Virus record (IMG/VR): IMGVR_UViG_3300023179_000241
Span: 1 to 39,400 of that record
DNA from: a virus
DNA: 39,400 bases
Direction: 5' to 3' (one strand)
A program made the position numbers and the translations under genes. Position 1 is the stretch's first letter. Each line of letters starts with the position of its first letter. The notes beneath the pieces were generated by a model. It searched no databases. It had not been told where the DNA came from and saw only the letters and a program-made list of their open reading frames with translations. Positions 1-39,400 of the stretch are shown piece by piece.

Positions 1-93
1 CGCGCCAAGACTGCCGGTCTCGCGGGCACGGAGCATCTGCCGTGGATACTTGTTCCAGTTGCCCTTCCCACCGAGACCGGCAGTCTTGGCGCG
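1..93. repeat. Inverted fold-back repeat at the window's left end
   Basis: Bases 1-21 are the exact reverse complement of bases 73-93, separated by 51 bases. The sequence from 22 onward reads as the 5' part of the leftward recT gene, but in bases 1-21 the gene stops matching its own 3' part at the other end of the window and runs back into an inverted copy of itself. A real hairpin end is possible. A chimeric amplification or assembly product is the simpler reading, because true flanking recT sequence exists at the right end of the window. Confidence 0.8.
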
Positions 94-426
94 GTCCATG
101 TCCCAGTCGATGACAGCGCTACCGCCGCTCTCATGGGTGAACTCGGCAGCCACCTTGCTATCGGTCAGAGTGAGCCACTTCACCTTGCCACCAGCAAGCT
201 GGAAGCGCGCGAGCATGGCGTCGGCCTTCATCGAAGGGCGACCCTCGATGATGTGATAGTCGCGCGCAGCGACCATCGGGTGCAGCCCCTCGGCTTGCGC
301 GAGGAGCATAAGCGCGAGCGCCTGGTCAGGCGTCTTCACGCCGAACAGGTTGGACGAGGCAACAGCCTTCGCCATCTGGGCGACTTCACTGATCGAATGA
401 TTCTGAGCAACAACGAGATTTGACAT
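1..426 (-). CDS. recT: RecT-type single-strand annealing protein, 5' part (gene split by the window ends)
   Basis: A leftward gene starting at ATG 426 behind a strong GGAAGGGAGAGAG site. The residues read like phage RecT/Bet-type recombinases: an alanine-rich start with FGVKTPDQALALML, then GLHPMVAARDYHIIEGRPSMKA, then a GGKVKWL strand and the stretch DWDMDRAKTAGLGGK. Such proteins anneal single strands and act with an exonuclease, here probably the product of 37887-38957. Codons 126-135 (KYPRQMLRAR) recur at the right end of the window, where the protein continues with VISEGIRTVFPACVVG. Joined, it would be about 272 residues, normal for the family. The last seven codons (bases 1-21) are fold-back sequence and not true protein. 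The RecT assignment is from motif memory. Confidence 0.75.
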   Translation of the reverse strand, partial: MSNLVVAQNHSISEVAQMAKAVASSNLFGVKTPDQALALMLLAQAEGLHPMVAARDYHIIEGRPSMKADAMLARFQLAGGKVKWLTLTDSKVAAEFTHESGGSAVIDWDMDRAKTAGLGGKGNWNKYPRQMLRARETGSLGA

Positions 427-454
427 GGTGTCTCTCTCCCTTCCGAGACTCTAG

Positions 455-970
455 TTATTCATCGTCTGATAGATTGTCAACAGGGTTGAGTGCTTCTTCC
501 ACCTCAACCTGCTGGGCTGCATCGGGAAGCTGAGCAAATTTACGCAGATACCACTGCCTGGTAAAAAACCTGCGCTTGTTGGCTCGTGAGCCGATGCCAT
601 CTCGCGTCACGAACACGAGGTGCTTCTTCACCAGGTCATCGAGCGGGTTCCGCCTGTTGGCCCGCGACACGTCGATGTTCTTACTGAAGCGCTCGTAGCC
701 AGCGTTCTTCATGTAGTTGCGGATCTCGGTCAGCAGCATCCCCTCTGGAGCCTGGTCGAGTCTTCGGATGATGAGCGCCATGCCCTCCTCCCACTCCACC
801 TTGTGGACTTTGCCCGCGTGAGTCTTGGCGGCGCGGATGCGTAGGCCCTGCTGCTCTGAACGAACAAGAGACTGGAGCAACTCCACCATGCGCTTGAGGT
901 AATACTCAATGACCTGAGTGGAGTCCGTAGGTATGTTAAACTCTTCAGGAATTAGGCTTTCTTTTGACAC
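455..970 (-). CDS. Unknown early protein with winged-helix-like centre and acidic tail
   Basis: A 171-residue leftward protein. It starts at GTG 970, inside the 3' end of the preceding gene (19-base overlap), and ends 29 bases before recT. Residues about 60-140 read like a winged helix: a helical part with RLDQAPEGMLLTEIRNYMK, then SRANRRNPLDDLVKKHLVF, then a basic wing RANKRRFFTRQW. The C-terminus is acidic (EVEEALNPVDNLSDDE). This suggests DNA binding. Because no known replication protein is present in the window, it is one candidate for an initiator or regulator, but nothing in the sequence proves that. The GTG start fits the tight packing; an AGAAG lies just upstream. Confidence 0.7.
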   Translation of the reverse strand: MSKESLIPEEFNIPTDSTQVIEYYLKRMVELLQSLVRSEQQGLRIRAAKTHAGKVHKVEWEEGMALIIRRLDQAPEGMLLTEIRNYMKNAGYERFSKNIDVSRANRRNPLDDLVKKHLVFVTRDGIGSRANKRRFFTRQWYLRKFAQLPDAAQQVEVEEALNPVDNLSDDE

Positions 971-1125
971 TTCTCATGCCTTTCGCTGTACTGCTCGATA
1001 GCGGTGGTGAGGTCGGCGGCCTTCATCGGCAGCGCGAGGTGAAGCGCGCCCGTGCATCGTCCGCAGTAGAGCGTGACGGTGCGGGAGCCGGGGAGCTGGT
1101 GCACGGTGATGTGGTCGCGGGTCAC
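952..1125 (-). CDS. Small zinc-finger-like protein (57 aa)
   Basis: Starts at GTG 1125, whose GTGA overlaps the stop of the upstream gene, and has GAGGTG just upstream. The pair CGRC near residue 21 and HEKC near the end could bind one zinc ion (C-x2-C...H-x3-C). The rest has helical stretches (MKAADLTTAIEQYSERHEKC). No specific function is recognised. It sits in a chain of translationally coupled small early genes, which argues that it is a real gene. A longer frame runs up to 1272, but it only shadows the neighbouring gene, so the GTG start is preferred. Confidence 0.6.
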   Translation of the reverse strand: MTRDHITVHQLPGSRTVTLYCGRCTGALHLALPMKAADLTTAIEQYSERHEKCQKKA

Positions 1126-1337
1126 AACTTCACCTCGATCTGCTGGTACGTTCGAAAGACAAGGACCTGCTCGTCGTCCTTCACCTTGCGCGCGAGTGAA
1201 CGCTCGCAGCGTCGGCACTGCCATGTCGGCGCCCACGTTGCGCAGCGTAGGTCCTTCAGCACCACGCCGCAAAATGAGTGGCCATTTTCGTAGTAGTGCG
1301 CCGCACCGTGAGGCGGCTTCCAGTGCCAGCCGGTCAT
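1122..1337 (-). CDS. Small cysteine-containing early protein (71 aa)
   Basis: Starts at ATG 1337 in an ATGA overlap with the upstream gene and ends in a GTGA overlap with the next. The sequence holds HSFCG, RCATWAPTWQCRRCERS and then KVKDDEQVLVFRTYQQIEVKL. C-x-to-CRRC spacing suggests a zinc ribbon, perhaps with the earlier FCG. Its aromatic-rich N-terminus (MTGWHWKPPHGAAHYY) is unusual. I do not recognise the family. Coupled translation on both sides supports expression with the early operon. Confidence 0.6.
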   Translation of the reverse strand: MTGWHWKPPHGAAHYYENGHSFCGVVLKDLRCATWAPTWQCRRCERSLARKVKDDEQVLVFRTYQQIEVKL

Positions 1338-1723
1338 GGCGCGGCCTCCAGTGCGGCGACGAGGGCTTCGGCTTCGGTGTCCGCGAGCGCCTGCCTCCAG
1401 TCGCCGCCAGTGCAGTAGTAACAACTCCACTGCCGATAATGGCCGCGCTCGGGTGAGTAGTTTGCGTGAACGTTCGTCGTAGCCTCGCCAGCCGGCCACG
1501 CCTCCCGCACCAGCGCGAGTAGGCAGCCGATCGTCGCTGGATCGGAGAGGTCGGGGAAGATGTCGGGCACGTTCTTCCAGAAGTACGACGTTTGATCGGA
1601 CTCGCCGATCATGTCTTCGGTGAGCCACACCACGCGGAAGCGCAGCGGCTCGACCTGCATGCCTTCCATCCACCGCCAATGCTTGCAGGCCACCACTCGG
1701 CGGCCGAGGTCTTCGCGGGTCAT
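1334..1723 (-). CDS. Conserved-looking phage protein of unknown function (129 aa)
   Basis: Starts at ATG 1723, overlapping the upstream stop as ATGA and directly preceded by AAGGAGGGCAA, an excellent ribosome site. The N-terminus MTREDLGRRVVACKHWRWMEGM and the centre PDLSDPATIGCLLALVREAWP resemble a group of small proteins I have seen in the early regions of other phages, usually annotated hypothetical. The C-terminal helix ALADTEAEALVAALEAA looks like an endpoint of a small soluble globular protein. No catalytic motif is visible. Confidence 0.7.
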   Translation of the reverse strand: MTREDLGRRVVACKHWRWMEGMQVEPLRFRVVWLTEDMIGESDQTSYFWKNVPDIFPDLSDPATIGCLLALVREAWPAGEATTNVHANYSPERGHYRQWSCYYCTGGDWRQALADTEAEALVAALEAAP

Positions 1724-1953
1724 TTGCCCTCCTTGCATCGCGGGCAGTAGTCTGATCGACCGTCTTTGCAATTGATCAGCCGCCAGCCTGGCGGAGCTTT
1801 CCCATCGAGGAACCACGCCGCCGGAGCGCCAACACCTCGCGCGCGAAATACGGACCGCACGAGGCCGCACCCATCGCAGGTAATGTGCGGTTCCTGCGCG
1901 GTTCTGCCAAATGCAGCCGCAAGCGATGCTCCGATTCCGATGTGATACGTCAT
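1720..1953 (-). CDS. Small zinc-ribbon-like protein (77 aa)
   Basis: Starts at ATG 1953 in an ATGA overlap with the upstream gene and ends in another ATGA overlap. Two cysteine pairs, CDGC near residue 26 and CPRC near the C-terminus, frame a sequence with PAAWFLDGKAPPGWRLINC. This is a plausible zinc ribbon of the kind common in phage early regions. A specific role cannot be assigned. The longer upstream extension in this frame lies within two other genes, so the coupled ATG is the natural start. Confidence 0.6.
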   Translation of the reverse strand: MTYHIGIGASLAAAFGRTAQEPHITCDGCGLVRSVFRARGVGAPAAWFLDGKAPPGWRLINCKDGRSDYCPRCKEGK

Positions 1954-2171
1954 CGCTCCCCCCTCATCGCGCCCTTCATCGCCTTCACGAGCCCCATCGC
2001 GGCCTCGTAGTGCAGCGTCAGCGTCGCCATGCGCTCGTCGTCCACGAGCACGAGCACGTCGAAGCACGGGCGGTCGTAGTCGTCCATGTGCCCAGGCTCG
2101 AACGTGATGCGCACGGAGCACCCTGCTCCGTTGTGGTTGCGCGCGTCGTTGTCGACGATGGTCGGTGTCAT
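1950..2171 (-). CDS. Small early protein of unknown function (73 aa)
   Basis: Two starts are possible. ATG 2189 overlaps the preceding stop as ATGA. ATG 2171 lies seven bases after GGAGG and is preferred for that reason. The protein begins MTPTIVDNDARNHNGAGC and continues with a predicted alternating strand pattern (SVRITFEPGH, FDVLVLVDD, MATLTLHYE) ending in a helix VKAMKGAMRGER. It looks like a small alpha-beta fold. No family is recognised. Confidence 0.6.
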   Translation of the reverse strand: MTPTIVDNDARNHNGAGCSVRITFEPGHMDDYDRPCFDVLVLVDDERMATLTLHYEAAMGLVKAMKGAMRGER

Positions 2172-2185
2172 GGTGAATCCTCCGC

Positions 2186-2707
2186 TCATTTGCTGGACTC
2201 CAGTTTTTGGCCGATGCGATTAACAAGTTCGATGAGTCCATCCACGCCGGACGGCGAGACGGTGATAGCCTCGATGGTTGCAAGTTCTCGATGAGCGTCG
2301 GCGAGCATGGCGCGCATCTCGGCGCACTCGTCCTCCGCCATCGCCCGCGCCGCAGCGCGCACCATTTCCACCACGTCGAACGAGTCGAGCGCGGGGATCG
2401 GTGTGCTTGGAAGCGCGTCGGTCAACGCGCCGTGGATGGCTCGCAAAATGGCGTGGGAACGCGCGTATCCGTCGCGCTCCGCTTCCAGCTCACGCACGCG
2501 GGCGATGAGCGCGGGAACGTCGGTGCGGGCGGCGGCGATGAAGGTGGCGTTCTCTTCCGATAGCGTGGAGTCTGTGCAACAGCCGCATCCTGTTTCAAAC
2601 ACGGCTTCGTCGGCTGCTTCCACGCAGCTGTTGACTTTTCCCGTCCACGGCCCAGGCGTTGCCGCGTTGGCGCGGCGCTCGATTTCGTCGAGGTCGAGGT
2701 CATTCAT
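2186..2707 (-). CDS. Ead/Ea22-like early protein
   Basis: A 173-residue protein beginning MNDLDLDEIERRANAATPGPW, the typical opening of Ea22/Ead-like early phage proteins. A block with CGCC and ENATFIAAARTDVPALIARVRELEAERD follows, also characteristic of that family. The C-terminal half is helical. Ea22-like proteins are common early, non-essential phage proteins whose biochemical role is poorly known. The start at 2707 lies six bases after GGAG; a second ATG at 2713 is in frame. It overlaps the upstream gene by eight bases. Confidence 0.7.
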   Translation of the reverse strand: MNDLDLDEIERRANAATPGPWTGKVNSCVEAADEAVFETGCGCCTDSTLSEENATFIAAARTDVPALIARVRELEAERDGYARSHAILRAIHGALTDALPSTPIPALDSFDVVEMVRAAARAMAEDECAEMRAMLADAHRELATIEAITVSPSGVDGLIELVNRIGQKLESSK

Positions 2708-3269
2708 CTTCATCTCCAATCCACACGTCTGCGAGTGCAGCGGCAATTGCTTTCCCGTTGTTCTCCCACGACTTGCACCAGTCCATGCACGCCTCCCGCA
2801 TCGCCTCCGCTCCGCGGCGGTAGGCGTCCTCTCCCTCGCGCTTCGCTTCGAGCCGCACGCGCGTCGTCTCGTTGGTCTGGTCGGCGAGCTGGTGCATGAG
2901 GCGCTCCACCTCGCAGCGCGCTTCGTACAGTTCTTTGCGCACCTGGTCGAGCATAGCCCGAACGTCCACGGTGTGAGCGCTTGCCGCCTCGTAAGACGTG
3001 CGCCACCGCTCCACCTCGGCGCGCGCTTCGTTGCGCTCTTGCGCGATCTTGCAAAAGTCGTCGGCTGCACATTCGCAGCGTCGGCTTTTCCATTCTGTGG
3101 TGGCATCAGCAAGAGCTGCGCGCGCTTCGTCGCGCTCGCGGCATGCGTCCTTCCAATCGCTCTCGAACATGTACGCGCTATCTTGGGCCACGTCGCGCTC
3201 GCGTGTGCGGAACGCAAGCTCGCGCATGGCTACCTCTAGGCGAGCTTCGAGTTCTTCTACGGTCTTCAT
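2700..3269 (-). CDS. Long coiled-coil early protein
   Basis: A 189-residue protein that is almost entirely charged helix with heptad-like spacing: VEELEARLEVAMRELAFRTR, then repeated ERDEARA/ERNEARAEVERW segments, then LYEARCEVERLMHQLADQ. The end has EAMREACMDWCKSW. The ATG at 3269 overlaps the previous TGA (TGATG); GTG 3272 is the alternative. Coiled coils of this type next to Ea22-like genes are frequent in phage early operons and may form oligomeric scaffolds or act on host partners. No enzymatic motif is visible. Confidence 0.65.
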   Translation of the reverse strand: MKTVEELEARLEVAMRELAFRTRERDVAQDSAYMFESDWKDACRERDEARAALADATTEWKSRRCECAADDFCKIAQERNEARAEVERWRTSYEAASAHTVDVRAMLDQVRKELYEARCEVERLMHQLADQTNETTRVRLEAKREGEDAYRRGAEAMREACMDWCKSWENNGKAIAAALADVWIGDEDE

Positions 3270-3598
3270 CACCGCCCCCTCTTGCGCACCATGGCGACGA
3301 CGGCGCGGTAGGTCTCCCAGTCGCCGAAGACGGCATCGTGCACGTCCGTTGGCAGCTTCTTTGCGCGGAAGGTCGACGCTGCCGTTTCCTCGGCGGTCGC
3401 ACCGATGGCCTCGCAGACACGTTCTACGAAGCCTGCGGTGTATCCGCAGTACCTTTGGTCCAGCTCGAAGTTGCTGATGCTGGACTGAGAAGTGCCAGAA
3501 GCCCTGGCGGTTGCAGTCAGCGACATGCCGGCGCGTCCACGGATGGTGCGCATGTCGGCAATGTTGTACGGCTGCGGGTTGAGTTTACGCTCGTTCAT
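3269..3598 (-). CDS. XRE-family helix-turn-helix regulator (Cro/CI-type)
   Basis: A 109-residue protein. Residues about 13-70 form an XRE helix-turn-helix: ADMRTIRGRAGMSLTATARA, then the recognition turn SGTSQSSISNFE, then a third helical part with FVERVCEAIGA. The rest is a short unknown tail. AGAGGAGG precedes ATG 3598. It is the only clear regulator in the early operon and so the natural candidate to bind the operator-like dyads in the divergent promoter region at 4.64-4.73 kb. Its length fits a Cro-like or antitoxin-like regulator better than a full CI repressor with a dimerisation domain. No partner toxin is evident. Confidence 0.75.
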   Translation of the reverse strand: MNERKLNPQPYNIADMRTIRGRAGMSLTATARASGTSQSSISNFELDQRYCGYTAGFVERVCEAIGATAEETAASTFRAKKLPTDVHDAVFGDWETYRAVVAMVRKRGR

Positions 3599-3776
3599 GT
3601 TTCCTCCTCTGAATCTCTGCGGTGAGCACGCTGACCTTGTGCCGCATGTCCGCGACGTTGCTCTCGTAGCGGGCCTCGGTGACCAGCTTGCGGGAGATGT
3701 CTCGCTTGGCGTCAAGCAGGCTGGCCATCGGCCACGCCTTGACCGACTCCTCGGTGAAGTGAAGCCAGTCAGCCAT
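3585..3776 (-). CDS. Small helical early protein (63 aa)
   Basis: Begins MADWLHFTEESVKAWPMASL at ATG 3776, overlapping the upstream gene by eight bases. A GTG at 3788 gives four extra residues. The remainder is helical and charged (LDAKRDISRKLVTEARYESN, VSVLTAEIQRRKHERA). It overlaps the XRE gene downstream by 14 bases. Function unknown. Confidence 0.55.
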   Translation of the reverse strand: MADWLHFTEESVKAWPMASLLDAKRDISRKLVTEARYESNVADMRHKVSVLTAEIQRRKHERA

Positions 3777-4419
3777 TGCTGCCCCCACGAGGCGCTACAG
3801 CGCGCTCCCAGCGCGTCATGCCACCTTGCTCCTTGAAGCGCTGAAAGGCGCGGTCAAAGGCAACGTAGGCGTCACGTTGGTCAGCCCCGATGGGGAAGCC
3901 AGCGATGTCGATGGTAGGGCCAGTTTCGCTGAGCATATAATAGAACGTCACCGGGCATGCTGGCGGTGCGCCGAGCACCGACCAGATGACCGACAGCGGG
4001 GGAAGCGAGTAGAGCGGCTTCCACTTATCGCAGCTCAAGGACGTAATAGCCTTGTCGAACCGCCATAGCTGCCCGTCGACCATGCGGTGCGGCGACTCGA
4101 CGCGAACGACGATGACAGGTTCGCCGAAGGCGTTCGTGCTGCACTTCACAACGCCGATGTAAGCGTTCGCAGTGCGGTCGTAGAACTCGACCTGCGCGCG
4201 CCGGTCGTCGAACACCCACTCGGTCGAGGAGTGGTTGTGCCGGATGCTGGGGTCTTCCGTCAGCGTCGGCACACGCTGGGCAGGCGAAGACTCGATGGCA
4301 TTCTTGCAGGTCTCCCAGTCCCAGCGCTGGTCCTTCGTAATGGCCTTGGCCCAGGACTGAGAGTAGGCACGGCCAAGGCGGATGGCCATGCGGGCCAGCG
4401 TATCGCGCTCAAGTTGCAT
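3769..4419 (-). CDS. Unknown early protein, 216 aa
   Basis: Starts at ATG 4419 behind AAGGAAGAGG, overlapping the upstream stop by 11 bases. The N-terminal part is helical with several tryptophans (SYSQSWAKAITKDQRWDWET region). The middle looks like a beta-rich domain (RAQVEFYDRTANAYIGVVKC, EPVIVVRVESPHRM, GQLWRFDKAITSL). It ends with a proline- and aromatic-rich stretch and a helical tail. I do not recognise the family. It is one of the larger unknown genes near the early promoter and so an early-expressed candidate for host takeover or replication control. Confidence 0.65.
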   Translation of the reverse strand: MQLERDTLARMAIRLGRAYSQSWAKAITKDQRWDWETCKNAIESSPAQRVPTLTEDPSIRHNHSSTEWVFDDRRAQVEFYDRTANAYIGVVKCSTNAFGEPVIVVRVESPHRMVDGQLWRFDKAITSLSCDKWKPLYSLPPLSVIWSVLGAPPACPVTFYYMLSETGPTIDIAGFPIGADQRDAYVAFDRAFQRFKEQGGMTRWERAVAPRGGSNG

Positions 4420-4627
4420 TGCCGGCCTCTTCCTTGGCGCGATGGGAAGCCTCTGCACGCAGGGAGCAGATGGCTCCCCACAGGGCAGAGGTTCCCGTGT
4501 CGACCAGTGCGCAGACGCGACCGCGCGTCCACTGATGCGTGCTGGTGCCAAGCGGCACGCTGCGCACCAGATCTTCAAGCTGCGCGTGGATGCGCACAAG
4601 CTCGCTGAGGTAATCGCTCTCGTTCAT
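4409..4627 (-). CDS. First gene of the leftward early operon, unknown (72 aa)
   Basis: Two adjacent ATGs (4630 and 4627) follow GGAGAGA; the second has the better six-base spacing. The protein is helical (NESDYLSELVRIHAQLEDLV) with a middle WTRGRVCALVDTGTSALWGAI and an alanine- and glutamate-rich end. It is the promoter-proximal gene of the leftward operon, about 45 bases from the proposed -10. No family recognised. Confidence 0.6.
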   Translation of the reverse strand: MNESDYLSELVRIHAQLEDLVRSVPLGTSTHQWTRGRVCALVDTGTSALWGAICSLRAEASHRAKEEAGNAT

Positions 4628-4643
4628 CATTCTCTCCAGTGAA

Positions 4644-4662
4644 CCAAGGCGTCTTGCCTCGG
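4644..4662. promoter_or_regulatory. Operator-like dyad in the early leader
   Basis: An imperfect inverted repeat, CCAAGGC-gtctt-GCCTCGG (six of seven pairs), lies between the leftward promoter and the first leftward gene. A second small dyad, GTGT-actc-ACAC, is at 4671-4682 over the proposed leftward -10. Either could bind the XRE regulator encoded at 3269-3598. There is no T-run, so a terminator is unlikely. Confidence 0.35.
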
Positions 4663-4669
4663 TGGTGTC

Positions 4670-4698
4670 TGTGTACTCACACGGGAGATGTTCGTCAA
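4670..4698 (-). promoter_or_regulatory. Candidate leftward early promoter
   Basis: On the minus strand TTGACG (4698-4693) is followed after 17 bases by TACACA (4675-4670). The -35 is good and the -10 weak. The position fits, because it lies just upstream of the first leftward gene and back-to-back with a rightward promoter candidate. A weak -10 would suit an activated or repressed promoter. Confidence 0.45.
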
Positions 4699-4703
4699 CC
4701 CCA

Positions 4704-4729
4704 TTGACTAAAACTTCTCTCGGTATACT
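4704..4729 (+). promoter_or_regulatory. Candidate rightward promoter, divergent from the early promoter
   Basis: TTGACT (4704-4709) and TATACT (4724-4729) are separated by only 14 bases, shorter than optimal, but the -10 is good and lies about 40 bases before the gene at 4769. The sequence GTATACTCTA at 4723-4732 recurs on the opposite strand at 6053-6044, in the next control region. This suggests a shared promoter or operator element. Confidence 0.4.
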
Positions 4730-4768
4730 CTACGCACACCGGGCTCGTCCGGTTGATTGAGAGGCAGC

Positions 4769-5065
4769 ATGGCAGGACCATATGCAACGCGGGGCGTAAA
4801 GCCCTCCGAGGAGGCGGCGCAGCGCGTGAAGCGCACGTCGCCGACCATCAAGGAGCAAGTGCTGAAGTACGTCAAAGAGCACCCAGGCACGACGTGCGAG
4901 GAGGCCACGCAGGGCCTCAAGCTCAAGCACCAGTCGTGCTCACCAAGGTTCCTCGAACTGGTCGAGGAGAAGCGCATCGAGTTCGATGAGGTTCGAGGAC
5001 CCGATGGGCGAACCCTTCGACGGTATCGAATCGTTGAGGATCCGAAACAAGGGAGGCTGTTTTGA
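4769..5065 (+). CDS. Winged-helix-like protein, first gene of the short rightward operon
   Basis: A 98-residue protein starting at ATG 4769 behind GAGAGG. After a basic N-terminus, residues about 28-90 read as a winged helix: SPTIKEQVLKYVKEHPGTTC, then EEATQGLKLKHQSCSPRFLE, then LVEEKRIEFDEV and a wing with GPDGRTLRRYRI. This is similar to small DNA-binding domains used by phages to read promoters or origins. Being first after the divergent promoter, it may be a regulator opposing the leftward operon. The role is inferred. Confidence 0.65.
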   Translation: MAGPYATRGVKPSEEAAQRVKRTSPTIKEQVLKYVKEHPGTTCEEATQGLKLKHQSCSPRFLELVEEKRIEFDEVRGPDGRTLRRYRIVEDPKQGRLF

Positions 5066-5412
5066 AGAAGCAAAAGAAAGAATACGGGTTTCTTAACGCG
5101 GACCCGAGAGATTTCATCGTTCAGGTCAACATCCAGAAGGCCAACATCCATACGCAAGGCGATGCGGTAAGTAAGTCGTATTACCTAAAAGACGGCAAGT
5201 GGTGGTGTCAGACAGATCATATGCTTCACGGGCCGGGATCTCAAGAAACGGTCGGCAATAGGAGACTGGGCGCGGCCAAGAACGCGGTGCAAGACGCTTG
5301 GATCAGTTTGCTTGATGCGTTCTTTATGCTGGTTCCCGTGGACCAGCTGCCGGTGCTGACGCTCGACCCGCCGGTAGAGGACGACGCGGCTAGCGACGAG
5401 GATCTGAATTGA
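5062..5412 (+). CDS. Unknown protein with TTG start (116 aa)
   Basis: Starts at TTG 5062, overlapping the preceding TGA (TTGA), with GGGAGG five bases upstream; no ATG occurs nearby in frame. The protein opens with a lysine-rich stretch (MKKQKKEYGFL) and has a beta-like centre (FIVQVNIQKANIHTQGDAV, KSYYLKDGKWWCQTDHM). A helix AAKNAVQDAWISLLDAFFML follows, with a strongly acidic end. No family recognised. Confidence 0.65.
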   Translation: MKKQKKEYGFLNADPRDFIVQVNIQKANIHTQGDAVSKSYYLKDGKWWCQTDHMLHGPGSQETVGNRRLGAAKNAVQDAWISLLDAFFMLVPVDQLPVLTLDPPVEDDAASDEDLN

Positions 5413-5675
5413 TGAGTGCCATGAAAGAGATCCCACAGTACTGCTGCTGGACGCAGCAGCTGAATGCCGACATGGCCAGCCACGCGAGGCGTACGGCAGG
5501 CAAGAGCTTCTGGTCTGACCATCCAGAGCACTGGAGGTATCGAGACCTCGAAGACCTCATCTGCGACCGCAAGGTCGTGCGAATGAACGACCTATGCGAC
5601 TCCTGCCACAGCCGAGTTCTGGCCTGGGAGCGGGAGTTCTACGCAAGCCGCAAGGCAAAGCGGACCGCAACGTGA
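5412..5675 (+). CDS. Small cysteine-rich protein (87 aa)
   Basis: ATG 5412 overlaps the previous stop (TGATG). The sequence holds YCCW near the start and LICDRKVVRMNDLCDSCHSR near the end, suggesting a bound zinc. Several histidines and tryptophans lie between (FWSDHPEHWRYRDLEDL). The C-terminus is basic. Downstream it overlaps the next gene as GTGA. Function unknown. Confidence 0.6.
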   Translation: MSAMKEIPQYCCWTQQLNADMASHARRTAGKSFWSDHPEHWRYRDLEDLICDRKVVRMNDLCDSCHSRVLAWEREFYASRKAKRTAT

Positions 5676-5920
5676 GCGGCCTAATAGACGCCATCGGCCT
5701 GCGCTATGGCCGGCTCGTCGTAATAGGGCGAGCCAAGAGGCCGGGGCATAATAGCACCAGGTCAGCATACTGGCTGTGCTTCTGCGACTGCGGTGGTCAG
5801 CACGTCACGCGCGGCTGCGATCTGCGGAAGGGCAACGTGCGGTCATGCGGCTGCCTGCACAGCCAGACGGCTCGCTCCCATGCGCTTGGCCTAATAGGCC
5901 GTCGTAATAGAGTCGCCTAA
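5672..5920 (+). CDS. Zinc-motif protein of the GRLVV...CDCG...SCGC type
   Basis: An 82-residue protein starting at GTG 5672 in a GTGA overlap. It shows GLRYGRLVVIGRA, then WLCFCDCGG, then DLRKGNVRSCGC. Small phage proteins with this C-x-C-x-C-G...S-C-G-C pattern are widespread, sometimes found next to HNH or AP2-like domains, and are probably zinc folds that bind nucleic acid. A related pattern occurs in the leftward gene at 36203-36556. The stop TAA is directly followed by TAG. The gene is studded with TAATAG at 5682, 5721, 5749, 5892, 5905 and 5918, in all three frames, which protein sequence alone does not explain. Confidence 0.65.
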   Translation: MSGLIDAIGLRYGRLVVIGRAKRPGHNSTRSAYWLCFCDCGGQHVTRGCDLRKGNVRSCGCLHSQTARSHALGLIGRRNRVA

Positions 5921-5923
5921 TAG
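5682..5923 (+). repeat. Dispersed TAATAG motif, six copies
   Basis: TAATAG starts at 5682, 5721, 5749, 5892, 5905 and 5918, all on the + strand and usually preceded by CC or CG. Relative to the gene at 5672 the copies fall in all three codon phases, so codon choice is not the cause. Two more copies, at 3938 and 4044, lie antisense within a leftward gene; the copies at 3938 and 5918 are both followed by AACGT. The motif is AT-rich in GC-rich surroundings. Confidence 0.7.
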
Positions 5924-5973
5924 AACGTGCCTCGCGCGCGGGCGCGTGCTAGCGCATAGGCGGAAGGTCGGGT

Positions 5974-6007
5974 ACCGGCAGGGCGTTGTGCTCTGCCGGT
6001 TTTTATT
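5974..6007 (+). terminator. Rho-independent terminator of the 4769-5920 operon
   Basis: ACCGGCAG pairs perfectly with CTGCCGGT across a loop of about 10 bases, followed by TTTTTATTT. It lies some 50 bases after the last rightward gene, as expected for an operon end. Confidence 0.8.
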
Positions 6008-6017
6008 TGCAGCTAGA

Positions 6018-6064
6018 TACTGTATATGTGTTAACCGCACACATAGAGTATACTGTTAGTATAC
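6018..6064. promoter_or_regulatory. AT-rich dyad block with two GTATAC sites
   Basis: TACTGTA at 6018-6024 is followed by TATGTGT (6025-6031) and its exact inverse ACACATA (6039-6045) around a seven-base spacer. GTATAC follows at 6048-6053 and 6059-6064, 11 bases apart, about one helical turn. TACTGTA is the inverse of the TACAGTA repeats at 8.33-8.38 kb. On the minus strand GTATACTCTA here repeats the rightward promoter sequence at 4723-4732. The arrangement looks like a set of protein binding sites; the protein is unknown. Confidence 0.55.
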
Positions 6065-6282
6065 GGTAAGCGTCTTACGGATATCCCTGCGGCTAGCACG
6101 TCGCCGAGGCTAGCGGCAAGCTCTGCCCACCATTCTACCGGTGAAACGGCGACAGCCAATTGCCGCGCCTAGGATGGCCATAGAATCAACGATGCTAGCT
6201 TTGGGCGGGTAGGGTAGCACCGGAGCCACAAACGGCCGTTTAAAGGCATTCTGGATGGGCTTGCTAGCTGGCTAGGCTGTGG

Positions 6283-6312
6283 GCCTAGGGCAGCCTAGGG
6301 CAGCCTAGGGCA
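6283..6312. repeat. Three perfect tandem copies of a 10-base unit
   Basis: GCCTAGGGCA is repeated exactly three times at 6283, 6293 and 6303. Each copy centres on the palindrome CCTAGG, so the palindromes are spaced 10 bases apart on one face of the helix. It lies eight bases before the leftward terminator stem. Confidence 0.9.
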
Positions 6313-6319
6313 AAGCAGA

Positions 6320-6349
6320 AAGCCCTCGGTCCGTGGGGACCGAGGGCTT
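6320..6349 (-). terminator. Terminator of the leftward accessory operon
   Basis: A perfect 13-base-pair stem, AAGCCCTCGGTCC with its inverse, encloses a four-base loop. On the minus strand it is followed by TCTGCTTTG, a modest T-rich tail. It lies about 50 bases past the stop of the gene at 6401-7108. The stem could also slow rightward transcription leaking past 6007. Confidence 0.75.
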
Positions 6350-6400
6350 GGGGCTAGTGCAGGTAGCGAGCCCATATCAGAGCTAGCGCAAGGGATAGTA

Positions 6401-7108
6401 TCACGCTAGCACCGGTAGGCTACGCTTGTTTCTAGTGCGCGGGCCATGGTCCGCGAAATAGACGTTTGGCGCGTCGATTGACGCGTCGCACAGCGCGCCG
6501 CGCTTGCCGCTAGCGCAATCGTTACAGGTAAACGTCTTACCATAACGCGTAGCGGCGATAGCTGGGCACTCGACGGCGAAGACGCTACCGTCAAGGTTTC
6601 GAAGTGTACCGGTCGTGTTTGCAGGCATGACGATAGCCGCTCTCCAGCCTGCAGCGTTAGCGCGCACAGCCGCTTCGGGGCTATCGCATGAGGCCATTAG
6701 CTTACCACGTAGCCATTTCCCGTCACTGTGCCAAAAATGCGTATAGCCCACAATGGCCAGCCCCGCATGACGTGACGCAGCGAAGGCTTCTTTTACCTGC
6801 GCACGGTCCGCGCGAGCTACGTCACCTAAGGCCGAAAATCGCACGAAACGCGCCGACGGTGCGCGCTGCTTTAGCGCTCGGTGGATGGTATAACGCCGCC
6901 AAGATTTGGCCCTAGCTGCGCTCCTATGGATAGACGAGATCGCGAACGAGGGCGATCCGTACTGAGCGTAACAGTTCCCGGTTTCTAGCTGCTCGCAACC
7001 GGCGCAGCTAGCGCGGCTCTCTTCGAGCGAACGACCGACCCATACGGTAGGCACGTCGCCTGTTTTCGCGTTCTTCGAGCGTGCGACGACGACAAGATTA
7101 GCTTGCAT
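6401..7108 (-). CDS. Cysteine-cluster phage protein of unknown function (DUF7227-like)
   Basis: A 235-residue protein opening MQANLVVVARSKNAKTGDVP, then CAGCEQLETGNCYAQYG. These are the opening and first cysteine cluster of a phage family I recall as DUF7227 (from memory, not checked). The centre has RFVRFSALGDVARAD and GYTHFW. A second cluster CNDCASGKRGALC lies near the end with NVYFADH. The two clusters could hold zinc or an iron-sulfur centre; it is not a classical radical-SAM CxxxCxxC motif. AGAAGAG lies four bases before ATG 7108. The gene is rich in CTAG, unlike virion genes. Confidence 0.65.
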   Translation of the reverse strand: MQANLVVVARSKNAKTGDVPTVWVGRSLEESRASCAGCEQLETGNCYAQYGSPSFAISSIHRSAARAKSWRRYTIHRALKQRAPSARFVRFSALGDVARADRAQVKEAFAASRHAGLAIVGYTHFWHSDGKWLRGKLMASCDSPEAAVRANAAGWRAAIVMPANTTGTLRNLDGSVFAVECPAIAATRYGKTFTCNDCASGKRGALCDASIDAPNVYFADHGPRTRNKRSLPVLA

Positions 7109-7146
7109 TTTCTCTTCTCAGTTCCCGGCGTATCGCCGTTTTATGG

Positions 7147-7353
7147 TTACGGTGTTACGACAAATAGCAATTGCTCTGCGCCGAAGACGCTATCTTCGCC
7201 ACAGGTTTCGCAGGTGTATCCCTCTGCGTCCGGTTCGACACCGTCGGCATCGTCACCACAGGCTACGCATACGCCAGGGCTATCGAGCCCGAACATAGAT
7301 TGCTTAGCAAGCCTGTGAATACGCTTCGCGGTAACGGATTTGTGTATGTGCAT
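7147..7353 (-). CDS. Zinc-ribbon phage protein (68 aa)
   Basis: The core reads LDSPGVCVACGDDADGVEPD then YTCETCGEDSVFGAEQLL. Two CxxC pairs make a zinc ribbon, and the EPDA...YxCExCG...V-GAEqLL pattern is common in small conserved phage proteins. The N-terminus is a basic helix (KRIHRLAKQSM). No good ribosome site is visible before ATG 7353; AAAGA lies some 11 bases upstream. The function is unknown; a role as a nucleic-acid or protein adaptor is a guess. Confidence 0.7.
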   Translation of the reverse strand: MHIHKSVTAKRIHRLAKQSMFGLDSPGVCVACGDDADGVEPDAEGYTCETCGEDSVFGAEQLLFVVTP

Positions 7354-7393
7354 GGTATGTGTCTTTCATTGAACGGCTAGCGCCGGTTGATGG

Positions 7394-7585
7394 TCAGGGC
7401 TGCACCGTGAAGCAAAGCGCCATGAAGGCCCCAAGAATCGCGCTTCCCAGGTAGGGGGCCACCATGGCCCATGGGGACGGCGGAAGGCTCGCCACGGGGC
7501 TGCTAGGCGCCTTGGCGCGGGGCTGATAGGTGCCCGCCTCTAGGCGACGGGCAACGGACTGAAAGACGATGGTTTCGGTGGTCAT
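7394..7585 (-). CDS. Small membrane protein (63 aa)
   Basis: ATG 7585 follows TGAGG with five-base spacing. After a soluble N-terminus and a proline/alanine linker, residues about 42-61 (VAPYLGSAILGAFMALCFTV) form one convincing membrane helix ending near the C-terminus. This looks like a tail-anchored inner-membrane protein. It might affect superinfection or the membrane, but there is no direct evidence. A UUCG-capped hairpin lies just upstream. Confidence 0.6.
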   Translation of the reverse strand: MTTETIVFQSVARRLEAGTYQPRAKAPSSPVASLPPSPWAMVAPYLGSAILGAFMALCFTVQP

Positions 7586-7603
7586 GGGAACCTCAGGTCA
7601 GGA

Positions 7604-7630
7604 AACCGGGGCCCCGAAGGGCCCCGGCAA
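7604..7630 (-). terminator. GC-rich hairpin with UUCG loop between two leftward genes
   Basis: On the minus strand GGGGCCC and its inverse, a nine-base-pair perfect stem in all (7606-7614 with 7619-7627), close on TTCG and are followed by TTTCC. A C(UUCG)G loop is exceptionally stable in RNA. It lies between the stop of 7640-7888 and the start of 7394-7585, so it probably reduces transcription of the genes that follow, or protects mRNA ends. Confidence 0.65.
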
Positions 7631-7639
7631 GGGAGGGAA

Positions 7640-7888
7640 TCAAAGGCCGATAGCCTCGGCCAGCTCGGCGCAGCGCTCTTCCTCGCTTTGCGCGGCGGTG
7701 GCCAGGTCTTCGCAGCTCTCAGCGGACAAGCGACGCCAAGCGCGCGGCATCGGCGTATCGAGCGGGAAGCCGTACAGCTCTTCCACCGTGGATTCGGAAA
7801 GGGAGCAGACGGTCTCCAGAACGTCTTCCACGGTGAGTTCGCGGAGGCACTCAGGGAAGGTGAGCATCATATCGAATGGGTTACGCAT
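7640..7888 (-). CDS. Small acidic protein, first gene of the leftward accessory operon
   Basis: An 82-residue acidic protein starting at ATG 7888, with AGGA eight bases upstream. It begins MRNPFDMMLTFPECLRELTV and contains ETVCSLSESTVEELYGFPLD and a C-terminal acidic helix. Small acidic phage proteins near promoters often bind host enzymes or mimic DNA, but no family is recognised. It lies about 45 bases from the proposed promoter. Confidence 0.6.
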   Translation of the reverse strand: MRNPFDMMLTFPECLRELTVEDVLETVCSLSESTVEELYGFPLDTPMPRAWRRLSAESCEDLATAAQSEEERCAELAEAIGL

Positions 7889-7934
7889 GGTCAGATCCTG
7901 TCAGTTAGCGGTGAATCACCGTGGTGTAACGCTG

Positions 7935-7962
7935 TGTCTACTATGCCAATAGAGCCTGTCAA
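7935..7962 (-). promoter_or_regulatory. Leftward promoter of the accessory operon
   Basis: On the minus strand a perfect TTGACA (7962-7957) is followed after 16 bases by TAGACA (7940-7935). It lies about 45 bases before the gene starting at 7888, with AGGATCTGACC just ahead of that start. Confidence 0.6.
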
Positions 7963-8140
7963 CTAAGAAAGATGTAGAAAACGAAGTACGATAGAAGAGC
8001 ATGGAAAAAGACTGGTCAAAAAGAAACCATCTTGACGAGCGCCCGCTAGCATAGTCTCTCTGGATCTAGGAGCGCAGCGACGACGAGCCAGAGTCGAGCG
8101 CCGTAGGTCGCTTCTCTGCGCGCTGTGCGCGCTGCCTCTG

Positions 8141-8188
8141 CACTCGCTTGCGAGTGTTTTAGCTCTGCTGTCCCACGGATAGCAGAGC
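8141..8188 (+). terminator. Two adjacent hairpins, the first followed by TTTT
   Basis: CACTCG-cttg-CGAGTG (8141-8156) is followed by TTTT. GCTCTGCT and its exact inverse (8162-8169 and 8181-8188) form a second stem with an 11-base loop. Together they could stop rightward transcription or form a structured leader. The short T-run makes termination uncertain. Confidence 0.4.
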
Positions 8189-8235
8189 GATAGGCGCTGT
8201 GTGCTCTGTGTGTGAGGTTGGGAAAGAGGTAAAGT

Positions 8236-8400
8236 ACGTATATACGTTAATGAGACCTAGAAATGTCTTATATATTCAGTACATACGATATATGTAAGGT
8301 ATAGGTACAGTTAAGGTATATACGTATATACAGTATAGATATGGTATATACAGTATACAGTACTATACAGTACATACAGTATATAACGCGCGTACGCGCG
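8236..8400. repeat. AT-rich array of palindromes and TACAGTA repeats upstream of the terminase gene
   Basis: The palindromes are ACGTATATACGT (8236-8247), GTATATACGTATATAC (8316-8331) and CGCGCGTACGCGCG (8387-8400). TACAGTA occurs exactly at 8329, 8349, 8356, 8366 and 8375, with near copies TTCAGTA (8275) and TACAGTT (8306). All copies point the same way, crowding toward the GC palindrome. This looks like an iteron or multi-site operator next to easily melted DNA, as in origins or packaging sites. Its function is inferred. Confidence 0.75.
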
Positions 8401-8513
8401 AGGGGGATGCGCCTACGGCGCTGGGGACTGGAAAGATAGAAGCCTCCGTGTGCCCTGGGAGGGGGTACATGTGACAATCTGAGAGGGGGCCGGGGCCTTA
8501 GAACCCCTTTCTT

Positions 8514-8531
8514 CCATACCCTCTGGTATGG
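8514..8531 (+). promoter_or_regulatory. Short hairpin before the terminase gene
   Basis: CCATACC-ctct-GGTATGG is a perfect seven-base-pair hairpin ending 25 bases before the terminase ATG. There is no T-run, so it is more likely an operator or a 5' mRNA structure than a terminator. Confidence 0.5.
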
Positions 8532-8556
8532 CCTTCTATCATGCTATTGAGGCTGG

Positions 8557-10191
8557 ATGGCATACGCGCAGGACAAGCGGAAGACGGCGGTAGAGGGCAA
8601 TCAGGCGGAGAGGCTAGCTAGGCTTACGAAGGCTCTTGAGAGGGAGCTGGATGAGAAGCGGGTGAAGCTAGGGAGCATGGAGGAGCTTCTGGTTCACCCT
8701 CTTGGGTTTGGTCTCAAGACGGCGAGCATTGTGCAGAGGGCCATCATGCGGGTAGCGGATGGGAAGCCGCTTGGGGATTTGTGGGGTCATCCGGCGGTGG
8801 TTCGTGCCTTTGGAGGGGAGGAGCCGCAGCTTGAGGGCAAGCCGAAGGAGATGGCTGTTTTGAGTGCCATCAGGTGTGGCAAGAGCTTGATGGCTGCGTG
8901 CATGGCGGTGCATTGGACGCAGGTTTGTGCGGTGGAGCACCTGGGTCCTGGAGAGGTGCCAAGAGTCTCGATTGTCAGCATCAACAAGGACTTGGCGGAG
9001 GTCATCTTCGGGCATGTGGTGGGCCGGGTGATGGCGTCTCCTGCCTTGAAGGGCTTGGTGATGGGGGAGCCTACGACGGACACGATTGTGCTCAGGCATC
9101 CGTCTGGACGGCCTGTGGAGATCAAGGTTGTGGCGGGCTCACGCTCGGGTTCTACGCTTGTGGCGCGCTGGTCGGCTGGGGCTGTGTTTGACGAGTTCCC
9201 TCGTATGCTTGGAGAGGGGGAGGCTGTGGTCAACTGGGACGACATGCGGAAGGCTGTCTTGCTGCGCATCCTGCCTGGCTCGCAGGTCATCTCGATTGGC
9301 AGTCCTTGGGCACCGTTTGGTCCTGCGTACAACGTGGTGAAGGAGCACTATGGCCGTCCTACGCGGAACATGGTGGTGGTGAAGGCACCTGGCTGGGACT
9401 TGAACCCGCAGCTATGGACCCCGCAGGCGGTCAGGGATGCCGAGGAGAAGGACCCGCAAGCCTTCCGCACCGACGTGGCTGCGGAGTTTGCCCAGCCTGA
9501 AGAGTCGCTCATCACGCAAGACTCGCTCGATGCGGCCACGAGACCTGCTCCGCTCATCGAGACTCCCAAGCCCGGTGTGCAGTACAGCGCGGCCATTGAC
9601 CCTGCGACGCGTGGCAACGCCTGGACGCTCATCATTGCCTGCCAGGAGGGCGACAAACGGCGTGTTGCACTGGCCAGGCAGTGGATAGGCTCGGCAGCAG
9701 CTCCGCTGCGTCCTGGGGCCATCCTGGAGGAAGTGGCGAGGCTTTGCCGTGCTTACCGCATCTCGGTCCTCGACTCGGACCAGTACTACGGCGATGCGTT
9801 GCGAGACCTGGCGGCTCAGCAGAAGCTCGTGCTCGTGGTCCATGCCTGGACGGAGAGGGAGAAGCTGGCCAAGTTCCTCGCCCTCAAGACCATGTTCGAG
9901 CAAGGCATGGTCGAGATTCCCGCAGACCAGACGCTCAGGAGCGACCTTGGACGGGTCAAGAAGGTGCTCAAGGGCAGCGGTGCCAGCATCAACTTCCCGC
10001 GTACGTCAGACGGTCGCCACTGCGACTATGCCCCCTGCCTTGCCATGGCCCTCGCTCGCTACTGGCAAACCGACGAGGACGTGCAGGAGGCCCAAGGCGA
10101 GCTTTCCAAGCTCCAGGCCGAAGAGCGCGTCATGCTCAAGCGCATCCTCGATAGGGCCGCTCCCAAGGACGGATGGGGCTATTCCTGGTAG
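8557..10191 (+). CDS. terL: Terminase large subunit (packaging ATPase and nuclease)
   Basis: A 544-residue motor protein that drives DNA into the prohead and cuts it. Residues 104-112 (AIRCGKSLM) hold the Walker A-like GKS, and VFDEFPRM (D212, E213) is the Walker B plus catalytic glutamate. A coupling-type motif ISIGSPW lies near 246. The C-terminal RNase H-like nuclease shows YSAAIDPA (D348), ISVLDSD (D406/D408) and a late HCDYAP (D490), consistent with its acidic cluster. GAGG lies four bases before ATG 8557. It starts the late operon. A small subunit is not adjacent; a candidate is on the other strand at 34894-35412. Confidence 0.93.
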   Translation: MAYAQDKRKTAVEGNQAERLARLTKALERELDEKRVKLGSMEELLVHPLGFGLKTASIVQRAIMRVADGKPLGDLWGHPAVVRAFGGEEPQLEGKPKEMAVLSAIRCGKSLMAACMAVHWTQVCAVEHLGPGEVPRVSIVSINKDLAEVIFGHVVGRVMASPALKGLVMGEPTTDTIVLRHPSGRPVEIKVVAGSRSGSTLVARWSAGAVFDEFPRMLGEGEAVVNWDDMRKAVLLRILPGSQVISIGSPWAPFGPAYNVVKEHYGRPTRNMVVVKAPGWDLNPQLWTPQAVRDAEEKDPQAFRTDVAAEFAQPEESLITQDSLDAATRPAPLIETPKPGVQYSAAIDPATRGNAWTLIIACQEGDKRRVALARQWIGSAAAPLRPGAILEEVARLCRAYRISVLDSDQYYGDALRDLAAQQKLVLVVHAWTEREKLAKFLALKTMFEQGMVEIPADQTLRSDLGRVKKVLKGSGASINFPRTSDGRHCDYAPCLAMALARYWQTDEDVQEAQGELSKLQAEERVMLKRILDRAAPKDGWGYSW

Positions 10192-10284
10192 TTGACTGTC
10201 AGGCAAAAACGTGATACCGATGGTTCTGTTCCGAGACGCCGTGCTACGGAAGGACGCTGCTGCGGCAGCACCTGGGGTACGCCG

Positions 10285-10476
10285 ATGAACATGAAGTACG
10301 GCGGACGGTACTGGTTTCACTGCGAGCGCTGCAACAAGGACGCTCACCGAGACACGCGCTCCTGCGCCCCGCATCCCAAGTACTGGATGGAGACCAAGGT
10401 CACGGGTCCTCAAGGTCAAACCTATCCCGCTGTCGTCTGCGAGGACTGCCAAGACCCTTGGACATGGGTAAGGTAA
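10285..10476 (+). CDS. Small zinc-finger-like protein between terminase and portal
   Basis: A 63-residue reading from ATG 10285 contains YWFHCERCNKDAHRDTRSCA and VVCEDCQDPWTWVR. Its CxxC...C...CxxC cysteines and histidines look like a zinc ribbon. A TTG at 10192 would add 31 residues with a less protein-like sequence, so the internal ATG is preferred, though its ribosome site (GGGG) is only fair. Small zinc or HNH proteins are common near terminase genes, but no HNH catalytic motif is present. Confidence 0.6.
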   Translation: MNMKYGGRYWFHCERCNKDAHRDTRSCAPHPKYWMETKVTGPQGQTYPAVVCEDCQDPWTWVR

Positions 10477-10505
10477 AAACTTTTACCCTATCGTCCTCAC
10501 GATAG
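10472..10505. terminator. Tandem hairpins after the small zinc-finger gene
   Basis: GGTAAAA-ac-TTTTACC (10472-10487) overlaps the end of the small gene, and CTATCGT-cctc-ACGATAG (10488-10505) follows immediately; both are perfect. The first has A and T tracts on its arms and could act as a weak bidirectional terminator. The pair may tune expression of the portal and capsid genes relative to terminase. Confidence 0.5.
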
Positions 10506-10616
10506 AGAGACCTTGGAAATACGACAGTCCTGAAAGAACGGATTCATCTTGTCTGGTTATGGTAAGATGAAAATTCATGTTGACGGCTGCTGAGAATCAG
10601 TAAATCAGTACACTCG

Positions 10617-12515
10617 ATGGATAGTCCTGAGCGAGCCCAGCAGTGGTTTGACAAGGCCCAGCGTGAGCCGCACCTCGCGATTGTCGACCGTGTGAAGAAC
10701 ACGATGGACACGCAGGAGTCCCGCCGCGTGTCGGTGCGTCGCTGCCAGCAAATCTACGGCATCGACCTGTCCGCCTACGGTCAGGCTCCTGATCCCAGCA
10801 TCGACCGCCGCTACGCCATCAACCACCTCAAGAACAGCATCGACACGCTGGCTGCCAAGATTAGCCGCGTGAAGACGCTGCCCTACGCCGTCACCTCCGG
10901 TGGCGACTACATGCAGCGCCGTCGTGCCGAGAAGCTCTCGCGCTTCATCGAGGGTGCCTTCGAGGACACGAACTTCTACTCGAAGTGCATGAGCGTCGAC
11001 CTTGCCGCTCTCGTGGACGGCACCGGCTGCGCCAAGGTCACGTCGAACTACGGCCAGCTTCAGCTCGAAGTCGTGCCCATGCTCGACCTCTTCGTCTCCG
11101 ACGCTGAGGCTCGCTACGGCTCTCCGCGCAACCTCATCCAGCGCCACTTGCTCGACCGCAGCGTCGTCATGCATCTCTACGGAGACGCAGAAGGCGACGG
11201 CATCGTTGGCTCGAAGTCCTTCCGCAAGGGCTCCATCCTGTCCGTGTCCAACCCCACCGACACGGAGATGGCGCAGTTCGTCATCAACTCGGGCTCGGAC
11301 CTCATCTACGTCTACGAGGCGTGGCACCTTCCGTCCGGCCCTGGCGCGGATGACGGTGAGCACATCGTCTGCATCGAGAACGCCACCCTGCTTCGCGAGA
11401 AGTGGACCGAGGAGTTCTTCCCCTTTGCCTTCGAGCGCCGCAACGTGCCCCTCGTCGGCTTCTGGGGCTCCTCTGCCGTCTTCGAGTTTGGCCCTGCCCA
11501 GGAAGAGCACAACAAGCTCTCGCACAAGCTCCAGCAGGCTCACAGCATCATGGGCGGCTCGCACGTCCTCATGCAAGCCGGTACGCTCGGCAAGACCGTC
11601 TCGCTCGACAACGGCATCGGCACCATCATCGAGTATCTCCCCGGTGGTCCGCCTCCGTCGACGTTCAACCCCGACCCGGTGAACCCGCAGACCTACGCCT
11701 ACCGCTCCAGCATCCCGCAGGAGATCAACCAGGGGCTCGGGCTCTCAAACATGAGCGCCCACTCCGAGCTTCCCGCTGGCCTCCGCGCAGCTTCGGGCAA
11801 GGCTCTCCAGGTCTACGAGGACTTCGAGAGCGAGCGCCTGCACGTCTTCCACAAGCTGCACGAGCAGTTTGCCATCGACGTGGCCAAGCTCTTTATCGCC
11901 GAGGCTGAGCGTATGCTCGCCGCTGACATCGACGTGAAGGTTGCCCGTCCGACCAAGAGCACCCTTGAGGAGCTTTCCTGGTCCGAGGTCCGCATGGACC
12001 AGCGCGAGTACCGCCTTCGCATGTACCCCATCTCGAACCTTAGCCGGCAGCCGTCCGCCAAGTTCGAGCAGATTCTCTCCATGGCCCAGTTTGGCCTCGC
12101 CGACAAGCCGACTCTGCGTCGTCTGCTCGACATGCCCGACATCGACGCCGAGGAAGACCTCGCGAACGCCCCGCGCGACGCTGTGGACATGCAGCTCTAC
12201 GAGATGGTCGAGTCTCGTCGCTACACGTCTCCGTCCGAGTACATCGACCCTGTGATGGCCCAGGAGCGCGCCAAGCTCTTCCTGGCCAAGTGCATGGTCG
12301 ACAAGGTTCCGCAGAAGAAGCTGGAGCTTATCCAGCAGTACATCGAAGAATGCGCGGCAATCATCGCCGCTATGCAGGCCCCGGAGCAGGCGGCTCTAGG
12401 TCCGCAAGCGCCTCCCACTGGTGAGCAGACCGGTGAGATGGCTCAGGGTGCCGCCCCAATGGCCGGGGAGGGCGCTGCTCCGCCTAACCCTGCCTCTATG
12501 GGAGTGCTACAATGA
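10617..12515 (+). CDS. Portal (head-tail connector) protein
   Basis: A 632-residue protein between terminase and scaffold, the expected place for a portal. It begins with a helical region (ERAQQWFDKAQREPHLAIVD) and has an extended alpha-beta body (ALVDGTGCAKVTSNYGQLQLEV-type strands). A long helical stem region around AQEEHNKLSHKLQQAHSIM follows, and the C-terminus is rich in glutamine and proline. The length fits podovirus-type portals. The family is assigned from context and general features, not from one signature. No convincing ribosome site precedes ATG 10617; the next internal ATG (10704) would remove 29 residues. Confidence 0.8.
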   Translation: MDSPERAQQWFDKAQREPHLAIVDRVKNTMDTQESRRVSVRRCQQIYGIDLSAYGQAPDPSIDRRYAINHLKNSIDTLAAKISRVKTLPYAVTSGGDYMQRRRAEKLSRFIEGAFEDTNFYSKCMSVDLAALVDGTGCAKVTSNYGQLQLEVVPMLDLFVSDAEARYGSPRNLIQRHLLDRSVVMHLYGDAEGDGIVGSKSFRKGSILSVSNPTDTEMAQFVINSGSDLIYVYEAWHLPSGPGADDGEHIVCIENATLLREKWTEEFFPFAFERRNVPLVGFWGSSAVFEFGPAQEEHNKLSHKLQQAHSIMGGSHVLMQAGTLGKTVSLDNGIGTIIEYLPGGPPPSTFNPDPVNPQTYAYRSSIPQEINQGLGLSNMSAHSELPAGLRAASGKALQVYEDFESERLHVFHKLHEQFAIDVAKLFIAEAERMLAADIDVKVARPTKSTLEELSWSEVRMDQREYRLRMYPISNLSRQPSAKFEQILSMAQFGLADKPTLRRLLDMPDIDAEEDLANAPRDAVDMQLYEMVESRRYTSPSEYIDPVMAQERAKLFLAKCMVDKVPQKKLELIQQYIEECAAIIAAMQAPEQAALGPQAPPTGEQTGEMAQGAAPMAGEGAAPPNPASMGVLQ

Positions 12516-13522
12516 GCGATTTCACCGGTTCTGAGGCTGTGGATACGGGTTCCGAGGGTTCTTCGGGCGTCTCGAATGACGACCTCGTTGCTGCCGCGCG
12601 TGCGGCCATGCACGGCGACGCTGGCTCTGTGACCAAGGCTGCGTCGAACGACATCGCCGAGGCCCATCTTGGTGCCTCTGAGGCCGAGGAAGAGGCTCCT
12701 AAGCCTGCTCGTGCTGCTCCCCAGGCTGCGGAAGACGACATCGACCCGCGCGAAGTCATCCGTAACCGCATGGAGAAGGCCCGTGCGGCCAAGCAAGCCA
12801 AAGCCGAGGCTCGTCGTCAGGCCGAGATGGCCGAAAAACTGCGTGAATACGAGCAGATGCGCTCGTTTGAGGCTCCCAAGGCGTCGTCTTTCGACGTGGA
12901 TGGCTTCAAGAGCAAGCTCAAGACCTCTCCGCTGACGGCTTTGCAGGAGCTTGGCATCAACCTGGACGAGTTTACGCAGGCTGCGCTGGAGGAGAACACT
13001 CCGCAGTCGAAGATGCTCGCCCAGATGCAGGCTCTCCAGGCCAAGATTGATGCTTTCGAGCGTCAGCAGCAAGAAGCGCAGGAGATGTCCCGCCGCAAGG
13101 CTGAAGAGGCGGAGACTTTGCGTGAGCAGCAGGAGTTTTGCTCGATGATTACGAGCGAAGACTACCCGTCTCTCTACGAGTGGTTCTCCGACGACCCGTA
13201 CGCGCTCATTCGTGAGGCCGAAGGCGTTGCGCGCGACTTCCTCTCCCGTGGTGGGGACCCTGACGAGGTTCAGGACGAGGACATCGCGTGGTTCCTTGAG
13301 CAAAAGTACTCGAAGAAGCTCGGCAGCATCAAGGGCAAGAGCGCGGCCAAAGCGGCTGCCCAGCCCGCGCCAGCTACTAGCAAGCCCCGGTCGCCGTCTC
13401 AGGCTTCTGCATCCGAGACACGGCTCGGGGGTCCGAAAAACCTCTATGATCTTAGCCGGGATGAGCAGACGGCTATGCTTATCGAGGTGGCCCGTCAAGA
13501 GATGCAGAAGTCAGCAAACTAA
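12512..13522 (+). CDS. Capsid scaffolding protein
   Basis: A 336-residue, highly charged protein in an ATGA overlap with the portal gene. It has an acidic, disordered N-terminus and a long helical middle (RNRMEKARAAKQAKAEARRQ, then MQALQAKIDAFERQQQEAQE with heptads). A helical region near DEVQDEDIAWFLEQKYSKKL precedes a basic and polar tail. Position directly before the major capsid gene and this composition are typical of scaffold proteins, which guide prohead assembly and leave before packaging. Confidence 0.8.
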   Translation: MSDFTGSEAVDTGSEGSSGVSNDDLVAAARAAMHGDAGSVTKAASNDIAEAHLGASEAEEEAPKPARAAPQAAEDDIDPREVIRNRMEKARAAKQAKAEARRQAEMAEKLREYEQMRSFEAPKASSFDVDGFKSKLKTSPLTALQELGINLDEFTQAALEENTPQSKMLAQMQALQAKIDAFERQQQEAQEMSRRKAEEAETLREQQEFCSMITSEDYPSLYEWFSDDPYALIREAEGVARDFLSRGGDPDEVQDEDIAWFLEQKYSKKLGSIKGKSAAKAAAQPAPATSKPRSPSQASASETRLGGPKNLYDLSRDEQTAMLIEVARQEMQKSAN

Positions 13523-13531
13523 GGAAAAGTC

Positions 13532-14848
13532 ATGCCTATCTCCAGCAATGTCACCGCCGTTGAGCAAGTCCTCAAGCTCCTCTACAAGAAGGGCGTCCCC
13601 AACCTCTCGTACAACAAGCAGGCTCTTCTCTCGAAGATCCCGGTTGTCTCCGACTTCACGGGCGAGAAGAAGGTGCTCGCGCTCCAGACCACCAACCCGC
13701 AGGGCTTCGGTGCGGACTTCACCCGCGCCTACGCGCACCGCGACTCGGCTGAGTCCTATCGCCGCTTCGAGCTGTTCCGCGTTCAGCACTACGGCTTCGC
13801 GCAGGTTGCTGGCGAGGTCATGCGCACGGCGGTCGACCCCGGCTCGCTCGTAAACGTGTGGCGTAACCGCACCGAGAGCGTCGTCCGCGGCATGCAGAAC
13901 AGTGCCGGCCGTCTCATCTACGGCTCGGGCACGGGCCGCATCGGCGCCGTCAGCGCGCTCGGCACCACGTCGACCACCGTGACCCTCTCGAACTCCGCCG
14001 ACGTGGCGAACTTCGAGGCCGGCATGTACATCACGATGTACACGTCGGAGTCGTTCGCGGCGCAGTACGTTGACTTCAGCGGCGGCGCTCCGACGAACAC
14101 GTTCAGCTCGACGAACATGGTTCGCAAGATCGACGCGGTTAACCGCGATCTTGCGACTGGCGCGGCGACGCTCACGCTCGACACGGCTGCTACTTGGCCG
14201 GCTGGCGCCATCATCGTCCGCGACGGTGACGGCATCGTCCCGAACGGTACGGCGACGAGCTACGACACCAACGCGCGCTCGCCGGCGGGCATCAAGCAGT
14301 GGATCTCGGGCAGTCTCATCGGTCAGCAGCCGTTTGGCAACACGCTCTTCGGTCTCGACCGTTCGAGCGACAAAGTTCGCCTTGGCGGCTCGGTCGTCAA
14401 CGCCGCTGGCAAGAACATGGTCGAGGCCCTCCAGGACCTCGAATCCAACATCCTCTTCCAGGGCATGGGCTACCCGACGGCCATTGCGGCCAATACGCTC
14501 GACATCGCGACCCTCAAGAAGTCGGCGCTCTCGGACGTCATCCGTATTCCGGCGCAAGACCCGAAGCAGAACCTCAACTACCAGTCGGTCGTGTTCCTCG
14601 GCCAGAACGGCGCCATCCCGTTCATTGAGGACCCGTTCTGCCCGCGTGGCGAGGCGTACATGCTCAACCTCCCGTCGTGGAGCATCTCCACGGCGCCGGG
14701 CGGCATGTTCCAGCTTGTCGACTGGGACGGCGTGAACTTCCTCCGTCTCATGGACTCGGACGACTACCAGGCGCGCTTCGCGTCGTACTACCAGATCGGT
14801 TGCGACAACCCCGGCTCCAACGGCTACCTCTACGGCTGGGGCGCCTGA
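13532..14848 (+). CDS. Major capsid protein
   Basis: A 438-residue protein after the scaffold gene, preceded by AAGGAAAAG. The N-terminus (MPISSNVTAVEQVLKLLYKK) is followed by LSKIPVVSDFTGEKKVLALQ and a long body with GFAQVAGEVMRTAVDPG and GMQNSAGRLIYGSGTGRIGA. A beta-rich segment carries LGTTSTTVTLSNSADVANFE. Later come NMVEALQDLESNILFQGMGY and VVFLGQNGAIPFIEDPFCPR, with a C-terminal receptor of PSWSISTAPGG. These features and the length fit HK97-fold capsid proteins of podovirus-like phages. Confidence 0.85.
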   Translation: MPISSNVTAVEQVLKLLYKKGVPNLSYNKQALLSKIPVVSDFTGEKKVLALQTTNPQGFGADFTRAYAHRDSAESYRRFELFRVQHYGFAQVAGEVMRTAVDPGSLVNVWRNRTESVVRGMQNSAGRLIYGSGTGRIGAVSALGTTSTTVTLSNSADVANFEAGMYITMYTSESFAAQYVDFSGGAPTNTFSSTNMVRKIDAVNRDLATGAATLTLDTAATWPAGAIIVRDGDGIVPNGTATSYDTNARSPAGIKQWISGSLIGQQPFGNTLFGLDRSSDKVRLGGSVVNAAGKNMVEALQDLESNILFQGMGYPTAIAANTLDIATLKKSALSDVIRIPAQDPKQNLNYQSVVFLGQNGAIPFIEDPFCPRGEAYMLNLPSWSISTAPGGMFQLVDWDGVNFLRLMDSDDYQARFASYYQIGCDNPGSNGYLYGWGA

Positions 14849-14872
14849 GCAGCCACCAGATAGGAGAAAGCC

Positions 14873-15790
14873 ATGCAAGGCACTGCACTTCGGTCCCAAC
14901 TGCGGACCAATGTCCCTGGCTTCATGTCGACTGTGGGTACGCTCACGGTCGACGGAAGCGGCGTTCCCGCTGTCGGCGTCGGGAAGAACTTCACGGTCGG
15001 CCGTGGCGTTCTCTCGCTCACCGTCGCGGCAAGCCCGACCATCGTCGGCGCTCCGAACGGCACGTACACCAACGTCCCCATCACGACGGCGAGCGGCACC
15101 ACTGGTGTCTGCTCGCTCACCGTGGCGGGCGGCGCTGGCGTCATCAGCACGGCTACGGTCACGGCCCCTGGCTATGACTATACCGCTGCTGCCACGATGA
15201 ACGTGGCGGTCGGCTCGCTCTTCTGGACCGGCGCCGTCCTCTCGGCTGGCTCTGGTCTGACGAACGGCACCTACTTCGTGCCGATCCTCAACACGAGCGG
15301 CAACGGCATGATCGCGCGTGTCGTGGTGGCGGGCAACGTCATCTCGACCGTCACGGTCAACCCGGCGACGGCGGCTGGCACGGCGGTGGGCTCCAACTAC
15401 GGTACGGGCGTCATCACCTACAACCTGCCGGCGAACGCGCTCTACTCGGGTTCTCCGGCCATCACCGGCTCGTTCAGCCTGACCCCGAACCCGGTCATCA
15501 CGGTGGGCACCATCACCTCCGTCGTTACCGGCAACTTCTCGGTCATCTACGCTGGCCGCGTGTTCTCGACGGTGGCTGGCCTGGCGACGCCCATCGTTCG
15601 TCCCGGCAACACCTTCTTTACCGTTGGCTACCGTTTTGGCGGACAGACCTACGCAAACTTCACCACGCTCAAGAACGTCACGTCCGGAACCCCGAACGTT
15701 GCTGACTTGACTGGCTCGTCGGCAACGCCATCGAACGGTGACGGCTTCGCGTTCCAGATTATCTCGACCGATACCGAGGTAACGGTCTGA
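14873..15790 (+). CDS. Beta-repeat structural protein, probable capsid decoration or minor head protein
   Basis: A 305-residue protein rich in glycine, threonine and valine. It holds two related modules: GTYTNVPITTASGTTGVCSL with a following VISTATVTAPGYDY, and GTYFVPILNTSGNGMIARVV with VISTVTVNPAT. These alternating strands resemble Ig-like or beta-sandwich repeats used on capsid or tail surfaces. The C-terminus (FFTVGYRFGGQTYANFTTLK) is different and may be the anchoring part. TAGGAGAAAG precedes ATG 14873. Position right after the capsid gene favours decoration of the head, but a tail role is possible. Confidence 0.65.
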   Translation: MQGTALRSQLRTNVPGFMSTVGTLTVDGSGVPAVGVGKNFTVGRGVLSLTVAASPTIVGAPNGTYTNVPITTASGTTGVCSLTVAGGAGVISTATVTAPGYDYTAAATMNVAVGSLFWTGAVLSAGSGLTNGTYFVPILNTSGNGMIARVVVAGNVISTVTVNPATAAGTAVGSNYGTGVITYNLPANALYSGSPAITGSFSLTPNPVITVGTITSVVTGNFSVIYAGRVFSTVAGLATPIVRPGNTFFTVGYRFGGQTYANFTTLKNVTSGTPNVADLTGSSATPSNGDGFAFQIISTDTEVTV

Positions 15791-16020
15791 TGAAGGGCAA
15801 AGGCCTGCTCATCGCCATGCTCGGCAAGGGCAAGGGCGGCGGCATGAACGAGGAGGAAGGCCCCTCCTCGTCCAAGATGGAATCGGACGGCCCTTCGCCT
15901 GAGAAGGTGAAGATGTTCCGCAAGATGCGGAAGGCGTTCGAGTCCGGCGACGACGAGTCCGGCGCCATGGCATTCGAGGCGCTTGCCTCGATGTGTGGCG
16001 ACGACTACGAAGACGAATGA
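15790..16020 (+). CDS. Small charged protein after the head genes (76 aa)
   Basis: Overlaps the previous stop as TGATG. The N-terminus is basic and glycine-rich (MKGKGLLIAMLGKGKGGGMN), the middle is serine- and acid-rich, and the end is acidic (GDDDES, CGDDYEDE). Such small proteins between capsid and tail adaptor genes are common and often structural, but no family is recognised. Confidence 0.6.
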   Translation: MKGKGLLIAMLGKGKGGGMNEEEGPSSSKMESDGPSPEKVKMFRKMRKAFESGDDESGAMAFEALASMCGDDYEDE

Positions 16021-16037
16021 AGGTATAGGGGTTCACC

Positions 16038-17816
16038 ATGGCTCTCACGAGAACGCTTGCTCAGCTTCGAGAGGAAGTACGCCAACGTGCGGACATGGTG
16101 AACTCCGCCTTCGTTACGAACGCCGAAGTCGACCGCTGCATCAACCAGTCGTGGGCGCAGCTCTACGACCGGTTGCTTGCGACGGGCGAAGACTACTACA
16201 TCAAGTATGTCGACATCGGCCCGCAGCAGTCTCAATCGTCCGCTGCCTCGGCCTACGAGATGGTGAGCGGAAGTCCGGCATATACCTTTTCGGTAGACCC
16301 AGTTCTGATTGGCCAGAACTGCTGGTCAGTTGGCATTTCACGAATCGTCGCGATTGACGCCGAGACGGCTGAGACCACGGCCGTAGCGGCGACTGGTGCG
16401 AACCTGCGCGTAAAGGCTTGCTACGACGGCGTTCGGTTTGTGACGGTGCAGGCAACCAACAGTGTGGTTGGGGTACTCCCGACAACGCCGACGCCAACAG
16501 CCGCATTTGCGACCACGGCATGGTCTCCAGCCCTTGGGGCAAACGAGACGATCAACGCTGATTCTGGCGTCGTGTTCGACACGGCCACGTCAAAGTATTT
16601 GACCGCCATCTGGGATTCGGTAGCAGGCACGGCGCGAGTAGTGCGATTTTCGGTGGCGGGAACGACGGCCGTGATTGACGTGTCGTCCGCATCCGTCCCA
16701 TCCGTATCGCCATCAGCCCCGCTACTTGCGTACTGCCGACCTGGCTTTGTCGCCATTGTGGCGAACGGCACGTTCTACGAGTTCGACACGACCACGCTCG
16801 CGGCCACGACGACCGTGCCTGGATTGCCGACGATGGTCGGAGGAGCCGCATACGACGCGGCGACGCAGCGCGCAGTGGTATGCGCGGACCAGGGCGTATT
16901 GCCTCAATACACGGTTGTCTCAATCTCAACGGCGTCCATCGTTGGGACGCTGGACAGCGCCATTACAGCGGCCGGCGGAGTGGTCGGGGCGAGTTTCCCA
17001 ACGTCCACGCCTGATGGGACGTGGCTGGTGAGTGCGGTCACCTCAACACCTCCGTCGTTCAACGGGGCTCCGGCCATACTGGAAGTGGACCCCGCGACCC
17101 TCGCGTGCGAGGTCGTCATCTCGATGCCTAAATCTGGAGGCTACTGGGCCTTTGCGCCATCGTCTGGGACGGTGCTCGCAAATAGGAGCGCAAACCCTCT
17201 GTGGGCTCCGCTCGGGTCGTTTTACACGGCTAACTTCGCCTACAGGCGTCAAGTCATCACGTCGACCGCCTTTGCCGACTTCCAAGACTTTACGTCGTCG
17301 AACGGGCAGCCTGCGACGGATGTTTACCAGGTTCGAGGCGTCGACGCGGTGTACTCGGGAAACAGCGTCGTCAACCTCCCAAGGTTTAACTGGGAAGAGC
17401 GCAACATCTACAATGCTACTCCAGCTCTCACGCCGTACTTCCCAATCGTCGCGTATCGCGTGATTCAGAACCCGATCACCGGGAACGATTGCATCGAGTT
17501 TATCCCGTCCACGTCAAGTGGCGTGAGCTACTACCGAGTCTGGTACTACCCGAACCCGAAGGTGCTCACGCAGAACACCGACACGATTGACGGTCGATCT
17601 GGATGGGAAGAGTGGGTCGTCATCGATGCGGCCATGAAGCTGCTCGCCAAGGAAGAGAGCGACACGTCTCAGCTTGAGCGCGAGGCGCAGCGCGTGTGGG
17701 CGAGGATTATGAACGTCGTCGAGAACCGTGATGCGGGCCAGGGGAAGCGCATTACGGACGTGTCCTTCAACTCGGGCATGTGGCCATACTCGTCTAGCTA
17801 TCCACGACGCTTCTAG
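16038..17816 (+). CDS. Tail adaptor (gp11-like) with a large inserted domain
   Basis: Residues 1-85 (TRTLAQLREEVRQRADMVNS, then NAEVDRCINQSWAQLYDRLL) and 426-592 (YQVRGVDAVYSGN, LPRFNWEERN, IDGRSGWEEWVVIDAAMKLL, NRDAGQGKRITDV) match the two halves of a phage adaptor family that joins portal to nozzle. The family is usually about 200-250 residues with these halves contiguous. Residues about 86-425 are extra, with repeated blade-like units such as FDTATSKYLTAIWD, YEFDTTTLAATTTV and AAYDAATQRAVVCADQG. These suggest a beta-propeller or similar surface domain. GGGG precedes ATG 16038 weakly. The family comparison is from memory. Confidence 0.75.
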   Translation: MALTRTLAQLREEVRQRADMVNSAFVTNAEVDRCINQSWAQLYDRLLATGEDYYIKYVDIGPQQSQSSAASAYEMVSGSPAYTFSVDPVLIGQNCWSVGISRIVAIDAETAETTAVAATGANLRVKACYDGVRFVTVQATNSVVGVLPTTPTPTAAFATTAWSPALGANETINADSGVVFDTATSKYLTAIWDSVAGTARVVRFSVAGTTAVIDVSSASVPSVSPSAPLLAYCRPGFVAIVANGTFYEFDTTTLAATTTVPGLPTMVGGAAYDAATQRAVVCADQGVLPQYTVVSISTASIVGTLDSAITAAGGVVGASFPTSTPDGTWLVSAVTSTPPSFNGAPAILEVDPATLACEVVISMPKSGGYWAFAPSSGTVLANRSANPLWAPLGSFYTANFAYRRQVITSTAFADFQDFTSSNGQPATDVYQVRGVDAVYSGNSVVNLPRFNWEERNIYNATPALTPYFPIVAYRVIQNPITGNDCIEFIPSTSSGVSYYRVWYYPNPKVLTQNTDTIDGRSGWEEWVVIDAAMKLLAKEESDTSQLEREAQRVWARIMNVVENRDAGQGKRITDVSFNSGMWPYSSSYPRRF

Positions 17817-17825
17817 GAGGCTCCA

Positions 17826-18245
17826 ATGCCGAAGCAGGACAAGCCATCTCAGTTCCTTGTCCGCGACGCCAAGGACCCGCTCGCCAATGCGGTGCAGGAG
17901 TCGCTTGCGCAGGTCACCAAGAGCCTTCGCCAGCAGCCTCCTCCGAAGCAGCTCGTCAGCAGTCTCTCGAAGCAGATGCCCGATCAGGGTATTACGTTTA
18001 AGCCTGGCCAGATTGTTGACATCCCTCACGGCCTTGGGCGTAACGCGGCTGGGTTCAACATCGCCAAGGTCGTGACCGACACGCCAAACGCGAACAGTGC
18101 TCCATATGCCGCTCCCAACCTGCAAGTGGTTGAAGTTCCAGGCCCACTGGGGCAGAAGATCATGCGTCTTCGCCTCATCCCGCCGAAAGACCAAAACGGG
18201 GATGACATCCTGGACCCCGTTCGATTGAACCTGGAGATTTTCTGA
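17826..18245 (+). CDS. Small structural protein between adaptor and nozzle (139 aa)
   Basis: ATG 17826 follows AGGAGG. The N-terminus is polar and helical (ANAVQESLAQVTKSLRQQPP). The C-terminal two-thirds contain FKPGQIVDIPHGLGRNAAGF and a strand-rich part ending VRLNLEIF. The PHGLGR motif is frequent in small virion proteins of podovirus-like phages, encoded near the tail genes. It overlaps the next gene as TGATG, so the two are probably made together. Confidence 0.65.
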   Translation: MPKQDKPSQFLVRDAKDPLANAVQESLAQVTKSLRQQPPPKQLVSSLSKQMPDQGITFKPGQIVDIPHGLGRNAAGFNIAKVVTDTPNANSAPYAAPNLQVVEVPGPLGQKIMRLRLIPPKDQNGDDILDPVRLNLEIF

Positions 18246-21200
18246 TGCCGACTCGTGACCAAGTTCTTCAGGTTCCCTTTGTCGGCAGCATCGACGAGTA
18301 CACGGACCCGGACCAGCTTCAGCCTCCTACGATGGCCTCGCTGGAGAACGCCGTCGTACGCAAGACGGGCCGCATCGAGAAGCGCGAAGGCTTCGAGTAC
18401 ATCCAGAAGACTGGTGTTCCTGGCACTCCGGCCCAGACGTTTGCTGGTACGGCACTTCCTGTTGATATGCAGGCGCTGAGCGCATACAGCGGCAAGGACG
18501 GTTCAAAGCTGCTCCTGGCTGCTGGTGATACGCTGTTTGAGTATGTTGGCTCAGATGCCGATCACGGCTACCGGGCCGTAAACAAGCTGCCGTCGTGCTA
18601 TGGGACGCTGCACCCCGTTGATTCTACTGGCGGCGAGGTAATCGAAGTCGAGTCGATGCTGAGCGACGACGGGCAACTTCGTTGCACTGTCTGGGTGCTT
18701 GGGTATCGGAACGGCCAGGACCTGACAAACGATCGAGCTGTCTCGACGCAGCCGGTTGGAACACATGGCGTGTATGCAGCCGTGCAGCGCGTTTCTGATG
18801 GAGCGTTCGTTACGGCACCTGTGAGAATCAAGGATTCATTTGGTAATGACACGACTCGGTGCAGCGACCTGCGAATGGCTATGTCGAGGGGTTCTTCGGG
18901 AAACGATCGTCATTGGGTCGTAGCATTCCGTAGAGACTACTCAGTCATCGAGGCATTCGCCGTCATCTCGACGAGCGGAAGCATCAAGTCGACGGACTTG
19001 ATTCAAACTCCGTTCACAGGTCGTCCGTACTGGAGATCGTTTGATATTACAGGTGTCTACAACGAGCAGTACATGCTGTTTGCATACTGCGAACCAGACA
19101 CATCTCCAGCGTCGTCTGACGTGCTTCTAAAGTTGCTGTCGTTCGATGTTACAACTGGAGCCTTCTCCATCGTGCATACCTACGGTGGAGGCGTCCTGGA
19201 TGCTGCAAACGCATATGGCTCAACGACGTACAGCGTTCATGACTGGAATCGACGTACTCCGCGTGGCGTAGTGCTTGAGAGCAGCCCTGTCACGTCAACC
19301 GTTGCTATCTCTGTGCGAACTGTCCATGAGATGGACACTGCTCCACTGTATCTTGATGGCAAGTTTGTGGTTACTCGTGCAAACTGCTCGACATCAACGA
19401 TCTCGATTGCGTTTGACGAGTTTGCATGGCTTCACCGTTCTGGTTTTCAGACCGAGGATAGCTTCGCTCTGTTCTCAACTGGCGCGATGTACCAGAGCAA
19501 GTACAGCGGAAGTTCTAGCGCGACTGGTACTAGAATCTATCCGTTTGTCTACTCTGCGCTGACATCGCCACTGTCTGTTGTTACGGCTGAGTTTGACGAT
19601 GGGTCTGTGCAAACGTACTCGCTTAGCCTTGTTGTTCAGGGCAGCCTTACTGCGTACAACAACCCAACCATCTTTCGAGGAAGTCCTTCTAACACGAGGA
19701 TTGTGAACTCTGGCGTCTTCGCGAATCAGCTTCGCCAGCTTCACCAGTACCCATCGGACAACTCCGTCAATGTTATTGAGCCGAACAATGTGGCTCTAAC
19801 ATCCATAGACGATGCTGCCATTAACCAGAGAAACGTAACGAGCGTGCGCATCGCTGGCGCTAACGTCGTTAGTCTTGCACTGGCAAACTCGGTTAGGTTC
19901 TGCCGACTGTCCAGCGCAGCAGGAGTTAAGTGTCTTGCTGTCATCGCTTTTGATGCAGCTGGCATCCCAGTAGAGGTTGATCTCTATGATGGGCGTGGAG
20001 ACGTGACGGCGAATGTGCTCGGAGCACCAGCTCTGACGGACATCATCTCAATTGAGACCAGAGCCAATCCATACAGCGGCGCGTGGGGCGCTCCGATTGC
20101 GGTGCCTCCAGCAACCATCCGCGTGTTTGACGACTTCAACAGTGCCGTTGGAAACACCAACACAAGTCCAGTTTTTAACGACATTGGCGCGAACACTCAG
20201 CCTGTTGCGCAGACTATTGTCGAAACGAGCGTAGGCGTTGAACAGTGTGTTCATCGTTGGGACGTTGCGACAGTTGGGAACTCTATCATCCTCGCGGTGT
20301 CATCCGTATCGGCTGCAACATTCAGTGGTCCAAACGGAGATGCGCCACTTGGCTACGTTAGTCCGTTTGCTCGAAGCAACTACTTCGAGGTGTACCCGTG
20401 GGTACCTGCGTTTCAAACAAGGTGGGACCTCAACGATTACGCGACAACGGGATCATCTGTCGCAAGGCCAATCTGGTGTGCGGTTGGCGGGCCATGGAGA
20501 ATGACTGGCGGATTGGTTAAGCTGTCCAGTGACAGGTATGGATGCGTGCTTATGCCTGGCGGAGACGATCTTCAGAGAAGTTCGTTCTTTGTCTCGTTTA
20601 CGAACGGCGAGGCGACCGTCCAAACGAGCCTCGACCCGATTGATGGAACGCCAGTCCAGTATGCTGGTGGCGTTGTCTATGATGGCAACAAAGGTGTCTT
20701 CGTCGAGTCGATGAACATGCCGCGCACCGCAGCGGTTCCACTCAACTGTCCTAGGTTTAGCTCGGACGGAGCTTACCTGTTCTCGCTTGGAGCCATTCGT
20801 CAGGGGCAGAATGTCGGCGGCAGCGACATCTTTGCCTTGGACTACTCGTTCTCAGCGAAGGACTGGAGGTCGATGAAGCAGTGGGGTGACTACACCGTTG
20901 TCAACGGTGGCATTCCAAGCTCGTTTGACGGCTCATCTTGCAGTGAAGTCGCGATGCTGTTGTGGCCGCAGCGAGACCTGACAAGCATCGCGTATGAACC
21001 AGACCCAGCGTTGCTGTATGACCCAAATGCCAAGTTTTCACCAGGGAATCTTTGGACGCTGAACTCTTCGGCGTATCGAACGTATTCGTTTGGTGGTCCG
21101 TTTTTGATCAACATCTCAAGGCCATGGTTTGCCTACGAGGCTGGTTTTAAAGCCAAGAACGAGTTCACCGACGAGTATCTTAATCCTACTGGAATCGACA

Positions 21201-23215
21201 CTCCGATGTACTGGTCTCGCATGAGCACCAACTGGGGTGGTGATCCGACTAAGGACTATCAGTCTGTCTACGCTGACCCGCGTCTCATGCAGGTTACTGG
21301 TGGCAAGTACAACAGTGGCGTTGGTCTTTCGCAGCTTGGGAACAAGCACTACTATGGCCGATACCAGTCTGGGTATGGTGCCATGATTGACGCTGGATAC
21401 AGCGTGAAGCTGTCTTTGTGGGCTCCTCGTGCGGCTGCCACTGTATCTTCTGTCGAAAACAGTGTGTATACGCCAACTGTCGCCAATGGCGACTTTCTCG
21501 CGTGCTGGTGTTACGAGTCGGTGGATGGAACTGGGAGGGTGGTGCGAAGCGCGCCAAGTCAGGCTGTTACATTCTCAGTATGCTCGTACATTACCTACAA
21601 AGAATACGAGCCAGATCCATCTTCATCCACCAAAATTCCGGTCAACGGTGGAGACATTGATGAATACCGTTACGGCTTCTTTGCTCCGCGTATGGAGTTG
21701 ACGAACCGACTCAAGACTGCGGACAGCGACTCTCGTCGCGTGGTGCTCCAACCGTACTTCACAGCTGAGCCGTTTGCGACGGTGTTCTACAAGGTGCCGT
21801 TCTCGAATTTCCTGACTCAGTACAGTAACGACTTCACTATCAGTCGCAACGCGACTCGTGGCGTCGTGCCGTATTCATCGTCTAACGCTGGTGGTCCTGG
21901 GGACAATCCATACGGACTTGCGACAAACAACTTTCGCTGCTTCGACGGTCCCCAGGGCGACTACAACGGCCTCTTGTCCCAGCCGGTGCTCTACACCGTT
22001 GGCGGCGGTCTCGACAACGTGGCACCCCCTTCTGCGCTCTGCATGACGGTGCATCAGAACCGACTCGTCCTGGGTGGAGCGGACGACGCGACGGTCGTCT
22101 GGTTCAGCAAGGAGCTGTCTCCGACTGATGCGCCTGGGTTCAACGACGCCCTCACCATCCAGATTGAGGACGGCGGAGCGGTTACCGGACTCGCGTCTCT
22201 CGAATCGCTGCTCATCATCTTCAAGCGCGGCATGACGTGGCTCGTGCCTGGCGACATGCCGGACGACACGGGGAGCGCCGTCAACCGTGGCTACGTCTCG
22301 AACACGCTCGGTACGCCAGTCCGTATGCCTCATGGCATCGGATGCGTCGACCACCGCTCGGTCATCGAGACGCCTGTCGGCGTGTTCTTCAAGAGCGAGC
22401 GTTCGATTGAACTGCTCGCTCGCGACATGAGCATCACGCCTGTCGGCCTGAAGCTCGACGACACGTTGTCGTATTACACCGAGATCACGTCGGCTATACA
22501 CAATCCAAAGGACACCGAGGTGTGGTTCGCGCTCCGCGACCCAAACAACACGACGAGCATCCTGTTCGCGGTGTTCAACTACACGACGGACGTGTGGTCG
22601 AAGCACTTCGTTGACGCCGATGCGTTCAATCCCGCCACGTTGCCCATGACCATCATGGACAACAACGTCTACTTTGCAACGGCCTGGATTGACCCGCTCG
22701 GCATTCAGCCTGAGCAAACGGTGGTCTACAAGCAGACCGAGAGCAAGTTCTTCGACGTTACGCCCGAAGGCCGCAAGTACGTCCTCATGAGTGGTCAGAC
22801 TGCTCCGATTGCCCTGAACAACGTCCAAGGCTACCAGCGTCTGAAGCGCATCCGCCTCATGGGCAGCCCCATCCCGACGCTGAGCACGGGTGCCCCGCAG
22901 TCTCGTGAGCCGCACGGGATGCAGATTGGCGTACTGACCGACTACGCCCCAACTGGCGTAAACAACGGCCAGCAACTCGCGACGTGGACCGAGGCTGAGG
23001 CAGACCAGATTTGGGCTGCACAGAACAAGGAGGTCTACGAAGTTCACCTACGGGAGCAGAAGGGCCAGAAGGTCTCGCTCGGCTTCCAGGAGACTGCACC
23101 TGCCGACATCAATGCGCTTGCGCACGGGTATGGTACAGCATTCTCGAACATGGCGTTCGTTGTCGGCTTGAAGGCCGGCCTCGATAAGCGTATCACTGCT
23201 GGGGCCAAGCATTAG
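18245..23215 (+). CDS. Giant nozzle-like tail protein (gp12-like, 1656 aa)
   Basis: The largest gene. The first about 120 residues (VPFVGSIDEYTDPDQLQPPT, ENAVVRKTGRIEKREGF) and the last about 420 (PPSALCMTVHQNRLVLGGAD, TVVWFSKE, MTWLVPGDMPDD, PHGIGCVDHRSVIETPVGVF, a propeller-like end) resemble podovirus tail-nozzle or tubular proteins, which form the tube exit and usually have about 600-900 residues. The intervening about 1,100 residues are beta-rich with no recognised family and have more A/T at third codon positions from roughly 18.6 to 21.95 kb. This part is probably an inserted surface or receptor-binding region. ATG 18245 overlaps the previous stop. Confidence 0.7.
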   Translation: MPTRDQVLQVPFVGSIDEYTDPDQLQPPTMASLENAVVRKTGRIEKREGFEYIQKTGVPGTPAQTFAGTALPVDMQALSAYSGKDGSKLLLAAGDTLFEYVGSDADHGYRAVNKLPSCYGTLHPVDSTGGEVIEVESMLSDDGQLRCTVWVLGYRNGQDLTNDRAVSTQPVGTHGVYAAVQRVSDGAFVTAPVRIKDSFGNDTTRCSDLRMAMSRGSSGNDRHWVVAFRRDYSVIEAFAVISTSGSIKSTDLIQTPFTGRPYWRSFDITGVYNEQYMLFAYCEPDTSPASSDVLLKLLSFDVTTGAFSIVHTYGGGVLDAANAYGSTTYSVHDWNRRTPRGVVLESSPVTSTVAISVRTVHEMDTAPLYLDGKFVVTRANCSTSTISIAFDEFAWLHRSGFQTEDSFALFSTGAMYQSKYSGSSSATGTRIYPFVYSALTSPLSVVTAEFDDGSVQTYSLSLVVQGSLTAYNNPTIFRGSPSNTRIVNSGVFANQLRQLHQYPSDNSVNVIEPNNVALTSIDDAAINQRNVTSVRIAGANVVSLALANSVRFCRLSSAAGVKCLAVIAFDAAGIPVEVDLYDGRGDVTANVLGAPALTDIISIETRANPYSGAWGAPIAVPPATIRVFDDFNSAVGNTNTSPVFNDIGANTQPVAQTIVETSVGVEQCVHRWDVATVGNSIILAVSSVSAATFSGPNGDAPLGYVSPFARSNYFEVYPWVPAFQTRWDLNDYATTGSSVARPIWCAVGGPWRMTGGLVKLSSDRYGCVLMPGGDDLQRSSFFVSFTNGEATVQTSLDPIDGTPVQYAGGVVYDGNKGVFVESMNMPRTAAVPLNCPRFSSDGAYLFSLGAIRQGQNVGGSDIFALDYSFSAKDWRSMKQWGDYTVVNGGIPSSFDGSSCSEVAMLLWPQRDLTSIAYEPDPALLYDPNAKFSPGNLWTLNSSAYRTYSFGGPFLINISRPWFAYEAGFKAKNEFTDEYLNPTGIDTPMYWSRMSTNWGGDPTKDYQSVYADPRLMQVTGGKYNSGVGLSQLGNKHYYGRYQSGYGAMIDAGYSVKLSLWAPRAAATVSSVENSVYTPTVANGDFLACWCYESVDGTGRVVRSAPSQAVTFSVCSYITYKEYEPDPSSSTKIPVNGGDIDEYRYGFFAPRMELTNRLKTADSDSRRVVLQPYFTAEPFATVFYKVPFSNFLTQYSNDFTISRNATRGVVPYSSSNAGGPGDNPYGLATNNFRCFDGPQGDYNGLLSQPVLYTVGGGLDNVAPPSALCMTVHQNRLVLGGADDATVVWFSKELSPTDAPGFNDALTIQIEDGGAVTGLASLESLLIIFKRGMTWLVPGDMPDDTGSAVNRGYVSNTLGTPVRMPHGIGCVDHRSVIETPVGVFFKSERSIELLARDMSITPVGLKLDDTLSYYTEITSAIHNPKDTEVWFALRDPNNTTSILFAVFNYTTDVWSKHFVDADAFNPATLPMTIMDNNVYFATAWIDPLGIQPEQTVVYKQTESKFFDVTPEGRKYVLMSGQTAPIALNNVQGYQRLKRIRLMGSPIPTLSTGAPQSREPHGMQIGVLTDYAPTGVNNGQQLATWTEAEADQIWAAQNKEVYEVHLREQKGQKVSLGFQETAPADINALAHGYGTAFSNMAFVVGLKAGLDKRITAGAKH

Positions 23216-23223
23216 GAGTAGTC

Positions 23224-24102
23224 ATGGCTATCGACCCACTTTCTATCGCGACAGCTGCGGGGATCTCCGCGCTTTCGCCGGTTGTTGCCAAGGGCATCGG
23301 CTCCCTGTTTGGTCTCGACGAGGCCAGCGAAGAGGAGCGCCGCGCGTCTCAGCTTCGGCAGCAGGCTCTCGACCGCCTCACCGCGCAGGCTGAGGGTCGC
23401 ACGGCGTCTCCTGCTCAACTTGCTGCGATTGCGCAGCAGCAGCGCACGCAGCAGGCACTCCAGTCGCTCGCTCAGCGTGGCAGTGTGCAGCAGCGCGCTG
23501 GCAACGTGCGGGCAGCTATGCAGGCTACTCCTGAGGTCATGGCGCAGCAGGGCGCTGTGGCGGCTCAGACGCGGGCTGCTGAGATGGAGTCTGCCCGCAA
23601 CGCGCTTGCGCAGATGCAGATGGCTAGCGCCGCTCAGGAGGCTGCTACTGGCCGAGCAAACCGAGAGTACATGCAGCGCCTCATCGGCGCGGGTGTGTCC
23701 GGTGGTGCGAGCGCGGCTGCTATGGGTATGATGCAAGGTGGCGACGAGACCCCGAAGAAGCCAGATGCTACTCCTGCTGCTTCTCCTGCTATGGCGACTG
23801 GAACGTCGTCGCAGGGGCTTGCGGCTGCGCCTGGCGAAACGATGGGCAAGACCGTAGGCGTGTACGGCGCAACTCCGACGCCAGTACGATCGACTGAGCA
23901 GGCTGGTTCGCTTCAACTTCAGTCGCAGCGCTTGCCGAGCGTCGGCTATCAAGCGCCGGGTGTGTCGCTTGGGGCGTCGCAGATGCAGTTGCAGCAGCCT
24001 ACGTTGCAGCTTGGTCGTCGTGCGCGAGGGTCAATCTACGGAGGTACAGACCCGTTTCAGGGGCAGTACCAGTTGAAGGGGTACTCAGATGGGTCCTACT
24101 AA
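23224..24102 (+). CDS. Small internal virion protein (gp14-like)
   Basis: A 292-residue protein behind AGGAG. It has a hydrophobic N-terminus (LSIATAAGISALSPVVAKGI) followed by long glutamine- and alanine-rich helices (QALDRLTAQAEG, AIAQQQRTQQALQSLAQRG, EMESARNALAQMQMASAAQE). A glycine-rich hydrophobic stretch (IGAGVSGGASAAAMGMMQGG) and a low-complexity tail end it. Position after the nozzle and before two large helical proteins matches the first of the three ejection proteins of T7-like virions. Those pass into the host envelope with the DNA. Confidence 0.65.
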   Translation: MAIDPLSIATAAGISALSPVVAKGIGSLFGLDEASEEERRASQLRQQALDRLTAQAEGRTASPAQLAAIAQQQRTQQALQSLAQRGSVQQRAGNVRAAMQATPEVMAQQGAVAAQTRAAEMESARNALAQMQMASAAQEAATGRANREYMQRLIGAGVSGGASAAAMGMMQGGDETPKKPDATPAASPAMATGTSSQGLAAAPGETMGKTVGVYGATPTPVRSTEQAGSLQLQSQRLPSVGYQAPGVSLGASQMQLQQPTLQLGRRARGSIYGGTDPFQGQYQLKGYSDGSY

Positions 24103-25918
24103 CGCAGTTAGTCAGCCTCCCGTTGTCGACGAAGAGCGCCAGCGTCGCGAGGCAGCATTCGCTGAGGCGAAGGCCGAATACGAACGCAGTAAGGCTCAGC
24201 GCGAAGCGGCTGCGCAGCAGGCTAGCTCGACTGTCGCGCCTGTGCGACCTGCCGCGATGCCGGCTATGGATCAGGATGAGCGTGGAATCGCATCGTACTT
24301 CAGACCGGAAGTCCGAGAGGCGATCGGCCAGGTCGGAAGTGCGCTGTCGAACGTCCGAAATATCCTTCCTGGAGCAGCAGTGTCGCCAGCGCCTGTGGTG
24401 ATTCAGGGCGGCACTGGCACTGGCACTGGCCAAGTCACCTCCGTTGTAGGTCCAACCGATGCTGGTGAACCTGATCCGTATGCCAGTGCTGCGGACGAGC
24501 TTGCGCGTCGGCAGGCAGCGCGGCAGCAGCAGATGCTTGCTGCCATGCAGGCAAGCGGAGGCAGCGGTGGTGGTTATCGCCCTGAGGAGCTGAAGCTCTC
24601 CGACCGCTTGAAGCAGGCGTACGAAGAGGGGCTTGCGAGCACGGACGAGGTTGCCGGAGAGCTACGCAAGTTCCAGGGCAGCGCCGAGCGCCAACGTCTC
24701 ATGGCTGAAGACGTTGAGCGCCAGAAGCGGGCCGTGGTCGATGAGCAGGCTCGCGCAACGCGACTTGCTGACATTGGTCGCCAGCAGGGTGACCTTACGC
24801 GCGACATCTCCAAGCGCATGGAGGAGTTTAAGGTTGACCCCAACCGACTCTTCGGCCAGGGTGGAGAGCGCGCCACTGCCAACTTCGCCCTCGGTCTTGC
24901 CAACGTGTTCAGCAACGTCGGCGAAGCGATGCAGGGCAAGGCTGGCACCAACGCGGTGCTCGGTCTTGTTCGTGATCGCATCGCGCAAGACATCGCGCTT
25001 CAGGAGAATGACTACCGCCGTATGCTCCAGGGCTACGAGGTAAAGCGCAACGGTCTGATGGACGCCATTCAGATGGTTGGCAACGAGCGCCAGGGTGCCG
25101 AGGCGCTGGCTCGCCAGCAGGCGCTTGCCTATGCCGGACAGCTCGGGCTGCTTGAGCGTGGGCTCAAGGATGCTCAGGCTCGCGGCGTCATTGCCCAGGC
25201 TCGCGCGACCATCCTCGCGCAGTACGGCAAAGACGAGCAGGCCATCATGGCGCAGAACGTGGCGGCTCGTAACCAGGCCACTGCGCAGGCTGCGTCGGCG
25301 GCTGCGGCTGATCGTCGCGCCATCATGCAGCAGCGCCTGTCGGCCATCCCCGGTGGCATCAGCCAGGACGAGCAGAAGCGCGTGGATGCGGCGCTCGACA
25401 AGGCGGAGACGAAGGGCCTCTTCGTCCGCGTCAGCGGGCTTAAGGAGCTGCGCAAGGTCGTCGAGAAGTATCCGAACGCAGCCGAAGAGGCTCGTGGCAT
25501 CCTCGGCTCGTTCTACAACGCGGTCAACGAAGGCAAGGAACAGGGCACTCTTGAGCGGCTGCTTGCAAACGCTGCTCAATCCCAGATGTCCGACGGAGCG
25601 CGTGAGTACATCATGGCGTACAACAACTACATTGGCCCGCGCATCCGTGCGCTTGCCGGTGCGAACGTCACGCCAGGCGAGCGCTTCCTTTACGATCCGC
25701 AGAAGTACTCGTCGCCCAAGTCTGTCGACTTGATGCTCGCGAACGAGAGCAAGCGCGTGCGAGACGAGGCTGAGGCTTTGGAGAAAAGCTCTGGCCTTGC
25801 GCCTGGCAGCGATGCTCGTCTCTTCCTGCGTTCCTCGCTCTACGATATTGTTGGAACGTCTCCCAAGGCACCGCCAAAGCCGCAGTACGCAGACGCACAG
25901 GGAAAGCCGCTCAAATGA
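24089..25918 (+). CDS. Internal virion / ejection protein (gp15-like, 609 aa)
   Basis: Overlaps the previous gene by 14 bases and begins in GGGG-preceded ATG 24089. It is mostly helix and coiled coil: EERQRREAAFAEAKAEYERS, RLMAEDVERQKRAVVDEQAR, then a region FALGLANVFSNVGEAMQGKA and further alanine-rich helices. It fits the middle ejection protein of podoviruses by position and composition. No enzymatic motif was found. It ends in an ATGA overlap with the next gene. Confidence 0.65.
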   Translation: MGPTNAVSQPPVVDEERQRREAAFAEAKAEYERSKAQREAAAQQASSTVAPVRPAAMPAMDQDERGIASYFRPEVREAIGQVGSALSNVRNILPGAAVSPAPVVIQGGTGTGTGQVTSVVGPTDAGEPDPYASAADELARRQAARQQQMLAAMQASGGSGGGYRPEELKLSDRLKQAYEEGLASTDEVAGELRKFQGSAERQRLMAEDVERQKRAVVDEQARATRLADIGRQQGDLTRDISKRMEEFKVDPNRLFGQGGERATANFALGLANVFSNVGEAMQGKAGTNAVLGLVRDRIAQDIALQENDYRRMLQGYEVKRNGLMDAIQMVGNERQGAEALARQQALAYAGQLGLLERGLKDAQARGVIAQARATILAQYGKDEQAIMAQNVAARNQATAQAASAAAADRRAIMQQRLSAIPGGISQDEQKRVDAALDKAETKGLFVRVSGLKELRKVVEKYPNAAEEARGILGSFYNAVNEGKEQGTLERLLANAAQSQMSDGAREYIMAYNNYIGPRIRALAGANVTPGERFLYDPQKYSSPKSVDLMLANESKRVRDEAEALEKSSGLAPGSDARLFLRSSLYDIVGTSPKAPPKPQYADAQGKPLK

Positions 25919-28900
25919 CCGTTAAGCTCCTCGACAACGAGACGAAGGCACTTGTCGACTTTGAACCTGGCGCGGTCAACGCGGCGGTTCAGAGCGGTCG
26001 TTTCGGCTTCCCAAGCGACCGTGGCGTACCTGTGCGCGTCGAGGGCAAGCCTGCATTCGTGACCCCGGAGTACGCGGCTAAGTACCGCGACCGGCTGCTC
26101 TTCGTCAGCGACGAAGACGTGATGCGGCAGCGCGCAGAGGAGCGCTTCGGTGGCCTCGGCGGCGCGGCTCTCGGCACGGCCTACGGCGCAGTGAAGGGAC
26201 TCTCGCTCGGCACCATCCCGGCTGCGGCTGCCGCGCTGGGTGCTGGCGAGTTCGTGCGCGACATCGAGCTTGCGCAGCCTACCGCCACGCTTGCTGGTGA
26301 GGGCCTATCGCTCGTCGTCGACCCGTTCGCGCTTGCTGGCCGTGTTGGTCAGCGACTTGCGGGCAAAGGCGCGGCTGCTGCTGCCGAGGCTGCTGCTGCA
26401 CAGCGAGCAGCGGTATCGCCTGCACTGCGGCTTGGCGAGGCTGCAACGGGTGCGGTGGTGCCTCCTGCGCAGACGGCGGTGAGGGCGGCGGAGCAGACGT
26501 TGGAGTTGGGTGGGCAGAAGGCGGCCATGGGTGGTGCCAGCCAAGTTATGCCTACGCTCGGCGGAGCGCAAGCTCTTGCGCCTACAGCTGAAGAGGCTGC
26601 GTCTATTGCCTTCCGGTCTCGCGCTCGTAAGTCGATGGCCGAGCGAGGCCAGGCTGCGGCTCGTGCTGCTGAAGAGCAGGCTGCGATTGACGATCTGTCG
26701 CTGGCGTTCCGTCCTTCGACTGGCCCTGTGTCGCCCGCTGAGCCAGGTCTTCGTCTCGGCGCTGATCCGTTCCGCACTCCTGAGCTTGCCATGCGCGCTC
26801 GTCAGGCTGAAGAACTTACGACTCGTGCGGCTGGCGCTCGTGCTGCTGAGGCTCGCGCAGCCGAAGAGGCCGTTGCGATGGAGCGCGGACTTGCTCCTGG
26901 GCAGGTTGGTCCCATCGAGGACTTTGCCCAGATGCCTAGCTCGGCAATGGAGAGTGACTTCTTGCGGTCGGAACTCTCGCGCATCGACGACGCGCTTGAC
27001 GCTAACGCTGCTGCCGCTCGTCGTGCTCGTTCGCAAGCCAGCCGTGACCGCATCGGTGCAGAGCGAGACCGGCTGCTTGCGGAACGCGAGCGCCTGGACA
27101 TTGGCGCTATGCGCACGGGCATTCAGGCCGAAGAGGACTTGGCGGCTCAGGCTGGTCGTGCGTTCGAGGCTACCGAGATGCAGGCAGCCGCTCCTGCTCG
27201 CGTGCTGGAGTCCGAGCGCATGGGGCGCATGGCTGGTGAGATTGAAGCGGCCAACGTGGTCACCGCGTCTCCTCGTGCCGCGACGGCTCCCATCCCTGAG
27301 AACGTGTCGCCGCCACTGTCCTTCGGCGAGCGCATTGCCGGGCTTCGTGGTGAAGTTACGCCGCCAAACGTCTCGCCTGCCGGCATCGGTGCGCTGGAGA
27401 CTCCTGGGCTCGTGTCGGCACCTGGCGCACTCCGTCTTGGTCCCGCTGGGCGCATGGCCGAAACGGCTACCCCTGCGGCTGACCGGTCGCTCGCCAACCT
27501 TATGGCCCAGGGTGGCACCTACGGGGCCGCTGAAGAGGTCCGCAGGCAGCAGACGGGCGAGAGCGAGGGCGGCCTCGGTGCGGTCGTTGGAGCGGGCCTT
27601 GCGGGCGCTGCTGTGCCTGCGGCGCTCACGCTCGGCGGTCGCGCTCTGGCGGGGGCTGGTCGCGCGGCGCGTGGAGTCATGATCACTCCTTCCGAGGGGC
27701 TGGTTGCCAAGATCAAGGGTGGCGCTGAGACGCTGGAGAAGACCCACGTTCTTCGCTCCTTCGACATCAGCCGCGACCATGTGACTCGTCTCAACAATAA
27801 GTTCGACATCCCTGAGGCTGGCGAGAAGGGCACCTCCGTCTTCGTCAACTTCATCAAGGGTGAGTTGAACGAGGTCGGCAAGCTCAAGGCTGCGTTCCCC
27901 GACGACGCCATCCTTGCGGGTATCCCTGAGGGTACGTCGCTCAAGTTTGGTCAGCTTAGCCCTGAGCGCAAGGCTGCACTCGCGAACGCAGTGGAGCGCT
28001 TCTACGGCCAGAAGTACGACACCATCTTCAACGATGCCGTCAAGTCGCAGATGGTCGACAATGCTCTCATCGAGAGCCTGCTCAACCGCGTTCGCGCTAC
28101 GGACGTTCGCGGCCTTGATGGGCTTGGTCTCCAGTCGGTGAAGCCTGAGCTTGAGGCCATGGAGAAGTTCCTCCGTGAAGGTGGCCAGCACAGCATCGGC
28201 ACGCTCAAGGAGCTTCAGTCGCTCGTTGGAGAGAACTTCCGTTCTCGACAGGGAGAGGGCGGTTCTTTCACCAAGGCTCAGTCGGTGCTCTACAGCGGGC
28301 TCAAGAGCGCGCTGTATGACGCCGTGGACCGCGTTACGCCAGGAGCCGTCAACGAGCTTCGCGGCACCGACATGGCCTACGAGATGGCCAAGATGCTGTC
28401 CGAGGGAGCCAAGAAGGTTGTCTCGAAGGCAGCGACGACATCGCCGATTGGGCGTGACCTGCTCGCGCAGTTTGCCCTCGGCTTTGCCGCCATCGGCCAT
28501 CCGATTGCCGCAGCCAAGTTCTTCCTGGCTACCGTGGGGCTGCGTCACCTGTACAACCAGCGCGGTGAGGGCATCATCGCTGACCTGGCTGGCAAGCTGT
28601 CGACCAAGCTCACGCAGAACCCGCAGGTTGCTGCACAGGAGACCGCTGACGTTATCGTCAACGCAGCGCGTCCTATGCTTCTTGGTGCGAGCGCCGCGAA
28701 GTTCACTGACACCAAGCCCGACGACTACATGGCCATGTCGACGGCGGTGCGCGAGCTTCAGCAGACTCGTGAGGACGTGAAGCGTCGCCTCATGGATGCA
28801 ACCTCGACGATGCCACCTGCCGAGCAGCAGAAGGCTGTCGAGTACTTCGACAATCAGATCAACATCCTGGCTCAGCGGTTGCCGAAGGGCATCCCGACGG

Positions 28901-29310
28901 GCAAGGCTCTGAGCGAGCAAGAGAAGCAGTACTCCATCTTCGCCCGCTCGGTCCTCGACCCGCATGGCTACGGCGTGCAAACCATCGTTAGCGGTGGCCC
29001 GAATGCCTCGGTTGCGGCTGACGCAATCAACTCGCTCGGTCCTCAGGGGCAGCAGTTCTTGCAAAGCCTCGCCGACGACCTGCAAGCTCGCATCAGCGAG
29101 AGCACCAAGCTGCGCGGCGACGAGACGGCCCTTGCAGTGCTTCGCAACGTCAAAACGTCCACCAAGAAGAGCGTTGGCGGCGGAACGCGCCTACGGGCCA
29201 TCCATGCGCCAACAATGGGCAAGGGCGTGAATGAGGTCGGCAAGCAAGCTCCAACGGCGTTTGCTAATGCAGCCAAGGCGTTCAGTGGTACAAGCTCCAC
29301 CATTCGCTGA
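25915..29310 (+). CDS. Large internal virion / ejection protein (gp16-like, 1131 aa)
   Basis: A long protein in an ATGA overlap. The first residues (DNETKALVDFEPGAVNAAVQ, FGFPSDRGVPVRV) resemble the N-termini of other ejection proteins. A hydrophobic glycine/alanine-rich block (GGAALGTAYGAVKGLSLGTI, AAAAALGAGEF) follows, then alanine-rich coiled coil with many arginines. The C-terminal half is a more folded helical region (HVLRSFDISRDHVTRLNNKF, FGQLSPERKAALANAVERF) with another hydrophobic segment (LAQFALGFAAIGHPIAAAKF). No lytic transglycosylase signature is visible. This is the third and largest of the ejection set. Confidence 0.65.
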   Translation: MTVKLLDNETKALVDFEPGAVNAAVQSGRFGFPSDRGVPVRVEGKPAFVTPEYAAKYRDRLLFVSDEDVMRQRAEERFGGLGGAALGTAYGAVKGLSLGTIPAAAAALGAGEFVRDIELAQPTATLAGEGLSLVVDPFALAGRVGQRLAGKGAAAAAEAAAAQRAAVSPALRLGEAATGAVVPPAQTAVRAAEQTLELGGQKAAMGGASQVMPTLGGAQALAPTAEEAASIAFRSRARKSMAERGQAAARAAEEQAAIDDLSLAFRPSTGPVSPAEPGLRLGADPFRTPELAMRARQAEELTTRAAGARAAEARAAEEAVAMERGLAPGQVGPIEDFAQMPSSAMESDFLRSELSRIDDALDANAAAARRARSQASRDRIGAERDRLLAERERLDIGAMRTGIQAEEDLAAQAGRAFEATEMQAAAPARVLESERMGRMAGEIEAANVVTASPRAATAPIPENVSPPLSFGERIAGLRGEVTPPNVSPAGIGALETPGLVSAPGALRLGPAGRMAETATPAADRSLANLMAQGGTYGAAEEVRRQQTGESEGGLGAVVGAGLAGAAVPAALTLGGRALAGAGRAARGVMITPSEGLVAKIKGGAETLEKTHVLRSFDISRDHVTRLNNKFDIPEAGEKGTSVFVNFIKGELNEVGKLKAAFPDDAILAGIPEGTSLKFGQLSPERKAALANAVERFYGQKYDTIFNDAVKSQMVDNALIESLLNRVRATDVRGLDGLGLQSVKPELEAMEKFLREGGQHSIGTLKELQSLVGENFRSRQGEGGSFTKAQSVLYSGLKSALYDAVDRVTPGAVNELRGTDMAYEMAKMLSEGAKKVVSKAATTSPIGRDLLAQFALGFAAIGHPIAAAKFFLATVGLRHLYNQRGEGIIADLAGKLSTKLTQNPQVAAQETADVIVNAARPMLLGASAAKFTDTKPDDYMAMSTAVRELQQTREDVKRRLMDATSTMPPAEQQKAVEYFDNQINILAQRLPKGIPTGKALSEQEKQYSIFARSVLDPHGYGVQTIVSGGPNASVAADAINSLGPQGQQFLQSLADDLQARISESTKLRGDETALAVLRNVKTSTKKSVGGGTRLRAIHAPTMGKGVNEVGKQAPTAFANAAKAFSGTSSTIR

Positions 29311-29353
29311 ATAGACATCGCTTAGACTGAACACTGATAGGTAGGAGGACGAC

Positions 29354-29767
29354 ATGAGTAGATTTGGAAGCGCGCTCGCCAATGGCGTGCGTCAGTACGC
29401 GGTCAGCATCGACAACGCGGCATGGTATCAGCTGGAGTCGCAGACGGGCGGCCTCGTGGCAGCCACGGGCCTTGCGGCATCGACCCCGGTCGTGCGTTGG
29501 CGTGGCCAGGTGGGCACGGGCACCGATACCGGCACCGTGCGCAACCCGTGGGACTACACGCAGGGCATCCTGATTCAGAACACGAGCGGAGCCGCAACGC
29601 TCTACCTGACGACGACGGACGACCAGACCGGTCTCCTCCCCACTCGCGCGGTGGCGAACGCCATCGCCATCGCGCCTGGCGCGAGCATCAAGCTCGACAA
29701 CACGGATGCGACCAAGGTCTACCTTCGCGCAAGCGGGGCGCTCGTAGCCGCAGTGCTCTGCACTTGA
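29354..29767 (+). CDS. Small virion protein before the fibres (137 aa)
   Basis: ATG 29354 follows AGGAGG. The protein is strand-rich with threonine and alanine: YAVSIDNAAWYQLESQTGG, GILIQNTSGAATLYLTTTDD, IAIAPGASIKLDNTDATKVY, ending LRASGALVAAVLCT. It looks like a small beta-sandwich, of a kind common among minor head or tail proteins placed before fibre genes. The exact role is unknown. Confidence 0.65.
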   Translation: MSRFGSALANGVRQYAVSIDNAAWYQLESQTGGLVAATGLAASTPVVRWRGQVGTGTDTGTVRNPWDYTQGILIQNTSGAATLYLTTTDDQTGLLPTRAVANAIAIAPGASIKLDNTDATKVYLRASGALVAAVLCT

Positions 29768-29773
29768 GGCCAT

Positions 29774-30294
29774 GTGTCGGCTCCTGAGCTGTCTCAATCA
29801 CTGACGGGCTTGTCTCGTCGTTGGGGATCGTTCTGGGATGCGAACGCATCTCAAACCGTACCGTCTGCAAACGGAACGTCCCTCATCACGTTGAACAGCT
29901 CAGACCCGTTGAACAACGGCGTGAGCGTTGTCAGCGGAAGCCGGGTGACGTTTACGTCGTCCGGCGTCTACAGCATCACGTTCAGCATCCAGTTCGCCAA
30001 TTCGTCGGCCACGATGTACGACGCTCAGGTGTGGCTGAGGAAGAATGGCGTAACGAGCGCGCTTGACGTTGCCGACTCGAACAGCCGCTTCTCGATTACG
30101 AGCAAACACGGGTCTACCAACGGCCACGTCATCGGTACGGTCAACTTCGTGATGTCGCTGAGTGCCGGCGACTACATTGTTCTTGCATGGTCTGCGGAAA
30201 ACACGTCAGTTGTTATCGAGACGACGGCTGCAACTACCGGGACCCAACTGCTCCACGCACGCCTGCGGTCATCCTCACGGCGGTACAAGTTTAA
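29774..30294 (+). pseudogene. C1q/TNF-like fibre head domain gene with an apparent one-base frameshift
   Basis: Starts at GTG 29774 behind GAGG. The protein reads as a jelly-roll head typical of phage fibres: GSFWDANASQTVPSANGTSL, then RVTFTSSGVYSITFSIQFAN, AQVWLRKNG and LSAGDYIVLAWSAENTSVVI. After TTGTQ (30245-30247) the same frame turns into nonsense running to 30415, through the next gene. In the -1 frame, from 30247, it reads TAPRTPAVILTAVQV and stops at 30292-30294. That is the expected ending and fits the next gene's ribosome site at 30295. An extra C in the CCC at 30243-30245 would restore one frame, so a homopolymer error is likely. A true mutation or frameshifting is possible. Confidence 0.7.
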
Positions 30295-30303
30295 GAGGCC
30301 ATC

Positions 30304-31770
30304 ATGTCTGCACCAAATCTTCAGTATCCTCCCGCCTCTGGTGGCGGCACCCCCGTCGGCGGCTCCGGAACCCCCGGCACGATCCCGGTGTGGAGTGGCT
30401 CGGGGACGACGCTGACGAACAGCGGTCTTCTCGACGACGGCACGCAAATCTACACGACGACGCGGAATGTCGGCATTGGCGCGGCGCCGTGGTCTCAATT
30501 CACGGTAGGATCTGGCGGCACGAACAGCCCCGCGGCAACGGTGGCGCTGCACAACCTCAATGCGAACGAGTACCGGCTAAAGCTCACATCCGCGAATTTT
30601 AACGCGAACGGGAACTGGCTCGGCCTCGGCCTTGGCTTTTCAAACAACTACCTGAAGGCCGCGATCATCGCGGAAGCCAAGGACGCAAACGCGCGTGCCG
30701 ATCTGCATTTTGCGCTGAACGCAGCCGCGTCAAGCGCAAATGCAAGCATCGCGGATTCGCGGATGGTCATTACATACGGCGGCAACGTCGGCATCGGCAC
30801 GGCGAGTCCGTTCACGCGAACTGACTCGCTCTCGTCTCGCAGCACGGCATTCGGAAGCATCGCATCGTTCAACACGATGCCGCTCTCCGTGACGGACGAC
30901 ACGGCGTTTGCCATCGGCGTCGGTGGCGGAATCAACTTCCGCGCGAAACTCACGTCGAGCACATACGCGACGTATGCCGCGATCTGGTCGGCACGAGAGA
31001 CGGCAACCAACAGCGATTACCGTGGCTCGCTTGTGTTCGCGACGGCGGACAATGCGAACGGATACCCAAGCGAACGCGCCCGCATCGACAGCTCCGGCAA
31101 CGTCGGCATCGGCACGGCGAGTCCGTATGCCCGAGCCTCCGTCCGTGGGGCTGCAGGCGTGGGGCTCGGGGCATGGTCAACCAGCGGTGCGAGTCCAGGG
31201 ACACCTATCGCGGCGTCATTGTTTCTTGGCGACGACAACTTTTACAACGCATCGTTCTACAATCAGTGCCCGGGGCTTTCCGCTACCTATGACGCGGCGC
31301 GCGGAAACTCTGCTGCGCTCGCGCTGTATTACTATAACGGGAGCAATCGAGCTGAAGGTGCTCGCCTTGACGGCAGCGGCAACGTCGGCATCGGCACGGC
31401 GAGTCCAGCAGCCAAATTCCACGTCAAGGACGCGACGAACCGAAACATCATCATGACCAGTGGCACCACTGGCATGAAGATCACATCGATCACCGACGCA
31501 AGTGCGGAGGCAGACATCGGCGTGCAGGGCAACACGGTTCAGTTCTTGACTGGAGGCACGGAACGCGCCCGCATCACCAGCGCCGGCAACGTCCACGCCG
31601 CCTCTGGCACGACGACCATGACGGACGGATTCTTCTACATCCCCGCCGCCGCAGGTGCGCCGACTGGCGTGCCGACCGCAATCGCCGGTCGCGTGCCCAT
31701 GTACTACGACACGACCAACAATAACTTTTACGTCTACAACGGCGCATGGAAGAAGGTCCTCCTCGCATGA
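30304..31770 (+). CDS. Tail fibre or tailspike-like protein with GNVGIGTASP repeats
   Basis: A 488-residue protein behind AAGAGG. The N-terminus is glycine-rich and flexible (PPASGGGTPVGGSGTPGTIP). The body consists of beta modules separated by a recurring GNVGIGTASP motif (residues about 160, 265 and 359, with a degenerate RNVGIG near 57). Between them lie blocks such as ARADLHFALNAAASSANASI and ASLFLGDDNFYNASFYNQ. The C-terminus (DGFFYIPAAAGAPTGVP...YYDTTNNNFYVYNGAWKKV) resembles other fibre ends. It probably trimerises and binds the host surface. The next gene product may assist it. Confidence 0.75.
   Translation: MSAPNLQYPPASGGGTPVGGSGTPGTIPVWSGSGTTLTNSGLLDDGTQIYTTTRNVGIGAAPWSQFTVGSGGTNSPAATVALHNLNANEYRLKLTSANFNANGNWLGLGLGFSNNYLKAAIIAEAKDANARADLHFALNAAASSANASIADSRMVITYGGNVGIGTASPFTRTDSLSSRSTAFGSIASFNTMPLSVTDDTAFAIGVGGGINFRAKLTSSTYATYAAIWSARETATNSDYRGSLVFATADNANGYPSERARIDSSGNVGIGTASPYARASVRGAAGVGLGAWSTSGASPGTPIAASLFLGDDNFYNASFYNQCPGLSATYDAARGNSAALALYYYNGSNRAEGARLDGSGNVGIGTASPAAKFHVKDATNRNIIMTSGTTGMKITSITDASAEADIGVQGNTVQFLTGGTERARITSAGNVHAASGTTTMTDGFFYIPAAAGAPTGVPTAIAGRVPMYYDTTNNNFYVYNGAWKKVLLA
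30781..31406 (+). repeat. Three exact 29-base direct repeats within the fibre gene
   Basis: An identical 29-base sequence occurs at 30781-30809, 31096-31124 and 31378-31406, encoding GNVGIGTAS plus flanks. Spacings of 315 and 282 bases keep the frame. Identity down to the third codon positions means the DNA itself has been kept or homogenised. The repeats would let modules be swapped or lost by recombination. Confidence 0.9.
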
Positions 31771-32237
31771 TTACCATCACCTGGGCGGTCACCGGGATGA
31801 CCGCATATCCGCAGAAGGAAGGCGAAACGGATGTAGTGTTTCAGGTGTCGTGGTGCTGCACCGCGACCGATGGCACGTTCACGACCGCCGTCCCAGGCTC
31901 GATTGGCGTAGCGTGGCAGGCTGGGACGCCGTTCACGCCATACGATCAGCTGACCGAGGCGCAGGTGCTCGGGTGGGTCTTCACGGGCCTAGGCTCGGAA
32001 AAGGCAACCGTCGAGGGCTACGCCGTCGAAGGCGTCGAGGCGCAGGCTCACCCGCCCGTCGTCTCGCCTCCGCTTCCGTGGGCACCTGCTCCCGTGCCCG
32101 ACGCGCCCGCCATCATCGCGCCGCCGCTTCCCGACATGAGCGTTCCGCCGATGGCCGATGCGGTTGACGCACCCGCCGCTCCCGTGGCACCTTCCGATGA
32201 AGCCGCACCTGCGGTGGATGGAGGAACCAATGAATGA
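31767..32237 (+). CDS. Fibre-associated protein (DUF7936-like) with Pro/Ala-rich tail
   Basis: A 156-residue protein in an ATGA overlap with the fibre gene. The first about 90 residues (MITITWAVTGMTAYPQKEGE, DVVFQVSWCCTATDGTFTTA, FTPYDQLTEAQVLGWVF) match a phage family I recall as DUF7936, encoded next to fibre or tail genes and thought to be structural or chaperone-like. The remaining about 65 residues are proline- and alanine-rich (APAPVPDAPAIIAPPLPDMS) and probably disordered. The family label is from memory. Confidence 0.65.
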   Translation: MITITWAVTGMTAYPQKEGETDVVFQVSWCCTATDGTFTTAVPGSIGVAWQAGTPFTPYDQLTEAQVLGWVFTGLGSEKATVEGYAVEGVEAQAHPPVVSPPLPWAPAPVPDAPAIIAPPLPDMSVPPMADAVDAPAAPVAPSDEAAPAVDGGTNE

Positions 32238-32418
32238 AGAGCAAGCGTTCAAGAACATCGTCGTCATCGTGATGCGCGCCCAAAAGGCTGGACTTCTGGA
32301 GCTTCACGAAGCCGTGGCCATCAACGAGTCGCTGCAAAAGGTCAGCGACGCACTCAAGCTCGCGCCTCCCCAGCAGACGGCTGCGGTCGTCGGCGAAGCA
32401 GCGCAGGCGCAGGCGTGA
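32230..32418 (+). CDS. Small helical protein (62 aa)
   Basis: ATG 32230 follows GGAGG and overlaps the preceding gene by eight bases. The protein is helical (EEQAFKNIVVIVMRAQKAGL, LHEAVAINESLQKVSDALK) with an alanine-rich tail. No membrane helix is obvious and the function is unknown. It may belong to the fibre or to the lysis cluster that follows. Confidence 0.6.
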   Translation: MNEEQAFKNIVVIVMRAQKAGLLELHEAVAINESLQKVSDALKLAPPQQTAAVVGEAAQAQA

Positions 32419-32675
32419 CCATGGCGCCGAGCACGAAGACCGTTGCCGAGGAAGCTGCCGAGAAGGCCGTCCGCGAGACGTTCCTCCTGCTCGGCGTCAA
32501 CGTTGACGACCACGCCAGCGTCGAGTCGTTCCGCGAGGACATGTCCTTCTCGCGCGGCATGCGGAAGAGAGCGGAGCAAGGCGTCGACGTCTTCTTCAAG
32601 CTTGTCTTCGCGAGCATCGCGACGGCTGTCATCTCCGCCGTGTGGAAGTACCTCCACCCCGGAGCGCACTCGTGA
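32415..32675 (+). CDS. Holin-like single-helix membrane protein (DUF6127-like)
   Basis: An 86-residue protein starting at GTG 32415 (GTGA overlap); ATG 32421 is the alternative. The soluble N-terminus (AVRETFLLLGVNVDDHASVE, FREDMSFSRGMRKRAEQG) matches a small phage family I recall as DUF6127. Residues about 59-80 (VFFKLVFASIATAVISAVWKYL) form one membrane helix. It sits just before other membrane and lipid-anchored genes and upstream of the endolysin, so a holin or holin-partner role is plausible but not proven. Confidence 0.6.
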   Translation: MTMAPSTKTVAEEAAEKAVRETFLLLGVNVDDHASVESFREDMSFSRGMRKRAEQGVDVFFKLVFASIATAVISAVWKYLHPGAHS

Positions 32676-32890
32676 ACGACAAAGTGGAGTTGTGGGCGGT
32701 GTTCATCTGGCCGGCAATCACCGGCCTCTTGAACATCATCCTGCGCACCCGTACGCCGGAGGAGTGGGTCGAGCGTTGCGAGAAGCAGCCGCGTCTTGCA
32801 GCGTTCACCCGTTTCCTCCGGGCATCGGGATGGGATCCCGTGAAGATGGTGGCAGCCATCTCGGAGTTCGTCGCTGGAGGCAAGTCGTAA
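32672..32890 (+). CDS. Small membrane protein of the lysis cluster (72 aa)
   Basis: Starts at GTG 32672 in a GTGA overlap. Residues about 6-23 (ELWAVFIWPAITGLLNIIL) are a membrane helix; the remainder is a soluble helical domain (RTPEEWVERCEKQPRLAAFT, KMVAAISEFVAGG). With the preceding gene it may form a holin pair. It could also have a role in superinfection or in virion structure. Confidence 0.6.
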   Translation: MNDKVELWAVFIWPAITGLLNIILRTRTPEEWVERCEKQPRLAAFTRFLRASGWDPVKMVAAISEFVAGGKS

Positions 32891-33135
32891 TGCGCTATGC
32901 AGAATGGTTGGCGGTTCTGGTGCTTGCTGGCTCGATTAGTGGCTGCTGTGGTCCGCGTTGGCCTACGACGCATTCTCTGCCTCCGCCGCACCGCGCGATC
33001 CGTTACATCGCGCAAGCGGTCAAGATCGCAGATGACCGCTGCGTCAAAGAGGCGAACACTCAAGTAGAACTTGAAGGTTGCCAGGCGGTCTACGACACCC
33101 TGAAGCCGGTCATCCTGAAGCTGGAGACGCCATGA
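32890..33135 (+). CDS. Small lipoprotein, candidate spanin subunit
   Basis: An 81-residue protein starting at ATG 32890 (TAATG overlap). The N-terminus is a signal peptide (MRYAEWLAVLVLAGSISGCC) with a lipobox ending at C19, then a proline-rich stretch (PRWPTTHSLPPPHR) and a helical domain with two further cysteines. A lipid-anchored, proline-containing protein beside membrane proteins and an endolysin resembles outer-membrane spanins (Rz1-like). No inner-membrane partner is certain; 32672-32890 is a possible one. This would imply a host with an outer membrane. Confidence 0.65.
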   Translation: MRYAEWLAVLVLAGSISGCCGPRWPTTHSLPPPHRAIRYIAQAVKIADDRCVKEANTQVELEGCQAVYDTLKPVILKLETP

Positions 33136-33314
33136 CGGAGAAGCAAGCCATCGACCTCGTGCTCTACATCCTTGACTGGGTGAAGTACCGCCACGAGGAC
33201 ATCTTCGAGCGCCTGCTCGGAGACATCCCCTCGGCTGCCATCATCCTCTCGGAGCGCAGTGCTGCGCAGGCTAAGCTCGAAGAGCTTCAGAAGAAGGAAG
33301 AAGACCATGGCTAA
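33132..33314 (+). CDS. Small helical protein in the lysis cluster (60 aa)
   Basis: ATG 33132 overlaps the lipoprotein stop as ATGA. The sequence is helical and amphipathic (EKQAIDLVLYILDWVKYRHE, IPSAAIILSERSAAQAKLEE) and ends in a charged coiled-coil-like stretch. No membrane segment is strong enough to call. It overlaps the next gene by eight bases. The function is unknown. Confidence 0.55.
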   Translation: MTEKQAIDLVLYILDWVKYRHEDIFERLLGDIPSAAIILSERSAAQAKLEELQKKEEDHG

Positions 33315-34134
33315 CGGCATTGCGCGCATGGTTGCAGGTGGCGCTGCGGGAGGTCTCGAAGACGACGTGATGCCGATGTCGGACGAGCGTGCCGCAGCCT
33401 TGTCAAAGGAAGCGGATGCAGCGACGCGTGATGAAATCGCTCGCCTCATTGCGCCCAAAGAGAAGCCCAAGTCCAAGGTTTCGGATCGCAAGGCTTCGAT
33501 GCTGATGGCGCAGGCTGACGCAGCGAAGAACGAAGCGCTCGCAAACCTTCGCAGTGCCCCAGCTGCGGAGCCCGCTCCGCGCAGTAGCATTGCTCGCGCA
33601 GCCGTCAAGGACAACCGCTTTGCGCCGATTGCCGGGTCGATGGGCGCTGGCCACCTTGTGCGCGAGGATGGCACCATGAAGGGCTCTGGTTTCTTCGGCC
33701 CCATCCAGCACTCGTCTGGCCGTGGGGCTACGGAGCTGGGCATTGAGAGTGGTCCTCCGGCATCGTTCAACTACACGCCTAGGGGCTACATGAACTACCC
33801 GTCCATGGTGCCAACGCTCTCGCGTGAAGAGCTTGCGACCATGATGTCTGGCAACGAGAACTGGCCTGAGAGCATCTACCGGAAGGCGGCTACGCACGCC
33901 CGTGAGCGGCTCGCGCAGGGCAAGAGCCCGTTTGCGCAGACTGGCGAGCAGTACCCTGCTCCTGGCTACGAAGCGCAGTTCATGCAGCAGTATCCGTCTG
34001 CTGTCATGTCGTACCCAGACCGGACGGTGGGTTACCAGTACGCAGCTGGAGCGCCGGTTACGCGGTACATGAGCCCGGTCTCGTCGCGTCCTGTGCCGCA
34101 GAGCGCCATCATGTCGATGTTGCAAAGGAAGTAG
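33307..34134 (+). CDS. Late virion-associated protein, unknown (275 aa)
   Basis: ATG 33307 follows AGAAGGAAGA. The N-terminal part is helical and charged. The middle contains MKGSGFFGPI and GATELGIES, then NYPSMVPTLSREELATM, a pattern I have seen in phage proteins encoded near the endolysin and in virion modules. The C-terminus is rich in tyrosine, proline and glutamine (PAPGYEAQFMQQYPSAVMSY). No catalytic motif is visible. It is probably structural. Confidence 0.65.
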   Translation: MANGIARMVAGGAAGGLEDDVMPMSDERAAALSKEADAATRDEIARLIAPKEKPKSKVSDRKASMLMAQADAAKNEALANLRSAPAAEPAPRSSIARAAVKDNRFAPIAGSMGAGHLVREDGTMKGSGFFGPIQHSSGRGATELGIESGPPASFNYTPRGYMNYPSMVPTLSREELATMMSGNENWPESIYRKAATHARERLAQGKSPFAQTGEQYPAPGYEAQFMQQYPSAVMSYPDRTVGYQYAAGAPVTRYMSPVSSRPVPQSAIMSMLQRK

Positions 34135-34136
34135 CC

Positions 34137-34295
34137 ATGCCGCTGTCCAAGTCTGTCTCGAAGAACATCAAGGAACTCTACGCGGACAACGAGAAGTCCG
34201 GCAAAGAGATGGGCGCTAACGGGAAGAAGCGCAAGCGCAGCCAAATCATTGCGATTGCCATGCGCGCTGCTGGCAAGTCGAAGATGGGGGCTTGA
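34137..34295 (+). CDS. Very small basic protein (52 aa, DUF6496-like)
   Basis: A short gene running from ATG 34137 to TGA 34295. It reads MPLSKSVSKNIKELYADNEK, then KKRKRSQIIAIAMRAAGKSK. A basic patch followed by an IIAIAMRAAGK helix is the pattern of a small phage family I recall as DUF6496. It overlaps the endolysin ATG (TGATG), supporting its reality. The lead AGGAAGTAGCC gives a ribosome site. A DNA-binding role is possible. Confidence 0.6.
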   Translation: MPLSKSVSKNIKELYADNEKSGKEMGANGKKRKRSQIIAIAMRAAGKSKMGA

Positions 34296-34897
34296 TGGGC
34301 GTAGAGCGTGCCGCTAGACGGACGCCTGTGACTCCAGAGCAGGTGTTTCTATCGTTTGCTACGGCCTGGCAGCTTCTGACTGGCCAGCCTCCGCAGCGGC
34401 ACGTCCTTCACATCCTCCACGCCCAGTCTGCCTTGGAGACGGGGCATTGGAAGAGCCTCTACAACTTCAACCTTGGCGGAGCCAAGAAGCACGGCGTATG
34501 CGACTGGACCTACTTCACGACGACGGAGCGGTTCCCTCATGCCGTAGCCGACAAGCATCTGGCCTCATCGAAGCCTGGGTCAGAGGTCACGCTCGTGAGG
34601 ACGGACGCGACGCACAAGACCCTCAAGTTCTCTGGCAAGCAGTCGATGAACTGCTTCGCGAGCTGGGAGGACTTGGACTCCGCCGCGAAAGATCACATCG
34701 CCCTGCTGTTCCGCCGCTTCCCCAAGGCGATTGAGCGAGCCAAAGAGGGCGACGCGACGGGGTATGTACGCGAACTCAAGAAGGCTGGCTACTTTACGGC
34801 GAGCGAAGAAGAGTACTCGAAGACGGTCAACAGCATCGCCAAGAGCTACGAGAAGAAGCTCTCGAACGTGATGCTGCCGACCGTGGTGATCCTCTAG
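34295..34897 (+). CDS. Endolysin, glucosaminidase/lysozyme-like
   Basis: A 200-residue protein starting at ATG 34295. Residues about 41-65 (LHAQSALETGHWKSLYNFNL followed by GGAK) are the signature of the FlgJ-type glucosaminidase and related lysozyme-superfamily enzymes, with E48 as the likely catalytic residue and the YNFNLGG segment lining the cleft. The C-terminus (ERAKEGDATGYVRELKKAGY, then a YSKTVNSIAKSYEKKL-type helix) also fits this group. It probably cuts peptidoglycan glycan strands at lysis; a virion-associated role is possible. No signal peptide is seen, so it likely relies on a holin. The stop shares CTAG with the opposing gene's stop. Confidence 0.8.
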   Translation: MGVERAARRTPVTPEQVFLSFATAWQLLTGQPPQRHVLHILHAQSALETGHWKSLYNFNLGGAKKHGVCDWTYFTTTERFPHAVADKHLASSKPGSEVTLVRTDATHKTLKFSGKQSMNCFASWEDLDSAAKDHIALLFRRFPKAIERAKEGDATGYVRELKKAGYFTASEEEYSKTVNSIAKSYEKKLSNVMLPTVVIL

Positions 34898-35412
34898 CTC
34901 TCGTGGCCCATTAGGTCGTTGACGATAACGGCGGCCACCTCTTCTGCCGAGGACTGGCCAGTGAGCAGCTTCGTCTTGAGCAGGTCCATGCGCTGCTGCT
35001 GCTCAAGCACCTTGAGCTTGATGGTGGCCTGTGTGCCCGTAGCCTGGCTCAGCTTGTAGGCTGCGTCAGCGGCGGCACGCAGGTCGCCCTGCTGCATCGA
35101 CTGCTCGATGACCGAGGCCAGGGTGGAAGTCACAAGCTCGTGTGCTCCCTGCGGCCTCAGAATGGACCTTCTCGTGTTCCGTCGTGCCTCCCGGATGCAT
35201 CCCTGCACCTGCTGCTCGGAAAGCCCGTAGGACCGCCTTACGGTGCCTGCATCAAGCTCCTCGTTCCAGTCGCTCTCCAGCATCCTCCGAGTGATGAGTT
35301 CAACGGCGAAGAACTCAGCCTCGTCGCCGCTCATCTCGAAGGGTGCAGTGGGGAAGCGCTGCGCCTGTGGCTCAAGCGTTTGAAGCGCCAGGTTTTGCTT
35401 CTTCCTAGGCAT
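34894..35412 (-). CDS. Putative small terminase-like DNA-binding protein
   Basis: A 172-residue leftward protein, last in the early operon. Residues about 35-85 (VELITRRMLESDWNEELDAG, VRRSYGLSEQQVQGCIREAR) carry a helix-turn-helix with a recognition helix near QQVQGCIREARRN. Residues 90-155 are helical and probably oligomerising (TSTLASVIEQSMQQGDLRAA, KVLEQQQRMDLLKTKLL). Helix-turn-helix followed by a helical oligomer core is the layout of terminase small subunits. A general early regulator is the alternative. It lies on the strand opposite the large subunit. ATG 35412 overlaps the upstream stop. Confidence 0.5.
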   Translation of the reverse strand: MPRKKQNLALQTLEPQAQRFPTAPFEMSGDEAEFFAVELITRRMLESDWNEELDAGTVRRSYGLSEQQVQGCIREARRNTRRSILRPQGAHELVTSTLASVIEQSMQQGDLRAAADAAYKLSQATGTQATIKLKVLEQQQRMDLLKTKLLTGQSSAEEVAAVIVNDLMGHES

Positions 35413-35737
35413 TCTTCATGCGCTTGTAGCGCTCCAGCATGGCGCGACCCTTGGCCGCGAGACGAACCATAGCGCTCGTGGTACGAGGAACGGGCTCGCC
35501 CCATGCAGCAGCACTGAGAGCGCGGCGAGTCGGCTTGCCATTGGGTTTCACGGCTCCGCCAGTTGGGTTCGAGAACATACGCGTAAGGAACGAGCCCTTC
35601 CTGCGCATCTTCTCTGGCGTATCCGCTGCACCCTTGACGCCGGGCTTGAGGTTGGCTCCCTCGGTGCGGGCATAGAACGCGCGACCAGCGGAGGTGAGTC
35701 CGCCCTTTGGGTCTTTGAGGCGCTTGGCGATAGGCAT
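35405..35737 (-). CDS. Conserved small basic phage protein (DUF6321-like)
   Basis: A 110-residue protein starting at ATG 35737 behind GAGGAAG. It contains GGLTSAGRAFYARTEGANLK then KGAADTPEKMRRKGSFLTRM and RALSAAAWGEPVPRTTSAMV. This set is characteristic of a family I recall as DUF6321 (from memory): small basic proteins, often next to phage or mobile genes. It is strongly positive and probably contacts nucleic acid. A good promoter lies about 90 bases upstream, at 35828-35856. Confidence 0.75.
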   Translation of the reverse strand: MPIAKRLKDPKGGLTSAGRAFYARTEGANLKPGVKGAADTPEKMRRKGSFLTRMFSNPTGGAVKPNGKPTRRALSAAAWGEPVPRTTSAMVRLAAKGRAMLERYKRMKNA

Positions 35738-35827
35738 GGCTTCCTCGTGATAGGTGACGCGCGCACTCCCGGCTGCTCGGATGGGGAAGTGGGGGAGAGA
35801 GGGCTCGGGAGGCGCGTCGTCTTGGTT

Positions 35828-35856
35828 ATTATACGGGCTTCTTCGGGGGCCGTCCA
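35828..35856 (-). promoter_or_regulatory. Strong leftward promoter at the end of the AT-hook gene
   Basis: On the minus strand TGGACG (35856-35851, four of six) is followed after 17 bases by a perfect TATAAT (35833-35828). It overlaps the stop codon of the upstream gene and would transcribe the genes at 35405 and 34894 separately from the rest of the leftward operon. Confidence 0.7.
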
Positions 35857-36194
35857 CGTCGTTTGGGCGGCTGCACGGGAGCCTCCTTCGGAAGCTCAGA
35901 CAGGACGACCTGCGGCTTCGGAGGAGGAACGGGCATTGTCATGTACTGGAAGATGGCATCCTTCGCCCCTGGCAGCATGTAACTAGTTTCGTGCTGCTTC
36001 TTCTCAGCTTCCTCGGGCTCCTCCTCAACCTCAGCCCAGCGCAGCATGGTCGCGCTGATGACGGTGTGCGTCTTGGTGCCTTGGCAGATGCGGATGATGT
36101 TCCCGTCAAGCATCACCTCCCATCCGTTCTTGGGGTGAAGGCTCTCGGTGAGGTTGGTCCCAGTCCACGGGGTGCGGACGGGATAGACGAGCAT
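35829..36194 (-). CDS. AT-hook protein (121 aa)
   Basis: Start chosen at ATG 36194 (GAAG six bases upstream); an upstream ATG at 36212 adds six residues. A small N-terminal domain (VRTPWTGTNLTESLHPKNGW, GNIIRICQGTKTHTVI) is followed by acidic and proline-rich linkers. The end PPKRRGRPPKKPV contains the RGRP core of an AT hook, which binds the minor groove of AT-rich DNA. In this GC-rich genome the obvious AT-rich targets are the control regions near 6.03 and 8.3 kb; that link is inference. Confidence 0.65.
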   Translation of the reverse strand: MLVYPVRTPWTGTNLTESLHPKNGWEVMLDGNIIRICQGTKTHTVISATMLRWAEVEEEPEEAEKKQHETSYMLPGAKDAIFQYMTMPVPPPKPQVVLSELPKEAPVQPPKRRGRPPKKPV

Positions 36195-36202
36195 GGCGTA
36201 CT

Positions 36203-36556
36203 TCAGTCGCATTTGCGGCACCGCTTTGGCATGTTGTAGAGGAAGTTGGTTTGGAACATGGTGCTCGTGTTTTTGCAGCGTTTGCACACTACGTCCCACT
36301 TGCGAGGATTGTCGGTTGGCGCAGATACCGTATAGATTCCGTATGTGCCTCCAACCTCGACCTTGGCAATCTTCGGTGTGCTCGTTCTGCGCTTGCACCC
36401 GCAGGAGCGCACGCCGGCAGAGACGATGGCCGTGCGCGTACGCTTGACCACTTTGCCGCAGGCGCATTCACAGACGAACGGGTGAACGCTCTTGACGGTC
36501 AGATACCCAATGATGGCTCCGACCGTGAGGTCTGACTTCTCAACGTGCTGCTTCAC
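36203..36556 (-). CDS. Double zinc-motif protein (117 aa)
   Basis: Starts in an ATGA overlap at 36556. The first half (AIIGYLTVKSV, VCECACGKVVKR, GVRSCGC) carries the same C-x-C-x-C-G...S-C-G-C pattern as the rightward gene at 5672-5920. The second half is a separate ribbon, CKRCKN ending CRKCD. These motifs suggest two zinc sites and nucleic-acid binding. The two related genes on different operons may be an old duplication or independent acquisitions. Confidence 0.65.
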   Translation of the reverse strand: MKQHVEKSDLTVGAIIGYLTVKSVHPFVCECACGKVVKRTRTAIVSAGVRSCGCKRRTSTPKIAKVEVGGTYGIYTVSAPTDNPRKWDVVCKRCKNTSTMFQTNFLYNMPKRCRKCD

Positions 36557-36882
36557 TTGCCGACTCCAGCGGTTTGCATGAGGTGGAGGAGGTCCTCCCA
36601 GAACATGATGGCCATGGGCTTCTCACGGTCGTAGCGCAGCACGGCAACCGGAACGTCTTCAGGCTTGCGTGCCTCGTCCGCCTGCTCCAACGCGGCCTTT
36701 GGGCTGAGGTTCTTGCCCGTCTTCACCTCGACCCACCAGCCTGGAAGACCAACCACGTCAGGCGCATCAGCGCCGTCTCGCGCCTGCCAGCCTCGGTGCG
36801 CATCTACGCCAAATCGTTCAGCAATCTCTTTGGCTGTGGCGCGCTCTCCGCGCTTGCCCTTCTCTCGTTGTGCCTTACCCAT
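36553..36882 (-). CDS. PD-(D/E)XK nuclease, Holliday-junction-resolvase-like
   Basis: A 109-residue protein. It starts at ATG 36882, six bases after GGAG; ATG 36894 is possible. E13 in RGER, D42 in DAPDVVG and E52-x-K54 in WVEVKTGK form the nuclease core. The order matches small resolvase or VRR-like nucleases that cut branched DNA. With RecT and the exonuclease upstream it fits a recombination and packaging-preparation set. No extra domain is present. Confidence 0.8.
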   Translation of the reverse strand: MGKAQREKGKRGERATAKEIAERFGVDAHRGWQARDGADAPDVVGLPGWWVEVKTGKNLSPKAALEQADEARKPEDVPVAVLRYDREKPMAIMFWEDLLHLMQTAGVGK

Positions 36883-37336
36883 CGTCGTCTCCATCGTAGT
36901 CTCGGGCCAAGCCGAGCCTGTCAGTCATGCGGTATTCAGGTGGGAGCCCATCGTCGAGGTATCCGCGAGCCTCGATGTCGGGCATCGCGTCCAGGAGTTC
37001 TCGGGCTTCCGAAGCGTCTTTCGCCACGCTGACGCGGGGCGTCTTCTTGACGGCTCTCGGCTCCTTCCCTTGCTTGCGAGCTGCCCTGTATTCCTTGGAC
37101 AGCTCCACGAGCCACAGCGGGTACTCGCGCTCGTCATTGAGAAGCGCGAGTACGAGCGGGGGAAGCGGCTTGCCGGACTGCTCGTAGTGGCCCACCAGCG
37201 TCGAGGTTTGAATCTTCGACATCTGGTGGCTCCACGAGTGCTTGTCGAGTTTGGCTGTCAGCCGTCGCGCTGCTGTAGGTGCCATGCCTGTCAGAGCTGC
37301 TACGTCTGTCGCCCTAAGCCACGTCCATCGACTCAT
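36875..37336 (-). CDS. Helix-turn-helix protein of the recombination cluster (153 aa)
   Basis: ATG 37336 overlaps the previous stop as TGATG. Residues about 1-35 (WTWLRATDVAALTGMAPTAA, RRLTAKLDKH) hold a helix-turn-helix-like segment. The rest is basic and proline-containing (EYRAARKQGKEPRAVKKTPR) with an acidic end (DYDGDDDG). No family recognised. Being between a tip-bearing protein and a resolvase, it may be an accessory DNA-binding factor. Confidence 0.6.
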   Translation of the reverse strand: MSRWTWLRATDVAALTGMAPTAARRLTAKLDKHSWSHQMSKIQTSTLVGHYEQSGKPLPPLVLALLNDEREYPLWLVELSKEYRAARKQGKEPRAVKKTPRVSVAKDASEARELLDAMPDIEARGYLDDGLPPEYRMTDRLGLARDYDGDDDG

Positions 37337-37902
37337 CAGAACGGGATGTCGTCCGATGGGAAGTTGTCGTCGAACGCAGCTTCTGGCGATGTGCGAGCGA
37401 GGCCAGGGTCGTTGCGCAGCATGGTCGCCCAGCCCTTGGCCAGCGCCGCACCGCGCAGGTTGTACTTCGCCCACTTCTTCTTCTCCGGGTCACGGAGAGC
37501 CATACCGGCGCGGTACTCGTCATTCGAGGCATGCATGTCGAGGTACTCGGGAGGGCACTGGGAGAAGTGCCGGCCCACCCAGGACTCCTTCTTCCAGAAC
37601 TTGGGATCGAACTTCACAACGGGGTCTCCAGCCCAGTCGCCCTTGCCGCCGCCGCCTTCCTTGTTGCATTCGAGCGGCGTAGCCACGCGGGCTACGGGGT
37701 TGCCCTTGGAGTCCCAGGCGGCGATCCATTCCTCGGTCCACTTGTCCACGTCGGGCGGTGCCTGCACTGCGGCATTACCGCCACGAGGAGAGCCCTTGCG
37801 CTGCGCTTCGGCGAAGTCACGGGTGAGACGTGCCACGGCGGCTTCGAGGAGCTGCACGCGCTGTTCCAGGCTTTCGTGAGGGTATGTCACTTGGTCGTCC
37901 AT
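37336..37902 (-). CDS. Recombination-cluster protein with an SSB-like C-terminal tip
   Basis: A 188-residue protein starting at ATG 37902, overlapping the exonuclease gene by 16 bases. A coiled-coil-like N-terminus (SLEQRVQLLEAAVARLTRDF) is followed by a linker. A globular part reads VVKFDPKFWKKESWVGRHFS, CPPEYLDMHAS and AKGWATMLR. The last residues DDNFPSDDIPF copy the acidic DDIPF tip by which bacterial SSB recruits partner proteins. I see no classical OB-fold, so it may be a mimic of the SSB tail or a diverged single-strand binder. FDPKFW...CPPEYLD proteins with such tails occur in other phages (from memory). Confidence 0.65.
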   Translation of the reverse strand: MDDQVTYPHESLEQRVQLLEAAVARLTRDFAEAQRKGSPRGGNAAVQAPPDVDKWTEEWIAAWDSKGNPVARVATPLECNKEGGGGKGDWAGDPVVKFDPKFWKKESWVGRHFSQCPPEYLDMHASNDEYRAGMALRDPEKKKWAKYNLRGAALAKGWATMLRNDPGLARTSPEAAFDDNFPSDDIPF

Positions 37903-38957
37903 CGTTCGTATTCCACGGTCTTGAGTGCCCCGCTCGCACGGAGAGTCGACTCCAGGCTTTCGAGGGCCACGGCGTTCTTGGCGAGCTTCTTCTTGATGTC
38001 CGCCCACGACGCAGCGGGACGAAGCACGTCTTCAGCGCCGGCAGCGACAATCGCATCGAGGGCGGACGGGATGACCGTTAGGTTCTGCCTCTCGGCTTTG
38101 GCAAAGCCATAGGACCGGCCATCACGGGTGCGGACCGGTCCGTTCTCGCGAACGAAGATCTTCAGCCGAGACTCGATGGTGGCGATGACCTCGGTCGCGT
38201 AGTTGATGAGGGCATGGGCAGCCATGGCCTCGTCCTCGTTGTCGACGCTGACGGCCAGCTTGCGCACGTCGACCTGAAGCAACGACGCTTCATTGATGGC
38301 CTTGGCAATGGCCGTGTTCTTGGGGCACGACACCTCGCCGGGGCACCACTGGCACCAGTGGCCAGGGGTGGCTTCGGGCTGCTCCTCGCTGCGACGAGAG
38401 ATGGCCTCCATCATGCGCTCGCTATGCTCAACAATGTGGTTGTACCAAACCAACACACGGTCTTCCTCGCCACTCGCAAGATAGACGACTCGCACGTCTA
38501 CCTGCTTCAGCAAAGGATACTGCTTCCACAGTAGCCATGCGTAGGTGCGCATCTGGTCTTCGTAGACCCCGTGACGCTGGCCGGTCTTCCAGTCGACCAA
38601 AACCGCGTGTGTATGCTCGGGGCTCACGAGGATGAGGTCAGCGGTACCCTTAAACTCGTCCTCGTAGCCACCGGTCCAGCGCATCTCCTGCTCGATGTGC
38701 GTTTTCCATCCCTTGGCTCCTTCCATCAGAACCTCGGCGTAGTTGACGCCGACCGTGGCGAGTGCAGCCTCGTCCTCGTCGCGAGCCTTCTCGCCGTCGT
38801 TCTTGTGGCCAAGGGCAGAGGCGATGGTGTTGTGAACGCGGGTGCCGCGCTCGGCAGCCTCGGAGGATGCGCCTTCCGGCCATTCGTTGGCCGAGAAGAA
38901 CGTACAGTTAAGCCAGCGGGTGGTGGAGCTGGCACGAAGCACTGGGAGCTTGCGCAT
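37887..38957 (-). CDS. PD-(D/E)XK exonuclease, Cas4/DUF2800-like, partner of RecT
   Basis: A 356-residue protein; ATG 38957 lies seven bases after GAGGAGG and overlaps the recT stop, GTG 38960 being the alternative. The nuclease core has RGTRVHNTI, then GTADLILV (D near 108) and LVDWKTG (D123, K125). Four cysteines, one near residue 19 (RWLNC) and three in HWCQWCPGEVSC, fit an iron-sulfur site as in Cas4/AddB-type nucleases; phage versions are annotated DUF2800. It would resect DNA ends to give RecT single strands. Residue numbers are for the GTG form. Confidence 0.8.
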   Translation of the reverse strand: MRKLPVLRASSTTRWLNCTFFSANEWPEGASSEAAERGTRVHNTIASALGHKNDGEKARDEDEAALATVGVNYAEVLMEGAKGWKTHIEQEMRWTGGYEDEFKGTADLILVSPEHTHAVLVDWKTGQRHGVYEDQMRTYAWLLWKQYPLLKQVDVRVVYLASGEEDRVLVWYNHIVEHSERMMEAISRRSEEQPEATPGHWCQWCPGEVSCPKNTAIAKAINEASLLQVDVRKLAVSVDNEDEAMAAHALINYATEVIATIESRLKIFVRENGPVRTRDGRSYGFAKAERQNLTVIPSALDAIVAAGAEDVLRPAASWADIKKKLAKNAVALESLESTLRASGALKTVEYERWTTK

Positions 38958-39400
38958 CACAGCACCTCCTCGACAGCCGGAACCGTGTCTTCGACGACAG
39001 GCGTCGGGTTCTGAAGCTCCGCCTTCTTCTTGGCGAAGAGGTCGCGAAGCTCCTTAGCGACAGCGCCCTTCAGACCCCGCTTCTTGATCTGCTCGCCGAC
39101 TACCTTCAGCGCGACCTCGGTCGTGCAGGCGTCGATGGCCTCGCGGAAGCCCACGATGTCGTCGTCGTCCACGACCGCCTCAGCAGGCGCGCTAGCGGGC
39201 TCAGGAAGCGCCTCGATGGCCGCAGGCTTGATGGCCACGGGCGACGGCTTGATCGTCGCGGGGACGGCCTCGTAGGCGGCCTGGCGATGGTCGAAGTCCT
39301 GCACCTCTTCGGGGGTATAAACCCCGACGACGCATGCAGGAAAGACGGTACGGATGCCTTCGGAGATGACGCGGGCACGGAGCATCTGCCTGGGGTACTT
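38957..39400 (-). CDS. recT: RecT-type single-strand annealing protein, 3' part
   Basis: The frame is open at the right edge and begins KYPRQMLRARVISEGIRTVF, the conserved continuation of RecT-like phage proteins, then ACVVGVYTPEEVQDFD. A proline/alanine-rich linker (SPVAIKPAAIEALPEPASAP) follows, then a small helical C-terminal domain (VALKVVGEQIKKRGLKGAVA, KELRDLFAKKKAELQ) and an acidic tail. The ten-codon overlap with the 5' part at 1-426 differs at only three synonymous positions. The stop overlaps the exonuclease start, coupling the two. Confidence 0.78.
   Translation of the reverse strand, partial: KYPRQMLRARVISEGIRTVFPACVVGVYTPEEVQDFDHRQAAYEAVPATIKPSPVAIKPAAIEALPEPASAPAEAVVDDDDIVGFREAIDACTTEVALKVVGEQIKKRGLKGAVAKELRDLFAKKKAELQNPTPVVEDTVPAVEEVL

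Follow-up and report, generated by a model that had tools for sequence, protein, structure and literature searches.

The window, by which we mean the whole 39.4-kb stretch of an IMG/VR virus record that was analyzed, overlaps itself at its ends (21-51 against 39370-39400), and a RecT-like reading frame runs unbroken across the joined ends, so that what we have is essentially a complete, circularly assembled genome. (Bases 1-31 are also an imperfect inverted copy of bases 63-93, within window 1-93, which probably arose as a fold-back artefact when the contig end was assembled.) The genome is 61% GC. Its late genes point rightward, from 8557 to 34897, and encode the terminase large subunit (TerL, the first gene of the late operon; 8557-10191, plus strand; phrog_38, E = 1.6e-7), a T7-type portal (phrog_332), a major head protein (phrog_14242) and a tail fibre. 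The leftward genes occupy the stretch from 4630 across the junction to 34894 and include RecT, an exonuclease, an SSB-like protein and an XRE regulator; the probable SSB was recognized by eye, from the acidic SSB-like tail, DDIPF, that ends one protein of the leftward cluster. Among named phages, TerL reaches 27% at best and the portal and major capsid protein find no match at all, and a search by terminase patterns yielded no prophage relatives in cultured genomes. The comparison suggests a lineage that resembles named phages little; to call it podovirus-like and undescribed would be a speculative reading.

Between the leftward small ORFs, the first of which (7640-7888, minus strand, no assigned function) faces the late operon and starts at 7888, and the start of that operon at 8557 lies a gap of about 670 bp, and within it the feature that concerns us here: an AT-rich array (8236-8385, 28% GC). 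Five exact copies of TACAGTA (8329, 8349, 8356, 8366 and 8375) are where the first-pass annotation had placed them, and the two near copies that it counted are TTCAGTA at 8275 (an exact TACAGTA in the contigs L002-L004) and TACAGTT at 8306. With them stand six GTA-NN-TAC and three copies of a composite 12-mer, GTANNTACNGTA (8324, 8344 and 8370), which occurs nowhere else in the window, four times and again only within the array in the relative G001, and not at all in G002-G005. The annotation also had every TACAGTA facing one way, and in their centre base the copies do agree; the motif, however, is a 7-bp odd palindrome, whose orientation is set by that centre base and nothing else. The true repeat unit is a dyad, TACNGTA, nested with GTA-NN-TAC.

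How much of this could be had for free from base composition? Three hundred shuffles of the window never reached a five-copy TACAGTA cluster (the largest was one), and when the AT-rich dinucleotide content of the array itself is taken as the baseline, TACAGTA/TACTGTA is found 5 times where 0.6 are expected (P = 0.0008) and GTANNTAC 6 times where 0.8 are expected (P < 0.001). TAC-N-GTA has 5 copies in the window and 6 in G001 (0.7-0.8 expected), GTA-NN-TAC has 6 and 5 (0.8 expected), and in both genomes the spacing of half-sites peaks sharply at TAC-1-GTA and at GTA-2-TAC, adjacent spacings being near or below expectation. Successive TACAGTA copies in the window are irregularly spaced (20, 7, 10 and 9 bp); the TACNGTA spacings in G001 are 26, 18, 22, 9 and 51. 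The array is a real feature, not chance. The palindromes reported with it, a 12-base AT palindrome at 8236-8247 (ACGTATATACGT), a 16-base AT palindrome at 8316-8331 (GTATATACGTATATAC) and a 14-bp palindrome bounding the array on its right, 8387-8400 (CGCGCGTACGCGCG; kept in L002-L004, absent from G001), are likewise present as described. Their positions were right; their numbers are unremarkable genome-wide, with 10 palindromes of at least 12 bases in the whole window against 15.7 expected in shuffles, which is no excess, and 3 against 0.86 locally at the array (P = 0.07).

The closest relatives are three contigs of the same species (L002, L003 and L004; TerL protein 100% identical), so close to one another that together they make about one independent comparison, and against them the core of the array (8277-8400) has not one substitution in 124 positions, and against L003 no indel. 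The flanks, compared with L003, have 33 substitutions in 386 positions (8.5%) and indels as well (core against flanks, Fisher P = 1e-4); at the rate of TerL third positions, zero changes in 124 would have a P of about 9e-4. An unchanged core between divergent flanks argues that the array is probably under selection. In G001 (TerL 86%), an array lies at the matching place with six TACNGTA, all of them TACGGTA or TACTGTA; that is, the centre base is A in the window and G or T in G001, and the TAC and GTA arms are unchanged. Constant arms around a drifting centre are the pattern expected from a dimeric protein at a symmetric site. The lineages known to bear the array are these two, the window's and that of G001, whose sequence comes without the early genes. 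G002, G003 and G004 (TerL 72-74%) share the window's gene order and retain terminase, RecT, exonuclease and probable SSB, and yet they have no array, AT island or motif cluster, so that the array is neither a shared origin nor a shared packaging site. A wider scan for TATACNGTA arrays gave many matches that were AT-rich contigs and apparent LexA boxes, and its GC-richest matches included no clear relative.

What every relative covering the position does share is a strongly conserved non-coding block, some 70-80 bp long, where the late operon starts (8461-8540, plus strand; GGGGGTRCATGTGMC..GGGGCYATGGCAWACCCCTTC..ATAYCC..GGCTTTCTAC), with copies in G001 (2275), L006 (123), G002 (16967), G003 (about 24560), G004 (9), G005 (427) and L010 (about 293). 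It is the only non-coding element common to all of them at that place, and it holds a GGGG..CCCC dyad and GGGGTATR-like arms arranged ++--. As a structured RNA it was tried and rejected, the folding signal being inconsistent (z of +1.0, -0.2, +1.5 and -3.9); it is probably a DNA element, and a candidate for a cos/terminus or a late-promoter element. Directly to its left, G002 and G005 carry GC-rich repeats of 10 and 12 bp in place of the array. On the leftward-gene side of the gap, a conserved dyad-like element, TGGTCAAAAAGAAACCATCTTGAC / TGGTCAARRAAATACCAKMTTGAC (TGGTCA..ACCA..TTGAC; 8013-8036), recurs in G001 (1799), G003 (24022) and G004 (37292) and is possibly a promoter or operator of the leftward genes. 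A consensus search found no rightward-facing sigma-70 promoter in the gap and none inside the array, and Rfam gave no relevant match. Comparison of the relatives suggests that the block, rather than the array, is the more fundamental element of the locus. A cassette of small genes that in the window lies in the leftward operon beside the XRE gene (1950-2969) is found in G002 (18495-20060) and G005 ahead of TerL, with the conserved block on its other side, and in L040 (2382-4643) XRE, the cassette and a different TerL follow in line.

A second, smaller motif cluster, which the first reading had missed, lies at 6018-6068 (TACTGTA at 6018, TACGGTA at 6062), flanked by two convergent intrinsic terminators (5974-6000, plus strand; 6349-6320, minus strand). 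The same gap (5974-6349) holds three perfect 10-bp repeats, GCCTAGGGCA (6283-6312), and at the matching place the relatives have CG-rich low-complexity sequence instead. The vocabulary that the 8.2-kb and 6.0-kb low-complexity gaps share within each genome was considered as a sign of a common factor and rejected as such, being no more than base composition gives.

It is useful to ask what the array resembles. The LexA SOS box of enterobacteria is TACTGTATATATATACAGTA, and its half-site, ATATACAGTA, is identical in the window's array, but the array has no CTGT-N8-ACAG pair, nor any CTGT anywhere in 8236-8400; prophage contigs from the motif scan (L053 and L072) do carry apparent true SOS boxes. 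In the lactococcal phage TP901-1, CI and MOR act at a multi-site operator region with divergent promoters (PMC7250872). As there, several dyads occupy a gap from which two phage gene clusters diverge, in a genome with an XRE-type regulator; unlike there, the unit is a 7-bp TACNGTA with an extra GTA-NN-TAC half-site overlap, the gap precedes late rather than early genes, the gene of the candidate regulator is not adjacent, and binding is a prediction. The ribbon-helix-helix protein omega/ParB of plasmid pSM19035 reads WATCACW heptads that are non-palindromic and contiguous, and full activation of ParA needs at least four gapless repeats (PMC9499535). The short 7-bp sites densely arrayed over a control region are alike, whereas those of the window are dyads with irregular gaps; among the genes scanned by profile there was no ParA, and no ribbon-helix-helix protein was recognized.

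Three readings had been offered for the array, an iteron origin, a packaging site and a late-promoter operator, and of these the operator fits best and the other two are weaker. For origin and packaging the annotation had named array-less relatives with intact replication and packaging as the refuting case, and G002, G003 and G004, which have the genes for both, are such relatives, although an origin or a packaging accessory peculiar to this lineage may still be present at low probability. The grounds are the divergent gap before the late operon, the free-centre dyads, the lineage specificity and an XRE gene absent from the three relatives that lack the array; several copies of one dyad sit in an intergenic control region, and the sequence of the sites is conserved (0/124 against 33/386). 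We propose, at what we judge to be an evenly balanced probability, that the array is a lineage-specific multi-site operator for a dimeric regulator encoded by the phage, most likely the XRE protein at 3269-3598 (minus strand; HTH_31, PF13560, E = 2.3e-9). A dimeric DNA-binding protein of this lineage would read TAC half-sites as TAC-N-GTA and as GTA-NN-TAC, several dimers would sit side by side along the AT-rich stretch, and once bound they would control transcription from the divergent gap, chiefly its passage into the late operon at 8557. We infer from sequence that a protein binds the array and which one it would be, as well as its action in repression or activation. The XRE regulator is the leading candidate for the reader because it is an HTH_31 protein and its gene is missing from the array-less G002, G003 and G004; other small proteins of the phage include two of winged-helix type (4769-5065 and 455-970). 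Against the pairing stands L040, which has a 77% identical XRE protein and is array-free over its 11.7 kb, although the stretch left of its winged-helix gene, where the counterpart of the array would fall, lies outside the contig. Against the operator itself are the start of the XRE gene, which has no motif cluster, the missing right-facing sigma-70 consensus, and the cluster at 6018-6068, which lies between convergent gene clusters and not at an obvious promoter.

Need the sites be read at all? A stretch of 28% GC might act without site-specific recognition, as a promoter spacer, as flexible TpA-rich DNA, or as the target of a host xenogeneic silencer or an AT-hook protein, and the phage does encode an AT-hook protein (35829-36212). 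We think this unlikely, given motif counts above those of dinucleotide-matched shuffles, zero substitutions in 124 bp and an AT-hook protein that is kept where relatives have no AT island; as an array-specific reader, too, that protein was rejected, since it also occurs in the array-less relatives. A lineage-specific origin, made up of repeats that bind the initiator and an AT-rich region that unwinds, in a phage that has RecT, exonuclease and a probable SSB, would suit an AT-rich, TpA-rich island inside a 61% GC genome, and among the genes scanned there was no recognizable replicative polymerase, helicase or primase. Two unrelated viral contigs, L057 (GC 0.62) and L137 (GC 0.59), have TACTGTATATATATACAGTA in an AT core with GC-rich repeats on either side. 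(These short repeats surround the core at 500-560 in L057 and 2145-2190 in L137 and have the look of an iteron origin; the L057 gene downstream of the core is presumably VapE-like, and both cores are possible origins.) Iteron origins of phages and plasmids have an AT-rich stretch and repeated short sites at regular spacing. The array is irregular where iterons recur every 17-22 bp and lacks direct repeats regularly spaced at about one or two helical turns, no linked initiator was recognized, and GC skew makes no clean switch at 8.2 kb; nor is the array retained where relatives have these replication genes, for G002, G003 and G004 share RecT, exonuclease and SSB-like genes without the array or AT island. 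An origin is improbable here.

The contest over packaging turns on the neighboring block, which would be the cos/terminus, the array to its left giving the small terminase an accessory site. The block is universal at its position and has its GGGG..CCCC dyad; a TerS-like protein of 172 amino acids is encoded where the late region ends, away from TerL (34894-35412, minus strand; its model is all-helical, its N-terminal part looks HTH-like, and it is conserved at 60-64%); only 9 bp separate the start of the G004 contig from the block to its right, and seven of the eight incomplete contigs (L002, L003, L004, L006, L010, G004 and G005) start less than 500 bp to the left of the block. Those starts, at 9, 123, 236, about 290, 369, 427 and 470 bp, do not fall at one base, however, and G002 and G003 open elsewhere; with starts so scattered and a left flank that evolves fast, assembly breaks explain them equally well, and a physical end, hypervariability or repeats may each lie behind them. 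The possible small terminase found no significant match in a fold search, and G002, G003 and G004 keep their packaging genes at 60-90% and do without the array, which tells against the packaging site proposed earlier. We regard this account as quite improbable for the array, and the evidence suggests that a packaging role suits the conserved block more naturally. A broader version, in which the whole 7.9-8.56 kb gap is a packaging and replication control centre, the block its terminus, and the arrays of each sublineage (TACNGTA in this one, the GC-rich 10- and 12-bp repeats of G002 and G005 in theirs) are replaced rapidly with their position kept, strikes us as a long shot.

If the operator reading is true, the array would hold a compact site code, TAC and GTA arms fixed and the centre free, for the regulator of a phage lineage unlike the named phages, and it would offer a direct handle on how late genes are switched in this lineage.
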